From assembly GCA_905479265.1 (NCBI GenBank), contig CAJQLX010000019.1, forward strand, positions 1-64,000: DNA of 64,000 bases, given 5' to 3'. The notes below the pieces were generated by a model that was not told where the DNA came from, did no database searches, and saw only the letters and a list, made by a program, of their open reading frames with translations. How positions within the stretch are numbered: the stretch's first letter is position 1; each line of letters begins with the position of its first letter. The position numbers and the translations under genes were made by a program. This document shows, one piece after another, positions 1 through 64,000 of this stretch. The DNA is from an uncultured Alphaproteobacteria bacterium (GTDB lineage Bacteria; Pseudomonadota; Alphaproteobacteria; UBA7985).

Positions 1-137
1 TGTTGCGCTAAGATACCTTTGGGTATTTCTTCATCTGAAATTGGAATGCTTACATTGCTTTTGAAATCTATAGCAGTAATTGTATTTTTATCTATTATTA
101 ACCTATCAATATATCCAAGAATGTTATCGAGAGCTTG
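1..137 (-). CDS. addA: Fragment of AddA helicase-nuclease (PD-(D/E)xK nuclease core), off the left edge
   Basis: On the minus strand this stretch is open and translates to a segment containing GYIDRLIID, then AIDFKSN, then EEIPKGILAQ. That order matches the C-terminal PD-(D/E)xK nuclease core of AddA, the helicase-nuclease of AddAB double-strand-break repair; the Asp of IDRL and the Asp and Lys of DFK are the expected metal/catalytic residues. The C-terminal part continues off the left edge. The frame is closed by a TGA at 138-140, so no complete gene can extend rightwards. Only 35 of the first 120 bases are G or C, far below the rest of the window. I infer a foreign or mis-joined fragment, not a working gene. 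The family call is by eye from about 44 residues. Confidence 0.72.
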
Positions 138-566
138 TCAGCCTTGGCCATGATGGACTTGGTCGTCAGTGCCCTGCATAACGCTTTCCCGAGCTTCTTT
201 TGGACCGGTTTTTATCGGCGGGTGGCGCCGTCGACGCTAGAGGTCGGGCCATCACAAGGGACGCTTGGGTGCAGTCATATTGAATTTGGCAAGGGTGTTT
301 GCGGCACTGTGGCAGCGACGCAGAAAACGCGAATTGTCGATGATGTTCACGCAGAGCCCAACCACATCGCCTGTGACAGCGCCTCGCAATCGGAAATCGT
401 GGTGCCTGTTTTCGTCCGTGGCAAGCTTGCGGCCGTGCTAGATGTGGACAGCACGGCGGTTGCTGCCTTTTCGAGCACAGACCAGCACGCCTTGGAAGAA
501 ATCTGTGGCTGGGTTGGCGCGGCGCTCGAAGGCCGCGCGCTGGGCGGCGTGATTGTGGTTGAGTAG
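135..566 (+). CDS. msrC: Free methionine-(R)-sulfoxide reductase (GAF-type fRMsr), 5'-truncated
   Basis: A cytosolic enzyme that reduces free Met-R-sulfoxide with thioredoxin. The GAF-fold signature is clear: FWTGFYR near residues 22-28, VGPSQGTLGC with C46, GKGVCGT with C56, and HIACDSASQSEIVVP with C80. In the family these are the three conserved cysteines, and the third (C118 in E. coli YebR) is catalytic. Family members carry about 20-25 more N-terminal residues than are present here. The only nearby start is a TTG at 135; the frame is open upstream to 102, but that part is AT-rich and reads as AddA on the other strand. I infer that the true 5' end was lost at a junction around 122-137. 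It converges with the next gene, 6 bases apart. Confidence 0.85.
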   Translation: MSALAMMDLVVSALHNAFPSFFWTGFYRRVAPSTLEVGPSQGTLGCSHIEFGKGVCGTVAATQKTRIVDDVHAEPNHIACDSASQSEIVVPVFVRGKLAAVLDVDSTAVAAFSSTDQHALEEICGWVGAALEGRALGGVIVVE

Positions 567-572
567 AGCGGG

Positions 573-1052
573 CTAGAGCAACCCGTTAAACAGTTCAACC
601 AACTGGTCTACGTCCTGCAAACCGACATAGACGCCTTTCTTCCGGCCAAATTTATCGAACAAAATCAGCGTTGTGTACCGCGCCGCGCCGTGTTTGCTGG
701 CAAAGGCAATGCCTTCGCTCTTGTGCAAATACGCCATTCGGTAGTGCAAGCGGTCATCGTCGATCTCGGCGAGGGCGCGCTTGGTGTTGGCACGGAGGAC
801 GTCACAATCAGCACAGTTGAGTTGATGAACTTGGACAATCACCGGCTCACCCTGCCCCACAATGCTGAAATCTTCTTCCAAGCTTTGCCGACTGGCGAAC
901 AACCAAACGACGCCTGCAATGGCTGCTAAGACCACCAAACCCACGATCCCGGTAATCCACCGATCCCGTGTCCTCTTACGCTCCATGATTTTGGCATGGG
1001 CACTCAAAGGTGCGCTGGATAATTTAGAACCTTGCTTGGGTCGCTTCGCCAT
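573..1052 (-). CDS. Membrane-anchored thioredoxin-like protein with a CADC motif
   Basis: A 159-residue protein with a basic N-terminal cytoplasmic segment (1-31), one transmembrane helix (about 32-53) and a periplasmic domain. The domain reads VIVQVHQLNCADC with cysteines 80 and 83 spaced CxxC after a beta strand, and later YTTLILFDKFGRKKGVYVG, which resembles the strand-turn-strand end of a thioredoxin fold. ATG at 1052 is preceded by AGGGAG at good spacing. The N-in topology places the CxxC outside the cytoplasm, suggesting thiol redox work or sensing. The neighbouring methionine sulfoxide reductase gene, convergent with it, fits an oxidative-repair context, but that is inference. The exact family is unrecognised. 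Confidence 0.7.
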   Translation of the reverse strand: MAKRPKQGSKLSSAPLSAHAKIMERKRTRDRWITGIVGLVVLAAIAGVVWLFASRQSLEEDFSIVGQGEPVIVQVHQLNCADCDVLRANTKRALAEIDDDRLHYRMAYLHKSEGIAFASKHGAARYTTLILFDKFGRKKGVYVGLQDVDQLVELFNGLL

Positions 1053-1158
1053 GACTGGCTCCCTGTAACATCGCCGCTGAAAGATGGTTTTATGCGTAAA
1101 TATGTCACGTTATGCAATCATCGGTTTTAGCGCGCCCAAAAACGTGAAGGTCAGCCAC

Positions 1159-1195
1159 AAAAATGCCCGCTCAGATCAGGCAGATCCGAGCGGGC
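1159..1195 (-). terminator. Intrinsic terminator downstream of the His-rich secreted protein gene
   Basis: The 8-bp perfect stem GCCCGCTC (1165-1172) pairs with GAGCGGGC (1188-1195). Read on the minus strand, it is followed by ATTTTT. It lies about 100 bases past the stop codon of the minus-strand gene that ends at 1296. Confidence 0.7.
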
Positions 1196-1200
1196 AAGGT

Positions 1201-1274
1201 TAGCGCGAGTGAGACAGGGTGAGAGACGAATGGTCTCGCGCTAGTTTGGTAAAGGCAGGGTCTGGAGACCCTGC
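1201..1274. other. Two further perfect hairpins next to the terminator
   Basis: TAGCGCGAG (1201-1209) pairs with CTCGCGCTA (1235-1243). GCAGGGTCT (1255-1263) pairs with AGACCCTGC (1266-1274) across a 2-base loop. Both stems are 9 bp without mismatch and lie between the stop codon at 1296 and the terminator at 1165-1195. They probably fold in the 3' end of the minus-strand transcript and may protect it from exonucleases. Neither has a long T-run. Confidence 0.55.
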
Positions 1275-1295
1275 TTTAGATCCGTGAACGGCGGC

Positions 1296-2171
1296 TTAGC
1301 GAGCAAAGAACGAGAACTTGTCTTCGCCTGCGCGGTTTTGGATCACAACTTTCTTGCGAGCGTTCTTCTCATCAAGAAAGGCGATGAACGCCCGAGCTTG
1401 CTTGCGGGTGTCGAACGTCTGGATCAAAGCGCCGTTTGGCTTCTCAACCCGGAATTCACGCGGACCGTCCTTGTCGATCACCAGATTGTCTGGGTTCAGA
1501 CGAATGATCCGATCAGCACCGCTCCAGCCCTTGCCAACCCGTGGCAGTCGACCGTTGGCAAGGAACAGACGCGTTTTGTCTGCTTTGCCGTTCTTGCGAA
1601 CCGTTTTGATCACACACGTTGTATCAAGGCCCAAAGCATCGAGTGCGTGCGCAACCCGCTTCATCACCGGGCGTCGTGCGTTGATGGTCTCGAGCACAGA
1701 ACCATTGGGCCGACGAAGCGTGAACTCATGGGGCGCATCCCAGGAAATACCAATGTGGCCGTGGTCCCGACAAGACGTGGTGTAGTTAACCGCCCGCTGT
1801 TGAACAACCGGCTTAGGCGCGGGCTTTGGCGCAGGCTTTGGCGTCACGTGAACCCGTGGTGGGTTGTAGGGCTTTGGCGCGGCGTAGTGCTTTGGCGCAA
1901 CATAGCCATAGTGACCCGTCACTTCTGCGTTTGAATTGGACAGCGCATCGAGAAGAGCAATGCCACCGATCAGCAAACCGCCCAAAACAATGGCGTTACC
2001 CAGATTGTTGCCGTGCTGGTCCTGGCTCTGTGATGTTGAGTAGGTGTGCGAGTGCGGCAAGTGCGAATAGCTGTGGGTGTGAGAACCATCTGCCTTAGCA
2101 ACGCCCGCAACGGCAAACACGCTAGCGGCGGCAATCGAAAGAGTGGCGATGGTGGTGTTAAACTGTTTCAT
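1296..2171 (-). CDS. Secreted or anchored His-rich protein with a C-terminal two-repeat domain
   Basis: The 291-residue product has a signal peptide (1-27, ending VAKA), a His-rich segment (31-42, including LPHSHTYS), and a Gly-rich hydrophobic helix (about 59-76). A Pro/Lys-rich linker follows (94-122, PKPAPKPAPK). The C-terminal part contains two copies of a roughly 55-residue unit, starting DAPHEF (145) and DGPREF (235). Both have the pattern D-x-P-x-E-F-x4-P-N-G-x-[VL]-[LI]-x-T-[IF]-x-x-R. There are only two cysteines (134 and 186), possibly a disulfide. The helix may anchor the protein. I do not recognise the family. The order signal peptide, His-rich stretch, hydrophobic helix, domain recurs in the FG-GAP protein at 52.5 kb. 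ATG at 2171 is preceded by a purine-rich AGGACA. Confidence 0.75.
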   Translation of the reverse strand: MKQFNTTIATLSIAAASVFAVAGVAKADGSHTHSYSHLPHSHTYSTSQSQDQHGNNLGNAIVLGGLLIGGIALLDALSNSNAEVTGHYGYVAPKHYAAPKPYNPPRVHVTPKPAPKPAPKPVVQQRAVNYTTSCRDHGHIGISWDAPHEFTLRRPNGSVLETINARRPVMKRVAHALDALGLDTTCVIKTVRKNGKADKTRLFLANGRLPRVGKGWSGADRIIRLNPDNLVIDKDGPREFRVEKPNGALIQTFDTRKQARAFIAFLDEKNARKKVVIQNRAGEDKFSFFAR

Positions 2172-2672
2172 GGCTGTGTCCTCGGTAGCTTAGGTTTTGG
2201 GGCGCTTGCGGCTCCCCGGTTGGGGAGTTGGGGGAGAAGAGAAGTGGTTGGTTGGGAGCCGCGTTGCTTGTTGTTGATGAATTAAACCTAGCTTGGCCCC
2301 ATGTTGCTGTCAGACACGGTGCTCAACAACTTGAATCATTCTGTTTCAGAATGTTATGCCATTGAAAATATTGATTTTTTCAACATTCGATGCCGCGAAA
2401 GTTGACCTCATGCGCCAAAGCCCGCTTTTGAGGGAGCCAAAACGGACGCCCTGTCTGCTGCACGCTGCAAAAGTCTGCTAAACTTCCGCGCAACGCACGT
2501 CACAGCAGGTTGCCGATGGCCGAATCCCCGCATTTTGCTTGGCCCCAAGAAACGCGTGAAACTGTCCATTTGGGTAAAACGCTCATAGCCGATGATTTCA
2601 GCATCGCGGCACCAACGGGGGCAAATGCCGTCCGCGCTAACGTCATTAAAGCCCTAACCGTCGAATTGCCGG
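2172..2672. other. Intergenic region without a supported gene
   Basis: The stretch lies upstream of the His-rich protein gene and downstream of the MttB-like gene, both on the minus strand. It holds a small perfect hairpin (CTCCCC-GGTT-GGGGAG, 2211-2226) and an AT-rich stretch (about 2330-2395) that could carry the promoter of the 2171 gene. A plus-strand frame opening at 2510-2516 runs about 60 codons before entering the antisense of the MttB-like gene. It resembles nothing I know, and I do not call it. Confidence 0.5.
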
Positions 2673-4181
2673 TCAAAAGTCATCTGGAATCAGGCCTTCA
2701 AAACCCTTCAGCACCGCCTGTGCCTTTGCTCGTACAGCGGGGTCTAGGCCCGGCGGCGGTGGCTGTAGCGCGCGTTCTTTTACGTCTTGGTCCAATCGCT
2801 GAAGCAGGTCTTCATCCGGCAAATCGTTGTTACTGAGCGGGAAGTTCGCGCCGAGGAAGCGAGAGTCCCAGACCTGCGCGCGACAATTATCGACCGTGTG
2901 CGGTTCAGCGAGAAACTGCCCCCGCGGGCCAAGCTCTTGAATCAGTTCTGTACCGATTTGCTCAGGTGAGACCCGGAGCCCCTCCCACATTTTCTTGAGC
3001 AAGCCTGCGAGGTCATCACAGAGCACCAAAGCGTGTTCGGAAAACGTAAGACCCTGATCAAGCGAGCCGAGATAGTCACACGTCGCGGGTCGATTGTAGA
3101 ACATTTGCATCATGTTCGAAGACAACTCCCACACGGCGTCCTGATTAAACCGCCGCGCAACCGAACATCCGCCCGTGCCCGTAAGCGGTGGAATGCCAAG
3201 TTCCCGGCGCACCTGACAAATGGCCATGTCCGCCATTGATGTTTGGGAAAAACTGCCAATGGCGCCGGTCGCAGGCTCCATGAAGTAAACGTCCGAGCAA
3301 CCAACGCAAAAACTCCCCTCAGCTGCCAACTGCCCCAGAACCATCGCCGCAATGTCGGTCATAAGAGCATGAGTCACACACCCCGCGAGCGTGATCGGAG
3401 ACGACGCACCGCCAATAGGCAGCGTTCCAACACCCACCGGGATACCAGCCCGCGCCGCCATGATGATTTGATCACTATGAATGTGCGCAAAGTTCACGGG
3501 CAAAGGGGTCACGAGATGCAAGAAATAGGGCCGCTCGCGCAATGCCTCGGCGCTGCCGCGCAACGTGCTGGCGATTTCGATCACCCCAGCGAGTGAGACT
3601 GGATACTCACACAGCCATTCCAACGGCTTGCTCGTGTTCTCCATCATGCAAATGAATTCGTCCACCTCACCGTGCAGGGTCGAGTTTGGGACGTTTTTGA
3701 CCATGGTGCACACAGCATCAATGTTCGGCAGACCATCGGCTAACCGAGTGATCCGCGCCAGATCGTCTCGTGTTGAGGCCCGAGGCTCCTGCGTTGCTTC
3801 ATCATACACCGCAATGCAGGTCATGCCGGGCATAAATCGGGTGTGGTCTGTGTCGATGGTCAGCGGGTTTTCGCCGTTTCGGTCCCAAAGCGTGGTTTGC
3901 TTGGCAACGGTGTCCAACGCTCGCCGCGATACGGCCTCCGGGATCAGCACCAAACCATCCGCCTGCACATCACACCCTGCCTCGCGCAACAGGTCATCGG
4001 CTTCCGACCCCGGCTCAAAGATAACACCTGAGGTCGCGACGAGCTTTAACGCTGTATCAATGATCAGCTGTACGTCGGTGCCTGTGAGCGGTTGATAGGG
4101 TTGGGTCCAGCCTTGATGCCGCCCCGTGGATGGGGGCGCTTGATTGGATGACTCGGCGTTACGGCGGCGACCTCTTCGCAT
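2673..4181 (-). CDS. MttB-family methyltransferase, non-pyrrolysine type
   Basis: The 502-residue product is a trimethylamine methyltransferase (MttB) homologue. MttB-type enzymes move a methyl group from a quaternary or tertiary amine to a cobalt corrinoid protein; pyrrolysine-free relatives such as MtgB act on glycine betaine. Family features seen are the N-terminal GVIFEPGSEADDLLREAGC segment, the barrel segment VGVGTLPIGGASSPITLAGC (about 255-275), and a C-terminal helical tail. There is no internal TAG codon, so it is not the pyrrolysine type. No corrinoid-binding partner, MtbA-like enzyme or reactivase is present in the window. It is divergent from the flavin demethylase gene at 4377. 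The real substrate, and whether it uses a corrinoid at all, is open. The short basic N-terminus may include extra residues. Confidence 0.88.
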   Translation of the reverse strand: MRRGRRRNAESSNQAPPSTGRHQGWTQPYQPLTGTDVQLIIDTALKLVATSGVIFEPGSEADDLLREAGCDVQADGLVLIPEAVSRRALDTVAKQTTLWDRNGENPLTIDTDHTRFMPGMTCIAVYDEATQEPRASTRDDLARITRLADGLPNIDAVCTMVKNVPNSTLHGEVDEFICMMENTSKPLEWLCEYPVSLAGVIEIASTLRGSAEALRERPYFLHLVTPLPVNFAHIHSDQIIMAARAGIPVGVGTLPIGGASSPITLAGCVTHALMTDIAAMVLGQLAAEGSFCVGCSDVYFMEPATGAIGSFSQTSMADMAICQVRRELGIPPLTGTGGCSVARRFNQDAVWELSSNMMQMFYNRPATCDYLGSLDQGLTFSEHALVLCDDLAGLLKKMWEGLRVSPEQIGTELIQELGPRGQFLAEPHTVDNCRAQVWDSRFLGANFPLSNNDLPDEDLLQRLDQDVKERALQPPPPGLDPAVRAKAQAVLKGFEGLIPDDF

Positions 4182-4248
4182 GGGCTGGCCTTTTTGGTCT
4201 CAGGGATGCTTAACTCTAAGCCAAAGCTCAGCCGTGCTCCAATTATTA

Positions 4249-4262
4249 TTTGAGCGCTTAAT
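4249..4262. promoter_or_regulatory. Imperfect copy of the TetR-gap palindrome in the mttB-like/demethylase divergent gap
   Basis: TTTGAGCGCTTAAT matches 11 of 14 positions of the perfect palindrome at 8322-8335, including the first ten. It lies in the 195-base gap between divergent genes starting at 4181 and 4377, where an operator would control both. Chance matches to the same core exist in coding DNA (for example near 12415), so this is tentative. Confidence 0.35.
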
Positions 4263-4376
4263 TAAATATTGGACAGAACACCGGTCCTGACGGCATGATT
4301 TACGCGTTATTTTGCCTGTAAAACATATGCCTGTTTGCCGACAGACCCGGTCCGTTGTTCCAAAGTCGAGAAAACC

Positions 4377-6419
4377 ATGCGCGATCCCCGCCACGATATC
4401 TTGTTCGAGCCCCTCCCGATTGGGCCCGTCGTTGCTAAGAACCGGTTTTATCAAGTGCCGCACTGCTCCGGCATGGGGTGGAAACGGCCACAGTCGTTGG
4501 CGGCGATGCGGGGGATTAAGGCCGAGGGCGGCTGGGGCGTCGTTAATACGGAATATTGCTCGGTTCACCCGACGTCCGACAATGAGTACTTTGCCAATGC
4601 AACGCTTTGGGATGAAGAAGACATCCGCGCCAACGCGCTGATGACCGAAGCCGTCCATCGTCACGATGCGCTGGCGGGCGTTGAATTGTGGCTGGGCGGC
4701 GGGATGATCATGAACCTCAGCTCGCGCCTGCCGCCACTGGGCCTGCGCAATCGGCCACAAACCGACACGGGTGTTTATAATCCGGGCCAGACTAAAAAGA
4801 TCGATAAGCAGGACATTCGAAACCTACGCAAGTGGCATCGCGATGCCGCCAAGCGCGCGGTTTCGGCGGGGTTCGACATCGTCTACGTCTACGCCACCCA
4901 CGGGTATATGCTCGCTGAGTTTCTTGATCCATCGACCAACACGCGTTCGGACGAGTATGGCGGATCCCTCGAAAACCGGGTGCGGATCGTTCAGGAATTG
5001 ATTGAGGAAACCCGAGAAGCTGTGCAGGGCAAAGCGGCGGTTGCAACGCGCTTCAGCATCGATTTGGAGCAACCGGAAACGTACGACATGTTCAGCCTGC
5101 TCGCTGAGTTGCCGGATTTATGGGATTTGACGGTGCCAGACTATGGCATTGAAATGGGTGCGAGCCGGTTTGTGAAAGAGGGCGAATTGGCCCCCAGCGT
5201 CGCCGCCGCTAAAGCGCTTACCACCAAGCCCGTTGTGGCCGTGAGCCGCTATACCTCCCCCGATACCATGGCCGCGACCATCCGCTCTGGCGGCCAAGAT
5301 ATGATTGGCGCCGCCCGCCCCTCCATAGCCGACCCATTTTTACCTCAGAAAATCGAGCAAGGGCGGACCGAGGATATCCGCGAGTGCATCGGCTGCAACA
5401 TTTGTTACGCCCATGATTCCCTTGGCGTTCCCATCCGCTGCACGCAGAACCCAACGATGGGCGAAGAATGGCGCATGGGGTGGCACCCGGAACAGGTCGC
5501 ATCCAGCCCTAAGCCGGAGCGTGTTCTGGTCGTGGGCGGCGGTCCATCGGGCTTGGAAGCGGCGCGTGTGTTGGGGGAAGCAGGACACAGCGTAATGTTG
5601 GCCGAGGCCAGCCGCACCTTTGGCGGCCGCGTGACGACAGAATCCCGCTTGCCCGGCCTGTCCGAGTGGGCCCGGGTCCGAGATTGGCGGCTGGGCCAAC
5701 TGGCGAAACTTGAAGCCGTCGAAATGTTCCCGGAAAGCCCTATGAGGGCCGAGGACATTCGGGGTCTGGACATCGATCACGTTCTTTTTGCCACCGGCTC
5801 CCGGTGGTCTGCGGACACGGTGGGTCGCCATTCGGCCACTGGCCTGCGGGAAACGGTGCCGAGCATGGTTGTCAGCGCCGAAGTTGTCCTTTCTGGCGCC
5901 TCCATCGATGCCGAGCACATCCTGATTTATGATGACGATCACTACTACATGGGTTCAGTCGTCGCGCTGGCTCTGCGCGAAGCGGGCCATCATGTCACCT
6001 TGGTGACACCTGCGGGTCGTCCCTGCGAATTCGGCGTTTATACCGGCGAGATCTATGAATCCAACGCTCGCCTGTTTGCCGCTGGCGTCGAGGTTGTGAC
6101 CAATAAGGAAGTGGTGGCCTTGCAGCCGGGTATGGCCGTTTTGGAATGCACCATGTCAGGGCGCGAAAGTCATTTAACCTGTGACGCCATGATTCCGATC
6201 TGCCGCCGCTTACCCAACCTCAACGATTTTGACGCTCTCACAGCCCTGCAGGATGAGGGCAAAGCTGGATCGATACAGACGATCACCCGAATTGGCGATG
6301 CGGAAGCCCCCAACACAATCGCCGCTGCGGTCTATTCCGGCTATCGCGCAGGCGTGGAATTGGGGCGGACGGTTGATCTCGCGCGGGTCTTTGGCCGACG
6401 TGAACACCCAAAGGCATAA
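4377..6419 (+). CDS. TMADH/StcD-like Fe-S flavoprotein demethylase (dimethylamine/N-methylproline dehydrogenase family)
   Basis: The 680-residue enzyme has the trimethylamine-dehydrogenase layout: an Old-Yellow-Enzyme FMN barrel (about 1-330), a [4Fe-4S] loop, and a C-terminal ADP/FAD-binding part with VLVVGGGPSGLEAARVLGEAGH near residue 380. The cluster loop is ECIGCNIC followed by RCTQNPT, with cysteines 337, 340, 343 and 355, close to the C-x2-C-x2-C-x12-C of TMADH. Family members oxidatively demethylate di- or trimethylamine or, as in rhizobial StcD, N-methylproline. The ATG at 4377 matches the family N-terminus; an in-frame upstream extension has no family match. The Rieske gene follows after 18 bases in the same operon, as in stachydrine demethylation loci. 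Substrate is inferred only by class. Confidence 0.9.
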   Translation: MRDPRHDILFEPLPIGPVVAKNRFYQVPHCSGMGWKRPQSLAAMRGIKAEGGWGVVNTEYCSVHPTSDNEYFANATLWDEEDIRANALMTEAVHRHDALAGVELWLGGGMIMNLSSRLPPLGLRNRPQTDTGVYNPGQTKKIDKQDIRNLRKWHRDAAKRAVSAGFDIVYVYATHGYMLAEFLDPSTNTRSDEYGGSLENRVRIVQELIEETREAVQGKAAVATRFSIDLEQPETYDMFSLLAELPDLWDLTVPDYGIEMGASRFVKEGELAPSVAAAKALTTKPVVAVSRYTSPDTMAATIRSGGQDMIGAARPSIADPFLPQKIEQGRTEDIRECIGCNICYAHDSLGVPIRCTQNPTMGEEWRMGWHPEQVASSPKPERVLVVGGGPSGLEAARVLGEAGHSVMLAEASRTFGGRVTTESRLPGLSEWARVRDWRLGQLAKLEAVEMFPESPMRAEDIRGLDIDHVLFATGSRWSADTVGRHSATGLRETVPSMVVSAEVVLSGASIDAEHILIYDDDHYYMGSVVALALREAGHHVTLVTPAGRPCEFGVYTGEIYESNARLFAAGVEVVTNKEVVALQPGMAVLECTMSGRESHLTCDAMIPICRRLPNLNDFDALTALQDEGKAGSIQTITRIGDAEAPNTIAAAVYSGYRAGVELGRTVDLARVFGRREHPKA

Positions 6420-6437
6420 GCAGAGAGGCCGCAAGAC

Positions 6438-7598
6438 ATGACGTCCGCATCTTTACCACCTGCCGCCTCGCCGCTGTTGGATCATTCACCCGCCTCCCTG
6501 CCCGCGCGATCCTATTACGACCCCACGTGGTTTGAGCTTGAGCAACGCCTCCTGTGGCCCAAAACGTGGATTTACGCCGGGCGCGTCGCTGAGTTTGTCG
6601 CCGGCACGCTCAACCGTCGGTCGATTGCGGGTGAGAACCTGATGGTTGTTTGTGATGACACTGGCCACCTCCGCGCCTTTCACAACACATGCCGGCATCG
6701 GGGCTCTGAGCTTTGTGTCGCCCAGACGCAGTCATTCAACGGAAAACTGATACGCTGCCCCTATCACGCGTGGGCCTATAGCGCTTCGGGAGCCTTGGTC
6801 TCTACAGCCTTTGGCACACCATCGGACGATTTCACCAAGGCCGATCACGCGCTGTTTCCTGTTGCGCTAAAAGTATGGAACGGCTTCGTCTTTCTGTGCT
6901 TGGCCGACGAAGCACCCGCGTTTGAGCCCGACTTAGGCACTGAGATCCTCAACAACTGGCCGATGAACGACTTGGTTGTCGGCCATGTTTTCCAAAAGCG
7001 GCTCGCCTGCAATTGGAAAGTATTTTGGGAAAACTACAACGAGTGCCTCCACTGCCCCGGTGTGCATCCCGTCTTGAGCCAGCGGGTGCCGATCTATCAG
7101 CAGGGGCTGATGGCCCCAAATGAAGCCCGAAGTTGGAGCCCTTCAGCCCTGCCAGCTCCCGCATTGGGAGACGGTGCGGAAACGTGGACGGTCAGCGGCA
7201 AGCTCTGCGGCCCACCATTCACCCGGCTAACGGAACAAGAGCGCGCCGAAGCCCACACCTTTGTCACGCTTTACCCCTCGCTCTATCTGGTCGCTCACGC
7301 GGATTACGTGCGCGCGGTCACTGTCATTCCGATAAGCCCCGAAGAAACCCTGCTTCGGGCTGAATGGCTGTTCTTGCCTGACACCCTCGCGCAGTCGAGT
7401 TTCGACGTATCCGATGTCACAGACTTCGCCACGCAAGTCATGAAGGAGGATGGGGAAGCCTGTGAAATCAATCAACGCGGCCTGAAGTCGTCCAAGTTTA
7501 CGCACGGCCGACTGATGCCCGAAGAATTCGACGTCTATGGGTTCCAGCAATGGGTGCTCTCATTCCTGCCAAAAGACACCGAAGCCGGGTTTAAGTAA
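6438..7598 (+). CDS. Rieske non-heme iron oxygenase, betaine demethylase type (first of two)
   Basis: The 386-residue alpha subunit has a Rieske [2Fe-2S] site of C85-x-H87 and C107-x2-H110 (CRHRGS, CPYHAW). Its mononuclear iron motif is NYNECLHCPGVHP (199-211), with E202 bridging and H205/H210 as ligands. This places it with GbcA, stachydrine (Stc2) and carnitine oxygenases, which hydroxylate an N-methyl group so that it leaves as formaldehyde. The partner reductase is absent from the window. ATG at 6438 is preceded by GAGAGG. It is in one operon with the flavoprotein at 4377, and its stop overlaps the convergent TetR gene by 8 bases. The substrate is unknown. Confidence 0.92.
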   Translation: MTSASLPPAASPLLDHSPASLPARSYYDPTWFELEQRLLWPKTWIYAGRVAEFVAGTLNRRSIAGENLMVVCDDTGHLRAFHNTCRHRGSELCVAQTQSFNGKLIRCPYHAWAYSASGALVSTAFGTPSDDFTKADHALFPVALKVWNGFVFLCLADEAPAFEPDLGTEILNNWPMNDLVVGHVFQKRLACNWKVFWENYNECLHCPGVHPVLSQRVPIYQQGLMAPNEARSWSPSALPAPALGDGAETWTVSGKLCGPPFTRLTEQERAEAHTFVTLYPSLYLVAHADYVRAVTVIPISPEETLLRAEWLFLPDTLAQSSFDVSDVTDFATQVMKEDGEACEINQRGLKSSKFTHGRLMPEEFDVYGFQQWVLSFLPKDTEAGFK

Positions 7599-8247
7599 GC
7601 CCCGCGCTTTTGACAATCTGGTCCCGGTATTCTGGCAGTTGTGCAGCGAGGAAACGGAAGCTGCCCGCGAGCATATCTTCGGTTCGACGTTGTTCGGGAA
7701 ACAGATGCAAATGCTGCCAATAGCCGTCCGTCAACGTCTCAAGCCACTCCGCCCCATCCGCAGCACGGGCTGGGTCATTGGGCAACAGATCGCGAAAGAT
7801 GGCTCGGACCACTTCTTGCCGACGGACATCAAAGGCGCTGGTGATTGCAGCGTACTGCGGCGTGAACTTCTGCTCCCCCCAAAAGGCAAACCACACCGAG
7901 AGAATCTCAGGGCTGCAAACCTGCTGGTCGAAGTCAGCCTGAACCAAGGCCACAAGCCGAGATATTGGATCATCACCCACCCGATCTAGAGCCGCGACCC
8001 AGTGGTTTTCATAGGCCATATAGAGGTCGCGCAGCGCTTCGGTCAGCAGGCCATTCTTGGACTTGAAATAGAACACCGCAACGCCCTGCGAAAGCCCTGC
8101 TTCATCGGCGACGGTCGCAAGCGTGGTGCGCTGCAAGCCGTTGTTGACGATCGAACGTCCTGTGGCATCTAGGATCTGCCGCCGGCGGCGCTCTGCGTTT
8201 TCCTTGCGCTCTCGGCGCGGTCGTTTTTCAGGGGGTGCAACAGTCAT
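7591..8247 (-). CDS. TetR-family repressor, BetI-like
   Basis: The 218-residue protein has a basic N-terminal arm, then a helix-turn-helix (about 24-70: RQILDATGRSIV, LATVADEAGLSQGVAVFYFKSKNGLL). The C-terminal domain includes SVWFAFWGE, typical of BetI-type choline/betaine regulators. I start it at the ATG at 8247; an upstream TTG (8256) adds three residues and is less likely. It is divergent from the flavoprotein operon at 8392 with a perfect palindrome in between, and convergent with the Rieske gene, overlapping it by 8 bases. By context it most likely represses the surrounding amine-catabolic genes until a methylated amine or intermediate binds. The ligand cannot be read from sequence. 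Confidence 0.92.
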   Translation of the reverse strand: MTVAPPEKRPRRERKENAERRRRQILDATGRSIVNNGLQRTTLATVADEAGLSQGVAVFYFKSKNGLLTEALRDLYMAYENHWVAALDRVGDDPISRLVALVQADFDQQVCSPEILSVWFAFWGEQKFTPQYAAITSAFDVRRQEVVRAIFRDLLPNDPARAADGAEWLETLTDGYWQHLHLFPEQRRTEDMLAGSFRFLAAQLPEYRDQIVKSAGLT

Positions 8248-8321
8248 GGGGAACAATCAGCTGTAATTTCGCTCCCTGATGTCTTCCACATCTCCCCATG
8301 AGTGTCAGTAGAAAAAATTTG

Positions 8322-8335
8322 TTTGAGCGCTCAAA
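8322..8335. promoter_or_regulatory. Probable TetR/BetI-like operator (perfect 14-bp palindrome)
   Basis: TTTGAGCGCTCAAA is a perfect inverted repeat in the 144-base gap between the TetR gene (start 8247, minus) and the flavoprotein gene (start 8392, plus). Size, symmetry and position fit a TetR-family operator that would control both genes. Imperfect copies occur at 4249-4262 and at 16307-16320. Confidence 0.65.
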
Positions 8336-8391
8336 AAACTTTACGTGCGCCCAATGTTTATCTAGCGTTTTCCTTAGATACGGAGAAATGC

Positions 8392-10029
8392 ATGGGTCAG
8401 CACGATACCTTTGATGCGATTATTGCGGGCTCAGGGCACAACGGCCTGACGACGGCCTGCTACCTTGCCCGGGCCGGGTTGCGCGTGCTGGTCGTTGAAA
8501 AGAACGATTGGATTGGTGGTGCCGCTGTCAGCCGGTCCCTGCACGACGGCTGGACCTACTCTAATTGCTCCTACGTCTGCTCTCTGCTGCGTCGAGAAAT
8601 CATCCGAGATCTAGAGCTTCCCCGCTTCGGTTTGCAGGTCATTCCCTACGAGGGCGGAGCGACCTTTACCCGCGAGGGCGACTATTTCGCCTACTATTCC
8701 GATCATGACGCCCTGAACCGCGAACTGGCCCGCCAGAACCCTCGTGATGTTGATGCCTACGAGCGTTTTTCGCAGGCGGTGATGCGACAGTGTCGGTTCA
8801 TCCGTCCGTTTCTTCTGCGCACAGCGCCTGATCCCACGTCACTGAAGCCGCGCGATCTGAGTGAATTGCTGTATTTGGTGAAGAAAGCCAATGATCTCGG
8901 CGCACGGGAACTGGGCGAGACGCAGCGATTTTGGACCATGTCGATCGCAGATTTTCTCGATGAACACTTCGAAAGTGATTTGGTCAAAGCTCACATCGCG
9001 GGCGGTGGGATCATTGGCACAGGCTTGGGCGTCTATTCCCCCGGTACCGCCTACGTTCTGCTGCATCACTACATGGGCGATGTGGATGGAACCATCGGCG
9101 CGTGGGGGTTCGCACGCGGCGGTATGGGTTCGATCACGCAGGCTTTGGCGGCCAGCTTTGAAAGTTCGGGCGGAACGATTGTTACAGGCTCTGGCATCGA
9201 TCAGTTCCTGACCAAGGGCGGCAAGGTAACGGGCGTCGCGCTTGAAAACGGCGATGTCTATCATGCTTCGGTGGTGGCATCGAACATGGACGTGCGGCGG
9301 ACTTTCATCAATCACACGGCTGAAAGTGACCTCCCCAGCGAATTTGTTACCGCCGTAAAGCGCTTCAAAACGCGGGGATCGAGCGGCAAAATCAACGTGT
9401 CACTGGACCGTTTCCCAACCTTCCCCGCAGCCCCCGACGGCGCACGGTTCCTGAGCGGTGACATGCACTGCTCCACCAGTCTGCAAGAGCTCGAAAAAGC
9501 CTACGATGACTGGAAAGTTGGCCGCTGGTCTCAAGAACCCTATTTCGACATGCTCATCCCAACCCAAATTGACCCGACGATGGCGCCACCGGGTAAGCAC
9601 ATGATGACGGTGTTTGTGCAGTACGCCCCCTATGACCTCGAAGTCGATGGCGTCCGCAGCCCCGACAATTGGAACGAAACCCAGCGACAGGCTTTTGCCA
9701 CCTGTGTCTTCGACAAGATGGAGCAAGCCTGCCCCGGCATACGCGACCACATCCTCCACGCCGAGGTCCGCTCACCCTATGAGTTGGAGCAGGAGGTTGG
9801 TCTGACCGAAGGCAATATTTTCCAAGGCGAGCTGACATTCGACCAGTTGCTCTTTAACCGACCCGTTCCGGGCTATGCGCAGTATCGAACCCCGATTGAC
9901 GGCATGTATCTTGTTGGATCCTCCACCCACCCGGGCGGCGGCGTGATGGGAGCGCCGGGTGCCAATGCGGCCCGCGAGATCCTGCGAGACGTCGGCAAAG
10001 GACAGGCCATGCCTGTCTACACGGATTAA
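8392..10029 (+). CDS. Phytoene-desaturase-like FAD oxidoreductase (first of two)
   Basis: The 545-residue flavoprotein carries a Rossmann FAD site at the N-terminus (FDAIIAGSGHNGLTTACYLARAG, then VVEKNDWIGG) and the C-terminal FAD clamp DGMYLVGSSTHPGGGVMGAPGANAA. This is the layout of the NAD(P)/FAD-dependent oxidoreductases related to phytoene desaturase and PYROXD2. The ATG at 8392 has CGGAG six bases upstream, and the family start motif follows within ten residues. No carotenoid genes are nearby, so a carotenoid role is unlikely. Its place before a second flavoprotein, a GcvT-like protein and an aminotransferase suggests oxidation of an amine intermediate. It is probably first in a four-gene operon controlled by the TetR palindrome. 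Substrate unknown. Confidence 0.9.
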   Translation: MGQHDTFDAIIAGSGHNGLTTACYLARAGLRVLVVEKNDWIGGAAVSRSLHDGWTYSNCSYVCSLLRREIIRDLELPRFGLQVIPYEGGATFTREGDYFAYYSDHDALNRELARQNPRDVDAYERFSQAVMRQCRFIRPFLLRTAPDPTSLKPRDLSELLYLVKKANDLGARELGETQRFWTMSIADFLDEHFESDLVKAHIAGGGIIGTGLGVYSPGTAYVLLHHYMGDVDGTIGAWGFARGGMGSITQALAASFESSGGTIVTGSGIDQFLTKGGKVTGVALENGDVYHASVVASNMDVRRTFINHTAESDLPSEFVTAVKRFKTRGSSGKINVSLDRFPTFPAAPDGARFLSGDMHCSTSLQELEKAYDDWKVGRWSQEPYFDMLIPTQIDPTMAPPGKHMMTVFVQYAPYDLEVDGVRSPDNWNETQRQAFATCVFDKMEQACPGIRDHILHAEVRSPYELEQEVGLTEGNIFQGELTFDQLLFNRPVPGYAQYRTPIDGMYLVGSSTHPGGGVMGAPGANAAREILRDVGKGQAMPVYTD

Positions 10030-10040
10030 GGCGGCCAAGG

Positions 10041-11591
10041 ATGAGCAATACCACTCAAAACTTTGATGCCGTTATCATCGGCGGTGGCCACAATGGCCTC
10101 ACTGCGGCAACGACTTTAGCCCGCAAAGGGCACAGCGTTTGTGTTCTAGAACGCTCCAGCGTCCTTGGGGGTATGATGAGCGTTGGTGGTGCAGAAGCCC
10201 CCTCATTTACCTCTCGGCTGGCTCATTTACTCTATAACCTGAACCCCAAGGTCGAGCGCGAGTTAGGGCTACGGCTCAACGCGCGTAACCTGACCACCGT
10301 GTCGCTTGCCCCTAATGGCGAACACGTCGAGATCGACGGCGGAAAGGCGCGCATGATGGATGGTGCGCTGCATCCAAAAGCAGTGGCCTTCGCCACGCTA
10401 CAGACCCGTCTACAGCGCTTCGCCACGCTGCTTTCGCGCCTATCCCTGCGAACGCCGCCCAAACTCAGCGGCAGCTGGACCGACCCTGAGACCTTTGGGG
10501 AGCTCATGGGCCTTGCCGGCATCGGTCTGGGGCTGAAAGGCATGGGCAAGGTCGAGATGCGCGAGTTTCTGCGTGCGCTGCTGACCAATGTTCACGATCT
10601 CATGGTCGATGATCTGGATGACGGCCCCTTGGCCGGTGCAATGGCTGCTGATGCCGTACGTGGGTCATTTTCTGGTCCCAAAGCTCCGGGGACGCTGTTT
10701 AGCTTGCTGTATCGATTGGGCAATGGGGCCAACCTGCGCGCACCGGTTGGCGGCATGGCTTCGGCTGTGGCAGCCTTCGAAGATGCGGCAGCCCGGGCCG
10801 GTTGCGTGATCAAGCGCCAAAGCGCGGTTCGATCCGTGCTGGTCCAAGGCGACCGGGTTCACGGTGTGGAACTTGACGACGGCACCGTCATCCATGCAAA
10901 GGCCGTACTGTCGAGCATCGGCCCTCAAGCGACGATAAACCTCGCCGGCATCCAGCATTTTGACGTAGAAATCGCCCGTCGAGCCAAAAACCTCCGGGCA
11001 AAGGGAACAGCCGGAAAGCTCAATTTGCTGCTCAAGGCGCGTCCAGAGTTCAGCGGACTTCCCGCCCCGCTGCACCAAGCGCGCCTGCTGATTGCGCCCA
11101 GTTCCGACTATGTGGAGCACGCGTTTAACCCGGTGAAGTATGGCAGCTTTTCCGAGGCTCCAACGCTGGAAATCCTGCTCCCGAACGCCCACACGCCAGA
11201 AACCCCTCAAACCCTTTCCGCCGTTGTTGGCTATATGCCTCATGATCCGCCGGGCGGTTGGACTGACGCCCTGCGGACCAAGGCGGAACGGCAGATCATG
11301 GCCGTGCTGGAAGCGTATGCGCCGGGCATCGGCGACAGGGTGCAGCACAGCGAATTGCTGACGCCCACGGACATTCAGACCGAAACTGGCGCAGCCGGTG
11401 GGCATTGGCACCATGGCGAAATGGGGATCGATCAGATTCTGAACGTTCGGCCCATCAACGGCATGGCGCATTATCAATGCGGGGTCGAAGGTCTGTATTT
11501 GTGCGGCGCTTCCGCCCATCCCGGTGGTGACATTAATGGCGCACCGGGCCGCAACAGCGCGCTTCAAGCGCTCAAGGACGGAGCGTTGTGA
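10041..11591 (+). CDS. Phytoene-desaturase-like FAD oxidoreductase (second of two)
   Basis: A 516-residue paralogue of the previous gene, with FDAVIIGGGHNGLTAATTLARKGH and VLERSSVLGG at the N-terminus and VEGLYLCGASAHPGGDINGAPGRNSA at the C-terminus. The two proteins are clearly related but diverge in the middle, so they are not a recent duplication. They may form a heteromer or act in sequence. The gene starts 11 bases after its neighbour and its TGA shares one base with the next ATG (TGATG), which suggests translational coupling. An FAD-linked oxidation in the amine pathway is inferred from the company it keeps. Reaction and electron acceptor are unknown. Confidence 0.9.
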   Translation: MSNTTQNFDAVIIGGGHNGLTAATTLARKGHSVCVLERSSVLGGMMSVGGAEAPSFTSRLAHLLYNLNPKVERELGLRLNARNLTTVSLAPNGEHVEIDGGKARMMDGALHPKAVAFATLQTRLQRFATLLSRLSLRTPPKLSGSWTDPETFGELMGLAGIGLGLKGMGKVEMREFLRALLTNVHDLMVDDLDDGPLAGAMAADAVRGSFSGPKAPGTLFSLLYRLGNGANLRAPVGGMASAVAAFEDAAARAGCVIKRQSAVRSVLVQGDRVHGVELDDGTVIHAKAVLSSIGPQATINLAGIQHFDVEIARRAKNLRAKGTAGKLNLLLKARPEFSGLPAPLHQARLLIAPSSDYVEHAFNPVKYGSFSEAPTLEILLPNAHTPETPQTLSAVVGYMPHDPPGGWTDALRTKAERQIMAVLEAYAPGIGDRVQHSELLTPTDIQTETGAAGGHWHHGEMGIDQILNVRPINGMAHYQCGVEGLYLCGASAHPGGDINGAPGRNSALQALKDGAL

Positions 11592-12796
11592 TGACAGATA
11601 CGAGTGCCGCGCGAACTCTCGAAGAAGCGGTTCCATTGGGTTTAATCCCAACAGTGTTCCAACCACGCCTCGAAGCCCTGAGTTCTGCCAAAAGCTGGAT
11701 GGGATGGGCGGGTTATCAATCCGCTGTTGTGATCGAAAATATGGAGTTCGAATACTTCGCCATTCGAAACCAATCCACGCTGTTTGACGTCTCCCCGATG
11801 CACAAATATCGCATCCAAGGTCCAGATGCTGAGGCCATGCTCAACCGCATGATGACCCGCGACGTCCGCAAGATCCGCCCTGGCCGCGTCGGCTATACGC
11901 TATGGTGTGATGAAGAAGGCATGGTCATCGATGACGGCACACTCTTCCGCTTTGGGCCTGACGATTTCCGCCTCTGCTGCCAAGAGCGCATGCTGGGCTG
12001 GGTGCTCGATGCGGCTTGGGGGTTTGATGTTCAGGTTACCGATGAATCTGACACCATCAGTGGCCTCTCGCTCCAGGGTCCAACCAGCTTTTCCATTCTT
12101 AAAGACGCAGGCCTTGACGCTGCCGCTGCGTTGAAGCCCTTTGACCTCGCAGAAATCGAGCCGGGACTATGGATTTCTCGGACCGGCTTCACCGGCGATC
12201 TTGGCTATGAGTTGTGGATGAAGAACGCGGACGGGCTCGCCCTCTGGGATCGGCTGTGGGACGCAGCGCGGGATTGGGGGCTGAAGGCCATCGGTTTCGA
12301 AGCACTCAACCTTGCACGGATTGAAGCGGGGTTTATAGCCGCACAAGTCGACTTTCAGCCCATCCACTCGACCCTCCGCCTCGGACGCGGCAGAACCCCG
12401 CTCGAACTTGGGTTTGAGCGCTTGGTCGATTTCGAAAAAGACCACTTCAATGGCCGTCGCGCGCTCCTTCAGCAGCGCCAAAAAGGCTTGCGCACCCACT
12501 TGGTCAAGATCGAACTGGGCGGCTTTAAGCCCTCAAATGGCGCGCTGCTCTATCATCGAAAAACCAAGGAAGTGGGTCATGTGACCTCCGGCGCTTGGTC
12601 CCCTACGACGAAACGAAACATCGCGCTTGCCGAGCTCAAAGCGCCCTATGGCGGGCAAGTCCAAGACGATCTGTGGGCTGAAATCTATGTCCATGAAGAG
12701 GGCCAATGGGACCGCCGCTTGGTCCCTGTCACGGTCCAAACCAGTCCGTTCTTCTCCCATCCACGCGCGCGTGCGACCCCGCCGCGCCCATTTTGA
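11591..12796 (+). CDS. GcvT/DmdA-family aminomethyltransferase (folate-linked)
   Basis: The 401-residue protein has the GcvT fold signatures FDVSPMHKYRIQGPDAEAMLNRMMTRDV, GYTLWCDEEGMVIDDGTLFRFG, LSLQGPTS and RTGFTGDLGYELWM. The C-terminal barrel includes GHVTSGAWSPT and NIALAEL. GcvT relatives (glycine-cleavage T protein, DmdA, the C-terminal part of dimethylglycine dehydrogenase) pass a methyl or methylene group from an amine or sulfur compound to tetrahydrofolate. Beside two flavoproteins it is well placed to capture one-carbon units released by demethylation. ATG at 11591 overlaps the previous stop by one base; a GTG one codon earlier is possible. True T protein is less likely because gcvH and gcvP are absent. 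Confidence 0.88.
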   Translation: MTDTSAARTLEEAVPLGLIPTVFQPRLEALSSAKSWMGWAGYQSAVVIENMEFEYFAIRNQSTLFDVSPMHKYRIQGPDAEAMLNRMMTRDVRKIRPGRVGYTLWCDEEGMVIDDGTLFRFGPDDFRLCCQERMLGWVLDAAWGFDVQVTDESDTISGLSLQGPTSFSILKDAGLDAAAALKPFDLAEIEPGLWISRTGFTGDLGYELWMKNADGLALWDRLWDAARDWGLKAIGFEALNLARIEAGFIAAQVDFQPIHSTLRLGRGRTPLELGFERLVDFEKDHFNGRRALLQQRQKGLRTHLVKIELGGFKPSNGALLYHRKTKEVGHVTSGAWSPTTKRNIALAELKAPYGGQVQDDLWAEIYVHEEGQWDRRLVPVTVQTSPFFSHPRARATPPRPF

Positions 12797-12820
12797 TCCA
12801 AACGCTGAGGCATTCATACC

Positions 12821-14182
12821 ATGACGCTGTCGAACCAACCTGATGTTGCCACTTTGCATGAATGGGACCGCAACCATCAGCTCCATCCTTGGGCCGCTAT
12901 GGATGCTTGGCGAGGCTACGACAATATTCTCGTAGAACGCGCTCAAGGCATTTATTTGACCGACGACAAGGGTCGAAAGCTGCTCGATGGTCCTGCTGGA
13001 ATGTGGTGCATGCAGATTGGCTATGGCCGCGAAGAAATGGCCAGTGCCATCGCAGACCAAGTCCTCAAACTGCCCTACACGTCGCCGTTTACCAACACGA
13101 CCGAACCGTCGAGCATTCTCGCAAAGAAACTCGCAGACATGGCACCAGGCGACCTGAACAACGTGTTTTTCACCACGGGCGGCTCTACGGCGGTCGATAC
13201 CGCGCTGCGGACCATGCACTTCATGAACAATCGCCTTGGTCGGCCTGATAAGAAAATCGTGCTGGCCCGGGAAAAAGGCTACCACGGGTCCACCTACCTC
13301 GCGCAAACCGTCACGGGCAAAGAACGCGATAAAACGCGTTTTGATACGGAACAACGGCTGGTCCGTTTCCTCCCTGACGTCAATCCTTATCGCCGTCCTG
13401 ACGGGATGAGTGTTGAGCAGTGGTGCGATGAAAAGGTCAGCGATCTTGAGCGTATGATTGCAGAGGTGGGCGCAGACAAAATCGGTGCGTTCATCGCTGA
13501 ACCCATTTTGGCCTCTGGCGGGGTCATTGTTCCACCGCCGGGTTACCACCGCCGCACCTTTGACGTCTGCAAAGCCCACGACATCCTCTACATCTCCGAT
13601 GAGGTCGTCACGGGCTTTGGGCGCTTGGGTGAGTGGTTTGCCTCGGAAACTGTATTCGACATTCAGCCAGACATGATCACCTGCGCGAAAGGCATCACCT
13701 CCGGCTACTTGCCGCTCGGTGCCTGCATCATTTCCGATGCTGTAATGGAAAAATGCGCAGACCCTGACGATCCGGTGCTGTTCTCCAACGGCTATACCTA
13801 TTCCGGGCATCCCGTCGCCTGTGCCGCCGCGCTGAAAAACATCGAAATCTTAGAAGACGAAGGGATCCTTGCCCACGTCAAGGAAATCTCCCCCTACTTC
13901 CAAAAGCGCCTGCGCGCCCTGTCGCGTTTTTCGATCGTTGGCGACGCCAGAGGTATGGGCCTTTTGGGATGTATCGAAGGTAAAGCAGAAAACCTCGAAG
14001 CAGAGCGACAGTTGGGTCAAATGATCGATGACGCCTGCGAAGAACGTGGGCTACTGGTTCGTCCTTTGATCAATATGGCGGTGTTTTCACCCCCACTCAT
14101 CATCACTATCGAGCAAATTGATGAATTGTTTGATATTCTGGAACAAGCTCTTGAGGCCGTTGAACGTCAATTGGGCATGTAA
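12821..14182 (+). CDS. Class III (omega) aminotransferase, PLP-dependent
   Basis: The 453-residue enzyme has the fold-type I class III pattern. The cofactor region includes [15 protein letters not shown] and YHGSTYLA, the strand [16 protein letters not shown] ends in the PLP-pyridine aspartate, and the Schiff-base lysine is K290 in [14 protein letters not shown]. Relatives use putrescine, beta-alanine, taurine or other omega-amines with pyruvate or 2-oxoglutarate. It lies 24 bases after the GcvT-like gene with GCTGAGG upstream, at the end of the flavoprotein operon. There it would remove the amino group left after demethylation, or act on an amine aldehyde precursor. Substrate preference cannot be deduced. 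Confidence 0.93.
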
Positions 14183-14292
14183 TTAAACAAAACAAGACGA
14201 AAGAAGGAGGATTTTAGGGTCCAGTCATTCCCGCCTTAATCAAACAATTTGAGGCTGAGGATCATGGCTGGGGAGGAATTGAAATTAAAACT

Positions 14293-14306
14293 GAGAGAGA
14301 GAGAGA
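14293..14306. repeat. (GA)7 dinucleotide repeat just upstream of the PotD-like gene
   Basis: Seven uninterrupted GA units end nine bases before the ATG at 14316, in the ribosome-binding position. The run itself may serve as a Shine-Dalgarno-like sequence. A change in repeat number would shift spacing and could tune expression, which is speculative. A separate AAGGAGG about 100 bases upstream (near 14205) has no usable start after it. Confidence 0.6.
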
Positions 14307-14315
14307 TAAAAAGAG

Positions 14316-15380
14316 ATGAAACATCTGATGAAAACAGCCCTTGTCGCAATTGGGGCTATGACGATGGTGAGCAGCGCTGCTGTTGCACAAGACTCTGAGC
14401 TGGTTGTGTTTGACTGGGCAGGTTATGAAGATCCTGAGTTCTTCACCGCCTACACTGCCAAGCACGGCATGGATCCAACCTTTACCTACTTCGGTGACGA
14501 AGAAGAAGCGTTCCAAAAGCTTCGTACGGGCTTCCGGGCTGACGTGGTTCACCCATGCTCCCAGTCTGTTCCGAAGTGGATTGAAGCAGGCTTGATCGCG
14601 CCGTTGGACATTTCACGCATCGATCGTTGGGACGAAATCGAAACCTCGTTCCGTGATATTCCAGCCTTCCAGAAAGATGGTGAGTACTACTTCGTTCCCG
14701 TAGACTGGGGCAACACAGCCGCAACCTACAACACCGAGTTGCTCGCCGAAGCTGACATTCAATCCCTTTATGCCTTTGCCGATCCTGTCCATAAGGGCCG
14801 GATTTCACTGCCAGACAACGTAGACGATGCCTATGCATTGGGCTTCCTTGCGATTGGCGTGAAGGATTGGGCGACAGCCACTGAGGCTGAATTCGAAGCC
14901 GCTTCCCAGTTCCTGCGCGATGTTCACCAGAACGTTCGCACTTACTGGTCGGACGGCGCATCCCTTTCGCAGCTTATGCAAAGTGGCGAGGTCTACTTGG
15001 CGTGGGCATGGAACGAGACCTTCTCGACCATGAGCTACGAAGGCTTCCCGATTGCGATGAAGCGGGACACGGACGAAGGCGCTTCTAGCTGGGTTTGTGG
15101 TTACTCCAAGACCACCAACGCACCGGGCTCCGAAGACAAGTTCTATGACTTCATCAACGCGTGGCTTGAGCCGTATACGGCTGAATACATTGTGACATGG
15201 TGGGGCTATGGCCACTCCAATGCTGTCGCAATGGCGGGCATGTCGGAAGCTGATCTTGCGGCCGTTGGTCTGGAGACCAGCGAGAAACTGCGTGCTGGCA
15301 CGCTGTGGCAGGGTCCAGTGCCGTCCGCACTGCGCGAAGCTATGATCGCTGAGTTCGAGTTGATCAAAGCAGGCTTCTAA
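14316..15380 (+). CDS. PotD/PotF-type periplasmic substrate-binding protein
   Basis: The 354-residue product has a signal peptide (1-24, ending AAVAQ) and then ELVVFDWAGYEDPEFF, the start of the spermidine/putrescine-binding family. Other family segments are RADVVHPCSQSVPKWIEAGLIAPLDIS, VPVDWGNTAATYN and VYLAWAWNE, with aromatic and acidic residues suited to a cationic ligand. It would feed the ABC transporter encoded on the other strand (17539-20350), which has no binding-protein gene of its own. In this island the ligand is more likely a methylated amine or betaine than a polyamine, but that is inference. A 133-base leader separates it from the aminotransferase gene, so it may have its own promoter. 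Confidence 0.92.
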   Translation: MKHLMKTALVAIGAMTMVSSAAVAQDSELVVFDWAGYEDPEFFTAYTAKHGMDPTFTYFGDEEEAFQKLRTGFRADVVHPCSQSVPKWIEAGLIAPLDISRIDRWDEIETSFRDIPAFQKDGEYYFVPVDWGNTAATYNTELLAEADIQSLYAFADPVHKGRISLPDNVDDAYALGFLAIGVKDWATATEAEFEAASQFLRDVHQNVRTYWSDGASLSQLMQSGEVYLAWAWNETFSTMSYEGFPIAMKRDTDEGASSWVCGYSKTTNAPGSEDKFYDFINAWLEPYTAEYIVTWWGYGHSNAVAMAGMSEADLAAVGLETSEKLRAGTLWQGPVPSALREAMIAEFELIKAGF

Positions 15381-15406
15381 TCAGCCTTAAAGCACCGTTT
15401 CTAAAC

Positions 15407-15452
15407 GTAAAAAACCGCCCTTCAGCGTCTATTCTGGAGGGCGGTTTTCTTT
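15407..15452. terminator. Bidirectional intrinsic terminator between the PotD-like and methyltransferase genes
   Basis: AAAACCGCCCTTCAG pairs with CTGGAGGGCGGTTTT across an 8-base loop, with an A-run on the left and a T-run on the right. It can stop transcripts from both converging operons. Confidence 0.9.
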
Positions 15453-15475
15453 TCTGAACCAAAGTACGCGGACGC

Positions 15476-16261
15476 CTATGCAGGCCGTTGACCGCGCAGG
15501 TGATGAGGACAGTGCTCGCCCGTGTCCAGCACCACAATCATCTTTTCCCACGTATCAATCAGGCTCTGATGAAATTCCGCGCCAAAGTCCTCAACCAGCC
15601 GCTTGGCACCCTCGCCCTGCAAATACGCCAATTCTTCGCGCGCTAAATCGCGATACCATGGATTGCGGTTGCGCAGTGCCACGCTCTGGAATCCTGCAGC
15701 GACCAAAGCACGCTGATACCGGTCCGGCGACGCCATCGCAAAATCGAGGTCTTCTGCTGCTATGTAGGTCTTCATTTCCGGGCTGGGTTCACCGTCATGC
15801 GACATCAACCAATCTGAAGCCGCAAACCATCCGCCCGGGACCAAAATCCGAAAAACATCCCGGCTCAATGCTTCTTTGTCGGGGATATGGATGATTGAAT
15901 CTTTAGAGAAAACAACATCGAAGCTTTGGTCTTCAAAGGTCAGCGGGCCCGGATCAACCTTGAGGATGCTCACCCGATCGGCCACACCGTCTTTTACGGC
16001 TAATCGCTTTGCAGCGTTGACCACATCGTCTTCGACATCGATGCCAACCACTTCCGCTGCGCCGTGGTCCCTTGCGAGCAAAACGGCTATGGCGCCGGAG
16101 CCGCAACCAATATCCAGCACGCGCTTCCCGCGCAGGTCCAGCCCCTCAATGACACGAGCAACCTCGTCCGGACCACCGGGTGACAGAAACCCCTCACCCC
16201 AAATATCCTCCAGCGTCGCAATGTGCCGGTCGTCATAGTTCATTTCACTGTCAGCGGTCAT
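15476..16261 (-). CDS. SAM methyltransferase, phosphoethanolamine N-methyltransferase-like
   Basis: The 261-residue class I methyltransferase has motif I VLDIGCGSGAIAVLLA (about 49-64), GIDVEDDVVNAA, and FSKDSIIHIPDKEALSRDVFRILVPGGWFAASDWL. The N-terminal IWGEGFLSPGG and the DSIIHI/DWL segments resemble phosphoethanolamine and related amine N-methyltransferases (PMT type). It would add methyl groups from SAM to an amine nitrogen, which is odd next to demethylases. It may build a methylated osmolyte, or act on a different nitrogen of the substrate. ATG at 16261 has GGGAGG about ten bases upstream. It is last in the permease-ATPase-Rieske operon on this strand. Function beyond methyl transfer is uncertain. 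Confidence 0.85.
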   Translation of the reverse strand: MTADSEMNYDDRHIATLEDIWGEGFLSPGGPDEVARVIEGLDLRGKRVLDIGCGSGAIAVLLARDHGAAEVVGIDVEDDVVNAAKRLAVKDGVADRVSILKVDPGPLTFEDQSFDVVFSKDSIIHIPDKEALSRDVFRILVPGGWFAASDWLMSHDGEPSPEMKTYIAAEDLDFAMASPDRYQRALVAAGFQSVALRNRNPWYRDLAREELAYLQGEGAKRLVEDFGAEFHQSLIDTWEKMIVVLDTGEHCPHHLRGQRPA

Positions 16262-16307
16262 GGTGATGGATCCTCCCTTTACCAGCAGCCGCCGCCAAGC
16301 TTCGAAC

Positions 16308-17519
16308 TTAAGCGCTCAATTTGGCGACGTAGTAGTCTAGAAAGCGCTGCGTATAGAACTCCATTTCAGCCAGCGGGCCGGGTTCATAAAAACGCGAATT
16401 CACGCCCTCTTGGTTTTTCTCAATGATATGTTTGTCCGCAACGGTTGTGACATCCCAGAGCCAACACAGGCGCTCCAAATCGTAGTCACTCCCTTCTTCC
16501 GCATCTTCGTGAACCAGCCAGATGATTTCCTGCACGGACTTACCCTGGCTGATCGGAACGAAGCGATAAAGCACGGCATAATCGTTGTAGATCAGCATGG
16601 GATTGAACATGCCGACATAGAGGTCGCTGGCCCCTTGATCATAGCCTTTCAAGCGACCCAGCAGCGGCGCAAGCGGCTTTCCGTCTTCACTTCCGGTATC
16701 ATGGGTCTCGTACAGGGAATGGCGGCTGTAGGTATAATCAACCGACCCATCAGGACACAGCGGCCCAACCCGGTCGATAAAGGCGGTGGATACGCCCTGC
16801 GCCGCGGCCCGCGCCTCCATCGCCTCGTTGTAAGGCTCGACTTTGTCGGCTGACATGTGGGTCGGATGAGCGCGCTTGAATTCGGGGTGTGCCGGGCCGC
16901 AGTGGTAGCATTCGTTGTAATTCTCAACCAGCAGCTTCCAATTGGCGGCCACGGGGTAACTCACCCGTCGCGCAATCTTGGTGCGGTCCAAGCCAAAGTT
17001 TTTCAGGGGCCCATCGAGTTCTGCGCGCATGGCATCAAAGCTGGTGGGGGTTTCCGAGAAACTCACGAACACCATCCCATGAAACAGCTCACACGCAACC
17101 GGCTTCAGCCCCAGCGTATCGCGGTCCACGTCTTTCCCCATCATCCGCGCATTCAGCAGCGCGCCGTCCAACCCATAAGTCCAAGCGTGGTAAGGACAGA
17201 CAAACCGGCTCACCGAACCTTGATGCTCCAAGCAAACACGAGACCCGCGGTGCCGGCAAACGTTGGCAAAGGCTCGAATTTGGCCGTCTTTACCCCGAAC
17301 GATGATCACTGATTCCTTGAGCAGTTCGAAGACCTTGAAATCGCCGGTCGCAGGCATTTCGTTGGCCAAGGCTGCGAAGTGCCACTCCTGCATCATGATC
17401 GCTTCAACGTCCCGCTCGAAGACCTCAGCCGAGGCGTAAAAACCCTGCGCCAGCGCATAGCCAGAACGATGCCTGTTTAACAATTGGCTTAGTGGGGGAA
17501 GTGCGGTTGTTGTTGACAT
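16308..17519 (-). CDS. Rieske non-heme iron oxygenase, betaine demethylase type (second of two)
   Basis: The 403-residue alpha subunit has Rieske ligands C88/H90 and C108/H111 (VCRHRGS, CPYHAW) and the iron-site motif NYNECYHCGPAHPEF (200-214). The residues EVFERDVEAIMMQEWHF before it are typical of the GbcA-type glycine-betaine/stachydrine oxygenases. It differs substantially from the Rieske protein at 6438, so the two probably act on different substrates or steps. I start at ATG 17519; the extra 27 upstream codons run back into the ATPase gene and lack family similarity. The ABC ATPase gene ends 20 bases upstream, so uptake and oxygenase genes share an operon. No reductase component is present in the window. 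Confidence 0.93.
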   Translation of the reverse strand: MSTTTALPPLSQLLNRHRSGYALAQGFYASAEVFERDVEAIMMQEWHFAALANEMPATGDFKVFELLKESVIIVRGKDGQIRAFANVCRHRGSRVCLEHQGSVSRFVCPYHAWTYGLDGALLNARMMGKDVDRDTLGLKPVACELFHGMVFVSFSETPTSFDAMRAELDGPLKNFGLDRTKIARRVSYPVAANWKLLVENYNECYHCGPAHPEFKRAHPTHMSADKVEPYNEAMEARAAAQGVSTAFIDRVGPLCPDGSVDYTYSRHSLYETHDTGSEDGKPLAPLLGRLKGYDQGASDLYVGMFNPMLIYNDYAVLYRFVPISQGKSVQEIIWLVHEDAEEGSDYDLERLCWLWDVTTVADKHIIEKNQEGVNSRFYEPGPLAEMEFYTQRFLDYYVAKLSA

Positions 17520-17538
17520 GGTTTTCTCGGTCCGGGTC

Positions 17539-18633
17539 TTAGGAAAACAAAACGATCGAGTCCGCGCCCCAACCGATCCGCACTTTCGTTCCCGAAGCAA
17601 CGATGGAACGTCCGGCCGTGTTGCGCATTGAAACCGTGGTCAGCTCCTCGGTTTCTGGCAACTGAACGCTGTAGTAGGTCATATCGCCATAATAGGACGC
17701 ACCAACAACCACGCCCTCTGATTCACATTCAGCATGATCACTCTCGTCAAAGAGGATCGTCAGCATTTCTGGCCGCACGCCAATGCGATCAATCGAAGCA
17801 GCCGGCAAATCCTCTGGCCGCGCGGCCTTAGCAATCGCGACGTCACCCAGCGCGGGGATTTCGAGACCAAGTCCACCGTCTGCGCTTTCAGTCGCCTGAG
17901 CCTGCAAGAAGTTCATCACGCCAATAAATGACGCAACACGCTCATTCACCGGCTGCTGATAGAGCGTTTGCGGCGTCGCCACTTGTGCGATTTCACCCTC
18001 AAACAGAACCGCAATCCGATCGGACATGATCAGTGCTTCTTCTTGATCGTGGGTTACGAGGATAAAGGTAATACCCACCGATTGCTGCAATTCCCGCAGC
18101 TCGATCTGCATCTGCTCACGCAGCTTTTTATCAAGGGCAGAAAGCGGTTCGTCTAGCAGAACGACGCGTGGTTTCATCACCAGAGCGCGGGCCAAAGCGA
18201 CCCGCTGTCGCTGACCCCCAGAGAGCTCATGCGCTGAACGATCGCCGTAGCCAACAAGATCAACCATCGCCAAAGCGTTGTTCACTTCTTCCGCGATTTC
18301 CGACCGGCTCATCTTCTTCTTTGCCAAGCCATAACCGACGTTATCCGAAACGCTCAAATGCGGGAAAATGGCGTAACTTTGAAAGACCATGTTGGTCGGA
18401 CGTTTGTTTGCGGGGATGCCCATCATAGGCTCACCACCGATAATCACGGCCCCAGAGGTTGGCTCTTCAAATCCCGCAATCATCCGCAGCAGCGTTGTCT
18501 TTCCGCAGCCCGAAGGCCCGAGCAGGGAAAAGAACTCGCCCTCTTCAATCCTGAGATTGACCCCTTTCAACGCTTCAACTTTACCGAAGGACTTGTGGAC
18601 GTTTTTGATGTCAATAATCGGGTTCTGGGTCAT
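17539..18633 (-). CDS. ABC transporter ATPase, PotA type
   Basis: The 364-residue ATPase has Walker A GPSGCGKTT (near 38-46), the signature LSGGQRQRVALARALV, Walker B VVLLDEPLSALD and the switch HDQEEAL. The C-terminal TOBE region (about 240-364) ends HAECESEGVVVGASYYGDMTYYSVQL and so on, as in PotA/CysA-type importers. It energises uptake with the two permeases upstream. The ATG at 18633 overlaps the permease stop (ATGA). The longer open frame upstream duplicates the permease region in another frame and is not used. Ligand specificity rests with the binding protein, probably the one encoded at 14316. Confidence 0.95.
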   Translation of the reverse strand: MTQNPIIDIKNVHKSFGKVEALKGVNLRIEEGEFFSLLGPSGCGKTTLLRMIAGFEEPTSGAVIIGGEPMMGIPANKRPTNMVFQSYAIFPHLSVSDNVGYGLAKKKMSRSEIAEEVNNALAMVDLVGYGDRSAHELSGGQRQRVALARALVMKPRVVLLDEPLSALDKKLREQMQIELRELQQSVGITFILVTHDQEEALIMSDRIAVLFEGEIAQVATPQTLYQQPVNERVASFIGVMNFLQAQATESADGGLGLEIPALGDVAIAKAARPEDLPAASIDRIGVRPEMLTILFDESDHAECESEGVVVGASYYGDMTYYSVQLPETEELTTVSMRNTAGRSIVASGTKVRIGWGADSIVLFS

Positions 18634-19463
18634 TGCATGAACCCTCCACCCGATGCCGGGTCGAGGCCTTGTTGTTTCGCTGAGCGGCGCCTGAACCACT
18701 CGCCAAGCACCAGCAGGAGCACGGAAAGAACGAGCAAGATGGTGCCTAGCGCCATGACAGACGGCAATTTGGCGGGGAAGCGCAATTGGCTCCAAATGTA
18801 GACAGGCAGCGTAACGTCGGTCCCTGTCAGGAAAAACGCGATGATGAACTCATCCAGCGAAATGGTGAAGGTGATCAGCAGACTGGAAATCACGCCCGGC
18901 AGGATCAGCGGGAAAATAACCCGGCGGAACGTACCCCACCCGGTTTCACCCAAATCGAGCGATGCTTCCTCAAGATTTTTGTCCAGGCCCTGGAAGGCGG
19001 AACTGAGGATAGCGACTGAAAACGGCACGCAGATCAGGACATGCCCGCCGATCACCGTCCAGATCGACAGCGGAAACCCGAGCTGCATCAACAGCACCAG
19101 CAACGCCACCGCCACAATGATCTCCGGCAGGACCAATGGCAGCATGATGAAACTGACAATACCGCGCTTGAAGGGGAAGCCGAACCGCACCATCGCCCGC
19201 GCGGCGCAGGTGCCGAGAATGGTGCTCAATACCGCCGTTACCACACCAATGATCAAGCTGTTCTTTACGGCTTGATGCAGGGCCGTACTTTCGAACAGGA
19301 CCGTGAACCACTTTGTGGTGAAACCCGTGAGCGGAAAGGCGATGATGGTGGACTCGTTAAAGGCGAAGAGCGGCAACAAGATTACGGGCGCATAGAGAAA
19401 CGCGACGTAGAGCGCTGCGTAGGTCAGTAGCCAGTTTTTGGACAGGAACCGCGTCAGTCTCAT
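18630..19463 (-). CDS. ABC transporter permease, PotC type
   Basis: The 277-residue inner-membrane protein has six hydrophobic segments, starting LLTYAALYVAFLYAPVILLPLFAFN. The EAA-type coupling loop is SLDLGETGWGTFRRVIFPLILPGVIS. It pairs with the next permease to form the translocation path. ATG at 19463 overlaps the upstream permease stop and its own stop overlaps the ATPase start, both in ATGA arrangements. This implies translational coupling and roughly equal synthesis. Confidence 0.95.
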   Translation of the reverse strand: MRLTRFLSKNWLLTYAALYVAFLYAPVILLPLFAFNESTIIAFPLTGFTTKWFTVLFESTALHQAVKNSLIIGVVTAVLSTILGTCAARAMVRFGFPFKRGIVSFIMLPLVLPEIIVAVALLVLLMQLGFPLSIWTVIGGHVLICVPFSVAILSSAFQGLDKNLEEASLDLGETGWGTFRRVIFPLILPGVISSLLITFTISLDEFIIAFFLTGTDVTLPVYIWSQLRFPAKLPSVMALGTILLVLSVLLLVLGEWFRRRSAKQQGLDPASGGGFMQ

Positions 19464-20350
19464 TGTGCTCTCCCCCGGAACCATCGCCCAGCAATAAAGA
19501 TGACCAAGCTGACCGAACCAACGATGACCATGGAAGCAATGGCCAGTGCCGCGCCAAGAGGCGCGTTGTTGGCCTTGCCAAACTGAATCTGAATCATGTT
19601 GGAGATCATCAAACCATCGGTTCCACCGACCAACTTTGGCGTGATGAAGTCGCCAACGGTCGGGATCATAACAATCAACGTCGAAGCGATCACGCCGGGC
19701 ATAGCCAGCGGCAGTGTCACGCGGAAAAACCGACGAAACGGCCCGTCACCCAAATCCTCGGCAGCTTCCAACAGGGATCGGTCGATCCGCTCCAGAGATA
19801 CGAAAATCGGTAGTATCGCAAAGGGCGCCCAAGCGTGGGCGAGCGTGATCACCACAGCGTTCAGATTGTAGAGGATAAAGGTCATCGGCTCGTCGATGAT
19901 CCCCAACCCCATCAGCGCCGAATTCAGAACGCCATTATATCCAAGGATCACTTTCCACAGGAACACGCGCAACAAGTAGCTGGTCCAAAACGGAATGGTG
20001 ATAAGAAAAAGCCACAGCGCCTTGTTCCGCTTAACCCGAAACGACAGAAAGTAAGCCATGGGAAAGGCGAGAAGCACGGTAACAAGAGTCACCATGATCG
20101 AGATGTTCAAAGACCGCAGGATCAGAACCCGATAGATCGGCTTGCTCCATGCTTCCTTATAATTTTTCAATGTAATTGTGGTATCGAGGTCGAGGTAGTT
20201 TTGGCTCCAGAAGCTAAAAGTAACGACCATAGCTAAGGGCGCAGCGAGCATAATAAGCGCGTACAGCAATGGCGGACTGATCAATGTCAGACCTTGTCTA
20301 CTTTCGCGGCTTAAAAGCAAAAAAACACCCCAGACTTGCCACTTTATCAA
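19460..20350 (-). CDS. ABC transporter permease, PotB type
   Basis: The 296-residue inner-membrane permease includes PPLLYALIMLAAPLAMVVTFSFWSQNY and the coupling loop AAEDLGDGPFRRFFRVTLPLAMPGVIAS. It is first in the minus-strand operon permease, permease, ATPase, Rieske oxygenase, methyltransferase. The start appears to be a TTG at 20350 with AAGG six bases upstream; no suitable ATG exists near the family N-terminus. A weak start on the first gene may limit the whole operon. The promoter should lie in the short gap 20351-20422. I see no copy of the TetR palindrome there. Confidence 0.93.
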   Translation of the reverse strand: MIKWQVWGVFLLLSRESRQGLTLISPPLLYALIMLAAPLAMVVTFSFWSQNYLDLDTTITLKNYKEAWSKPIYRVLILRSLNISIMVTLVTVLLAFPMAYFLSFRVKRNKALWLFLITIPFWTSYLLRVFLWKVILGYNGVLNSALMGLGIIDEPMTFILYNLNAVVITLAHAWAPFAILPIFVSLERIDRSLLEAAEDLGDGPFRRFFRVTLPLAMPGVIASTLIVMIPTVGDFITPKLVGGTDGLMISNMIQIQFGKANNAPLGAALAIASMVIVGSVSLVIFIAGRWFRGRAQ

Positions 20351-20422
20351 GTATTACCTTGGGCAAGTCATAGGGGTTGAGCAAGCAGTTTCTGTATTAT
20401 TGAAAAACAGGCGAAAAGCGGC

Positions 20423-21016
20423 TTAGTCCTGAAGAGCCCGCTCCACCCAATCCAAGCGATCCTGACCGAAGTGGAGGACGCCATCGATCATGAAAGATGG
20501 TGCGCCAAAGATGCCATTTTCGACAGCTTCCTCTGTGCGTTTCATCAAGTCATCTTTGACTTCTTGATCCGCGATCATCATCAGGAACGCGCCGGGGTCA
20601 AAACCATGTTCCACCAGCAGCGCGCCAAAACGGTCTTGGTCACGCACGTCGACTTCATTGTGCCAAATGGCATGAAAGATCATGCTGACGTACTTGTGGA
20701 ACTGAGCCTCGTCTTCACGCAGATAACCAATGGCCCCGCGCATGAGCGGCAAGGTGTTAAGAGGAAAACCCGCGGGGTAGCGAATTTCGGTGCCGTAGTG
20801 CTTGGCCCAACGGCTCAGGTCGCGGCCCATCCAGCGACCCTTGGCCGGAATGAGAACGGGACTGGCATTGCCTGTCGCCTTGAAAACACCGCCAAGCAAC
20901 ATGGGCTTCCAGTTTATTTCCGCGCCCGTGCGTTCCGCTATTTTGCCAATTTGCGTGTACGCAAGGAAGGTCGCAGGGCTACCAAAATCGAAATAGAAAT
21001 CAACGGACTTAGTCAT
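20423..21016 (-). CDS. 2-hydroxychromene-2-carboxylate isomerase-like protein (DsbA/kappa-GST fold)
   Basis: The 197-residue cytosolic protein begins VDFYFDFGSPATFLAYTQI, with the serine of FGSPATF at the position used by HCCA isomerase and kappa-class GST to activate glutathione. It continues with IRYPAGFPLNTLPLMRG and ends with GIFGAPSFMIDGVLHFGQDRLDWVERAL. HCCA isomerases act in naphthalene-type ring degradation, but no such pathway is visible here, so a general glutathione-dependent isomerase or transferase is safer. It sits between the amine operon and a serine hydrolase gene, all on the same strand, but 54 bases from the latter. A link to the amine genes is unproven. Confidence 0.85.
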   Translation of the reverse strand: MTKSVDFYFDFGSPATFLAYTQIGKIAERTGAEINWKPMLLGGVFKATGNASPVLIPAKGRWMGRDLSRWAKHYGTEIRYPAGFPLNTLPLMRGAIGYLREDEAQFHKYVSMIFHAIWHNEVDVRDQDRFGALLVEHGFDPGAFLMMIADQEVKDDLMKRTEEAVENGIFGAPSFMIDGVLHFGQDRLDWVERALQD

Positions 21017-21070
21017 CTTATGCTTTCTCCCGGCGACGCATAACTTTAGCTTTTTCGTGTACTACACCCA

Positions 21071-22303
21071 TCAGCGGCTCTCCGCCAAGGCTCCATAAAC
21101 CAACCCACGCAATTCTCTGCGTAGGGGATAACCGCTGGACGGTATCTGTTGCGTCAAGAACACTGCGGTAATGTCCTCAACCGGATCCACCCAAAACACT
21201 GTGGACGCCAACCCACCCCAGCCGAACTCACCCGGCGTGCAAATCATGCCCGTTTTTGCAGGGTCAATAATCGAGTACATGCCAAGCCCAAAACCGACAC
21301 CGTGAAAGCTGACCTCGGCGAAACTATCCACGCCCATGGACGCGATGTCGCCGGGTAAGTGGTTGCTGGCCATGAGCTTAACAGTTCGCGCACCCAAGAT
21401 GCGGGCACCGTTGCTGCCCTGCCCCTGCCCGCGGAGCATTTCCACGAACTTCCAGTAATCGGCCATGGTCCCGATCAGACCGCTGCCGCCAGAAAAACAG
21501 GTCACTGGGTTGGCTTCGTCCGCCCAAAGGGACGCTTCGCCGGTCTCAACCAGTTTCATCTTTTCATCAGCGGTTTTCGTGTACAGCGCCGTGAGCCGGT
21601 GTTTCTTGTCAGCGGACACTTGAAACGACGTGTCGTGCATTTCCAGTGGGTCGAAAATGTGATCTCGGAAATACTGATCCAGCGTCTTCCCGGACACCAC
21701 CTCAATCACACGCCCCAATACGTCGAGCGACACACTGTAATGCCAGCGTGTGCCGGGGTCGAAGGCCAAAGGTATCGTCGCGAGCCGCTTACACACCTCG
21801 GCCAGTGTGCCGTCATGGGTGTTAAAGTCGGTTTGCCGCCGAAGGTACTCTGCGGCCACCGGATCGCCGGCAAAGATCCCATACGACAGGCCAGCGCGAT
21901 GCGTGAGTAAGTCGTGCATCGTGATCGAACGGCTCATGGGCCGCTTGGAGTTCACGCGGGGCGCAACACGCTCGAAAACAGGCGTATCGGCAAATTCAGG
22001 CAGCCATTTTTCGAGCGGATCATCCAAATGGATCAACCCCTGCTCCTCCAACTGCATGTAAGCCACAGCCGTAACGGGTTTGCTCATGGAATAGAGCCTT
22101 ACCAAGGCGTCCTGGGTGTAGGGTCGCTGCGCCTCAACATCCGCCATGCCGACATGACTTGAGAAAACAGGCTGCCCGTCACGACTGACGACCACGTGAC
22201 CAAAGGGAATCTTGCCCGCATCAACGTAGCGCTGCATCCAGTGGGTCAGGCGGTCAAGCCGTGATGCGTCAAAACCTGCCTTGCCGGGATCACTTATGTT
22301 CAT
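21071..22303 (-). CDS. Serine hydrolase of the beta-lactamase class C/esterase family
   Basis: The 410-residue protein contains the SxxK motif as SMSKP (within LVRLYSMSKPVTAVAYMQLEEQG), giving the nucleophile and base. A YSVS segment (in WHYSVSLDVLGRVIE) stands at the place of the YxN motif. The C-terminal FGWGGLASTVFWVDPVEDITAVFLTQ replaces the KTG region. This pattern belongs to EstB-like esterases and D-peptidases, not true beta-lactamases. No signal peptide is evident, so it probably works in the cytoplasm. ATG at 22303. It is divergent from the racemase gene with 55 bases between. Substrate not predictable. Confidence 0.88.
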   Translation of the reverse strand: MNISDPGKAGFDASRLDRLTHWMQRYVDAGKIPFGHVVVSRDGQPVFSSHVGMADVEAQRPYTQDALVRLYSMSKPVTAVAYMQLEEQGLIHLDDPLEKWLPEFADTPVFERVAPRVNSKRPMSRSITMHDLLTHRAGLSYGIFAGDPVAAEYLRRQTDFNTHDGTLAEVCKRLATIPLAFDPGTRWHYSVSLDVLGRVIEVVSGKTLDQYFRDHIFDPLEMHDTSFQVSADKKHRLTALYTKTADEKMKLVETGEASLWADEANPVTCFSGGSGLIGTMADYWKFVEMLRGQGQGSNGARILGARTVKLMASNHLPGDIASMGVDSFAEVSFHGVGFGLGMYSIIDPAKTGMICTPGEFGWGGLASTVFWVDPVEDITAVFLTQQIPSSGYPLRRELRGLVYGALAESR

Positions 22304-22358
22304 GTGTCTTCCTCACGAGTACGTTCCCCACAATGCGTGTTTCCAGACGGAGAGCAAG

Positions 22359-23057
22359 ATGAAACGATTGGGTATCATTGGTGGCATGAGCTGGGAAAGC
22401 ACAGCTGTTTACTACCGCTACCTGAACCAGCAAGTTAAAGACGCCAAAGGCCCACTGAACTCGGCGCCCTTGCTGCTGTGGAACATGGATTTTGCCCCCA
22501 TCGCCCAGCTGCAAGCCGAGGGTGAGTGGGATGACCTGTCTGATCTCATGTGCGAAGCCGCGCGCAGCTTGAAAGCGGGGGGAGCGGAAGCGATCATCAT
22601 TGCGACCAACACCATGCACCTGATGGCGGATGCGGTACAAGCGGCGGCTGACGTGCCGCTGGTTCACATCGCCGACGCAACAGCGGGCGCAGTGCGCGGC
22701 GCGGGCGTGAAACGCCCCTTACTGCTCGCAACCCGGTTTACGATGGAAAAAGACTTCTATCGCGACCGCGTTGAGCACGGCGCGGCGTGCGAGGTTGTTG
22801 TCCCCGAGGAACCGCACCGGACGACGGTACACAACATCATCTATAACGAGTTGGTGCAGGGTGAGATCAAAGCAGCCAGCCGCGAAACCTATTTGAACAT
22901 CATCAAATACTATCAGCGCGAACGCGGCATCGATGGGGTTATTTTTGGCTGTACCGAAGTGGGGATGCTGATCAACCAAAGCCAGATTGACGTTCCCTGC
23001 TTTGACACCTCAGCCATTCACTGCGAAGCCGCCATCGCCGCGATCCTCGATAACTAG
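22359..23057 (+). CDS. Aspartate/glutamate racemase-family enzyme with a Thr/Cys catalytic pair
   Basis: The 232-residue protein opens MKRLGIIGGMSWESTAVYYRYLN. It has IIIATNTMHLMA with Thr83 where most Asp/Glu racemases have cysteine, and FGCTEVGML with Cys198. The Thr83/Cys197 pair is the atypical arrangement described for E. coli YgeA, an L-Asp/Glu-specific racemase, so this one is likely of that type. The ATG at 22359 has GACGGAGAG upstream; an in-frame extension to 22281 overlaps the divergent gene and lacks similarity. It is monocistronic, ended by the terminator at 23076. The role is probably amino-acid racemisation for wall synthesis or catabolism; the exact substrate is uncertain. Confidence 0.88.
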   Translation: MKRLGIIGGMSWESTAVYYRYLNQQVKDAKGPLNSAPLLLWNMDFAPIAQLQAEGEWDDLSDLMCEAARSLKAGGAEAIIIATNTMHLMADAVQAAADVPLVHIADATAGAVRGAGVKRPLLLATRFTMEKDFYRDRVEHGAACEVVVPEEPHRTTVHNIIYNELVQGEIKAASRETYLNIIKYYQRERGIDGVIFGCTEVGMLINQSQIDVPCFDTSAIHCEAAIAAILDN

Positions 23058-23073
23058 CCTCGCCCGCCAGAAC

Positions 23074-23117
23074 ATAAAAAAAGGCCCGGTGCACAGCACG
23101 CCGAGCCTTTTTTTTCT
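23074..23117. terminator. Bidirectional terminator between racemase and ammonium transporter genes
   Basis: AAAAAAAGGC...GCCTTTTTTTT: a GC hairpin (AAGGCCCGGTG...ACGCCGAGCCTT) flanked by an A-run and a T-run, 19 bases past the racemase stop and 17 bases before the convergent transporter stop. Confidence 0.88.
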
Positions 23118-23133
23118 AAGCCATTCATCGGTC

Positions 23134-24354
23134 TTAGGACAGATCGTAAGCCCGTTCACCGTGCGCCGTCAGGTCAAGACCTTCCTGCTCAGTATCCGCA
23201 TCGGTACGCATGCCCACAAGCGCGCGGCACACCATGGCAAGGACGACCGTCACAACGATGGTAAACAGCGCCACGACAACCACGCCGGCAACCTGAACCA
23301 CAAACTGGGAAACAGCAGAAACGCCCTCGCCCAAGCCCGCGCCGCCCAAACCAGCCGCCGCGAGGAACGGAAGCGCCAAGGTGCCCCAGATACCGCCGAT
23401 ACCGTGAACAGCAAAGACGTCCAAGCTGTCATCGATGCGAAAGGCCTGCTTCACAACGTTGATCATTTCCTGACACAGGATACCGGCAACGCCGCCGATC
23501 ACCAGCGCACCCATTGGTCCGACGTGACCTGCCGCAGGCGTAATCGACGCCAAACCAGCCACCATGCCCGTCGCGATGCCAATCAGCGACGCTTTCCCAA
23601 AGCGGAACCGCTCCCATAGCATCCACGTACAACACGCCGTCGCAGCGGAAATGTGGGTTACAAAAGCCGCCGCCACGGCATCGCCATTCGCAGCAAAGGG
23701 TGAGCCGCCATTAAAGCCGAACCAGCCGACCCACAGCATGGAAGCGCCAATCATCACCAACACCGGCTGGTGCGGCGGCTGAATGGACGTTGGAAAGCCC
23801 GGACGCTTGCCGATCATAATGGCAAGGACCAGGGCCGCGACACCGGCGGTGGTGTGGACCACGACGCCGCCTGCAAGGTCTTGGACGCCCAAACCAGCAA
23901 ACAGGCCGATGCTGCTGTCTGATGACAGAATACCGCCGCCCCAGACCCAATGGGCCACAGGTGCGTAACAAAGCAACATCCAGAGCAAAGAGAACAGGAT
24001 CACAAAACCGAACTTAACACGCTCGACAAAGGCACCGATGATCAGCGCTGGCGTGATGATCGCAAAGGTCATCTGGAACAGGGCAAACAATTGATCTTCA
24101 CCGCGCGGCGTCGCGAGCATGAACACATTTGCCAAATCACCGATGAATTGACCAGAACCGCTAAAGGCCAGGCTGTAACCCAGAACGACCCAAGCGACAG
24201 ACATTACAGCGGCGAGCATGAAACAATGCATGAGGACAGAGAGAACGTTGCGAGCGCGAACCAAGCCGCCATAGAACAACGCAAGACCCGGAAGGGTCAT
24301 AAACAAGACCAACGCAGTGGCGGTAAGAAGCCACGCGATATCAGCTGAAGACAT
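23134..24354 (-). CDS. amtB: Ammonium transporter (Amt/MEP/Rh family)
   Basis: The 406-residue membrane protein has eleven hydrophobic segments and Amt hallmarks: LALFYGGLVRARNVLSVLMHC, the phenylalanine-gate region FQMTFAIITPALIIGAFVER, GGVVVHTTAGVAALVLA with the first pore histidine, and DVFAVHGIGGIWGTL with the second. It has no cleavable signal peptide and ends in a short cytoplasmic tail. No glnK (PII) gene is adjacent, unlike the usual glnK-amtB pair. ATG at 24354. Ammonium is a by-product of amine breakdown, but its use here is inferred only from presence. A weak sigma-54-like sequence lies about 115 bases upstream. Confidence 0.95.
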   Translation of the reverse strand: MSSADIAWLLTATALVLFMTLPGLALFYGGLVRARNVLSVLMHCFMLAAVMSVAWVVLGYSLAFSGSGQFIGDLANVFMLATPRGEDQLFALFQMTFAIITPALIIGAFVERVKFGFVILFSLLWMLLCYAPVAHWVWGGGILSSDSSIGLFAGLGVQDLAGGVVVHTTAGVAALVLAIMIGKRPGFPTSIQPPHQPVLVMIGASMLWVGWFGFNGGSPFAANGDAVAAAFVTHISAATACCTWMLWERFRFGKASLIGIATGMVAGLASITPAAGHVGPMGALVIGGVAGILCQEMINVVKQAFRIDDSLDVFAVHGIGGIWGTLALPFLAAAGLGGAGLGEGVSAVSQFVVQVAGVVVVALFTIVVTVVLAMVCRALVGMRTDADTEQEGLDLTAHGERAYDLS

Positions 24355-24643
24355 GGATCAGCACCTTTTTACAAACTACATCACTACAGAACACGAAGGC
24401 GGCTTTGCCAGTTCCTTAGGCAAAAGCCATCCATTACGATACTGGATCCGGCGATTAGCACACTTAGTGCGCATTTCTAGCCACATTTTGGCACTTTGCC
24501 TAATATTGAGGCAAACCCATTCAACGGCCTTTCTGTCTTCTCTTTTTCGCGGACAATAGCTGGCATCAAAAATGCAGGTCTTTCTCTATTTATGGCTAAA
24601 GCCACGCTCTTTGGTCGCAGAATATATTTGATGCGAGAATGAT

Positions 24644-25516
24644 ATGAAGCCCCTCCTGCTTGCCGCTAGTGCATTGTTTTTACATGGTTTTATTGCAACC
24701 ACAGCTGAAGCACACCCACCATCTTATGGCCCAGACGGTCTCATTCCGCATTCGCATACTGGCGATGGCACCATCATCACCGGTCAGCAGGTCGTCTCGC
24801 AAAGCCATCGCGACTGCCCGGAAACGACCTTGCCAACAATTCTTGGGATGGCGACAGACGGTCCATGCATTCGCGTGGCCTTGGGGCGCCCAATAGACCA
24901 CCACGTGTCGGTCGAGGCGAGCGAGCCCGTTCTCATTCAATCCGGGCACACGCCGCAAATTCCGGTTCTGCGCACCGTGGCGCAGCCGGTGGTTATGCCC
25001 GTTGTTCGGCCAATGGTTCGGCCAGTGATTCGGCCTGTTGTCCGGTCTTACGTCCAGCCCGCCTTGGTCCAGCCCATCGCTCCGCGCCCCATGCCGAGGA
25101 TTGTGCAACCCGTCCACCTTGCCGCCCCAAGAGTCATCATGCAGCGCCCTGCTGTGCCGATGGTCAGAGGGCCGGAGTTGGTTACTCAGTTTGAGCATGA
25201 AGGTGAGCTGCTGGGCGTCTTCAACACCAATGCCGTCGGCTTGTTTGGTATGACCCTCATCAAAGTCGCAGACTCAAATGGCGTCACCAAAGGGTCGTGG
25301 TGGACATCCCGGCCTTATTGCTTTTCCAGAATGGCTTTCCTGAGCAACGCTTGTTGGTCTCGCCGTGGATACCATGAGCGCTTTACCCAAGAGCTCAACC
25401 GGTCACGCCCAACATACAGTGGCCCCGGTGCCAAGCGATCCGACGACCCTTGCGATCACTACACCAAACTCGAAGCCATCGTTTCGCAGGATAAATCGGG
25501 TTTTTGCGGCTATTGA
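24644..25516 (+). CDS. Secreted protein of a three-member four-Cys family, long form with VRP repeats
   Basis: The 290-residue product has a signal peptide ending AEA, so the mature form would begin at H24 (HPPSYGP). An N-terminal segment carries LIPHSHTGDG (33-42), followed by a repeated V/I-x-R-P stretch (about 120-135) within a Pro-rich middle. The C-terminal 110 residues match the next two proteins: FNTNAVGLFGMTLIKVADSNG, SWWTSRPYCF, ACWSRRGY, CDHYTKLE. Conserved cysteines are C226, C237, C270 and C288, probably two disulfides. Two extra cysteines (58 and 75) belong to the N-terminal part. I do not recognise the family. The N-terminal extension is unique to this member, which otherwise shares the four-Cys module. 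Confidence 0.8.
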   Translation: MKPLLLAASALFLHGFIATTAEAHPPSYGPDGLIPHSHTGDGTIITGQQVVSQSHRDCPETTLPTILGMATDGPCIRVALGRPIDHHVSVEASEPVLIQSGHTPQIPVLRTVAQPVVMPVVRPMVRPVIRPVVRSYVQPALVQPIAPRPMPRIVQPVHLAAPRVIMQRPAVPMVRGPELVTQFEHEGELLGVFNTNAVGLFGMTLIKVADSNGVTKGSWWTSRPYCFSRMAFLSNACWSRRGYHERFTQELNRSRPTYSGPGAKRSDDPCDHYTKLEAIVSQDKSGFCGY

Positions 25517-25617
25517 GGCATTGGGAATAAGGCATTTCAGCGAAATCAGCCTGAAACGGTATAATCACTAATAACAATCGTGTAAGAAGGCCTTATCACT
25601 ACCACCGAGAGGCACTC

Positions 25618-26109
25618 ATGAAAGTTCTTCCGTTTTTGCTGAGTCTGTTTGTTATTGGCGCGACAATGGTTTCGACCGCGAATGCGCACCCCCATCACGC
25701 AGCGCCTGCGCCGGCTGCTGCAGCCAGCTGGGTCCAGCTGGAGCCTGAGGAAGTCATGAGCTTCGATACCGCTGACGGTAGTTTTACGATTTGGAACACC
25801 CATCAGCGCGGCCTTTTTGGCATTGAGTTGATCGAAGTTCGCGACAGCGCTGGGGGCAATGTTGCGGGTTGGTGGTCCAGTCGAGGCTGGTGCTTCACAC
25901 AGCACGCTTATGCCTCGAAAGGCTGTTGGAGTGACTCAGGGTATCGCCAAGTTGCTCAGAACCGGATGAAAACTGCCTCCTACACGCGCTCATTCAACGT
26001 GCGCGGTGGATCGGCAGATACCGATGACGCGACGACCTTTTGCGACCACTATACGCAGTTGGAGTACACAATTTCTCGCGATACTTCCGAACGCTGCGAC
26101 TACGAATAG
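25618..26109 (+). CDS. Secreted protein of the same four-Cys family, short form
   Basis: The 163-residue product has a signal peptide ending ANA, giving a mature N-terminus HPHHAAP with three histidines in four residues. The module reads WNTHQRGLFGIELIEVRDSAGG, GWWSSRGWCF, GCWSDSGY, FCDHYTQLEY, with cysteines 92, 103, 142 and 160. The spacing between the first two cysteines (11 residues) is the same in all three paralogues. ATG at 25618 follows GAGAGGCACTC. It is 101 bases downstream of the long paralogue and 14 bases before the third, so the last two at least share a transcript. Function unknown; a periplasmic or extracellular location is expected. Confidence 0.82.
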   Translation: MKVLPFLLSLFVIGATMVSTANAHPHHAAPAPAAAASWVQLEPEEVMSFDTADGSFTIWNTHQRGLFGIELIEVRDSAGGNVAGWWSSRGWCFTQHAYASKGCWSDSGYRQVAQNRMKTASYTRSFNVRGGSADTDDATTFCDHYTQLEYTISRDTSERCDYE

Positions 26110-26123
26110 GAAGGCTATCCATC

Positions 26124-26603
26124 ATGAAAATGCTGAAAATGATCCTCGTGGCCGCAATCGCCGCAACGACCGCCGCAACCGCGGCACAGGCTCACCCACC
26201 CGTGCACGAGCCTGAAGAGTTCATGCAGTTTCGGTACGCGGGCGCCATTTATTCAGCCGTGAACACGCACACGCGGGGCTTTCTCGGCGGAGAGCTGATC
26301 GAAATTCACGATGCTACAGGGGCTGTCAAGGCAAGCTGGTGGGACAACCGCAGCCGTTGCTTCACCGCCCACGCATTCACGAACCACCCTTGCTGGCACC
26401 CCATGCGATACGCCCAGTTGCTCTCGGGCAAACTTCGCGCACAAACCGCCTCGGTCGTGACGCGCAAGTTTGGTGGCTTTACATCCGAAGACACTTCAAC
26501 CTTCTGCGATCATTACTCACAGTTGGAATACACCGTCTCTGGCGACACGTCGGGGAAATGCGGTCATGAAGACGGACTGGCTTTGCCCTCTTGGGCTGAG
26601 TAA
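26124..26603 (+). CDS. Secreted protein of the same four-Cys family, short form, third copy
   Basis: The 159-residue product has a signal peptide ending AQA and mature start HPPVHEPEEF. The module reads VNTHTRGFLGGELIEIHDATG, SWWDNRSRCF, PCWHPMRY, FCDHYSQLEY, with cysteines 79, 90, 128 and 146 and an acidic C-terminal tail. I use the ATG at 26124, which has AAGG upstream and puts the signal peptide at the start; the longer frame upstream overlaps the previous gene. Pairwise differences from the second copy are many, so the duplication is old. It converges with the Rel gene 30 bases on. Confidence 0.82.
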   Translation: MKMLKMILVAAIAATTAATAAQAHPPVHEPEEFMQFRYAGAIYSAVNTHTRGFLGGELIEIHDATGAVKASWWDNRSRCFTAHAFTNHPCWHPMRYAQLLSGKLRAQTASVVTRKFGGFTSEDTSTFCDHYSQLEYTVSGDTSGKCGHEDGLALPSWAE

Positions 26604-26633
26604 CCAACGCGACGTCTAGAACAGCGGTTCCGT

Positions 26634-28853
26634 CTAGCCGCGCTGTCGTTCAACGCTCTCAATGGAGGGCGCAGAGCGCAGCGTGGCGATGATGACGTTG
26701 AGCTGGCGCAGATCGCCGACCTCGACATCAACGAGAATTTCGAAAAAATCCGTTTGCCGGTTCAGAAATTTGAAATTCAGAATGTTTCCACCGGTCCGCC
26801 CGATCAACGTCGTCAACGTCCCCAATGCCCCCGGCTCATTGCTCAAAATGACCCGCAACCGGCCCACATGCGGGGTTTCGGTGCTGGCTTCCCAGCCAAC
26901 CTCCAACCAACGCTCAGGCTGGTCATAAAAGTTGACGAGATTATCGCAATCGATGGTGTGGATCGTAATCCCCTTACCCGTCGCAACAATACCGACAATG
27001 CGCTCACCCGGCAGCGGGTGACAGCAGCGGGCAAAGTGGACCGCCATGCCCTTGATCAGACCTTTGAGTTCGACCTTGGTCGGGTCAGCCTGACCGCGTT
27101 CCAGTGTCTCACCGGACTTGAGACGATCAAGCGCACGCTGGTCTTTGGTCTTTGCGCTGTTCTCCCGCGCGATGCCCGGGAACAGGGTTCGAACCACGTC
27201 GCCCGCCGGAATAAGACCGGCGCCGACCTGCGCGAGGACATCTTCACCATTTTCCAAACGCCACTTAGACGCGATGTCGTCCAGCGCTTTTTCTTTGGCC
27301 TCAACCTCATTCATTCGATAGGCGCGCGTCAAAATCTGCCGTCCAAGCGCAACGTGCTGATCCCGTTCAGCGTTTCGGATATACCGACGGATCGACGCCC
27401 GTGCCTTGCCCGAGGCAACAAGGTTCAGCCATTCAGGATTTGGAGCGGCGTTTTTCGAGCGCAGGATATCAACTTGGTCGCCATTGCGCAGAACAGTGTG
27501 CAAAGGCCGTATTTTGCCGTTGATCCGAGCGCCAACGCAGGTATTCCCCACATCAGAATGGACCGCGTAGGCAAAGTCGACGACCGTGGCATCGCCCGGC
27601 AGGGAAATCAGGTGTCCGCGCGGCGTAAAACAGAACACTTGATTCTGGAACAGGTCGATGCGGGTGTTGTCGAGGAATTCTTGGGGATCTTCGGACTGTT
27701 CCAGCAGGTCGATCAGCTGTTTGACCCAGTTGTAATTATCACCCGACGCCAAATCCGCAGCAACGGTGCCGTCCTTGTAAGCCCAATGCGCGGCAAGACC
27801 CAACTCAGCGCGGCGGTGCATGTCCTGATTTCGGATTTGCACTTCGATCGACTGGCTTTCTGGGCCGATGACTACCGTGTGGATCGACTGGTAGCCATTG
27901 GGCTTGGGTGTCGAGATGTAGTCTTTATAGCGGCCCATGCGGTGCGAATACTTCGCGTGCAGCGCTCCGAGTGCGGCGTAACAATCACCCAGCGTTGGTA
28001 CGATCACTCGAAAAGCCACAATGTCTGAGAGCTGCCCAAGGTCCAAGTCCTTGGTCTGCATTTTCTTCCAGATGGAATAGGGCGTTTTGATCCGGCCATT
28101 GATCTCAACGATGTCGAGACCCACGTCGCTCACATCCTCCCGCAGCTGTTGGATAATGCCGACAGTCAGAGCATCGCCTTGATCCCGCAGGAACTCAGTT
28201 CGCTGCATGATGGAATCTCGCGCTTCGGGCATCAGATGGCTGAAAGAGAGGTCTTCGAGCTCCTCCTGCAGGTCAACCATTCCAATCCGGCCCGCCAAGG
28301 GCGCGTAGATTTCCAGCGTTTCTGTCGCAATCCGAGCGCGCTTTTCCGGCTTTTTGATGAAGTGAAGTGTGCGCATGTTGTCCAGGCGGTCGGAGAGTTT
28401 GACCAGCAGAACACGGATATCACGGGACAGCGCGAGGAGCAGTTTGCGGAAGTTTTCTGCCTGCTTCACCTCATTGCTTGTCACCTCAAGGTGCGTGAGT
28501 TTTGTTACGCCCTCAACCAACTCGCCAACAGTCCCGCCAAACATCTTGCAGATGTCCTTGTTCGTCGCCCCGGTGTCTTCAACAACATCGTGCAGCAAGG
28601 CGGTCGCGATTGTTGCAGGGTCCAGCTTCTTTTCAGCCAGATAAAGCGCAACACGAACGGGATGGATGAAATAGGGGTCGCCGGAGGCACGGCGCTGTGG
28701 CTCGTGCATGGTCTCGGCGTAGTCATAGGCCGCAGCAACGACCGAAGTATCATAGTCAGGGTGCGCGAGTTGCACCCTGCTCAGCAACTGAGCCCTTGTG
28801 GCGGGCCCAAGGCTCTGTGGCGTATCGCCGATTTCGGCAAGAGGGCCAGGCAC
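26634..28853 (-). CDS. rel: Bifunctional (p)ppGpp synthetase/hydrolase, Rel/Spo family
   Basis: The 739-residue long-form Rel protein has an HD hydrolase domain (HPVRVALYLAEKK, ALLHDVVEDT with the HD pair at 88-89), a synthetase domain (TPYSIWKKMQ, DIVAFRVIV, GYQSIHT, about 250-370), a TGS domain (VFCFTPRGHLISLPGDATVVDFAYAVH, about 405-465) and a C-terminal ACT domain (about 665-739). An intact HD domain and synthetase argue for both activities. Start is a GTG at 28853; GGAGGA lies somewhat far upstream. The gene follows rpoZ by 8 bases, the usual alphaproteobacterial arrangement. It controls the stringent response to amino-acid or carbon shortage. Confidence 0.96.
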   Translation of the reverse strand: MPGPLAEIGDTPQSLGPATRAQLLSRVQLAHPDYDTSVVAAAYDYAETMHEPQRRASGDPYFIHPVRVALYLAEKKLDPATIATALLHDVVEDTGATNKDICKMFGGTVGELVEGVTKLTHLEVTSNEVKQAENFRKLLLALSRDIRVLLVKLSDRLDNMRTLHFIKKPEKRARIATETLEIYAPLAGRIGMVDLQEELEDLSFSHLMPEARDSIMQRTEFLRDQGDALTVGIIQQLREDVSDVGLDIVEINGRIKTPYSIWKKMQTKDLDLGQLSDIVAFRVIVPTLGDCYAALGALHAKYSHRMGRYKDYISTPKPNGYQSIHTVVIGPESQSIEVQIRNQDMHRRAELGLAAHWAYKDGTVAADLASGDNYNWVKQLIDLLEQSEDPQEFLDNTRIDLFQNQVFCFTPRGHLISLPGDATVVDFAYAVHSDVGNTCVGARINGKIRPLHTVLRNGDQVDILRSKNAAPNPEWLNLVASGKARASIRRYIRNAERDQHVALGRQILTRAYRMNEVEAKEKALDDIASKWRLENGEDVLAQVGAGLIPAGDVVRTLFPGIARENSAKTKDQRALDRLKSGETLERGQADPTKVELKGLIKGMAVHFARCCHPLPGERIVGIVATGKGITIHTIDCDNLVNFYDQPERWLEVGWEASTETPHVGRLRVILSNEPGALGTLTTLIGRTGGNILNFKFLNRQTDFFEILVDVEVGDLRQLNVIIATLRSAPSIESVERQRG

Positions 28854-28861
28854 AATCGGGG

Positions 28862-29254
28862 CTAGTCCTCCTCGATCACCACGTTTTCAAAACGCATACC
28901 GCCATCGAGAACCGGGGACGATGCAGGACGCCCACCAAAGGGCGAGAAGTCTTGCAGCATCGGATTGCTTGGCTGCTGCTGACGACGTTGCGCGGAGAAA
29001 TCCGGAAGCTCTGTCAGCTCCTCAACCTCAACATAGCGCTGGAGCGTGCGAACATAGGACTCGCGCAGCTCTTCTTGATCGACCCGCTGGCCGGCGAGCT
29101 CGCGCAAGGAAATGACAGAGTTCTTGTCATTGTCGCGAGAAACTTCAGGGGTAATGCCGCCAGCCAACTGACGGGCCCGCTGAGCCGCTAAGATAACAAG
29201 CTCAAAGCGGTTTGGAATTTCTTCGATACAGTCTTCAACGGTGACGCGCGCCAT
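28862..29254 (-). CDS. rpoZ: RNA polymerase omega subunit
   Basis: The 130-residue protein starts [30 protein letters not shown], the conserved omega N-terminus, followed by [13 protein letters not shown]. The long Gln/Pro-rich C-terminal tail (about 85-130) is typical of alphaproteobacterial omega. It helps beta' fold and is part of the ppGpp site on polymerase, in keeping with co-transcription with rel. ATG at 29254 follows GAGTGAGA. Confidence 0.96.
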
Positions 29255-29364
29255 TGGATCTCACTCTGTTTATAGCCAAAGGAATTGTCGGATAGATTAG
29301 GCGCAAAAGACCAGTTTGCCAACAATGCCGAATCGCATTCCTGCCCTTTCAGTCATAAGCGGTC

Positions 29365-30327
29365 TTAACCGCCGGTTTTCAACGCCAACCAAGCGTGTAA
29401 ATCGCCAAGAAATTGATCACGGATGACTTCGTTGTGGAGTTCGTGATTCATACCCTCATAGAGCTTCATGGTGACGTCTTTCAGACCAGCGGTCTCGTAG
29501 GCCTGTCTCAACCCTTCGACGCCGACACCGCCCCGACCCAGCGGGTCGTTTCCGCCAGATGCGATCCAAAGCGGTATATCCTTTCGTACCTTGGCAATAT
29601 TTTCAGGACGCGCACGGCTTTTAATCGCTTTGGCAAGATCAATCCAATGCTGGGCCGAGGCGATGACGTTCATCATCGGATCGTTCTCTGCCGCCAAGAT
29701 GACTTCTGGATCATGGCTCAACCACTCGGCCCGGTATTCCTGCATATTGATGTCTTTGGCGAAGGCTTCCATCACCAGTTTATCCGTCCACGTGGCGGTC
29801 CCGCGCCTGCCCTTGAACCAATATTGAAGGCGCACGATGACCTCCATCGCGCGCTGCTGAAGCGTCAACGGACCTCCAGCAGACCCGAGTAAGACCGCGG
29901 CGTCCCAGCGCGTGCTGTCCTGAATCAGCAAGTCTTGCACCATGAACGAACCCAGCGAATGTCCCAGCAAGACAAAGGGTAAAGTGGGATGCTCCGAGCG
30001 GATGATCTCGCGAATGATGGCTAAGTCCGCCAAGCATTTGTTCCAGCCGTCTTCATCCGCCATATGACCGGGGATGAGGTGCTCTTCCTGTGCGTTTTCG
30101 ACGGGTTCAAAAACCGTCAGTCCATGCCCGCGGTGATCATTGGCGTAAACGATGTACCCGCGATCGGTGAGGTACTGAGCCACGTGCTCGTAACGGCCAG
30201 AGTACTCCCCCTGACCATGCAGCAGTTGAATCACGCCCTTGGCATCCAATATATCGTCAGGAGACCAGACACACAGGTGTAACGAGATCCCGTCGGTTCC
30301 TTGAATACGCCGTGCTTCTGTCTGCAT
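29365..30327 (-). CDS. Alpha/beta hydrolase, monoacylglycerol-lipase-like
   Basis: The 320-residue protein has the nucleophile elbow GHSLGS, the oxyanion segment QLLHGQGEYSGRYEHVAQYLTDRGY, the catalytic acid region WIASGGNDPLG and the histidine in YEGMNHEL. The QLLHGQGEYSGRY segment corresponds to HGxxEHSxRY in monoglyceride and lysophospholipases (PldB-like). ATG at 30327 has AAGGGA upstream; an earlier TTG at 30351 would place the AAGGGA inside the gene. No signal peptide is seen. It probably hydrolyses small acyl esters in the cytoplasm or at the inner membrane. It is divergent from yciB with 82 bases between. Confidence 0.88.
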   Translation of the reverse strand: MQTEARRIQGTDGISLHLCVWSPDDILDAKGVIQLLHGQGEYSGRYEHVAQYLTDRGYIVYANDHRGHGLTVFEPVENAQEEHLIPGHMADEDGWNKCLADLAIIREIIRSEHPTLPFVLLGHSLGSFMVQDLLIQDSTRWDAAVLLGSAGGPLTLQQRAMEVIVRLQYWFKGRRGTATWTDKLVMEAFAKDINMQEYRAEWLSHDPEVILAAENDPMMNVIASAQHWIDLAKAIKSRARPENIAKVRKDIPLWIASGGNDPLGRGGVGVEGLRQAYETAGLKDVTMKLYEGMNHELHNEVIRDQFLGDLHAWLALKTGG

Positions 30328-30409
30328 TAAACTTGATCCCTTGGGTGGCAAAACGTACTTAGGTTGTGTCGAGCCCTTATCACCTCAGCCACACGAAGGC
30401 CAGCCAACG

Positions 30410-31039
30410 ATGAACCCCACACTCAAATTTGCTCTCGAACTTGGTCCCATCATTATTTGGGTCATCCTTGGGCGCGTCTTGAAGGGTGTCGAAACCGATT
30501 TTGGTAATGGTCAAGCCCTCGCGTTGATGGCCTTGCTTGTCATGACCACCATTTCCGTAACGTGGCTTTGGACCGCGGAGCGCAAGGTGCCGTGGCTGCC
30601 GCTGGTATCTGCGCTGGTTCTGATCCCCATGGGGGTGTTGTCGCTGATCACTGGGAACCCAAACTTTGTGATGGTGAAGCCAACCATCATGTGGGTTGGC
30701 TTAGCGGCGGTATTCAGTGGGTTCATGCTCGCTGGCCGGAACCTGTTCAAGGTGCTGCTGGGCGAGCGCATGCCGGTGGAGCTTCCCGATGCGGTTTGGA
30801 ACTCGATGGCGTGGCGCTATGTGGGTATTTTCCTCGCTGGAGCGGTCGCGAACGAGGCTCTGCGTTACTTCGTTCTGCGCATGGATATCCCGCCCGCGGA
30901 AATGCTGGCCCCTTACGGCCAATACAAGCTGTTCGTGGTTGTTGGTGTGATGGTGCTGTCGCTGGTGGCTTTATTGCCCATGGGTAAGTACTTGGCCGAG
31001 GTCGAAAGCGATGCGGACAACGAAGAAGAAGCATCCTAG
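30410..31039 (+). CDS. yciB: Inner membrane protein YciB/IspZ (septation protein A)
   Basis: The 209-residue protein has five to six hydrophobic segments and family motifs: KFALELGPIIIWVIL, PTIMWVGLAAVFSGFMLAGRNLFKVLLG, and DAVWNSMAWRYVGIFLAGAVANEALRYF. YciB proteins are needed for normal envelope and division. The ATG at 30410 lies at the conserved N-terminus. The C-terminus is acidic (ESDADNEEEAS). It converges with the phosphotransferase gene and overlaps it by 4 bases. Confidence 0.93.
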   Translation: MNPTLKFALELGPIIIWVILGRVLKGVETDFGNGQALALMALLVMTTISVTWLWTAERKVPWLPLVSALVLIPMGVLSLITGNPNFVMVKPTIMWVGLAAVFSGFMLAGRNLFKVLLGERMPVELPDAVWNSMAWRYVGIFLAGAVANEALRYFVLRMDIPPAEMLAPYGQYKLFVVVGVMVLSLVALLPMGKYLAEVESDADNEEEAS

Positions 31040-31935
31040 CGCCGGAGCAGACTTTCCGCTTCCGCAAGCAGCCCTTGCTCGTCGGCGTTGGTCCCGCGAT
31101 CAACGCCCTGGCGCTCGTCTTGCAGCGCAGCAATCACCGCCCACCGAAGCAGCGCCAATGCCTCCCACCCGCGTAACCGCGCTGTGTCCTCCGCATCGAG
31201 CGCCCGAAGCAGATCCTGCCGACCCATCAAACCACTGGCGGCGAGGTCTGGTCTGGAATAGCGCCAAGGTGACGACAGCATCCAACCAACATCAGCCTCC
31301 ACAGGCCGATAGGCAGCAAACTCCCAATCCAACACACCTGTGAGCTGTTCACCGGAGCAAAGCAGGTTGCCCGTCCGAAAATCGCCGTGGCTTAGACAAA
31401 GCGTCTCAAAGCCCAACTCCCCGACACGCTGCATCAGCCCCCGCGCTCGATCAGGATCAGCCAGCGTCGAAAACCATCGCGTATGGGCCAGACAATAGCG
31501 CTCAATCACCATGGTGAGCCAGCTTACCCGGTCATCGCCCTCAAAGGCAAAAGCCGTCGTTGAGCGCAGCATTTTCAACTGCGAGACGATCGCGTTGCGA
31601 AACCCCGAGGACTGCGCGGCAGCCGAGAGCACGGTTTCTCGTTCCGCCGTGCCCTCCACAAAGGCCATCAGCAGACCGAAGCTATCAGCATAGAGAACCT
31701 CTGGCGCGCAGACCCCCGCCTGTCTCGCCACGGTTTGAGCGCGGGCTTCGCCGCCATAGCCGTGGGAGAGCCAATGTCCCTGCCCGCGATGCCGAAACAC
31801 CAGCGTCCGCCCCGTGCCGATCTCGGTCAACAGCCAGTGTACATTTAGGGCTCCGTCCCCGATCTGCCGCTCCACGGATACGGCCAAACCGCGACCCGCA
31901 CACCAATGCGTGATGGCTGCTCTATCGTATGGCAC
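31036..31935 (-). CDS. APH-family phosphotransferase (aminoglycoside/choline-kinase-like)
   Basis: About 300 residues with a bacterial kinase-like fold. The nucleotide-site strand pair is RTLVFRHRGQGH, the catalytic loop is LCLSHGDFRTGNLLC (HGD-x4-N), and the metal aspartate is in GVLDWEFA with YRPVEADVGWML after it. HGDFRTGN and DWEFA are close to those of APH and acyl-CoA-dehydrogenase-linked kinases. A longer open frame reaches 32433, but that part is antisense to the DUF2842 and SelD genes and is rejected. The start is unclear: GTG at 31935 or TTG at 31956. It may phosphorylate a small alcohol, sugar or choline-like compound; the substrate is unknown. Confidence 0.82.
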   Translation of the reverse strand: MPYDRAAITHWCAGRGLAVSVERQIGDGALNVHWLLTEIGTGRTLVFRHRGQGHWLSHGYGGEARAQTVARQAGVCAPEVLYADSFGLLMAFVEGTAERETVLSAAAQSSGFRNAIVSQLKMLRSTTAFAFEGDDRVSWLTMVIERYCLAHTRWFSTLADPDRARGLMQRVGELGFETLCLSHGDFRTGNLLCSGEQLTGVLDWEFAAYRPVEADVGWMLSSPWRYSRPDLAASGLMGRQDLLRALDAEDTARLRGWEALALLRWAVIAALQDERQGVDRGTNADEQGLLAEAESLLRR

Positions 31936-31971
31936 CTTGGCTTCTGCCTGACTCAAGGCTATTTCACTCTC

Positions 31972-32190
31972 ATGCGCTGGAGAACAATCATACTTATTCT
32001 GATCATCTTGATCGGACTTCCTGTCTACGTCTGGGTCGCGATGACTGCGTTGTCGTTCATGCCGGACGGTTGGCCTATTCTGCTTAAGACACCTTTTTAT
32101 CTGATTGCCGGTATCCTTTGGGCGTTTTTCTTGCCGCCGCTGTTTAAGTGGAGCGCGAAGGATCCGGACAGCCACTTTGAACCCAAGTAA
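31972..32190 (+). CDS. DUF2842 small membrane protein
   Basis: The 72-residue protein has two transmembrane helices (about 4-25 and 41-57) separated by a short loop, with MTALSFMPDGWPILLKTPFYLIAGILWAFFLPPLFKW. This pattern fits the DUF2842 family, common in Alphaproteobacteria and of unknown role. ATG at 31972 is divergent from the phosphotransferase start by a very short gap. The SelD fusion follows after 9 bases, so they share a transcript. A link with selenium use is only positional. Confidence 0.78.
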   Translation: MRWRTIILILIILIGLPVYVWVAMTALSFMPDGWPILLKTPFYLIAGILWAFFLPPLFKWSAKDPDSHFEPK

Positions 32191-32199
32191 GGCATCAGC

Positions 32200-34293
32200 A
32201 TGACGCCTTTGGCCCCCATCACGCACGACCTTGTCCTCGCTGGCGGTGGTCATGCGCATGTCGAGGTGTTGCGAGCGCTGGCGATGAAGCCGGTGCCCGG
32301 TCTGCGGGTAACCCTTGTCAGCCGATCCCGCACCGCCATTTATTCCGGCATGGTTCCCGGTTTTGTGGCGGGTCAGTACAGCCTGGACGATATTTCCGTG
32401 AACCTTGATCGGCTTTGCGTGCTGGGCGGTCACCGGTTGATCGTGGCCGAGATCGAAGGTTTGGACCCGATAGCACAGGCCTTCGCCCTTCGCGGTCGCC
32501 CGGCTCTGCCCTTTGATACGGCATCAATAAACGTCGGCTCTTCCCCCGACCTGCACGCCATTCCTGGCGCAGACCAGCACGCGACCCCGGTTAAGCCGAT
32601 CGAAGGGTTTGCGCGGCGGTTCGAGCGCTTGCAAGAACAAGCAAGCGCGCGCTCGATTGCCATTGTGGGTGGCGGTGCCGGCGGTGTCGAACTGGCTTTA
32701 GCCCTATCTGCTCGCTTTCCTGATCGCGCGCTTTCCTTGATTGACCGCAACAGCACTTTGCTCCCGCGCTTACCTGCGGCTGCGGGCCGATGGGCCAAGC
32801 AAACGCTTGAGCAGCGCGGTGTCACTTTGCATTTGGGGGCGAACGTTCAGGAAATCAGCGCGCAAGGCCCGGTTATCGACGGGGTGATTGCTGCTGACTT
32901 GACCTTGCTGGTTACTGGTTCCAAAGCGCCCGCATGGCTGTCCGAAAGCGGCGTAGCGACGGACGAGCGCGGTTTCATGCGCGTCAGCGGCACGCTGCAA
33001 TCCCTCTCTCATCCAGACGTCTTAGGCGCGGGAGATTGCGTGGCATACGATGCTTTTCCCCGTGAAAAAGCAGGCGTCTTTGCTGTACGCGCCGGGCCGG
33101 GTCTGACCGACAACATCCGGCGGTTGGTACAAGAAACAGCGCCCGTTCCCGTGCGAATGCAGAAACGGGGCTTGCAACTGATTGGCGATGGGTCTGGTCG
33201 TGCCTGCGCCATCTGGGGGCCCTTAGCCATCGGTGCACCGGGGCGCGCGCTTTTCCGATGGAAAGACACGATCGATCGGGTCTGGATGGATCGCTACAAC
33301 CTCTTTGGCGAGGCGATGGTGGCCAAAATGGAAGCGGCTCCGGAGACGATGCGCTGTTCCGGCTGCGGCGGTAAAGTTGGTCCCGAAGTGCTGCGTGAAA
33401 CCATGGGCGAGCTCGCAACATCGGGCGATGTCGCGCCGATTTCTGCCGCGCAAGTTGGTTCGGTCGATCTCATCCGGGACGCCTTTGACGACCCCTATCT
33501 GTTTGCTCGGATTGCCGGCGTTCATGCCCTGTCGGATTTATACGCCGCAGGCGCCAAGAACCCGCGCCTCTTGTCCGCCCTGACCCTGCCTTACGCCAAG
33601 CCAAAGATCCTCGCCCGCGACTTGCTCCAACTCAGAGAAGGCTTAAACAGCCTCGGCGCGCCTGTCATAGGCGGACACACGGCTGAAGGCGCAGAGCTTT
33701 CCGCCGCGCTGACCGTCATCGGCGATACCGCGCCCGCGTCAAAAGCGCCACAAGCGGGGGATGTGCTGGTCCTGACCAAGCCGCTGGGCGTCGGCTTGAT
33801 CCTCGCCGCTCGTATGCTGGGCAAGGTCCACCCGCTGTCGGTTCAGGCCGTCATGGACCACTGTGAGCAAGACAATGCGGCGGCGGCAGTGGTCTTTGCC
33901 GAACATGCGGTTGGCCTGCGCACCGACGTGACTGGTTTTGGGCTGCTGGGCCACCTGCAAACAAGCCTGCCTGCGGGGTTGGGCGCTTCAATCGACGCGT
34001 CTCGCCTGCCGGTGCTGGCTGGCGCGCTAGACGCCTACCGCCGAGGTGTTCGGCCAACGATCCTTAGCGCAAATCAAAGCGCTACGGCATCGGCGTTGAA
34101 CAATCCCCTCCAACCCGAAGTTAGCGCCATTCTCCACGACCCCCAGACCTCTGGCGGCCTGCTGGTCTCCGTGCCCGCCCCGTCGGAAAACGCGGTCCTC
34201 TCTGCGCTCCAGTCCGCTGGATATACTGCCGCACAAACCGTTGGCGTGCTCACACCGTCTGGAAAGCTAGAGGTCACGAAGCAATGGGCGTAA
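32200..34293 (+). CDS. selD: Selenide, water dikinase fused to an N-terminal FAD/NAD-linked oxidoreductase
   Basis: The 697-residue fusion has, at 1-380, a pyridine-nucleotide-disulfide-oxidoreductase-like domain (DLVLAGGGHAHVEVLRAL, SIAIVGGGAGGVELALAL, DVLGAGDCVAY). At 383-697 it has SelD. The SelD part starts MRCSGCGGKVGPEVL with C385, C388 and K391, equivalent to the catalytic Cys and Lys of SelD. It continues DAFDDPYLFARIAGVHALSDLYAAGA and PVIGGHTAEG. SelD makes selenophosphate from selenide and ATP; the flavin domain may supply reduced selenide. This fusion is known in other bacteria. No selenocysteine TGA is used at the active site. The selU gene overlaps its 3' end by 10 bases. ATG at 32200. 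Confidence 0.94.
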   Translation: MTPLAPITHDLVLAGGGHAHVEVLRALAMKPVPGLRVTLVSRSRTAIYSGMVPGFVAGQYSLDDISVNLDRLCVLGGHRLIVAEIEGLDPIAQAFALRGRPALPFDTASINVGSSPDLHAIPGADQHATPVKPIEGFARRFERLQEQASARSIAIVGGGAGGVELALALSARFPDRALSLIDRNSTLLPRLPAAAGRWAKQTLEQRGVTLHLGANVQEISAQGPVIDGVIAADLTLLVTGSKAPAWLSESGVATDERGFMRVSGTLQSLSHPDVLGAGDCVAYDAFPREKAGVFAVRAGPGLTDNIRRLVQETAPVPVRMQKRGLQLIGDGSGRACAIWGPLAIGAPGRALFRWKDTIDRVWMDRYNLFGEAMVAKMEAAPETMRCSGCGGKVGPEVLRETMGELATSGDVAPISAAQVGSVDLIRDAFDDPYLFARIAGVHALSDLYAAGAKNPRLLSALTLPYAKPKILARDLLQLREGLNSLGAPVIGGHTAEGAELSAALTVIGDTAPASKAPQAGDVLVLTKPLGVGLILAARMLGKVHPLSVQAVMDHCEQDNAAAAVVFAEHAVGLRTDVTGFGLLGHLQTSLPAGLGASIDASRLPVLAGALDAYRRGVRPTILSANQSATASALNNPLQPEVSAILHDPQTSGGLLVSVPAPSENAVLSALQSAGYTAAQTVGVLTPSGKLEVTKQWA

Positions 34294-35327
34294 CGCGCGT
34301 AGATGACTGGGCCACAACACCCTATGACGCGATCATCGATGTGCGCTCCCCGGCTGAGTTCGCCGACGACCACATCCCCGGCGCCCTGTCTTTGCCCGCC
34401 CTCAGCAACGAGGAACGGGTGAAGGTCGGGACGCTCTATAAGCAAGTTTCCGCCTTTGAAGCGAAGAAGCTGGGTGCGGCGTTGATTTCGCGAAACATCG
34501 CCACGCATATCGAAACGTTCTTCCTCGACAAACCCGGTGGGTTCAAACCACTGATCTATTGCTGGCGCGGCGGCCAGCGCTCGGGATCGTTCTCGATGGT
34601 GTTGGCAGAGATCGGTTTCCTCCCTCAAACCCTGATCGGTGGCTACAAGCGCTATCGGCGCGACGTCCTTAACCACGTTGAGGTTTTGCCCCCGCAATAC
34701 CGCTATTGCGTCGTGTCCGGTCAGACCGCGACCGCCAAAACACGCTTTTTGGATGCCCTGTGCGATGCTGGGGGCCAAGTGTTGGATTTGGAAGGCCTCG
34801 CCAACCACAAGGGCTCTCTGTTCGGCCTGACGCCCGGTACGTCTCAGCCCTCACCGCGCGCCTTTGACAGCCGTATCGTTGATGCCTTGCGAGCCTTTGA
34901 CCCAAGCCAAACCGTGTGGGTGGAATCTGAGTCTCCCAAGATCGGGCAGCTCTATGTCCCTAAATCACTGCACAACGCCATGCAGAACTCTCCCTCCGTG
35001 CGCCTCACTGCGCCGCTCGCCGCGCGCGTTCAGCACTCCGTTGACGACTACCGACCGTGGTTCGATCACCCGGATGAAGTCTGCTCCCGGCTGGAGCGTC
35101 TGACGTACCGCCATGGGCATGACGTCATCAACCGTTGGATTGCGCTGGTCAAAGCTGGTGATTGGGACGAATTGGTGAAGACGCTGCTGGTTGACCATTA
35201 CGACCCCGCCTACGCAGGCTCAGCTTCCGCCTATGGTTGGGACGCCGGCACCCCCGTCGTGATGGACAACTTGCAGCCTGAAACCATAAGAAAAGCGGCT
35301 GAAGACCTGCTTCGCCGCTTTCCTTAA
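34284..35327 (+). CDS. selU: tRNA 2-selenouridine synthase
   Basis: The 347-residue protein has an N-terminal rhodanese domain (DAIIDVRSPAEFADDHIPGA, then LIYCWRGGQRSGS with the active cysteine near residue 93). A P-loop-like domain follows (CVVSGQTATAKTRFLDAL, LDLEGLANHKGSLFG). SelU (MnmH) geranylates and then replaces sulfur with selenium on the wobble 2-thiouridine of Lys, Gln and Glu tRNAs, using selenophosphate. The P-loop reads GQTATAKT, with alanine instead of glycine before lysine. The gene overlaps selD by 10 bases. Since no selA, selB or selenoprotein gene is in the window, selenouridine is the only selenium use that can be read here. Confidence 0.94.
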   Translation: MGVTRVDDWATTPYDAIIDVRSPAEFADDHIPGALSLPALSNEERVKVGTLYKQVSAFEAKKLGAALISRNIATHIETFFLDKPGGFKPLIYCWRGGQRSGSFSMVLAEIGFLPQTLIGGYKRYRRDVLNHVEVLPPQYRYCVVSGQTATAKTRFLDALCDAGGQVLDLEGLANHKGSLFGLTPGTSQPSPRAFDSRIVDALRAFDPSQTVWVESESPKIGQLYVPKSLHNAMQNSPSVRLTAPLAARVQHSVDDYRPWFDHPDEVCSRLERLTYRHGHDVINRWIALVKAGDWDELVKTLLVDHYDPAYAGSASAYGWDAGTPVVMDNLQPETIRKAAEDLLRRFP

Positions 35328-35352
35328 CGCGCTAAAATGCCCGATCGATCGT

Positions 35353-35988
35353 CTAGGACTGATAAATTTCCACGCGACGGTTTTGAGCCTTGCCCGCATC
35401 CGTGCTGTTCGACGCGATGGGGCGGGTCTCACCCAGTCCCAACACGGAAAGCTGCGAAGAGGCAACGCCCTTGGAAATCAAGTAGCTGGCAACAGCGCGC
35501 GCGCGCCGCTCAGACAGTTCTTGGTTGTATTCGTTCGATGCCGACGCATCCGTATGGCCAACAATCGTGTAGCGCGCAGAACTTGGACGACCTTGGATCT
35601 CAGACGCGATCCGGTCCAACGTGGTGTAAAAGCTGCCCTTGATGACGGCGCTATCAACGTCGAACGCAACATCACCAGAAATGCTGGCAACCTGCACCGG
35701 TGAAGTCTGCGTGTAGGTTGACCCCGTGTAAGTGACTGTATCGCGACTTTCAGCCACCGCCAGCGCACCTTCACACTGTGCCGAACCCGCAAAAACGGGA
35801 TCGCCCGAGCTGTCACGAACCATCACGGGTGTTGAGTCATGAAGGTAGGCACACTGGTCGGCCTTCGTAATGGTCGAAGCAGAGGAATTGATACTCCAAC
35901 CAGCCGCTTCCAGCTCGGAGGTATCGATGGCGGCACAACCCACCAAAAACGCCGCTGCCGCGACGACGAGAACTGCATTCTTAACCAT
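35353..35988 (-). CDS. OmpA-family lipoprotein
   Basis: The 211-residue protein has a lipoprotein signal (VLVVAAAAFLVGC, lipobox LVGC, acylated Cys about 17), a poorly conserved middle (about 30-95), and a C-terminal OmpA domain. That domain reads VAFDVDSAVIKGSFYTTLDRIASEI, TIVGHTDASASNEYNQELSERRARAVASYL and NRRVEIYQS. The domain binds diaminopimelate of peptidoglycan, so the protein links the outer membrane to the wall. ATG at 35988; a longer frame to 36021 has no signal. It is convergent with selU (25 bases). Confidence 0.92.
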   Translation of the reverse strand: MVKNAVLVVAAAAFLVGCAAIDTSELEAAGWSINSSASTITKADQCAYLHDSTPVMVRDSSGDPVFAGSAQCEGALAVAESRDTVTYTGSTYTQTSPVQVASISGDVAFDVDSAVIKGSFYTTLDRIASEIQGRPSSARYTIVGHTDASASNEYNQELSERRARAVASYLISKGVASSQLSVLGLGETRPIASNSTDAGKAQNRRVEIYQS

Positions 35989-36156
35989 TAAATAAATCTC
36001 CAAACCGAAAGTGACTGTCATTCACGCGACTTCGATGTTGCATCGGAATCCCTAAACGACAAACCTGTATCATTCTTGATCGCTCTTAACGCAAAGCTTT
36101 GACAGTGAGCTAACGACCCCCGTTGCGCCATGCAAATGCTTTTTCGCACTATGCGT

Positions 36157-36795
36157 CTACCTTAACAAGTTTGTACGAATTTGGATTTCTTGTGACGATA
36201 TTATGCGCGCCTTCACCGCATTTGGAACAGAAGTCGAGTGACTCGAGAGTCGCTCGAATCCACAGCGGCTATAAACGCGGAATGCACCGGGGTGATCCAA
36301 CGTACATGTTGAAAGGCGAATTCGGCTGCATCCACCATCCCATAATTTCCCAATGATTTGAGAGAGAAAGGCAGATCCAGCCTTCAGTCCAACGGCCTGC
36401 GGTAAAAGACCGAAATATTCGAGCTCAGCCTGTCCAGACTCGATGTCGAAACTGGTCTCCGCAAACCCCGCTAAAGTGCCGTCCTTCAGACACAACTTGA
36501 ACTGCCGAAACCCGGGTAAAGCCGTGTAATCCAGCCATTGCGCGTCAGAATATGCGCGTTTATCGCCCCATATCCACGGGCCGCCAACGTCCCAGTACAT
36601 TTGCTTGGCAAACCCAGCGGTTGGATTGAGTTCCTCAACCGTTATGCCGTTGGGCAGAGCTTTCACGCCGGTAAACTGCCCGACATCACGGCACATCAAC
36701 CAATATTGGTAGACCGGCCAATGGTCAGCGTCCAAATCCAGTGCGTAAAGATGCGCTTCGGGCAGCAACGCGCCGCTTTCGGCGTCAATGCGCAT
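36157..36795 (-). CDS. GNAT-family N-acetyltransferase-like protein
   Basis: The 212-residue protein has FKLCLKDGTLAGFAETSFDIESGQAELEYFGLLPQAVGLKAGSAFLSQIIGKLW, the strand-loop-helix of an acetyl-CoA site (VGLKAGS in place of Q/RxxGxG/A), then STCTLDHPGAFRVYSRCGFERLSS, typical of GNAT C-termini. The acetyl acceptor is unknown. ATG at 36795 has GGAG nine bases upstream; a GTG at 36831 would lengthen it further into the DsbA-like gene. It overlaps that gene by 11 bases, so the two are co-translated. The OmpA lipoprotein promoter must lie within or close to its 3' end. Confidence 0.85.
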   Translation of the reverse strand: MRIDAESGALLPEAHLYALDLDADHWPVYQYWLMCRDVGQFTGVKALPNGITVEELNPTAGFAKQMYWDVGGPWIWGDKRAYSDAQWLDYTALPGFRQFKLCLKDGTLAGFAETSFDIESGQAELEYFGLLPQAVGLKAGSAFLSQIIGKLWDGGCSRIRLSTCTLDHPGAFRVYSRCGFERLSSHSTSVPNAVKARIISSQEIQIRTNLLR

Positions 36796-37483
36796 GGCTT
36801 TGCGCTCCGGCCTGCTTGTTGGTGGGCTCACTGTTGATCAGGTCGAACAGCTTGTGAAATGCTGGCGCTGGTTGGGCGCCAGAGAGGAAGTATTTTTTGT
36901 TCACGATGAAACCCGGGACGCCACCCATCCCCATTTCCCGCGCTTGAACATCCTCTGCATTGATCTCAGCGATGAAGGCTTCTGTTTCAAACATGGCCCA
37001 CATAACATCCGGATTGACCTGCACGCTCGCGGCTAAATCCAGCAAGACCTCAACCTGACCGATGTCCTTGCCCTCGGTAAAGTACGCAACAAACAAGGCC
37101 TCCATGAACGATTCCGCGCGTTCAAGACCTTCGGTGCTTTGAATGTGTCTCATCGCACGATGGGCCGAACGGGTCGATGGCGTCCGCAGAATCTTGCTGA
37201 ACTCCATTTCCACGCCTGCGGCCAAACCCGCCTGCCGAATGCGGCCATAGACAGCATCAGCGTTATCGCTGCCACCGAACTTTGCTTCTAAGTAGATCCG
37301 CCGGTCCATGCCCTCTGGCGGCATGCCGGGGTTCAACATAAACGTCCGCCATTGTAAGTGCGCCTCAATCTTTGGGCCCTCATAGGTCTCCAAAGCTTTT
37401 TCAAGATTCCGCTTACCGATATAGCACCAAGGGCAGATCGGGTCGGCAAAGACGTCAAGTGACAGCTCGAGAGTAGCGGCCAT
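36785..37483 (-). CDS. DsbA-family thiol oxidoreductase, FrnE type
   Basis: The 232-residue protein begins LELSLDVFADPICPWCYIGKRNLEKALE with a CPWC active site (near 17-20), then FMLNPGMPPEGMDRRIYLEAKFGG, and ends with GGVPGFIVNKKYFLSGAQPAPAFHKLFD; the cis-proline is in GGVPGF. There is no signal peptide, so it is a cytosolic FrnE/FrnE-like protein tied to oxidative stress responses. ATG at 37483. It precedes the GNAT gene (overlap 11 bases) and is divergent from the exporter gene. Confidence 0.92.
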   Translation of the reverse strand: MAATLELSLDVFADPICPWCYIGKRNLEKALETYEGPKIEAHLQWRTFMLNPGMPPEGMDRRIYLEAKFGGSDNADAVYGRIRQAGLAAGVEMEFSKILRTPSTRSAHRAMRHIQSTEGLERAESFMEALFVAYFTEGKDIGQVEVLLDLAASVQVNPDVMWAMFETEAFIAEINAEDVQAREMGMGGVPGFIVNKKYFLSGAQPAPAFHKLFDLINSEPTNKQAGAQSHAH

Positions 37484-37556
37484 GATGCGTAGTTTCCTTT
37501 TCGTCAGGCGAAAGCTGTGTCAGCGTGCTCGCGTTAGGTTAGGAGTGTTCTTTACG

Positions 37557-38501
37557 ATGGGCAACATAGGACGTTTTATCTGGTCCACCGGTCCTGTGCT
37601 GTGTGTGCTCACAGTTATGCTTTGGTCGGGCCACTTTATCGCCGGTCGTATTGCAGGCGATACGCTCGAAGTCAGACCCTTCCAACTTGCGTTTTTCCGG
37701 TTTTTCAGCGCCACCATGATCCTGTCGGGTTTCATGGCCGTTACATGGTTTACAGGGCGACGAGAGACCATCAAGAACGACCTCCGGCTCATCGCCCAAC
37801 ATTGGTGGAAATTGGCCGCGCTTGGTATTCTCGGTCATGGCGTTTTCGTCAGCCTGATCTATTTCTCGCTGTACACGGGTGAAGTTCCCACCATTGCGGT
37901 GCTGCAAGCCACCATGCCGGCTGTTGTGATTGCCGCCGGGTTTGTGCTGTTCCGAGACCGACTGTCCGGGCAGCAAGCCCTGGGGACCGCCGTTTGCTTT
38001 GGCGGTGCTTTGCTGGTGATCAGCGCCGATGCGCCCGAAAATTTGCTTGGATTCAACTTCACCGTCAGTGTCCGGTGGATGCTTTGTGCCATTGTGGCCT
38101 ACAGCGTGTTCACGGTGCTGCTGCGGATCCGTCCCGCCGGGCTGTCAAACTTGGGGTTCCTCTGGGTGCTGGTTGCGGCCAGTGCGGTTTTCATCGCGCC
38201 TTTCTTCGGCGTCAATGTCGCCCAACACGGGATGGCAGAACTCGGCCCTCGGGTTATTCTCGCCGTGTTGTTTATCACGCTGGGGCCGGGGTTAATGGCC
38301 GCTTACTTCTGGAACCGCGGCGTGGAGCTGATCGGCTCCAATCAGGCCGGCGTCTTCATCAACCTGATGCCGGTTTTTGCCGGGACAATGGCGTATCTCT
38401 TCCTCGAAGAGCCGATTAAATGGTACCACTTCGCCGGTCTTGCGATCATTGTTTTGGGCATTATGCTCGTCACGCGACGGCGCAATTCGGGCTCGTCTTA
38501 G
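37557..38501 (+). CDS. EamA/DMT-superfamily exporter
   Basis: The 314-residue membrane protein has ten hydrophobic segments in two EamA repeats. The first includes LWSGHFIAGRIAGDTLEVRPFQLAFFRFFSA and GHGVFVSLIYFSLYTGEVPTIAVLQATMPAVVIAAGFVLFRDRLSGQQALGTAVCFGGALLVI. The second ends GSNQAGVFINLMPVFAGTMAYLFLEEPIKWYHFAGLAIIVLGIMLV. Such proteins export amino acids or metabolites. I choose ATG 37557 over an earlier ATG at 37482. It overlaps the convergent VWA gene by 4 bases. Confidence 0.9.
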   Translation: MGNIGRFIWSTGPVLCVLTVMLWSGHFIAGRIAGDTLEVRPFQLAFFRFFSATMILSGFMAVTWFTGRRETIKNDLRLIAQHWWKLAALGILGHGVFVSLIYFSLYTGEVPTIAVLQATMPAVVIAAGFVLFRDRLSGQQALGTAVCFGGALLVISADAPENLLGFNFTVSVRWMLCAIVAYSVFTVLLRIRPAGLSNLGFLWVLVAASAVFIAPFFGVNVAQHGMAELGPRVILAVLFITLGPGLMAAYFWNRGVELIGSNQAGVFINLMPVFAGTMAYLFLEEPIKWYHFAGLAIIVLGIMLVTRRRNSGSS

Positions 38502-39670
38502 ACCAGCGAACGCATTGCATCGGTCAAGCCGCCCAGCGTCAGCGGGTACATCCGGCCTTCCATGATCTCGTGCACCATCTCAATGGATTGGTGCCACTGC
38601 CACGTGTCTTCGGCCTGTGGATTGATCCATACGGCGTTGGCGTAGGTCTGCAGGATCCGGTGCATCCACAACGCTCCGGGCTCTTCATTCCAATGCTCAA
38701 CACTCCCCCCCGCATAGGCGATTTCATAGGGTGACATGGTCGCATCACCGACGAAAATGACCTTGTAGTCCGAAGGATAGGTGTTCAGCAGCTGATAGGT
38801 CGAAAGCCGTGATTGCTGGCGCCGCCGATTGTCCTTCCACACCGTCTCATAGGGGCAATTGTGGAAGTAATAGTATTCGAGGTTCTTGAACTCCGATGAA
38901 GCCGCGCTGAACAGCTCCTCAACCTGACGGATATAGGGGTCCATCGAACCACCGATATCAAAGAACATCAGCAGCTTTACCGCGTTCCTGCGCTCTGGAC
39001 GGAGTTTTATATCAAGAAAGCCAGCATTCTGGGCTGTGCTGGAAATCGTGTCATCAATGTCTAACTCGTCAGCCGCGCCCTCTCGGGCAAAGCGGCGCAG
39101 GCGGCGAAGAGCGACTTTAATGTTGCGCGTGCCGACCTCGCGGTCAGAATCCAAATCCTTGAATTCACGCTTGTCCCAAACCTTGATCGCCTTTCCGTGA
39201 CGGCCTTCTTTCTGGCCGATGCGAACACCCTCTGGGTTGTAGCCATAGGCACCGAACGGACTGGTTCCGCCGGTGCCGATATTCTTGCTGCCACCTTCGT
39301 GGCGCTTTTCTTGATTTTCCAAACGCTCCTTGAGCGCTTCCATCACCTTATCGAAACCACCAAGCGCCTCAATCTGCGCCTTTTCCTCATCAGTGAGTGT
39401 CTTTTCCGCAATCTTGCGGAGCCACTCCTCAGGTATCTGACCGAAGATTTCTTCAAGGCTTGCCACCCCTTCCCAGAAATCACGGAACGCCCGGTCGAAG
39501 CGATCAAAGTGTGCTTCGTTTTTGACCAAGGTTGCGCGTGACAATGAATAGAACTCGTCAACGTTGGCGTAGACCACACCCGCATCAAGGGCGGCGATCA
39601 GGTCCAACAGCTCACGAATTGTCGCTGGCACACCATAAGCGCGAACTTTTTCAAAAAAATGAATAAGCAA
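38498..39670 (-). CDS. CoxE-like VWA domain protein
   Basis: The 390-residue protein starts MLIHFFEKVRAYGVPATIRELLDLIAALDAGVV, the conserved CoxE/YehP-type N-terminus. The C-terminal VWA domain has the metal motif MFFDIGGSMDPY (DxGGS instead of DxSxS) and YYYFHNCPYETVW. Such proteins usually pair with a MoxR AAA+ ATPase and help load metal or assemble enzymes such as CO dehydrogenase. No moxR or cox genes are adjacent. The start is a TTG at 39670, with GAGGATC upstream, chosen because it fits the family N-terminus. What it serves here is unknown. Confidence 0.88.
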   Translation of the reverse strand: MLIHFFEKVRAYGVPATIRELLDLIAALDAGVVYANVDEFYSLSRATLVKNEAHFDRFDRAFRDFWEGVASLEEIFGQIPEEWLRKIAEKTLTDEEKAQIEALGGFDKVMEALKERLENQEKRHEGGSKNIGTGGTSPFGAYGYNPEGVRIGQKEGRHGKAIKVWDKREFKDLDSDREVGTRNIKVALRRLRRFAREGAADELDIDDTISSTAQNAGFLDIKLRPERRNAVKLLMFFDIGGSMDPYIRQVEELFSAASSEFKNLEYYYFHNCPYETVWKDNRRRQQSRLSTYQLLNTYPSDYKVIFVGDATMSPYEIAYAGGSVEHWNEEPGALWMHRILQTYANAVWINPQAEDTWQWHQSIEMVHEIMEGRMYPLTLGGLTDAMRSLV

Positions 39671-39715
39671 AGTCAGGGATCCTCAGTCTGAAATACGGCT
39701 GAAAGCCATACCATC

Positions 39716-40861
39716 CTAAAAGCCTAACCTAATCCCCGCACCAAAAGCCAGATCACTTCTGTCATATTCATCGTAGGAGGCAGTTGAGTCCCAAAATGAC
39801 GCATTTAAGTAGGGGGCCAGCCCCCCCAATGCGAAGTGTGCATTGCGGATTTCTAAACTTCCACTAACCGTGCTGACGTCCAAGTCTGTCGTCCGCTCCG
39901 GAAACGGCGCATACCCTGCTTGTGTGCGATACTCCAATGCGCCATCCACTTCGAAACCCGCTGGCAAATCTGCACCCACGCTTGCGCCGCCACCATAGGC
40001 GAAAAAGCCAGTGTGCTCGGGATCGGCAACAGCCGCTTGACCGTAGCCAAAGAGCCGGGTGTTCAAGATGTCAGCCCACTTTGCGTCATAGTAAGTCTCC
40101 AGCGTCGCGTGCTCGTAGGCCGTTCCGGGAAACTGCACATTCTGCGTTTCGTCACCCAAGCGGTAGGTGAACGCCAGCCCAAAGACCTGATCTTTGGCCA
40201 ACGTGATGCCAAGGTCTTGTGCCGCGTTGTAGCTGTACATGCCCGGAACCCGTGGCACGTTGGGATAGAGGTCGACCTTTTCCCTGCTTTTGGACGACAG
40301 AACGTAACTCAATCGAGTGTTAGACAGAATGGGTCCGATGGACAAATCAAGCTCGGTATAAACCTCACCGATCCATGCCTCCATGAAATCGGTTTCCTCA
40401 TAGAAGTTCAGCTCGCCATCGGCGCCGATGGACAAAGACGCATCGGGTGAGAGCTCAAAACCATATCCGATATCCATACCAACCGACGTAATCAGCCCCT
40501 CTTCGGCCGCTTCCACGGCCAGCGTTTCATCGGTGTAATGGGGGACTCCCGACCAATTCAGCCGTTCGGACCAAAGTCCTTGGCGCGTACCGGTGGTGTA
40601 AGTCGAGCTCAAATCCAGATGCATGTAATAGGGAATGGCATCGCTGATTTTATCCAACTGCCCCATCAAAGCTTCGCGTTCGCCATCGCTGGGATTATTC
40701 CCCAGCTCTTTGATGATAATTTCGCGCGCTTCCTTGAACTCAAAACTTTCAATAAAGGCGTCAGAATTGGCAACGGCGGTTGGCACGCCAAGCTGTGCCG
40801 TCGCTTTCGCACTGACAAGAAGCGCACTTGCTGCGAGACCGAGAATCAGTAAACGTGGCAT
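39716..40861 (-). CDS. Outer-membrane beta-barrel protein, unassigned family
   Basis: The 381-residue product has a signal peptide (PRLLILGLAASALLVSAKATAQ), an N-terminal helical region (DAFIESFEFKEAREIIIKELGNNPSDGEREALMGQLDKI), then many alternating hydrophobic strands and a terminal phenylalanine (GAGIRLGF), as expected for BAM-inserted barrels. Repeated pairs such as GYGFELSPDASLSIGADGELNF suggest 12-16 strands. I choose ATG 40861 because GGAAG precedes it by 7 bases; 40873 is an alternative. No family recognised. Its 5' end faces the divergent cysteine desulfurase gene. Confidence 0.82.
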   Translation of the reverse strand: MPRLLILGLAASALLVSAKATAQLGVPTAVANSDAFIESFEFKEAREIIIKELGNNPSDGEREALMGQLDKISDAIPYYMHLDLSSTYTTGTRQGLWSERLNWSGVPHYTDETLAVEAAEEGLITSVGMDIGYGFELSPDASLSIGADGELNFYEETDFMEAWIGEVYTELDLSIGPILSNTRLSYVLSSKSREKVDLYPNVPRVPGMYSYNAAQDLGITLAKDQVFGLAFTYRLGDETQNVQFPGTAYEHATLETYYDAKWADILNTRLFGYGQAAVADPEHTGFFAYGGGASVGADLPAGFEVDGALEYRTQAGYAPFPERTTDLDVSTVSGSLEIRNAHFALGGLAPYLNASFWDSTASYDEYDRSDLAFGAGIRLGF

Positions 40862-40966
40862 AAACACTTCCATCGGCTTAAATTGATGGTCATGCCCTAA
40901 CTCACAAACCAAACCGCGCACACTAAAATGCCGGTTATGAGGCTTCAAAGCGATCTTCTGACACTT

Positions 40967-42115
40967 ATGCAGCACTACCTAGATCATCACGCCACCACGC
41001 CGCTCGCCAGTGCGGTTGAACACGCCATGGCCCCGCTCTGGCGTGAGGCTTTTGGCAATCCGGCCTCTGTCGAGCACGCACGCGGTCTGGCGGCGGCTGA
41101 TCGGATCGATCAGGCTCGCACGGATATTGCCCGTGCGCTGGGTGCAGAAGCACGCGAGATCGTCTTTACCTCTGGTGCCACCGAAGCCAACAACATGGCC
41201 GTTCTCGGCGCTGCACGGTTCCGTAAAAAGCACGAAAACCGCGATGGCGTGGTTGTTTTTGCAGCGGAACATTCCTGCGTCCTTGGGGCTGCGAAGGCAT
41301 TGGTGGACGAAGGCTTTCGAGTGACAGTTCTGCCCATCACGCCGCAAGGTTTCGCCGACTTGGACGCGCTTGAGGCGGCTTTGGATGAGCGCGTTGCCCT
41401 CGTATCGCTCATGCTGGCGAATAATGAAGTGGGAACCATCCAGCCGATGCAGCAGGTTACAACATTAGCGCACCGGTTTGGGGCTTGGGTGCATAGTGAT
41501 GCGGCGCAGGCCGTTGGGAAAATCCCGGTGGATGTGCGCGCAATTGATCTGGACCTGCTTTCGTTCTCTGGACACAAGATCTACGGCCCCATGGGTGTCG
41601 GCGCGCTGTTTGTTCGCCGCCGTCCACGCGTCAGGCTTGAACCGCTGGTCCATGGTGGCGGACAAGAGCGTGGCTTTCGCGCTGGGACATTACCGCTGCC
41701 CCTGATCGTTGGTTTGGCCGAGGCTGTTACGTTGGCGCAGACGCACATGCAGTCGGACGCGGACAAGCACGTCGCTTTGCGCGATGCACTGCTCGAAGCC
41801 CTGGCGGAGACCACGATCCCCTTCTCTGTCAACGGCTCAATGGAACACCGCTTGCCCGGAAACATTAATCTGAGTTTTCCGGAAATTGCCCGCGAACCCT
41901 TGTTTGCCAGCTTGGCGGATGCGGGAATTGCGCTTTCCAGTGGTTCTGCCTGTTCCAGCCACGATGTCGCCCCAAGCCATGTTCTTACGGCCATGGGGAT
42001 CAACCCGCTGTTGGCACAGCAAACCCTGCGCGTCGGATTTGGCCGCTCATCCACGCTTGCGGACGTTCACGCTTTACTCGCTGCGCTGGATACCGCGCAC
42101 CGGAAAGGCGGCTGA
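40967..42115 (+). CDS. Cysteine desulfurase (NifS/IscS type)
   Basis: The 382-residue PLP enzyme has the start MQHYLDHHATTPLASAV, FTSGATEANNMAVLG, AEHSCVL, NNEVGTIQPM, HSDAAQAVGKI, the Schiff-base lysine in SFSGHKIYGPMGVGAL, and the persulfide cysteine in LSSGSACSSHDVAPSHVL. It takes sulfur from cysteine for Fe-S clusters, tRNA thiolation or molybdopterin. MoeA and MoaE genes follow directly (1 base after the stop), so sulfur for molybdopterin synthase is a plausible role; the NifS-like proteins in suf/isc operons are the alternative. Start at 40967 is chosen by family N-terminus; an ATG at 40937 is possible. Confidence 0.9.
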   Translation: MQHYLDHHATTPLASAVEHAMAPLWREAFGNPASVEHARGLAAADRIDQARTDIARALGAEAREIVFTSGATEANNMAVLGAARFRKKHENRDGVVVFAAEHSCVLGAAKALVDEGFRVTVLPITPQGFADLDALEAALDERVALVSLMLANNEVGTIQPMQQVTTLAHRFGAWVHSDAAQAVGKIPVDVRAIDLDLLSFSGHKIYGPMGVGALFVRRRPRVRLEPLVHGGGQERGFRAGTLPLPLIVGLAEAVTLAQTHMQSDADKHVALRDALLEALAETTIPFSVNGSMEHRLPGNINLSFPEIAREPLFASLADAGIALSSGSACSSHDVAPSHVLTAMGINPLLAQQTLRVGFGRSSTLADVHALLAALDTAHRKGG

Positions 42116-42116
42116 C

Positions 42117-43379
42117 ATGGCGCAGCTTACCGATGACTGTTTCGCCTTTGGCGGGCGCTTAATCCCCTTAGACGAAGCGCTTTCCGCCGCGCGCGAGGCC
42201 TTCCCCTGCGTCGCTCAAAGCACAATTTTACCCCTGCGCGATGCCTTGACGCGCCCCGCCAGCACAGATGTCATCGCCGAGCGGGCCGTACCGCCCCATG
42301 ATAATTCGGCTGTTGATGGCTATGCGGTCCGGCATGCTGACCTGTCTGCGGCCAGCACTGAAACGACACTGCAAGTCCACGGCTACGCCGCCGCAGGCGA
42401 CCGTCCCGAGCCGCTGCCGCGAGGTTTTGCCCGCCGGATATTAACAGGCGCGGCGATGCCAGCAGGCGCAGATACCGTTTTCATGGATGAAGATGTGCGC
42501 GCGGAGGGGAGTTCTGTGACCTTACCCGGGGGCTTGCGAAAGGGCTCAAACGCGCGCAAAGCCGGGGAAGACATTTCCGCAGGCTCGGTCATCATCACCG
42601 CCGGTCATCGCCTCAACGCCGCCGATCTGGGTCTGCTTGCCAGCGTTGGCATCGGCGAAATTGGCGTCCTCAAACCGTTGAAAGTTGCGCTGTTTTCTAC
42701 GGGAAATGAAGTTCGTGAACCCGGCGCGGCGCTGGCTCCGGGTCAAGTCTACGATGCCAACCGATCGGCGCTTATGGGGCTGCTGACACAAGCCGGCACA
42801 GAAATTCTTGATTTGGGGATTTTGCCCGACGACCGCACCGCGATTGACGCTGCGCTCACGCAGGCAAAGGCCAAAGGGGCCGATCTGATTTTGACCTCGG
42901 GTGGGGTTTCGGCTGGCGACCATGACGTTGTCCGTCATGTGCTGGAAGACCGAGGCAGCCTGTTGTTCTGGCGGTTGGCTGTAAAACCGGGACGACCCAT
43001 TGCGCTGGGGCGGTTTGACGGTGTTCCGCTGATTGGTTTACCGGGCAATCCCGCCGCTGCTGCTGTTATGTTCTATGTTGTCGCCCTGCCCCTGATCCGT
43101 TCTATGGAGGGCGCCGTCAAACAAGCACCGACAAAAGTGCCGGTAACCCTCGACTTTGAGCATCGCAAAAAGGCAGACCGCGTCGAGTTCGTTCGCGTCC
43201 AAATTCATCCAGACGCGCAAGGACAGTTGATCGCCCGCAAGTTTCCGCGAGAAGGGGCTGGCATTCTGTCGTCGGTCGCTTGGGCCGACGGCATGATTGC
43301 CTTGGAAGCGGACCGACTGACCGTCTCGGCGGGCGAAACGGGATGGTTTACAGCCTTTGACTGGAGCATGGCAGCGTGA
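42117..43379 (+). CDS. moeA: Molybdopterin molybdenumtransferase
   Basis: The 420-residue protein has MoeA landmarks: AVPPHDNSAVDGYAVRHADL, ARRILTGAAMPAGADTVFMDEDV, KGSNARKAGEDI, ALFSTGNEVREPGAALAPGQVYDANRSAL, TSGGVSAGDHDVVRHVLE, and GLPGNPAAAAVMF. It inserts molybdate into adenylated molybdopterin. ATG at 42117 is one base after the desulfurase stop; its own TGA shares GTGA with moaE. A small operon of desulfurase, moeA and moaE is evident. No moaD is seen here, so the small synthase subunit must be encoded elsewhere. Confidence 0.95.
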   Translation: MAQLTDDCFAFGGRLIPLDEALSAAREAFPCVAQSTILPLRDALTRPASTDVIAERAVPPHDNSAVDGYAVRHADLSAASTETTLQVHGYAAAGDRPEPLPRGFARRILTGAAMPAGADTVFMDEDVRAEGSSVTLPGGLRKGSNARKAGEDISAGSVIITAGHRLNAADLGLLASVGIGEIGVLKPLKVALFSTGNEVREPGAALAPGQVYDANRSALMGLLTQAGTEILDLGILPDDRTAIDAALTQAKAKGADLILTSGGVSAGDHDVVRHVLEDRGSLLFWRLAVKPGRPIALGRFDGVPLIGLPGNPAAAAVMFYVVALPLIRSMEGAVKQAPTKVPVTLDFEHRKKADRVEFVRVQIHPDAQGQLIARKFPREGAGILSSVAWADGMIALEADRLTVSAGETGWFTAFDWSMAA

Positions 43380-43867
43380 CAGCAGCGACAGCCAATCAAC
43401 TACCAGGTCACGTTCATGTTTCGAGCCAAGCTCTCGACGTAGAACACGAGAAAGCAGCTCTGACCGACGGCAACCACGCTGTGGGCGGTGTCTGTGTTTT
43501 CGAAGGGTTGGTACGAGACTTCAGCGGTCATGCATCCGACAGTCTAACGTTGGAGCACTATCCGGGCATGACTGAAAAATCGCTTGAAAGCATTCGTCAA
43601 GAAGCAGGGCAACGGTGGCAATTACACGGCCTGACGATCCTTCACCGCGTTGGCAAAATGCGCCCCGGGGACAAGATTGTTGCCGTTATCGCCTGTTCCC
43701 GCCACCGCCAGAACGCGTTTGATGCCTGCGCGTTTGCCATGGATTACCTGAAAACCGAAGCCCCGTTTTGGAAGCTGGAAGACGATGGCAAAGGCGAGGC
43801 AAATTGGGTTGATGCGCGGGACAGCGACCACTCGGCGCGCAACCGATGGCAGTCCAAAGAAACCTAG
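43376..43867 (+). CDS. moaE: Molybdopterin synthase catalytic subunit
   Basis: The 163-residue protein has MoaE motifs: VGGVCVFEGLVRDFSGHASDSLTLEHYPGMTEKSLESI, HRVGKMRPGDKIVAVIACSRHRQNAFDACAFAMDYLKTEAPFWKLED. It uses the MoaD thiocarboxylate to make molybdopterin from cyclic pyranopterin. Start GTG at 43376 overlaps the moeA stop by four bases (GTGA). The extended C-terminus (SDHSARNRWQSKET) is unusual in length only mildly. It converges with the next gene 4 bases away. Confidence 0.95.
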   Translation: MTAATANQLPGHVHVSSQALDVEHEKAALTDGNHAVGGVCVFEGLVRDFSGHASDSLTLEHYPGMTEKSLESIRQEAGQRWQLHGLTILHRVGKMRPGDKIVAVIACSRHRQNAFDACAFAMDYLKTEAPFWKLEDDGKGEANWVDARDSDHSARNRWQSKET

Positions 43868-43871
43868 ACCC

Positions 43872-44369
43872 TTAAAAGCGGAATTTGGACCCAAGCGAAA
43901 ACTGCGTTTCCAACCCGTAGGTACGACCTTCGACGTAAACCGATGATCGCTGGTTCAGTGCGCTATCGACGCCAAAGGTCAAATGCGCCCACGGGAGACC
44001 GAAACCTCCGTAGTCCGAAACCACGTAAATCAGATCCAAACCGCCCCCAATATAGGGTCGAATGTTTTCGTTGGGTGAGCGGAACAAGTAACTCGCGTCC
44101 AGCGATGGAACCAGCAAGAACCCTTCATCAATCCCCGGCAAAGCAATCACGCCCGTGTCGAATTCAACCTGGAAATGATCAAACTCAGCGCCCAAACCAA
44201 TCCGAGACGTTAGCGCCACCGCCCCTTGATCCAAGCTGACCAGCGGCGGTCCGATCAGAGCAACCCCAGCGTCACCGCTGACAAATGTACGCTGTGCCTG
44301 TGCTGGGGCGGGTGCGACGACGGCGATGCACCACGCGACGATTGAAATGGCTGCTCGATAGAAGGACAT
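43872..44369 (-). CDS. Small outer-membrane beta-barrel protein
   Basis: The 165-residue protein has a signal peptide (AAISIVAWCIAVVAPAPAQAQ) and about eight amphipathic strands, with YLFRSPNENIRPYIGGGLDLIYVV and the C-terminal phenylalanine of LGSKFRF. This matches an eight-stranded OmpX/OmpW-like or adhesin-like barrel, but no family name is safe. ATG at 44369. It lies between the converging moaE gene and, on the same strand, the mfd gene, whose stop is 78 bases upstream of its start. Confidence 0.78.
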   Translation of the reverse strand: MSFYRAAISIVAWCIAVVAPAPAQAQRTFVSGDAGVALIGPPLVSLDQGAVALTSRIGLGAEFDHFQVEFDTGVIALPGIDEGFLLVPSLDASYLFRSPNENIRPYIGGGLDLIYVVSDYGGFGLPWAHLTFGVDSALNQRSSVYVEGRTYGLETQFSLGSKFRF

Positions 44370-44447
44370 GACTGACCCCTTTGATACCCGCGGTCAGGCA
44401 AAAATGCGTCTGCGAATAGACATTGTCAAGAATTTTCTTGTCACTGT

Positions 44448-47400
44448 CTATTTTGCGAGTTTTTCCAAGTTGTTCAGCAAGCTAACAATCGCCTTCTTCC
44501 GCTCATCATCCGTTTCAATCTTCCGCTTGAATACCAGCCGCTGATCCGGACGGATCGACATGATCTGCGAATTGGCACGGATCCAAGAGATCAGCTTCTC
44601 GGGCTTTGTGAATTTGTCCTCACGGAAACCAACCACAATACCCTTTGGCCCTACATCCAGTTTCTCCACCCGCGCAGCCCGAGCTTTGATCTTGAACTCA
44701 ACGGTTTTGAGCAGGTTCAGGACGGGCTCTGGCGGCGGTCCAAAACGGTCTTCGACTTCAGCGATGAAGGAATCAATCTCACCGGCTTCGCGCAACATGC
44801 CAACGCGACGGTAGAGACCCAAGCGAACGTCGAGGGCTTCGACGTAATCCTCGGGAATGTATACCGCGATCCCGGTGTTGAGCACCGGCACCCATTCATC
44901 GTCTGGCTTCTGCCGAACTTCGCCCGTGGATGGATCCACGCCAAGTTCGTTGGCCAACTGCACTTCTGCGACAGCCTCTTCGAGCATCTGCTGATAAAGC
45001 TCAATCCCGACTTCTTTGATGTGCCCCGTTTGCTCCTCACCCACCAAATTGCCCGCACCGCGAATGTCCAGATCGTGGGAGGCGAGCGTAAAGCCTGCGC
45101 CGAGGCTATCCAGCGTTTTCATGACGTCCAACCGCCGCTGTGCATCGGCCGTGAGTTTGCGCCGTCCGTCAAAGGTCAAATAGGCATAGCCCCGCAACTT
45201 CGACCGCCCTACGCGCCCGCGCAGCTGATAGAGCGCCGAAAGCCCAAACATGTCGGCACGGTGGATAATCATCGTATTCACGGTTGGAATGTCGATCCCG
45301 CTTTCGATGATATTGGTGGACAACAGAATGTCGAACTTTCGGTCATAGAAGGCATTCATGACGTCTTCGAGCTCGGAGGGCGGCATCTGGCCATGCGCGG
45401 TGGCGACTTTCAGCTCTGGGGCGATGTTCTGCAGACGCTCTCGCAAGTCGCCCAAATCCTTGACCCGCGGACACACGACATAGGACTGACCGCCACGGAA
45501 CTGCTCCCGCATCAAGGCTTCGCGCAGGATGACACCGTCCCAAGGCATGATGAACGTCCGAACGGCGAGACGATCGACCGGCGGTGTCGCAATGAGGGAG
45601 AGATCCTTGACCCCCGTTAGGGCAAGCTGAAGCGTGCGCGGGATCGGTGTCGCCGTTAGCGTGAGAACGTGCACGGTTTCCTTGAGCTTCTTCATCCGCT
45701 CCTTTTGCCGGACGCCAAAACGCTGTTCTTCATCAATGACCAACAGGCCCAAGTTCCCAAATGTCAGGCTTTCAGCCAGCAAAGCGTGCGTGCCGATGAC
45801 AATATCAATTTCGCCGCGTTCCAACGCTTCCTTGGTGGCGGCGGCGTCTTTTGCACTAACCAAGCGCGAAAGCTGGGCAATGCGAACGTTGAGCTCCTTA
45901 AAGCGCTCTTGGAAGGTCATGAAGTGCTGGCGCGCCAACAACGTGGTGGGCGCAACAATCGCGACCTGATGACCCGCCATAGCACCCACGAAGGCGGCAC
46001 GGATGGCGACTTCGGTTTTGCCAAACCCCACATCCCCGCACACCAAGCGGTCCATCGGGCGACCAGAGGCCAAATCCTCGATCACGTCTTCAATTGCGTT
46101 CAGCTGGTCGTCGGTTTCGCTGTAAGGGAAGGTTTGGGCGAATTCGTCCAGCACACTTTCCGGCACGTCGATGATTTCGGACTTGCGCAGCTTCCGCTCG
46201 GCAGCAATCCGCATGAGGTCGCGTGCAACGCGTGTAATACGCTCCTTGACCCGTGCCTTCCGTGCCTGCCACGCTGCGCCACCGAGTTTGTCCAGCGCCA
46301 CGCCCTCGCCGTCGCCAAAACGACTGAGCACTTCGATATTCTCAACGGGAACATAGAGCTTGTCCCCACCGCTGTATTCCAGATGCAGCACATCGTGCGC
46401 AGCGCCTGCCAGATCGATGGTGAGCAAGCCAACATAGCGACCAATGCCGTGTTCGACGTGAACCACCAAATCACCGGTGGCCAAACCGCTGACTTCGGTT
46501 AAGAAATTGTCTGACTTCCGGCGCTTCCGAGGGCGAACGATTCTTTCGCCCAAGATGTCTTGTTCCGTGTAGAGCGCAAACCCGCCGCCCTCGAACCCGC
46601 GTTCCAGTGGCAAAACGGCGTTAAAAACGCGGCGCTCATCGACATCGGGATTCAGTGCATCGTGCCAACCCCGCAGGGGTTTAATGCCCTCCATCCCTAT
46701 ATCACCGAGATTGCTGGCCAAACGGTTCGCTGAACCCGCGCTTAGGCCTGCGATCACCACGGACTGCCCGTGTCCGAGCGCTTTGTCCGACCGATCTCGA
46801 ACGGCCGTATAGATGTTGCGGTCAGGATCTTGACGGGCTTCTGCAAAGGTTGGGATCGAGCGGTATTGGTGCTTGGCCAAAGCAACTTTTGCGGTCGCCG
46901 GCACGGAAAAACTGGTGAACTGCCAGCAGCGGTGACGGCTGGGGAAGTCGTTCCATTCCTCGTCTGAAGCATACAGGCGTTCTGGGCGGATCGGCTTATA
47001 AGAGTGATCTTTCTTTTCAACCTCGAACACCGATTGCCGAGCCGTATAAAAATCACGAATGGTTTCGAGCCGCGCTTCTTTGGCCGCCACAACCTCTTGC
47101 TCGAAAATCAACTCCGCGCCCTCAACGTAATCCGTCAGCAGCGCCATTTTTTCATGCAGCAGAGGCAACCAGTGATCCAAACCAGCATAGAGCCGACCAG
47201 CGGATACGCTCTCGTAAAGGGGATCTTCGCCCTTCACTCGACCAAAGGTGTCTCGATATTCCGTGCGAAACCGCTCAATATTGGCTTCGGTGAGGACGAA
47301 TTCGTGGACCGGGCCTAAGACAACGCCTTTGATGGGCTGATCGGTTCGCTGGGACAGTGGGTCAAAAGACCGAACGCTTTCAATTTCATCGCCGAAGAAA

Positions 47401-47951
47401 TCCAGACGAACAGGTGTTGCTCTGCCTGCGGGGAAGAAGTCCAAAATCCCGCCACGGGGAGCAAATTCACCGGGCTCGGTCACCGTCGATACGCGCTGGA
47501 AACCCAGCGCCAGCAAGCGCTGCTGTACGTCCTCAAAACCAATTTCCTGGCCCGGACGCAGCGAAAGCGACAGCTCCTTGATAAAGTCAGGATGCGGAAC
47601 CCGTTGCATGAGCGCGTTGATGCCAGTCACCACAATCCGAGGGCGATCCTTAGCAGCAGGCCGAATAAGGCGCGCTAAAGTGGCCAACCGGGTTGCGATC
47701 AGATCCGCCTTGGGCGAAATGCGGTCATAGGGCAAGCAATCCCACGCCGGAAACCGCAGGATCTCAGCCTCGGGCAAGCGAAATTTGAACAGCGAAGACG
47801 CGCGCGCCAAGCGCTTGTCATCACGTGCAACAAAAATGATCGGCTTGCTGGTTTCCAGCGCAATATCAGCAGCAAGAAATGCTTCCGCGCCGTCCGGCAC
47901 TTCGCCAATCATCACTGGTTCGTTAACGTTTTGTTCTTCTTTGTCGTTCAT
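44448..47951 (-). CDS. mfd: Transcription-repair coupling factor
   Basis: The 1167-residue protein has the full Mfd layout: the UvrB-like N-terminal part (ALMQRVPHPDFIKELSLSLRPG, GGILDFFPAG), the polymerase-interacting domain (LATGDLVVHVEHGIGRYVGL), helicase motor (GDVGFGKTEVAIRAAF, DEEQRFGVRQKE, LTLTATPIPRTL, ATAHGQMPPSELE, ESGIDIPTVNTMI, QLRGRVGRS) and C-terminal domain (EVDSFIAEVEDRFGPPPEPVLNLL region). It frees RNA polymerase stalled at lesions and recruits UvrA. Length is standard. ATG at 47951. It follows sdhE on the same strand with 57 bases between. Confidence 0.97.
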   Translation of the reverse strand: MNDKEEQNVNEPVMIGEVPDGAEAFLAADIALETSKPIIFVARDDKRLARASSLFKFRLPEAEILRFPAWDCLPYDRISPKADLIATRLATLARLIRPAAKDRPRIVVTGINALMQRVPHPDFIKELSLSLRPGQEIGFEDVQQRLLALGFQRVSTVTEPGEFAPRGGILDFFPAGRATPVRLDFFGDEIESVRSFDPLSQRTDQPIKGVVLGPVHEFVLTEANIERFRTEYRDTFGRVKGEDPLYESVSAGRLYAGLDHWLPLLHEKMALLTDYVEGAELIFEQEVVAAKEARLETIRDFYTARQSVFEVEKKDHSYKPIRPERLYASDEEWNDFPSRHRCWQFTSFSVPATAKVALAKHQYRSIPTFAEARQDPDRNIYTAVRDRSDKALGHGQSVVIAGLSAGSANRLASNLGDIGMEGIKPLRGWHDALNPDVDERRVFNAVLPLERGFEGGGFALYTEQDILGERIVRPRKRRKSDNFLTEVSGLATGDLVVHVEHGIGRYVGLLTIDLAGAAHDVLHLEYSGGDKLYVPVENIEVLSRFGDGEGVALDKLGGAAWQARKARVKERITRVARDLMRIAAERKLRKSEIIDVPESVLDEFAQTFPYSETDDQLNAIEDVIEDLASGRPMDRLVCGDVGFGKTEVAIRAAFVGAMAGHQVAIVAPTTLLARQHFMTFQERFKELNVRIAQLSRLVSAKDAAATKEALERGEIDIVIGTHALLAESLTFGNLGLLVIDEEQRFGVRQKERMKKLKETVHVLTLTATPIPRTLQLALTGVKDLSLIATPPVDRLAVRTFIMPWDGVILREALMREQFRGGQSYVVCPRVKDLGDLRERLQNIAPELKVATAHGQMPPSELEDVMNAFYDRKFDILLSTNIIESGIDIPTVNTMIIHRADMFGLSALYQLRGRVGRSKLRGYAYLTFDGRRKLTADAQRRLDVMKTLDSLGAGFTLASHDLDIRGAGNLVGEEQTGHIKEVGIELYQQMLEEAVAEVQLANELGVDPSTGEVRQKPDDEWVPVLNTGIAVYIPEDYVEALDVRLGLYRRVGMLREAGEIDSFIAEVEDRFGPPPEPVLNLLKTVEFKIKARAARVEKLDVGPKGIVVGFREDKFTKPEKLISWIRANSQIMSIRPDQRLVFKRKIETDDERKKAIVSLLNNLEKLAK

Positions 47952-48008
47952 ACCGCGCTCAGGCTTGCCGCTTTAGGGGTGGCAACAGTGGTGTTCCCAC
48001 CCACAGGT

Positions 48009-48284
48009 TTAGATGCGGTACTCAAACGATCGGAGCGCGGAAAGCAAGGGTTCGGGAAGCTCAGCTGGAATGCTTGCTGGGTTCTGTAACCAAACCTGCA
48101 CATCGGGATCATTGACTTGCTGCAAAGCCTCGATCTGTTCCATGCGATCAAGCGCGTCTGTGCCGGCTTGCGCCTCAGCGGGAAGAAAATCCTGCGCAAA
48201 TTGTGTCATCAGCAAATCCAGCTCTCTGGTACCCCGATGCCCTGCCCGCCACAGTGCGCGCTTGCGCCGATCTTCATAATTCAT
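48009..48284 (-). CDS. sdhE: FAD assembly factor SdhE (DUF339)
   Basis: The 91-residue protein has DRRKRALWRAGHRGTRELDLLMTQFAQ with the RGxxE motif needed to help covalent flavin attachment to succinate dehydrogenase. The middle segment reads LDRMEQIEALQQVNDPDVQVWL, and the ending is usual for SdhE. Place between recG (divergent, 45 bases) and mfd is conserved in Alphaproteobacteria. ATG at 48284. Confidence 0.95.
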   Translation of the reverse strand: MNYEDRRKRALWRAGHRGTRELDLLMTQFAQDFLPAEAQAGTDALDRMEQIEALQQVNDPDVQVWLQNPASIPAELPEPLLSALRSFEYRI

Positions 48285-48329
48285 GCTAAGAATGTTCCCT
48301 GAAACTTTGTGATCTAATGATGAGTTAGC

Positions 48330-50408
48330 GTGCGCCCAGAAATCCTCAATCCTTTATTCACACCTGTGACAGACTTACCCGGTATCGGGCCGAAGTCAGC
48401 CGCGCTGATCGAGCGTGTTGCCGGTCCGCACGTGTGGGATCTCATCCGCGCCCAACCCAGCCGGATGCAGCAGCGAACGCGGCTGTCTGAGCCTAGCAGC
48501 TTGTACGAAGACCAGCTGGTCACCCTGCCGCTGTTTATCCTGCAACACTTCATCCCGCGCAGCCCCAAAGCGCCCTACCGCGTGAACGGCATGGCAGGCG
48601 ATATTCCCGTTTCGCTGGTCTTCTTCAATGCCAAGGGATCGTGGCTGCAGGGTCAGTTGCCGGTGCGCGAAGTGCGGCTGGTATCGGGGAAGCTCGCCCG
48701 GTTCAACAACAACTGGCAAATCACCCATCCTGACTACATCGTTCCAGAGGAAGAAGAAGACGCCATCCCAGCGGTTGAACCGATTTACCCGCTGACCCAA
48801 GGTTTGACGTCACGGGTGTGGAACAAAGCCCTTAATGCGGCCTTAGACCTGGTGCCGACGTTGCCGGAGTGGGTCGATGCCTCCCTGCAAGCGCAACAGA
48901 AGTGGCCAGACTGGACACCGTCGCTGCAAAGTCTGCACTTCCGTGGCGCGCTGGTTGGTTCAGACCGAACACAAGCTGTTCGACGCTTGGCTTATGACGA
49001 GCTTTTGGCGCAGCAACTTTCCTTGATGATCGTACGAGAGCGCGGGCGCAGGCGCGGCGGTCATCCGCTGGTTGGTGATCAGTCGTTGAGCGCACAAGTT
49101 CGCGGATCCCTGCCCTTCACCCTAACCGACAGCCAAGAAGGGGCCATTGATGCTGTTCGTTCCGACATGGGCCGGGCGCAGCGGATGATGCGTCTGATCA
49201 TGGGCGATGTCGGCAGCGGAAAAACCATGGTGGCGCTGTTTTCAGCTCTGATCGCCGTCGAAGCTGGCGCGCAAGTCGCGATCATGGCCCCAACAGAAAT
49301 TCTGGCCCGACAGCTCCACGCCAACCTGTTCGAAGCCCTGTCAAAGGTCGGTGTACGGATCGACATTCTCACAGGCCGAGACAAGGCCGCCGCGCGCCGC
49401 CCCGTGCTTGCCGGATGTGCTGAAGGCGCGATCAAGGTGCTGATCGGCACCCACGCCCTGTTTCAAGAAGGCGTCGAGTTCCGAAATCTGGGCTTGGTGG
49501 TCATCGACGAACAACACCGCTTTGGCGTCCACCAGCGCCTTGCCTTGGGGCAAAAGGGTGAAGCGCCGCACATGCTGCTGATGTCTGCAACGCCGATCCC
49601 GCGTTCTATGGTTTTGGCGCTCTATGGTGATTTGGACATTTCCAAACTGCTGACAAAACCAGCGGGCCGTCAGCCGATCAAAACCCTCGTCAAACCCCAA
49701 GAACAATGGGGTGACGTAGCACAGGCTTTGGGCCGGGCGATTGAGCGTGGGGATCAGGTTTACTGGATCTGCCCTTTGGTCGAGGAAACCGAGGTCAGCA
49801 CCCTCACCGCCGCCGAAGAACGCCACGCCATGCTCAAGGAGATGTTTGGCCCCCGCGTCGCTTTGGTCCATGGACGCATGAAGGGTGAGGAAAAAGATAC
49901 GGTCATGCGGACGTTCAAAGCGCACCAGAGCGATATTCTGGTCGCCACCACCGTGGTTGAGGTCGGCGTGGACGTGCCGAATGCGACGGTCATGGTGATC
50001 GAACATGCCGAGCGCTTTGGCCTTGCCCAATTGCACCAGCTGCGAGGGCGTATCGGTCGAGGGGCAAAGGCGTCTACGTGCTTGCTGCTGTATACCGCGC
50101 CCTTGGGTGAGACGGCGCGGAAGCGACTGTCGATCATGCGGGAAAGCAACGATGGCTTTGTGATTGCCGAAGAAGATTTGCGGCTGCGTGGCGCCGGCGA
50201 CGTGATGGGCACCCGCCAGTCCGGATTGCCGGACATGCATTTCGCCACCCTGCCCGAGCATCAAGATTTGCTGGAAATCGCTCAGCGCGATGCGCAATTA
50301 ACGCTCAACAAAGCCCCCGAGCTGGCGGGTGAACGAGGTGAGGCGCTGCGGACGTTGCTTTATCTGTTCGAACGAGAACAGGCGATTGCCTTCCTAGAAG
50401 CAGGCTAG
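48330..50408 (+). CDS. recG: ATP-dependent DNA helicase RecG
   Basis: The 692-residue protein has a wedge OB domain (about 60-150) and superfamily 2 motifs: LTDSQEGAIDAV, MGDVGSGKTMVALFSAL, APTEILARQLH, VVIDEQHRFGVHQR, LMSATPIPRSM, LVHGRMKGEEKD, VEVGVDVPNATVM, QLRGRIGRG. The C-terminal region has LLEIAQRDAQLTL. It regresses stalled forks and resolves branched DNA. Start is a GTG at 48330, and upstream the sdhE gene diverges. Confidence 0.97.
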   Translation: MRPEILNPLFTPVTDLPGIGPKSAALIERVAGPHVWDLIRAQPSRMQQRTRLSEPSSLYEDQLVTLPLFILQHFIPRSPKAPYRVNGMAGDIPVSLVFFNAKGSWLQGQLPVREVRLVSGKLARFNNNWQITHPDYIVPEEEEDAIPAVEPIYPLTQGLTSRVWNKALNAALDLVPTLPEWVDASLQAQQKWPDWTPSLQSLHFRGALVGSDRTQAVRRLAYDELLAQQLSLMIVRERGRRRGGHPLVGDQSLSAQVRGSLPFTLTDSQEGAIDAVRSDMGRAQRMMRLIMGDVGSGKTMVALFSALIAVEAGAQVAIMAPTEILARQLHANLFEALSKVGVRIDILTGRDKAAARRPVLAGCAEGAIKVLIGTHALFQEGVEFRNLGLVVIDEQHRFGVHQRLALGQKGEAPHMLLMSATPIPRSMVLALYGDLDISKLLTKPAGRQPIKTLVKPQEQWGDVAQALGRAIERGDQVYWICPLVEETEVSTLTAAEERHAMLKEMFGPRVALVHGRMKGEEKDTVMRTFKAHQSDILVATTVVEVGVDVPNATVMVIEHAERFGLAQLHQLRGRIGRGAKASTCLLLYTAPLGETARKRLSIMRESNDGFVIAEEDLRLRGAGDVMGTRQSGLPDMHFATLPEHQDLLEIAQRDAQLTLNKAPELAGERGEALRTLLYLFEREQAIAFLEAG

Positions 50409-50410
50409 CG

Positions 50411-50890
50411 TCAACTGGCCGAAGCGTGCTGGTTCCACACAGAGCGGAAGTAGTTCGCCGCTGATTGCCCCTGACCTGCGCACCAGAAGGAGTAATCCTG
50501 CACACCATTGCGATTCATTTGCCCCTCAACAAGGGCGATCGCCTCGTGCCGCAAATCGGCTGCGTCGCCGATTGAAATCGGCTGACGCTCTTGCAGCTGG
50601 TTGCGATCAATCCGGTACCCTTCGCGCACGTGCCACGTAAGCTCACCGCAGAAATCAACAACTGTGATGCGGTAGAGCAACTTGTTCCAATCGGGCCGTT
50701 CAAATTCTGCGAAGACGGCGTTCATGTTCTCATCAGAGATTGCAACGACGGGTTCCTGGGTCATGGCTTCAGCCGTCACGTTCCCCCAACGCAAAGCCAC
50801 CAGCGTGACACCGGTCATCAGCGCAACAACCGCAAACACACTCAGTGCAAGCGTAAGGTCTTGTGTCCAACTGCGACGAACGAGGTTCAT
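50411..50890 (-). CDS. Signal-anchored protein of unknown function
   Basis: The 159-residue protein has one N-terminal hydrophobic segment (about 12-33, LTLALSVFAVVALMTGVTLVAL), a helix or uncleaved signal anchor. A soluble part follows, with VVDFCGELTWHVREGYRIDRNQLQERQPISIGDAADLRHEAIALVEGQM and SFWCAGQGQSAANYFRSVW. It has two cysteines, in DFCGE and FWCAG. I know no family. It converges with recG (2 bases) and has 287 bases of gene-free DNA before the next gene, in which I see nothing beyond a short GAGGCGG direct repeat near 51100. Confidence 0.6.
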   Translation of the reverse strand: MNLVRRSWTQDLTLALSVFAVVALMTGVTLVALRWGNVTAEAMTQEPVVAISDENMNAVFAEFERPDWNKLLYRITVVDFCGELTWHVREGYRIDRNQLQERQPISIGDAADLRHEAIALVEGQMNRNGVQDYSFWCAGQGQSAANYFRSVWNQHASAS

Positions 50891-51177
50891 AATGCTTCCG
50901 TCAAACGGCGTTTTTGTAGGCAGCCTGCATACAGGGGTTTCAGGCCATAACTGAGACCGTCATTTGCAAGGTACAGGCCACCTGCGCCTTAATTGTAAGC
51001 CAATTCCCAACGCGCGCATTATCAAATCAATCCACAACGTGTTGCGTTCTTCTGCGGACCTTCTGCAGACGGGTCGCGACAGGGCTTTAACGCACTTGTG
51101 AGGCGGGTTGTTGAGGCGGTTTGCCGTCTCGCTGCTTACAGTCCAGCGTCTCAATCAGCGATGGAAGGGAGAGTTAC

Positions 51178-52206
51178 ATGTTCGGAATACGGGCGCCATT
51201 GGCAGCTATTGCCTTGGCCGGATTGATAAGCGCGTCAGCACAGGCGCAAACCTCCGGCATGGACGTGCTCCCGGCTCAGGAATTCCCGCGCTCTTGGGCA
51301 CGAGAATTTCCAAAAGCTGATTTTACCCAAGCCATCATTAACTTTGACGAAGTACTATCCGGCGGGCCACCCCGAGACGGGATCCCCGCCATCGACGCCC
51401 CACAATTCGTGTCATTGGAAGAAGCCTCAGAACGCTACCACCCTTCTGAACCCGTGATTGGGCTGGAGGTGGGCGGCGAGGCCAAGGCTTATCCGCTGCA
51501 AATACTGACGTGGCATGAAATCGCTAATGACACCATCGGCGGCGTACCGGTGGCCGTGACGTACTGTCCTTTGTGCAACGCCGCTATTGTGTTTGATACC
51601 CGCATCGACGGGAAAGCCCACGATTTTGGCGTTTCTGGCCGACTGCGAAAATCGGATATGATCATGTACGACCGCCAAACTGAAAGCTGGTGGCAACAAT
51701 TCGACGGTCTGGGCCTTACAGGGGCTTATGTCGGGCAGAAATTAACCAAAATACCGTCACGCATCGAAAGTTTCGAACGCTTTGCCCAGCGGTTTCCAGC
51801 AGGACGGGTTCTGGTCCCAAACAACGACGGTTTGCGCCAATATGGTCGAAACCCCTACCGGTTCTATGACGCTGAGAATGGCCGCCCTTTTCTGTACTTT
51901 GATGACCTGCCAAGCGACATTCCGCCTATGGCTCGCGTGGTCATTGCCCAAGGCTATGAGAGCCGGGCTTATGCCCTGACCAAAATTGCGCAGGTCGGCG
52001 TTCTAAAGGATGGAGACCTCGAAATATCATGGACCGCTGGTCAAAATTCAGCCCTAGACAACGGCCTCATCGCCAAGGGACGTGACGTTGGCAATATCGT
52101 TGTGCAGCGCGTGAACGACGCCGGTGAGCGAGGCGATATCGTCTACGATGTTACCTTTGCCTTCGTCTATCACGCCTTTATCGAGAATGGCGAAATTGTG
52201 CAGTGA
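51178..52206 (+). CDS. Secreted DUF3179 protein
   Basis: The 342-residue protein has a signal peptide (APLAAIALAGLISASAQAQ) and DUF3179 hallmarks: GIPAIDAPQFVSLEEASERYHPSEPVIGLEVGGEAKAYPLQILTWHEIANDTIGGVPVAVTYCPLCNAAIVFDTRIDGKAHDFGVSGRLRKSDMIMYDRQTESWWQQFDG. The TYCPLCNAAIVFD signature is the family identifier, with the CPLC pair. Family role is unknown; the HEI/CPLC residues suggest a metal or catalytic site. The start ATG 51178 follows AAGGGAGAG. It ends near a possible terminator (52232-52268). Confidence 0.9.
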   Translation: MFGIRAPLAAIALAGLISASAQAQTSGMDVLPAQEFPRSWAREFPKADFTQAIINFDEVLSGGPPRDGIPAIDAPQFVSLEEASERYHPSEPVIGLEVGGEAKAYPLQILTWHEIANDTIGGVPVAVTYCPLCNAAIVFDTRIDGKAHDFGVSGRLRKSDMIMYDRQTESWWQQFDGLGLTGAYVGQKLTKIPSRIESFERFAQRFPAGRVLVPNNDGLRQYGRNPYRFYDAENGRPFLYFDDLPSDIPPMARVVIAQGYESRAYALTKIAQVGVLKDGDLEISWTAGQNSALDNGLIAKGRDVGNIVVQRVNDAGERGDIVYDVTFAFVYHAFIENGEIVQ

Positions 52207-52229
52207 CATACGACTCGATGACAATTTGG

Positions 52230-52268
52230 CCCCCGCGCCATCGCGTAAAGCGGGATCGGATCTTTTTT
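52230..52268 (+). terminator. Possible intrinsic terminator after the DUF3179 gene
   Basis: CCCGC (52232-52236) pairs with GCGGG (52250-52254) across a 13-base loop, followed 7 bases later by seven T. The stem is short and the gap to the T-run is longer than usual, so it is marginal. The following 200 bases are AT-rich and should carry the promoter of the FG-GAP gene. Confidence 0.35.
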
Positions 52269-52482
52269 TGTAGTGATAAAAACTTTTAAATCGTGTAATG
52301 TATTGACCATTCTAGGGTACGCGACGGACCCGACTTTTATTTTGATGACGTTCTTTTATTTGACACCAGCCCGGAAAACACCGGGTAAAACAAGACATTG
52401 CGAACGCGGCCAACAGTTTTAACACCTTGTTTACCAAGGGTTTGACGTTGGCTGACGCTATTTAAATCTTGGAGCTAGCATT

Positions 52483-54570
52483 ATGACTTCCGCTCATCCC
52501 CTCGTTCTGACCGAGGGCCGCAAACTCAAGGAACTCGCGAGCAAGGGCCGGCTTACGACCGCTGCTCTCACAGCCGCTGGCGCAGCGATCTTAGCTGCGA
52601 CGCAGGCTCAAGCGCATTCTGGACCTGAAAACCACGCGCCTCATACGGACGATGACAGCAGTGTTATCGGGATGGGATTGGTTGGTGCGACCCACACGCA
52701 CGCAAGCGGATTGCACCACAACCACGGCCCGCTATCCTTGCTGCCCAACGGTGTGCAACATACGCATCCGTTCGGTGACGGTATGCAGGCGGGCGCGATG
52801 CCCGCGCAAATGCAGATGCAGATGCCAAGCGCACCGATGATGTCCTATGGAACCTATGCACCACAGCAAATGGCATCGTCGGCCATGATGCCGATGGCCG
52901 CCTACGGCCAAGCGCCGATGATGGCGGCGCCACCGGCGCACTATGGCAACGGCGGTTTGATCGATGGTGGCATGTTGCTCGCGCTGGGTGTTGCGGGAAT
53001 GGCGGGCCTATCCGCCCTGTTCATTTTTGATAATGACAATGCCCGTGCGGATAGCGGTTTTTCCTCATCAGAAGCCATGCCCTATCTGTCAAACGGCGCT
53101 GAGCGTGTTGACACGATTTTCGATGAGACTGTTCTCTCAATTACCAGTTCATCCAGCCAGCAGGCCGATGAAGGTGAAGGTGGAACGCTTGGGTACGTCA
53201 CAGCGCATCATCCGCTGGGTCAAGACGTGTCATTTTCCATCATTGGGGGCGATGATGAAGAGCGCTTCCGCATTGATCACGAAACAGGCGCGCTTTCCTT
53301 TGTCGGTTCTCGCGCACCAGAACAAGGCGACGCCAACAACAGTATTCCCGACTTCTCCGCCTTGTCCGGTGATGCGGATGGCACCCGCGCTGAGAATGGA
53401 AACAACACGCTGGAAGTTCGGGTCGAAGTCCGCGACACCAATGGCAACTTCGCCAATCAATACGTCACCTATTTCATTCAAAACGAAACACGCGACGACA
53501 CGGTTGATCGCTATGTTGAGGCCGATGACCTTGCGCGATTGAGCGACGATGACACGAACAATCTGATCCACATCGAGGACGCTGAATTTGGTCAGGATGA
53601 CAACGGCGACAACCTTGTCATTAGCGTTAACGGCAGCGACCGGGTGACCGTCACCGAGCTCGAAGGCGACGGGGACATCAACACCGCCTTCTTTGGCTCC
53701 TCCGGTGCCGATTATTACGACGTTGCAGTTGGTGACATCGACGGCGATGGAGATCTTGACGTCGTGGTTGCTGGACGTGACGACGGAGAAAACATTGTTG
53801 AGGTCTGGGAAAGCAACGGCAACGGCAGTTTCTCGCGAGAATACACCGCCGACGACGGGCCTTCTTCGTCGGATCTTGATAGCGCTGGGACCATCGCCGA
53901 CGTGGTTTTGGGTGAGTTCGACGGATCAGGGAACCTTGAGATTTTCGTCACCAACGACGGCGGACACGATAGCCTGATTACCCTGTCTGGCAACTACAGC
54001 GGGTCTATCGAGACTTTTGCTGGCTTGGACGTGGCAGAAGAAGCGGTGGTCATCAGCGAGCGCTATATCAACTCCAGCACCGACTATGTGGCCGCGCTCG
54101 AACACGGCGACATTGCACTGGTTGACGTCGAAGATGGCCAGCAAGAAGATCAAGTATTTGGGTCTTACGTTGATCTGGCGGTATATCGGGACATGGTTTT
54201 CGCCGCCGAGGGCACCCGCGTTGATGTCTTCGAGGCCGACTCAAATAGCCTTGAAGACGAAACCAGCGGCATCATCACCGGCCTAGACCGCATCACCGAA
54301 ATCGCTGTGGGCGACTTTGATGACGACGATTCTGACATCGAGCTGGCTGTGCTCGACGCTGATGCTGACGAGGTCTACATTTACGAACTCGACCAGCACT
54401 ACGACAGTGCCAGCCTCAGCGAAGTCATTGACGTCGATGGTGGCGCATTGGAGTTGCTGACATTGCCCGAGTACGTCGAGGCGAACACAGAGACCGGCGG
54501 CAACTTAGCCGATGACTTGCTGGTTGGTGGGTCGAATTCAACAATCTTTTACGACGACACATCGCTCTAA
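52483..54570 (+). CDS. Secreted/anchored His- and Met-rich protein with cadherin-like and FG-GAP/VCBS segments
   Basis: The 695-residue protein has a long N-region and signal (1-44, ATQAQA then H45), His-rich stretches (HAPHTDD, THTHASGLHHNHGP, VQHTHPF; 45-97), and a Met-rich stretch (13 Met in 101-147). A hydrophobic helix follows (about 163-182, GGMLLALGVAGMAGLSALFIF). A cadherin-like segment (about 230-335) contains FRIDHETGALSFVG and VRDTNGNF. FG-GAP/VCBS-type repeats come next (DVAVGDIDGDGDLDVVVAGRDDG near 412-434, VVLGEFDGSGNLEIFVTNDGG, EIAVGDFDDDDSDIELAVLDAD), acidic and calcium-binding in type. The mature part is strongly acidic. A metal role is suggested by His and Met content, unproven. 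SD GGAGC precedes ATG 52483. Confidence 0.75.
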   Translation: MTSAHPLVLTEGRKLKELASKGRLTTAALTAAGAAILAATQAQAHSGPENHAPHTDDDSSVIGMGLVGATHTHASGLHHNHGPLSLLPNGVQHTHPFGDGMQAGAMPAQMQMQMPSAPMMSYGTYAPQQMASSAMMPMAAYGQAPMMAAPPAHYGNGGLIDGGMLLALGVAGMAGLSALFIFDNDNARADSGFSSSEAMPYLSNGAERVDTIFDETVLSITSSSSQQADEGEGGTLGYVTAHHPLGQDVSFSIIGGDDEERFRIDHETGALSFVGSRAPEQGDANNSIPDFSALSGDADGTRAENGNNTLEVRVEVRDTNGNFANQYVTYFIQNETRDDTVDRYVEADDLARLSDDDTNNLIHIEDAEFGQDDNGDNLVISVNGSDRVTVTELEGDGDINTAFFGSSGADYYDVAVGDIDGDGDLDVVVAGRDDGENIVEVWESNGNGSFSREYTADDGPSSSDLDSAGTIADVVLGEFDGSGNLEIFVTNDGGHDSLITLSGNYSGSIETFAGLDVAEEAVVISERYINSSTDYVAALEHGDIALVDVEDGQQEDQVFGSYVDLAVYRDMVFAAEGTRVDVFEADSNSLEDETSGIITGLDRITEIAVGDFDDDDSDIELAVLDADADEVYIYELDQHYDSASLSEVIDVDGGALELLTLPEYVEANTETGGNLADDLLVGGSNSTIFYDDTSL

Positions 54571-54591
54571 CCGCCGGCAGACGCCCGCAAA

Positions 54592-54638
54592 CACAAAAAA
54601 GCGTGATGGCCCGTTAACGGCTATCACGCTTTTCTTAT
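54592..54638. terminator. Bidirectional intrinsic terminator between the FG-GAP and pyk genes
   Basis: AAAAGCGTGATGGCC pairs with GGCTATCACGCTTTT (one G-T pair) across a 7-base loop. A-runs on the left and T-runs on the right serve both converging genes. Confidence 0.9.
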
Positions 54639-54664
54639 TTCAGGCTTGCCTTGTGGCGCGGTCG

Positions 54665-56071
54665 CTAGAGACGCAACAGACGCAGCAGGTTCGTTTGACC
54701 AACTTGGCCAAACGGAACACCCGCGGTGAGCACGACTTGATCACCTTCGACCCCGAACCCTTGCTGCAGCCCAATTTCCTGAGCGGCTTCTGCCACTTGA
54801 TCGAGGGTTTCCATGTTCTCTACGACCACGCAATGAAGCCCCCAAACGATGGTATGCTGCCGAGCTGTTTTTCGTTCTGGCGTCACCATCACAATCGGCA
54901 CCACGGGCCGCTCTCGGCTCGCACGCTGGGCGGTGCGGCCTGAACGGGTGTGGGTGACAATGCACTTGGCATCGATGGTCTCGGCAACCTGACAGGCGGC
55001 GGTTGAAATCGCATCCGAACCGGTTGCGGGGCTACCGCCGGAGGCTGGCGACTGCTGGTAATGCGAGGATTGCTCGGTCTCACAAATGATGCGATCCATC
55101 ATTGCCACGGCTTCACGTGGATAGTTGCCTGCTGCACTTTCTGCGGACAGCATCACCGCATCGGCGCCATCGTAAACGGCGCGTGCGACATCGGACGATT
55201 CAGCCCGTGTTGGAACGGGGTTGGTGATCATGGATTCGAGCATTTGCGTCGCAACGACCACAGGCTTACCTGCGCGGCGGCAGGCCTGGACAATGCGCCG
55301 CTGGATGGGCGGTACTTCTTCGGGCTGCATTTCAACGCCGAGATCCCCTCGCGCAACCATCATTCCGTCCGCCAGCATGACCAGCTCGTCGAGGTAATCG
55401 ATGGCCGACGGCTTTTCCATTTTAACCATCAATTGCGCGGAATCACCGACAATGCGGCGGGCTTCGATCACGTCCTTGGGCTGCTGAACAAACGAAAGCG
55501 CAATCCAATCCACGCCCAACTTCATGGCGAAGTCCACGTCCCGGCGGTCTTTTTCCGTCAGCGCTGACATCGGCAACACAGCATCGGGAACGTTGACCCC
55601 TTTGCGGTCTGAAAGCTTGCGACCGGCTTCGACCCGGCAATCAGCTTCGCCCTCGCGAACCTCCACAATGCGCAACCGCACTTTTCCGTCGTCCACCAAC
55701 AGCCGGCCACCAACTTTCATCGCGGCGAAAATCTCAGGATGGGGCAATGTCACACGCTCAGCGGTGCCAACGATCTCTTCCAACACCAGCGTTATGACGT
55801 GCCCGGGCTCAACCTCAACCGAACCGGCTTCGAAGGTGCCAAGGCGGAGTTTCGGCCCTTGAATATCGGCAAGAATGCACGTGGACCGTCCAAATTTGGC
55901 TTCCATCGCGCGAATACGCTCGTAAGAAAGCTGGTGGTCTTCGTGGGAACCGTGACTGAAGTTGAGGCGAAAGACATCGGCTCCCCGTTCAAACAGCGCT
56001 TCGAGCATTTCGCTTTCGCGGCTGGCTGGTCCGATGGTCGTTACGATCTTCGCTTTGCGTTGGCGGCGCAT
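54665..56071 (-). CDS. pyk: Pyruvate kinase
   Basis: The 468-residue enzyme has RKAKIVTTIGPASRESEMLEALFERGADVFRLNFSHGSHEDH, ILADIQGPKLRLG, VDWIALSFVQ, MVKMEKPSAIDYLDEL, DGMMVARGDLGVEM (catalytic and Mg site), VVVATQMLESMITNPVPTRAESSDVARAVYDGADAVMLSAESAAGNYP. It makes ATP and pyruvate from phosphoenolpyruvate. ATG at 56071 has AAGGA upstream; the in-frame extension to 56194 is not needed. It is divergent from gap, with 218 bases between that must hold both promoters. Confidence 0.95.
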   Translation of the reverse strand: MRRQRKAKIVTTIGPASRESEMLEALFERGADVFRLNFSHGSHEDHQLSYERIRAMEAKFGRSTCILADIQGPKLRLGTFEAGSVEVEPGHVITLVLEEIVGTAERVTLPHPEIFAAMKVGGRLLVDDGKVRLRIVEVREGEADCRVEAGRKLSDRKGVNVPDAVLPMSALTEKDRRDVDFAMKLGVDWIALSFVQQPKDVIEARRIVGDSAQLMVKMEKPSAIDYLDELVMLADGMMVARGDLGVEMQPEEVPPIQRRIVQACRRAGKPVVVATQMLESMITNPVPTRAESSDVARAVYDGADAVMLSAESAAGNYPREAVAMMDRIICETEQSSHYQQSPASGGSPATGSDAISTAACQVAETIDAKCIVTHTRSGRTAQRASRERPVVPIVMVTPERKTARQHTIVWGLHCVVVENMETLDQVAEAAQEIGLQQGFGVEGDQVVLTAGVPFGQVGQTNLLRLLRL

Positions 56072-56289
56072 GTGTGGTCCTTGCAGCATTCTGGTTCTGC
56101 CTCGACCAACACCACCGATGGGTGGGTTTGACTCGCGGCTTGGTATTGGCAGACTTGTTTCAGATTCGGGCTGAAAATGAAACGGCTCATTCATAACTAT
56201 GGTATAGCCAAGCCTAAGGTGCAGATGAATTGCGAATATGACAAACGCAAGTCCTGCGACCCGGCATAACCGAAACGAGAGACCGCACC

Positions 56290-57300
56290 ATGACCATAAA
56301 AGTCGCCATCAATGGTTTTGGCCGCATTGGCCGCCTTACCTTCCGTGCTGCTTTGGAAAGTAACCGAGACGATATCGAATTCGTAGCCTTGAACGACTTG
56401 TCCAGTGCCGCCGAAATGGCCCATCTGCTCAAGTGGGATTCTGTACACGGCCGCTTACCCATGGATGTCTCCGTTGAAGGCGAAGACACACTTATTGTCG
56501 GCGACAAGCGCGTGCGCCTGATCACTCAACCCGATCCCACCAAGCTTCCTTGGGGCGAAATGGGCGTTGACGTGGTTATGGAATGCACAGGCCGTTTCAC
56601 CAAGAAAGAGTCCGCCTCCCAGCACCTCACCGCTGGTGCCAAGAAAGTTTTGATCTCTGCGCCCTGCGGCGATGCTGATCGAACCATCGTGTATGGCGTG
56701 AACCACGATGGCTTAACGGCGGAGGATAACGTCGTCTCCAACGCATCCTGCACCACCAACTGCCTCGCGCCGGTTGTGCACGTCCTGCATGAAGCCATCG
56801 GCATTGAGCGTGGTTATATGACCACCTGTCACGCCTACACCGGCGACCAGCGCCTTGTGGATACCTCGCACAGCGACTGGCGCCGCGCGCGTTCCGCTGG
56901 CTTGTCCATGATCCCAACCTCGACCGGTGCAGCACGGGCCGTCGGTCTGGTATTGCCGCACATGCAGGGCAAACTGGATGGTTGTGCAATCCGCGTCCCA
57001 ACCGCTGACGTCTCCATGGTCGACTTCACCTTTGACGCTGCGCGCGACACTTCTGCGGAAGAAATCAATGCCGCAATTTCTAAGGCTGCAGCATCCGGAC
57101 CTTTGGCGGGCATTTTGGCCACCAATGATGAGCCGCTCGTGTCGATCGACTTCACGCACAACCCCGCTTCTTCGATCTTTGACCTGACCCAAACAACCGT
57201 TCTTGAAGGTCGCTTCGTGCGCATTCTTACGTGGTACGACAATGAATGGGGGTTCTCGAACCGGATGATGGATACAGCGGTGGCACAAGCGAACGCCTAA
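56290..57300 (+). CDS. gap: Glyceraldehyde-3-phosphate dehydrogenase, type I
   Basis: The 336-residue protein has [43 protein letters not shown] (Asp after Asn fits NAD preference), [21 protein letters not shown], the active-site [13 protein letters not shown] (Cys near 154), [46 protein letters not shown] and [13 protein letters not shown]. It oxidises glyceraldehyde-3-phosphate with phosphate and NAD. Downstream lies a terminator-like hairpin (57352-57383). It is monocistronic. Confidence 0.97.
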
Positions 57301-57325
57301 ATCCTCACGCAAGAGACCAAATTGA

Positions 57326-57383
57326 GGGACCATTCGGTCCCAAGACACGCTACAGGCCCAATCGCAGACGCGACTGGGCCTGT
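57326..57383 (+). terminator. Hairpins after gap, likely terminator
   Basis: GGGACC-ATTC-GGTCCC (57326-57341) and ACAGGCCCA (57352-57360) with TGGGCCTGT (57375-57383), both perfect stems, the second followed by CTTCGTTTC. The absence of a real T-run lowers confidence for intrinsic termination. Confidence 0.5.
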
Positions 57384-57626
57384 CTTCGTTTCGGGGCGCC
57401 GCCCCAATCCGTGGGTCAAGGCCAAGCCGCGCGCTGCGCGGTGCTTCGCAGCCTTGACCCCCTTCCCCCCGGACTTCGCCAGTCGGACAGAAGGTCAGTC
57501 CCTGTCCTTCTGGATTTAAGCCTCTTAACTAGACAGTGTATCTTTTGTTGACAGCACCCAAATGTTTGGATATTTAGACACTGTAATGTTTCCTTGGCTG
57601 ATCCTCAGCAAGGCGGTAGGAAGGAT
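57384..57626. repeat. Nested palindromic intergenic element plus gene-free DNA
   Basis: GGGGCGCCGCCCC (57393-57405) is followed by GGGTCAAGGC (57413-57422) paired with GCCTTGACCC (57451-57460). Inside the latter is a smaller CCGCGC...GCGCGG stem (57426-57440). A further CAGAAGG/CCTTCTG stem follows near 57486-57513. The structure looks like a REP/BIME-type element, though no second copy is seen in the window. The rest of the gap (57517-57626) holds an AT-rich stretch with the SD of the next gene. Confidence 0.5.
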
Positions 57627-57896
57627 ATGATGATGGCGACCACGACAAATGAAAGTTTTGCTGTCCTTGCGCAGTTCTTCAGCCTGGATGCGCTCTTGAA
57701 CCTTTTTGATTTCAGCGCGTTTCCTGAATTTGTGGCCGTGGGTTTGACCGTTGTCGGCGGGCTGGGCACCGGCATTTTGACCATGCTGGTCGCCTTTGTT
57801 GTGCTTGACTTGTTGGGTACCAACTTGGAGTGGTGGGAGAAACGCCATGCTTTTGAAGACTGGTTAGCGCCACAGGCGTCATTGGGCGCCGACTAG
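57627..57896 (+). CDS. Small membrane protein of unknown function
   Basis: The 89-residue product begins at ATG 57627 with AAGGA at 57619. It has a hydrophobic segment (about 34-65, PEFVAVGLTVVGGLGTGILTMLVAFVVLDLLG) and then an acidic, Trp-containing tail (NLEWWEKRHAFEDWLAPQ). An amphipathic stretch precedes it (FAVLAQFFSLDALLNLFDF). I recognise no family. It stands between the palindromic element and the converging nuoF gene, followed at once by the terminator at 57914. Confidence 0.6.
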   Translation: MMMATTTNESFAVLAQFFSLDALLNLFDFSAFPEFVAVGLTVVGGLGTGILTMLVAFVVLDLLGTNLEWWEKRHAFEDWLAPQASLGAD

Positions 57897-57913
57897 GCGG
57901 CTCTCCACGCCAC

Positions 57914-57957
57914 GAAAGAAAAAACCCCGCTTGGCGTGCTGCCCAGCGGGGTTTTTC
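57914..57957. terminator. Bidirectional intrinsic terminator between the small membrane protein gene and nuoF
   Basis: AAAAAACCCCGCT pairs with AGCGGGGTTTTT, with flanking A- and T-runs. Its position 25 bases past the nuoF stop shows that the nuo transcript ends here. Confidence 0.9.
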
Positions 57958-57981
57958 TATTTTGTCTTCTGCGTGAACCGC

Positions 57982-59283
57982 TTATTCAGCGGCAACGGCC
58001 ATCGCTTCGGCAACGTCTACCTTCTTGCCAGAAAGGCGCGCTTCCATCACAGGGCGGAAGTTACGGATAAGGCCCTGAACAGGCCACGCTGCAGCGTCAC
58101 CCAAAGCACAAATCGTGTGACCTTCGATTTGGTAAGAAACCTCGAGCAACATGTCGATTTCTTCGACGTCTGCCTGTCCCTTAGCCATGCGATCCAAGAC
58201 ACGGTGCATCCAGCCCGTGCCCTCGCGGCAAGGCGTGCACTGGCCACAGCTTTCATGCTTGTAGAAATGAGCCAAGCGGCCAATGGCTTGGATGATGTCG
58301 GTTGACTTATCCATCACGATTACGGCCGCTGTGCCCAAGCCAGATTTCACAGCGCGCAGGCTGTCAAAGTCCATGTTGATGTCGTTACACACGTCTTGTG
58401 TGATACACGGCACGGACGACCCGCCCGGAATAACGGCCAGCAGGTTATCCCAGCCACCGCGAACACCGCCAGCGTGCTTGTCTAGCAACTCGCGGAGCGG
58501 AATGCCCATTTCTTCTTCGACATTACAAGGGCGCTCGACGTGACCAGAGATGCAGAACAACTTTGTCCCGCGGTTCCGTTCTGGGCCCAGACCCGTCCAC
58601 CATTCAACACCGCGCCGCAAAATCTCAGGCACCACGGCAATGGTTTCAACGTTGTTCACCGTCGTCGGACAGCCGTAAAGACCAGCGCCGGCAGGGAATG
58701 GAGGCTTAAGGCGGGGTTGCCCCTTCTTTCCTTCAAGCGACTCAAGCAAAGCGGTTTCTTCGCCGCAGATGTAGGCACCCGCGCCGCGGTGCAGGTGAAT
58801 ATCGAAGTTCCACCCGTTGGTGGCTTCTGACTTTTCACCCAAGAGGCCGGCTTCACGGGCTTCCAAAATCGCTTGTTCGATGTTGGAGGCTTCGTTGTAA
58901 AACTCGCCACGAATGTAGATGTAGCCCGTGTGCGCGCCCATGCCAAAACCGGCAAGGAGCATGCCTTCAAGCAACCGGTGAGGATCAAACCGCAAGATGT
59001 CGCGATCCTTGCACGTACCGGGCTCTGATTCGTCCGCATTCACCACCAAGTAATGCGGCAGCGCGCTTTCTTTGGGCATGAAGGACCACTTGAGGCCCGT
59101 CGGAAAACCAGCACCGCCCCGGCCACGCAAGTCCGACGCCTTGACCAGATCGATCACGCGATCCCGGCCAAGGGTCACCATCGCCTTGGTGTTATCCCAG
59201 ACGCCCCGTGCCTGAGCGCCCTTGAGCCGCCAGTCGTGTTGTCCGTAAAGGTTGGTAAAGATCCGGTCCTGATCCGCAAGCAT
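57982..59283 (-). CDS. nuoF: NADH-quinone oxidoreductase subunit F
   Basis: The 433-residue protein has the FMN/NADH site [17 protein letters not shown] (54-70), [44 protein letters not shown], and the N3 cluster [15 protein letters not shown] with [12 protein letters not shown] supplying the fourth cysteine. It oxidises NADH at the tip of complex I. I use the ATG at 59283; a frame to 59409 adds a non-conserved stretch. It comes after the tandem RidA gene with 126 bases between. No nuoG follows: a terminator ends the transcript. Confidence 0.95.
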
Positions 59284-59409
59284 GGGCCTGTGCCTATCCT
59301 GTATAAAACGCTTGGCGGTTTTATGCCCCGAAAGTTGAGCGAAGAAAACCGCCTTGATGTCGCGACACGTGTTCGCGGATTGCAGAGGCGCGCTGGCGCG
59401 GCCACCCAT

Positions 59410-60420
59410 TTACCGATGGGCCAAGAGTTGTACGCAGATACGGGTGCCGGTTTGGACAAAAGCCCGCACCGGCAAGCCTGTCGACGCTGGTCCCGGTCGC
59501 ACATGATAGCTGTGCCGGATTTTCAGATTTTGGTGCAAATCGTCTTCTGTCCCACCACCAACATAGGGCGCGCTGACCTTGACCACATGGGCCCACGTCA
59601 GCCCATGCCGGCTTAAGCCCGCATCCAACTGCCGCATCACCGCCCGCGTTTGATCCACCAAAGACAGATCAGGCTCGGGGTGGCTTGCGGTGAACACGAG
59701 CAAGTCCCCTGCGGCTCGAACCGACATAAAGGGCTGAGCATCATCATGGACAACGGGACATTGGTCAGAGAGCAGAAGGTCCACGACATGCCCGTCGCTT
59801 CCTGCTGGCAACATCACTCCGCTGTGCGATAGAGGCTGGGTGTCGCCTGTGTGTTCCGCCCAAAACTCATTTTGAAGCAGGGGGTTAAACGGTGGGAAAC
59901 CCGCCGTTTTCAGAGCATCGTAAACACCCTCTCTGGTTTCTGCTGACGCGGCAACATAGGTCAGATCTTGCCCTTGCCGGGCTTGAACCGAGCCGGAAAC
60001 CGAACCAGCGCGCGGAAGCAATGAAGCGTCCGCGTAGGCGTCGACCTCAAGCAGCATTCCAGCGTAGTAGAAATAGGGAACAGCCACCGGGACCAGAACG
60101 GGGCCCTTTGGAAACCGCCGCTGAAACGATGCAAGCAAGGCTTGGGTTTCTTGTTTCGATGAAGCCGCATGATAAATCACGAGCTTGGCCACATCGTTCG
60201 CGCCAAAACCAGCGCGCGCAAAAACCGCCGCGATCATGTCCGCGACAAACACAGCTTGCGCGCCCAAGTCGCCCGGCGACACCACGCGCGCTTGACGATC
60301 CAGCGGGCAAAGGCCGCACGTCCACCCCTTGTCCCCAACCCGAACCATGGTCGAAACCCGCACGTCGTCGCGCATGCCAAAGACGTCGAAGGGCACGATT
60401 TGGCGTGCTTGCATATCCAT
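59410..60420 (-). CDS. Tandem RidA/YjgF-domain protein inserted in the nuo operon
   Basis: The roughly 336-residue protein holds two RidA-like units. The first (about 20-130) has TMVRVGDKGWTCGLCPLDRQARVVSPGDLGAQAVFVADMIAAVFARAGFGANDVAKLVIYH and FYYAGMLLEVDAYA. The second (about 230-335) has DLLVFTASHPEPDLSLVDQTRAVMRQLDAGLSRHGLTWAHVVKVSAPYV. Single RidA proteins hydrolyse reactive enamines/imines from PLP enzymes and form trimers; a tandem protein would be unusual. The arginine for the RidA active site is not obvious in either unit, so catalysis is doubtful. ATG at 60420 (GTG at 60423 possible). It lies between nuoE and nuoF, separated from nuoE by a terminator. Confidence 0.72.
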   Translation of the reverse strand: MDMQARQIVPFDVFGMRDDVRVSTMVRVGDKGWTCGLCPLDRQARVVSPGDLGAQAVFVADMIAAVFARAGFGANDVAKLVIYHAASSKQETQALLASFQRRFPKGPVLVPVAVPYFYYAGMLLEVDAYADASLLPRAGSVSGSVQARQGQDLTYVAASAETREGVYDALKTAGFPPFNPLLQNEFWAEHTGDTQPLSHSGVMLPAGSDGHVVDLLLSDQCPVVHDDAQPFMSVRAAGDLLVFTASHPEPDLSLVDQTRAVMRQLDAGLSRHGLTWAHVVKVSAPYVGGGTEDDLHQNLKIRHSYHVRPGPASTGLPVRAFVQTGTRICVQLLAHR

Positions 60421-60445
60421 CACAGCTTAAACCTCTCTCTGCCCA

Positions 60446-60480
60446 CAAAAAAACGCCCTTCAGCAGACTGAAGAGCGTTC
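60446..60480 (-). terminator. Intrinsic terminator between nuoE and the RidA-domain gene
   Basis: On the minus strand AACGCTCTTCAG (12 bases) pairs with CTGAAGGGCGTT, loop TCTG, one T-G pair, then seven T. This is a strong canonical signal inside what would otherwise be the nuo operon, 34 bases past the nuoE stop and 26 bases before the RidA-domain start. Confidence 0.85.
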
Positions 60481-60513
60481 CTATTGGCGCGGCGCCGCAT
60501 CCAACGTCCCGAC

Positions 60514-61176
60514 TTACGATTCAGCAGGAACGCTGTAATCCGGCAGTTTCTTGCCAGCATTGATCGACGGGTCAAAGTCCTTGAGGGCTTGCGGGCCACC
60601 TTCGGGCGCAGAACCGATCCGGCCGGTCATGTTACCGTAGTCAATCACTTTGCCAGCGGCCAAATCATCAAGAATGCCCTTGAACGCATCGGCGCCAAGG
60701 TCTTCGTAGTAATTGTCGTTGATTTGGACCATTGGCGCGTTCACACAGGCGCCCAGGCACTCGACCTCGATCAGCGTGAACTTCTTGTCGTCGGTGGTTT
60801 GGCCCAGACCAATCCCCAAATGCTCTTCTGCGGCGTGGGTCAAAGCATCCGAACCGCGCAACCAGCACGGTGTTGTCCGGCACACCTGCACCACATGCTC
60901 GCCGACTTCTTCGGTGTAGAACATGGAGTAAAACGAGGCGACCTCGTAGACCCGGATTGGCGCACTCTCGGTCGTCAGCGCCACCCACTCGATTGCTTCT
61001 TTGGACAGCCATCCGCCATTCTCGCGCTGTGCGATGTCCAACAGCGGAATGATGCCTGACGCCCTGCGGTCTTCAGGGTAGCGCGCCATGATCACTTCAA
61101 CGCGGGCTGCCGATGTTTCCGAGACGGAAAATTCCCCAACCTGAGGCGTTGGCCGGGATGTAACCTGAATAGCCAT
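60514..61176 (-). CDS. nuoE: NADH-quinone oxidoreductase subunit E
   Basis: The 220-residue protein has the thioredoxin-fold [2Fe-2S] N1a site: CRTTPCWLRG (C98, C103 region) and CLGACVNAPMVQIND. The N-terminal helical part has IIPLLDIAQRENGGWLSKEAIEWVA. The C-terminal tail is typical of alphaproteobacterial NuoE. Its ATG overlaps the nuoD stop by one base (TAATG). Confidence 0.97.
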   Translation of the reverse strand: MAIQVTSRPTPQVGEFSVSETSAARVEVIMARYPEDRRASGIIPLLDIAQRENGGWLSKEAIEWVALTTESAPIRVYEVASFYSMFYTEEVGEHVVQVCRTTPCWLRGSDALTHAAEEHLGIGLGQTTDDKKFTLIEVECLGACVNAPMVQINDNYYEDLGADAFKGILDDLAAGKVIDYGNMTGRIGSAPEGGPQALKDFDPSINAGKKLPDYSVPAES

Positions 61177-62354
61177 TAGCGGTCGACCTCTCCAAATACG
61201 ATGTCCATGGAACCAAGGATGGCGACGGTGTCGGCCAACTGGTGCCCCTTGGACAATTCATCCATCGCAGCAAGATGGGCAAAGCCCGGCGCGCGAATTT
61301 TACACTTGTATGGCTTGCTGGAGCCATCAGAGACCAAGAACACGCCGAACTCACCCTTGGGCGCTTCCACAGAAGCGTAAACCTCGCCCTCAGGCACTTT
61401 CACGCCTTCGGTGTAGAGCTTGAAGTGGTGGATCAGCGATTCCATCGACTGCTTCATGTCACTGCGGCGCGGCGGGGTGAACTTGTGGTCTTCGTTCAGC
61501 ACTTCGCCGCCCGGCATCATATCCAAGCACTGGCGGATGATCTTCACCGACTGCTTCATTTCTTCGATGCGAAGCACGTAGCGGTCAAAGCAATCACCGT
61601 TTCGACCGACAACAACGTCAAAATCCAGCTCGTCGTAAACTTCATAAGGCTGCGACTTGCGCAAGTCCCAAGCGACGTTTGATCCGCGTAGCATGGGGCC
61701 GGTGAAGCCCAGTGCCATCGCCTGCTCCGCGCTCACCACGCCGATATCGACCGTACGCTGACGGAAAATCCGGTTGTTGGTGGCCAGCGTTTCGATGTCG
61801 CCAATGGCGGCTTCAAACTGGTCGCAAAAGGCTGCAATATCGCTATCCAAGCCTTTTGGCATATCCTGATGCACACCACCGGGACGGAAGTAAGCCGCGT
61901 GGAACCGCGCGCCGGACACACGCTCATAGAACTCCAGCAACTTATCGCGCTGCTCAAAAGTCCAAAGCATGGGTGTGGTCGCGCCCACGTCCATAATAAA
62001 CGCACCGGTGTTCAGCAGGTGGTTCAGAATGCGGGTAATCTCAGAAAACAGCACGCGAATGTACTGACCCCGCGTTGGCGCTTCGATGCCCAGCAGCTTT
62101 TCAACCGCTAGGGCAAAACCGTGCTCTTGACACATGGGCGAAACGTAATCGAGGCGGTCGAAGTACGGCAGCGCTTGCAAGTACGTCTTATGCTCGATCA
62201 GCTTCTCCGTGCCACGGTGCAGCAGTCCCACATGCGGGTCTGCACGCTCCACGATCTCTCCGTCCATTTCCAACACCATGCGCAGCACGCCGTGTGCCGC
62301 TGGATGCTGGGGACCGAAATTGAGGGTCAGTGGTTTGATTTGTACTTCAGCCAT
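61176..62354 (-). CDS. nuoD: NADH-quinone oxidoreductase subunit D
   Basis: The 392-residue 49-kDa-type subunit has [101 protein letters not shown] and [42 protein letters not shown]. It forms the quinone-binding pocket with NuoB. ATG at 62354; the nuoC stop lies 14 bases upstream. Confidence 0.98.
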
Positions 62355-62368
62355 GTCTCAATCTTTCC

Positions 62369-62965
62369 TTACGCCGCTTCTTCTTCGGCTTTTTCGTCGC
62401 CCGGAAGCGCAGAAACGCCTTCCCACGGGGACGAATAGTCGAAGGACCGGAATTCTTGTGTCAGCGACACAGGCTCATAGACGACGCGCTTTTGCTCTTC
62501 GGAGTAGCGCACTTCGGAGTAGCCCGTGAGCGGGAAGTCCTTGCGCAGTGGATGACCGGAGAACCCGTAGTCCGTGAGGATCCGACGGAAGTCCGGATGG
62601 CCAGAGAACATGATGCCGTACATGTCCCACGTTTCACGCTCGTACCAGTTGGCGCTTGGCCAAATGCTATTGGCGGATTCGATGGGCGTAAACTCATCGG
62701 TAGCCACCTTGACGCGCAGGCGCTGGTTCATGTGCGGAGACAGCAGGATATACACCACGTCAAAGCGTTCTGGACGCTGCGGGAGATCAATCGCCGTAAT
62801 GTCCAACAGCATCGCAAATCGGCAAGAGCTATCATTGCGCAGCGTGGTCAAGTCCTCGCTGAGCGTTTCGCGGGATAGGCGGATGGTCAGTTGCTCTGCA
62901 TGAACAGCCGACTCAAGGATGCGATCCCCAAGGGCGCCCGCTACGGCTTCAAGCAATTCTTCCAT
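62369..62965 (-). CDS. nuoC: NADH-quinone oxidoreductase subunit C
   Basis: The 198-residue 30-kDa-type subunit has [42 protein letters not shown] and the signature [46 protein letters not shown]. It is separate from nuoD, as in Alphaproteobacteria. ATG at 62965, 46 bases after nuoB. Confidence 0.97.
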
Positions 62966-63011
62966 AGTTCAGAAACCTTTTTCGGCCTCATACAGGCCAT
63001 TGGCGTTCGCG

Positions 63012-63548
63012 CTAGCGGCGGATGATCCCGGCTTGGCGCTTGATCTTCTTTTGCAGCTGCATAACGCCGTAAATCAGCGCCTCAGCGGTCGGTGGGCAGC
63101 CGGGGACATAGACATCCACCGGAACGATGCGATCACAGCCGCGAACAACCGAATACGAGTAGTGGTAGTACCCGCCACCATTGGCGCACGATCCCATCGA
63201 GATCACCCAGCGCGGCTCCGGCATCTGGTCGTAAACTTTCCGCAGCGCAGGGGCCATTTTGTTGGTCAGGGTACCGGCAACAATCATCACGTCGGACTGA
63301 CGCGGCGACGGGCGGAACAACCAGCCAAAACGATCCATATCATAGCGTGCTGTCCCCGCATGGATCATCTCCACACCACAGCAGGCCAGACCAAAGGTCA
63401 TGGGCCAAAGCGAACCCGAGCGCGCCCAACCAGCGAGCTTTTCAAAGTTCGCGACAATGAACCCGCGGTCTTGAATTTCTTGAGTCACCAAATCCAGTGC
63501 TTCGGCTTGTTCAGCACCGGGGGTGAGCGGCTTGCCGTCTACTCCCAT
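63012..63548 (-). CDS. nuoB: NADH-quinone oxidoreductase subunit B
   Basis: The 178-residue subunit carries the N2 [4Fe-4S] ligands: adjacent cysteines in [12 protein letters not shown], another in [21 protein letters not shown], and one in [16 protein letters not shown] at 63548 with AAGGAG upstream overlaps the nuoA stop by 10 bases; the longer frame to 63569 lies inside nuoA. Confidence 0.97.
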
Positions 63549-63901
63549 TCCAGGGCTCCTTTTTTCCACTCGTAGATGAACCCTACGGTAAGAATGGTCA
63601 GGAAAATCATCATCGACCAGAAACCAAACAACCCAATTTCACGCAGGCTGACAGCCCACGGGAACAGGAACGCGACTTCGAGGTCAAAAATGATGAAAAG
63701 GATTGCGACGAGGTAAAAGCGGACGTCGAACCGCCCTCGTGAATCGTCGAACGCCTCGAACCCACACTCATAGGCCGAGAGCTTTTCACTGTCCGGACGC
63801 TTTGGCGCGACCAGCAGCGGAATTCCGGCCATCACGATGGCGAGAACGGTAGCCAAAACCATGAAAATCAGGATTGGCAAATATGATTCGGCGACTTCCA
63901 T
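63539..63901 (-). CDS. nuoA: NADH-quinone oxidoreductase subunit A
   Basis: The 120-residue inner-membrane subunit has three helices and the family segment [48 protein letters not shown] at 63901 with AAGGA ten bases upstream is preferred to a GTG at 63910, which would sit too near the AAGGA. It is first in the nuo operon; the last 99 bases of the window are upstream DNA without a visible gene and should hold the promoter. Confidence 0.97.
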
Positions 63902-64000
63902 CGACCCCACATCCTTGAGCTTGATCTGTATGGGCCGAGGTTTACACGCGCCCCCCGGCTTTGACTAGTGCCACAAGCGCGCATGAGGCTTATGGCAGGG

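Follow-up and report, generated by a model that had tools for sequence, protein, structure and literature searches.

Gene content of the contig start

The analysed window comprises the first 64,000 bases of contig CAJQLX010000019.1 (C19; 87,164 bases in total) from an uncultured alphaproteobacterium (UBA7985; assembly GCA_905479265.1), whose draft genome consists of 61 contigs (2.89 Mb). Base 1 of the window is the first base of the contig. Two incomplete reading frames meet at this end, i.e., a minus-strand piece of AddA and a plus-strand fRMsr gene of the GAF family, followed by two further native genes:

1–127, minus strand: foreign flap, very probably; AT-rich C-terminal nuclease region of AddA, HTCC2255-like (TIGR02784 match; 125/127 DNA identity to HTCC2255 locus L161, 37/127 to native contig C6)
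127/128: very probable chimeric join, blunt, with no shared or inserted bases (base-by-base comparison with HTCC2255 and C6)
128–253, plus strand: 126 bases shared exactly with the C6 contig tip (reverse strand), i.e., k-1 for k = 127 (contig comparison)
129–566, plus strand: native fRMsr gene, remaining part with residues 43–187 of 187 plus stop (joined frame; start on C6 base 251, minus strand)
573–1052, minus strand: native neighbour gene, a synteny anchor (kept beside fRMsr in two same-genus genomes)
1296–2171, minus strand: next native gene, a synteny anchor (kept at the same place in the same-genus genomes G400 and G398)

The AT-richness that a sequence-only reading had reported for the first 120 bases (35 G or C) is reproduced by recounting (35/120), the GC content of the whole window being 56.7 %. 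The lowest values of the window (GC ≤29.2 % in sliding windows of 120 bases) are found in 26 such windows, all of which start within positions 1–26. Among the 122 contig tips of the assembly, the start of C19 is the one with the highest AT content (28.3 % GC over 127 bases vs. a median of 56.3 %).

On the minus strand, the frame 137–3 is open and yields 45 residues of AddA, matching the NCBIfam model TIGR02784 (addA_alphas) with an E-value of 6.4e-8 at model positions 1066–1106 of 1138. Its bit score falls well short of the whole-protein cut-off of the family, as would be predicted for a piece of 45 residues. The AddA nuclease fragment recognized by the sequence-only reading is thus borne out by the model, and the TGA at 138–140, said to terminate its frame, is present on the minus strand. 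The first three residues of the 45-residue frame correspond to native antisense DNA rather than to AddA. A PDB search with this piece returned nothing relevant.

Origin of the terminal 127 bases

An earlier donor search across 398 genomes of the phylum and 394 genomes of one family produced best matches of just 44–59 % identity. A further scan employed one genome per species and, as query, an alignment of the flap with eight relatives; it returned 147 stretches, 118 of which encode relatives and 80 of which were kept. Among these 80, strain HTCC2255 (Rhodobacterales according to the NCBI taxonomy) is the top match with 91 % identity across all 45 residues, followed by two matches at 84 and 78 %, while the fourth and all subsequent ones do not exceed 61 %. 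In the nucleotide alignment, 125 of the 127 flap positions (98.4 %) agree with HTCC2255, and the GC content of the HTCC2255 locus (L161) amounts to 35.2 %. Judged from sequence comparison, bases 1–127 are accordingly nearly identical to the predicted AddA gene (TIGR02784) of this NAC11-7-type marine Rhodobacteraceae strain, differing from it in that merely a 127-base piece is present here. HTCC2255 is to be regarded as a stand-in for the actual donor strain. Bacteria of this type are described (PMC10203303) as abundant at the surface of coastal waters and tied to phytoplankton blooms.

When a 4135-base HTCC2255 stretch around AddA was searched against the draft genome, C19:1–127 alone was returned, indicating that the remainder of the donor locus is absent from this bin. 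Likewise, a search of the contigs detected no additional copy of the flap; the sole other AddA found is the genome's own, an intact AddA-like ORF of 1257 amino acids on contig C9 that shares 33 % identity with the flap. Neither a search of a phage collection with bases 1–127 nor one for an exact 36-base flap pattern in viral_contigs gave a match, so that an origin from a phage or mobile element is unsupported.

Position of the join

Base-by-base comparison with HTCC2255 and C6 places the breakpoint exactly between bases 127 and 128. To its left (1–127), 125 of 127 bases agree with HTCC2255 and 37 with C6; to its right (128–253), all 126 bases agree with C6 and 29 with HTCC2255, the latter matching at only 5 of the 13 positions from 128 to 140. 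Since base 127 differs from the C6 base and base 128 from that of HTCC2255, the join displays neither microhomology nor an insertion relative to both sequences. The abrupt junction proposed from the sequence alone therefore holds, at a single point instead of the range 122–137 given there, and the taxonomic comparison of its two sides, which had been suggested as a check together with a similarity search for AddA, assigns the left side to HTCC2255 and the right side to the genome itself. The two sides hence originate from different organisms.

Native continuation of the fRMsr gene

Window positions 128–253 are 100 % identical to bases 126–1 of C6. Joining C6 to C19 restores an uninterrupted fRMsr of 187 amino acids, with C6 supplying the missing N-terminus; a protein-level search locates residues 42–187 on C19 and 1–83 on C6. 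The absence of the N-terminus, as noted in the sequence-only reading, thus applies to C19, not to the genome. The plus-strand protein at the window start matches Pfam GAF (E 8.6e-12), and the 187-residue protein matches PDB entries 3mmh (methionine-R-sulfoxide reductase; E 3.4e-27) and 1vhm (yebR; E 4.6e-27). Residues 21–168 of 187 align with 3mmh, which indicates homology to solved fRMsr proteins across the GAF domain and makes the protein a predicted reductase. Apart from being split over two contigs, the protein shows no unusual difference from known fRMsr proteins. The ATG of the joined frame shares bases with the stop codon of a 1185-residue ORF on C6, which we take to encode an indolepyruvate ferredoxin oxidoreductase(-like) protein.

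Among 41 genomes (the own genome plus 40 relatives), 14 contain an fRMsr match. These include two of the five other genomes of the same genus, i.e., G400 (locus L017) and G398 (L018); no fRMsr was found in the remaining three, one of which is 94 % complete. The gene neighbourhood was inspected at seven fRMsr loci. In both G400 and G398, the same large ORF as on C6 lies just upstream of fRMsr, and the two window genes downstream of fRMsr are also present in conserved order; at the five more distant loci, no such neighbour was seen. The gene order shared by both same-genus loci marks C6-C19 as the native arrangement. When the first 260 bases of the window were searched in the six genomes of the genus, G400 matched from base 128 onward, and the junction itself was found only in the own genome.

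Overlaps between contig tips

All 122 tips (both ends of 61 contigs, 600 bases each) were compared with each other for shared stretches of at least 25 bases. The 26 stretches detected comprise 13 of 127 bases, two of 126, four of 41–102 and seven short internal repeats, the 13 tip pairs of the first group having exactly their terminal 127 bases in common. Constant terminal overlaps of 127 bases are the trace left by a SPAdes-type de Bruijn assembler run at k = 127, and the tip overlaps point to such an assembler and k in the present case. The flap, at 127 bases, has the length of one k-mer, i.e., one graph vertex; together with the 127-base tip pairs and the native overlap of 126 bases, its length follows k.

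The two 126-base overlaps are those between the starts of C6 and C19 (offset 127) and between the C15 start and the C32 end (offset 183). Five other partly overlapping tips (ends of C32, C33, C40, C61 and C58) appear by eye to be near-identical variants of their partners, consistent with strain variation rather than foreign DNA. The respective pairs (C15/C32, C13/C33, C36/C40, C47/C61 and C56/C58) differ by scattered substitutions, from which it follows that at least two strains are combined in the assembly and that some regions may occur in duplicate.

Low GC contents were also observed at other tips. The outermost 127 bases of the C39 end (L135) and the C18 end (L115) have 34.6 and 35.4 % GC, respectively, with no obvious long frame, and are probably intergenic, a further foreign flap being the less likely reading. 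At the C58 start (L094) and the C34 end (L130), most of the 600 bases have a GC content of 41–43 % (57 % in the window); by eye, their translations presumably contain a motif as in DNA methyltransferases (TSPPYW) and a protein resembling tyrosine recombinases, and the tips perhaps represent a mobile element.

Interpretation of the join

The tip of C19 is best explained as an assembly chimera, in which 127 foreign bases are attached to the native genome (probability about 0.96). The origin of the two sides from different organisms, the presence of the correct native continuation elsewhere in the assembly (on C6), the synteny in two related genomes and the k-length flap jointly agree with the view, already favoured by the sequence-only reading, that a chimeric contig end is the simplest explanation. 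The two organisms would have been present in one metagenome, where a false edge in the graph, or chimeric molecules of the library (a single one or very few), may have linked the AddA 127-mer to the fRMsr 127-mer. Output of the contig would then have begun at the vertex 1–127, where the graph branches, and the true link to C6 would have been severed one base before the junction vertex, so that the contigs share 126 bases and not 127. Should the flap be the branch vertex of a complete AddA locus in a co-sampled organism, the contig must stop after that vertex.

The structure resembles a chimeric edge or false contig tip of a SPAdes-type assembly in that two unrelated sequences meet at a branch defined by a k-mer, tips have exactly k bases in common and the true continuation is another contig. 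It differs in the length of the true link (C6/C19), which at 126 bases implies that C6 stops one base before the junction vertex; SPAdes can trim an edge by one base on disconnecting it. The 126-base overlap counts against the assembly chimera, although it recurs in the C15/C32 pair, and so does the failure to find fRMsr in three of the five other same-genus genomes. According to PMC6736328, graph simplification in SPAdes removes chimeric edges, and chimeric reads may give incorrect contig junctions.

A variant of the assembly chimera, rather than a competitor to it, attributes the false join to computation alone, via a repeat common to both genomes. De Bruijn graphs generally collapse shared k-mers; however, comparison with HTCC2255 and C6 reveals no shared base at the join, so that no repeat links both sequences and a chimeric molecule or read is favoured as the seed. 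An in silico origin is therefore rather unlikely, although the outcome would be alike in both cases, i.e., a false contig tip.

Real illegitimate recombination or transfer, the alternative raised by the sequence-only reading, would place HTCC2255-like AddA DNA beside fRMsr in some cells, with the unaltered C6-C19 arrangement also present. A minority structural variant of this kind would likewise yield a branch in the graph, illegitimate recombination can show joins without homology, and strain variation does exist at other tips of the assembly. Yet the foreign part ends after exactly one 127-mer, which is expected only with a normal AddA locus in the graph; foreign DNA truly residing beside fRMsr, without another copy in the sample, would have no reason to stop there. 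The contig itself ends at base 1, and a search with the surroundings of the HTCC2255 AddA site turned up nothing else in the genome; by eye, the other tips with partial overlaps, five in number, are same-species variants and not foreign, and in none of the five other same-genus genomes was the junction found. With no positive support for this alternative, it is highly improbable that real recombination accounts for the tip, and equally so that a small share of the cells harbours a genuine recombinant between species, with HTCC2255-like Rhodobacteraceae DNA joined non-homologously into fRMsr. The chance that the flap is native, i.e., a second AT-rich addA remnant or a mobile element of this genome, is next to nil: an AddA frame is indeed present, but its DNA is 98.4 % identical to that of a 35 % GC organism from another group, no other copy exists in the genome and the own intact AddA is just 33 % alike. 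The true continuation provided by C6 and the synteny in G398 and G400 likewise contradict a native flap.

Implications

The assembly chimera at the C19 tip has no biological importance and involves no biological function: no gene is broken in the organism, and the fRMsr is an ordinary one. Automatic annotation of C19 would wrongly list the fRMsr as truncated, along with an isolated piece of AddA; both errors would be removed by trimming bases 1–127 and joining C6 to C19. The case serves as a reminder that foreign sequence in a draft assembly can occupy exactly the k terminal bases of a contig, and that an apparently truncated gene at a contig end may be whole over two contigs.

Follow-up and report, generated by a model that had tools for sequence, protein, structure and literature searches.

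The analysis of the window, a stretch of 64,000 nucleotides, located three tandem genes, here called A, B and C, which are flanked by amtB, encoding an ammonium transporter, and by a RelA/SpoT gene (Table 1). The sequence-only reading had described them as three secreted paralogues, and all three open reading frames were recovered where it had placed them. Pairwise identity is 44% between B and C and 38% between B and A, and a whole-genome search with B as the query returned C (E = 1e-31), A (E = 5e-21) and a copy on contig C41 (E = 5e-18). Because of the two identities and the E-values for C and A, the paralogy of the three genes cannot be attributed to chance. The stop of B is separated from C by 14 bp, and A from B by about 100 bp. 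No glnK-type gene was noticed beside amtB. A second AmtB, encoded elsewhere in the same genome (contig C12:55495-56721, L040), is 55% identical to the one flanking the array.

Table 1. Features of the array, of its flanks and of the orthologue of A.
Feature	Position	Strand	Remarks
amtB, ammonium transporter gene	23134-24354	-	PF00909; flanks the array
Imperfect inverted repeat GCATCAAAAAT / ATATTTGATGC	24563..24634 (arms 24563-24573 and 24624-24634)	+	just upstream of A
Paralogue A	24644..25516	+	290 aa; signal peptide 1-23; the signal peptide is followed by a two-Cys segment rich in His, a linker rich in Pro, Val and Arg, and the family domain at the C-terminus
A-specific N-terminal segment of the mature protein	24713..24950	+	two extra Cys, His cluster
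Four-Cys family core domain of A	25166..25513	+	
15-bp element GGAATAAGGCATTTC	25524..25538	+	between A and B
Paralogue B	25618..26109	+	163 aa; signal peptide 1-23; predicted mature His1 is H24
Paralogue C	26124..26603	+	159 aa; signal peptide 1-23; predicted mature His1 is H24
RelA/SpoT gene	26634-28853	-	flanks the array
Orthologue of A	7461-8345 of L022		PAFB01000047

Two short non-coding elements accompany the genes. The three array-bearing genomes each contain the element GGAATAAGGCATTTC once, in identical form, 4-7 bp past the stop of A; a search of six genomes of the genus allowing up to one mismatch found it nowhere else. Because it is conserved within otherwise diverged intergenic DNA, its sequence suggests a candidate site for transcription of B-C. 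The inverted repeat GCATCAAAAAT/ATATTTGATGC is perfect in the orthologous region of genome G003 and could be an operator. A leader RNA upstream of A was considered and rejected, with fold energies no better than those of shuffled sequences (z of +1.0 and -1.0) and no Rfam match. Promoter and terminator scans likewise gave results no better than shuffles.

A fourth genomic copy, for which the sequence-only reading had proposed a search, was found in diverged form on contig C41 (L005 5166-5765; the reading frame runs from 5166 and a later ATG gives 172 aa). It sits between a pair of genes that are probably DUF1800/DUF1501-like and the gene of a long repeat protein. Its orthologue lies on contig C18 of genome G001 (L015). 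The adjoining gene on C41 (L005 5807-9349) encodes a cadherin-like repeat protein of 1180 aa, in which two long stretches look like near-identical repeats, each about 200 aa in length.

Profile searches found copies in five of the six genus genomes, that of the window included; the sixth genome is 63% complete and has no RelA/SpoT gene either. No copy was found by profile search in five genomes of the same order, nor in any genome outside the genus when 385 genomes were sampled from the class and 398 from the phylum. At class level the core profile gave matches with E-values of 0.003-0.05, but none of the nine loci that were read had an open frame bearing the family motifs; they overlap other genes or fall in different frames and were taken as chance. 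When 84,980 species genomes were scanned with the WW...CFT segment as a conserved peptide pattern, five loci were obtained in four MAGs, all of this genus (PAHJ01, PAFB01, PAPT01 and PAGB01, which carry the label Geminicoccus sp. or Rhodospirillaceae bacterium). The scan depends on this single pattern, so that distant relatives elsewhere may be missed. An earlier scan of genome contigs with a single protein had returned nothing, the five loci being those of the profile scan. Plasmids and phages gave no match by tblastn, nor did viral contigs. As far as tested, the family appears so far to be confined to one genus, for which the isolate names MED and SP suggest an origin in ocean metagenomes and a marine habitat.

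Curated libraries were searched for a characterised domain family that would account for these proteins. Nothing usable was obtained from Pfam, NCBIfam or PADLOC, and no Pfam family matched more than one of the 12 members. Matches to DUF6292, Campylo_MOMP and DUF6760, one member each, were taken as chance or signal-peptide matches. PHROGs gave scattered single-member weak matches with E-values of 0.0087 or weaker; the best of them, to an endolysin, concerned one member of the 12 and was treated as chance. A profile of 12 sequences found no match in the PDB. Within these libraries, the evidence supports the earlier description of the proteins as an unrecognised four-Cys secreted family.

The order amtB, family copies, RelA/SpoT is kept, directly or across contig ends, in the three species that have A, B and C. 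These are the species of the window, PAFB01, where the region is divided between L022 and L019, and PAHJ01 (L018), whose contig includes just the end of A, with amtB at the start of a different contig. PAPT01 has a single copy at the same amtB-RelA/SpoT place (L020), and PAGB01 has one copy elsewhere in its genome. In the tree the two A sequences and the two of the C41 type each form a pair with support of 100/100, C has moderate support of 81/79, and B and the root were not resolved. A change from one copy to three and a change from three to one are both compatible with this tree.

All 12 copies share N-T, WW, C-x10-C and a second cysteine pair near the C-terminus. In the numbering of B, the residues invariant among them are His24, Glu44, Phe49, Asn60, Thr61, Trp85, Trp86, Cys92, Cys103, Tyr145, Leu148 and Ser153. 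Several motifs named by the sequence-only reading hold as given: N-T-x3-G-[LF]-[FL]-G-x2-L-I and the C-D-H-Y segment with four cysteines are present in all three window proteins, and the spacing between the first two cysteines (11 positions apart, 10 residues between) is identical in every copy. Its WW-x2-R-x2-CF motif has to be relaxed: WW-x5-C-[FY] is found in all three window proteins, but the arginine varies once more copies are compared. Ten of the 12 copies have Cys3 within C-D-H-Y or C-E-H-Y and a Cys4 close to the end. The remaining two, of the C41 type, keep four cysteines, with Cys3 five residues later and Cys4 moved toward the C-terminal end. The constant count of four cysteines fits two disulfides, and we infer that the domain is held by Cys1-Cys2 and Cys3-Cys4 pairing.

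The two motifs C-D-H-Y-x2-L-E and N-T-H, each present in 10 of the 12 copies, could be explained by a secreted enzyme in which the invariant Asn/Thr/Trp and D-H-Y form a catalytic pocket and the cysteines merely stabilise the protein. However, the copies of the C41 type have D-N-Y or D-D-Y in place of D-H-Y, and A of the window has N-T-N in place of N-T-H, so that no catalytic set containing these histidines is invariant. The domain is moreover of about 120 residues and has no enzyme-like fold match, and we consider an enzyme unlikely.

Copy A differs from the others by its N-terminal extension, which had been read as a His/Pro-rich stretch of VRP repeats. A Pro/Val/Arg-rich stretch is indeed present there, but it follows a segment of about 75 residues that is conserved with the orthologue (69% identity) and contains two further conserved cysteines and many histidines. 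This segment had no match in Pfam and, when searched alone, found the orthologue only; all other matches had E-values of at least 0.015 and contained stops or lay in short frames.

The earlier reading had passed over the one invariant N-terminal residue of the family, the predicted mature His1. Apart from the start methionine, His24 is the sole invariant residue of positions 1-43, and the linker around it varies freely. In the alignment it directly follows [AV]-x-[AS], the classic signal peptidase I site, in all 12 copies; cleavage before it is a prediction, judged by eye and with a crude rule. Applied to the same loci, the crude signal-peptide rule found AxA|H in 8 of 36 candidate ORFs, seven of which belong to this family. 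The tails after the predicted cut are of the kinds H-P-H-H, H-P-H-N-H and H-S-E-H, with another histidine at mature position 3 in six copies and at position 4 in five of the 12. A published background figure for histidine at position 1 of secreted proteins, labelled Eukarya, is 2.6% (PMC12537917). Secreted families with a conserved mature His1, namely DUF4198, DUF6702, Ang-1 and Ang-2, bind Cu, Ni or Co, and one such site consists of His1 plus an asparagine, with no second histidine (PMC12537917). With a conserved histidine straight after the signal peptide in 12 of 12 copies, the four-Cys family fits this feature of the signal-strapping class.

Because of the invariant predicted His1 and the published families with the same feature, we tentatively propose that the proteins are secreted or periplasmic metal binders using this residue. 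Cleavage at [AV]-x-[AS]|H would expose His1 with a free amino group, and His1 would chelate a transition metal, most likely Cu(II) and possibly Ni or Zn, aided by the histidines that usually come next, in tails of the H-P-H-H type. Asn60, which never varies, might be a further ligand, or else His62 and His144, which are almost invariant, each being found in 10 of the 12 copies; the candidate second and third ligands are absent in A of the window, which has Asn for His62, and partly absent in the C41-type copies. The scaffold would be a four-strand sheet with helices, pinned by the two putative disulfides, and the array would encode a non-enzymatic metal binder or scavenger, of which copy A would have gained a second His-rich segment. 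The observed basis of this proposal is the paralogy, the conservation of the array, the signal-like N-terminus, the invariant histidine and the four cysteines in each family domain; cleavage at precisely this site, the pairing of the disulfides, the binding of a metal, and where in the cell the proteins act and what they do there are inferred. Against the proposal, no gene for a metal transporter, a chaperone or a metal regulator was found beside the array, whose neighbours are amtB and RelA/SpoT.

The copies have diverged rapidly. Amino-acid identity between orthologues is 50-64%, compared with 86-93% for RelA/SpoT and 93% for AmtB, and dN is 0.30-0.45, compared with 0.04-0.09 for the flanking genes; at the amino-acid level the family evolves about ten times faster than its neighbours. 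Between orthologues dS exceeds 2 where it could be computed and is otherwise saturated. Because dN is 0.30-0.45 against a dS above 2, the copies are real proteins under purifying selection, though fast evolving. Lineage-specific tandem secreted paralogues in bacteria are small and fast evolving, with variable copy number and restricted range; the same traits are seen here, and the difference is the fixed amtB-RelA/SpoT site across species.

Divergence of this order (identity of 50-64% against 93% for the flanking SpoT and AmtB, dN of about 0.44 against 0.04), together with the presence of one to three copies at one site, could also be explained by a fast-evolving secreted or surface binder of a protein or glycan partner, similar to an inhibitor or adhesin. 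N-T, WW, C-x10-C and D-H-Y would then form the binding face, and the N-terminal histidine would be a habit of the cleavage site or of minor importance. The internal positions that vary least have aromatic and polar residues, and internal conservation is strongest at N-T, WW, E, Y and S, which are not typical metal ligands and could belong to a different binding surface. On the other hand, His24 is conserved more strongly than a cleavage habit needs, and no known inhibitor or adhesin stands out among the fold matches. We rank metal binding through His1 as the likeliest reading, with a binder of another partner close behind and, like it, short of probable.

Structure prediction bears on the scaffold proposed for metal binding. 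The AlphaFold2 model of B, built from ten sequences, has a mean pLDDT of 71.9, with residues 41-120 near 90; it contains strands at 44-51, 54-64, 70-76 and 81-87 and helices at 95-99 and 106-119, and its C-terminal part with Cys3-Cys4 has pLDDT of 62-69. The model of mature C has the same order of elements (mean pLDDT 73.4). In both, the C-terminal third is below 70 and the N-terminal tail is of low confidence. Foldseek comparison of both models with the PDB gave no E-value below 0.001, and that of one model with BFVD none below 0.07. The best VIA-align score (Z of 5.2 to AcrF1, over 72-75 residues at an rmsd of about 4.5) was set aside, since the tool's note describes such values as usual for models with no relative. 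The modelled fold may be new or merely unrecognised.

It is also conceivable, if somewhat less so than an enzyme, that these proteins belong to a known periplasmic family, either CopC-like or a DUF, and have diverged too far for sequence tools to recognise them. CopC too has a mature N-terminal histidine, as do LPMOs, and the genome itself carries a clear CopC elsewhere (contig C36:114572-114904, L052; PF04234, 44 bits), probably an ordinary His1 copper protein besides the four-Cys family. CopC is a beta-sandwich, whereas the confident part of the predicted core has four strands followed by helices, a comparison with the Ig-like sandwich of CopC and LPMOs in which the C-terminal third is below pLDDT 70. 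There is no significant fold match and no sequence match to CopC or LPMOs, and no Pfam family matches more than one member; the CopC profile (PF04234) matched none of the 12 at E-values up to 1. A second invariant histidine, as in the histidine brace of CopC and LPMOs, was not found among the copies.

For metal binding through His1, the nearest comparison is with DUF4198, DUF6702, Ang-1 and Ang-2, which are likewise small secreted domains with a conserved histidine after the signal peptide (PMC12537917). DUF6702 (by model) and Ang-1 (by crystal structure) are Ig-like beta-sandwiches, unlike the predicted four-strand-plus-helix core. Those four families are also widespread, whereas the four-Cys family is found in one genus and its metal binding is a proposal. 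That it represents a new fold and a new class of N-terminal-His metal binders, born inside one marine alphaproteobacterial genus and expanded into a three-gene array, seems improbable at present.

Overall, the four-Cys family is real and selected, is absent from the curated libraries scanned and is untraced outside one genus, and it bears on how secreted proteins arise within a lineage. The invariant predicted mature His1 provides a functional lead that annotation would not offer. If metal binding is true, another fold would join the growing set of N-terminal-His metalloproteins and, if the reading as a new class is also true, the array would represent a recently born family of secreted metalloproteins.
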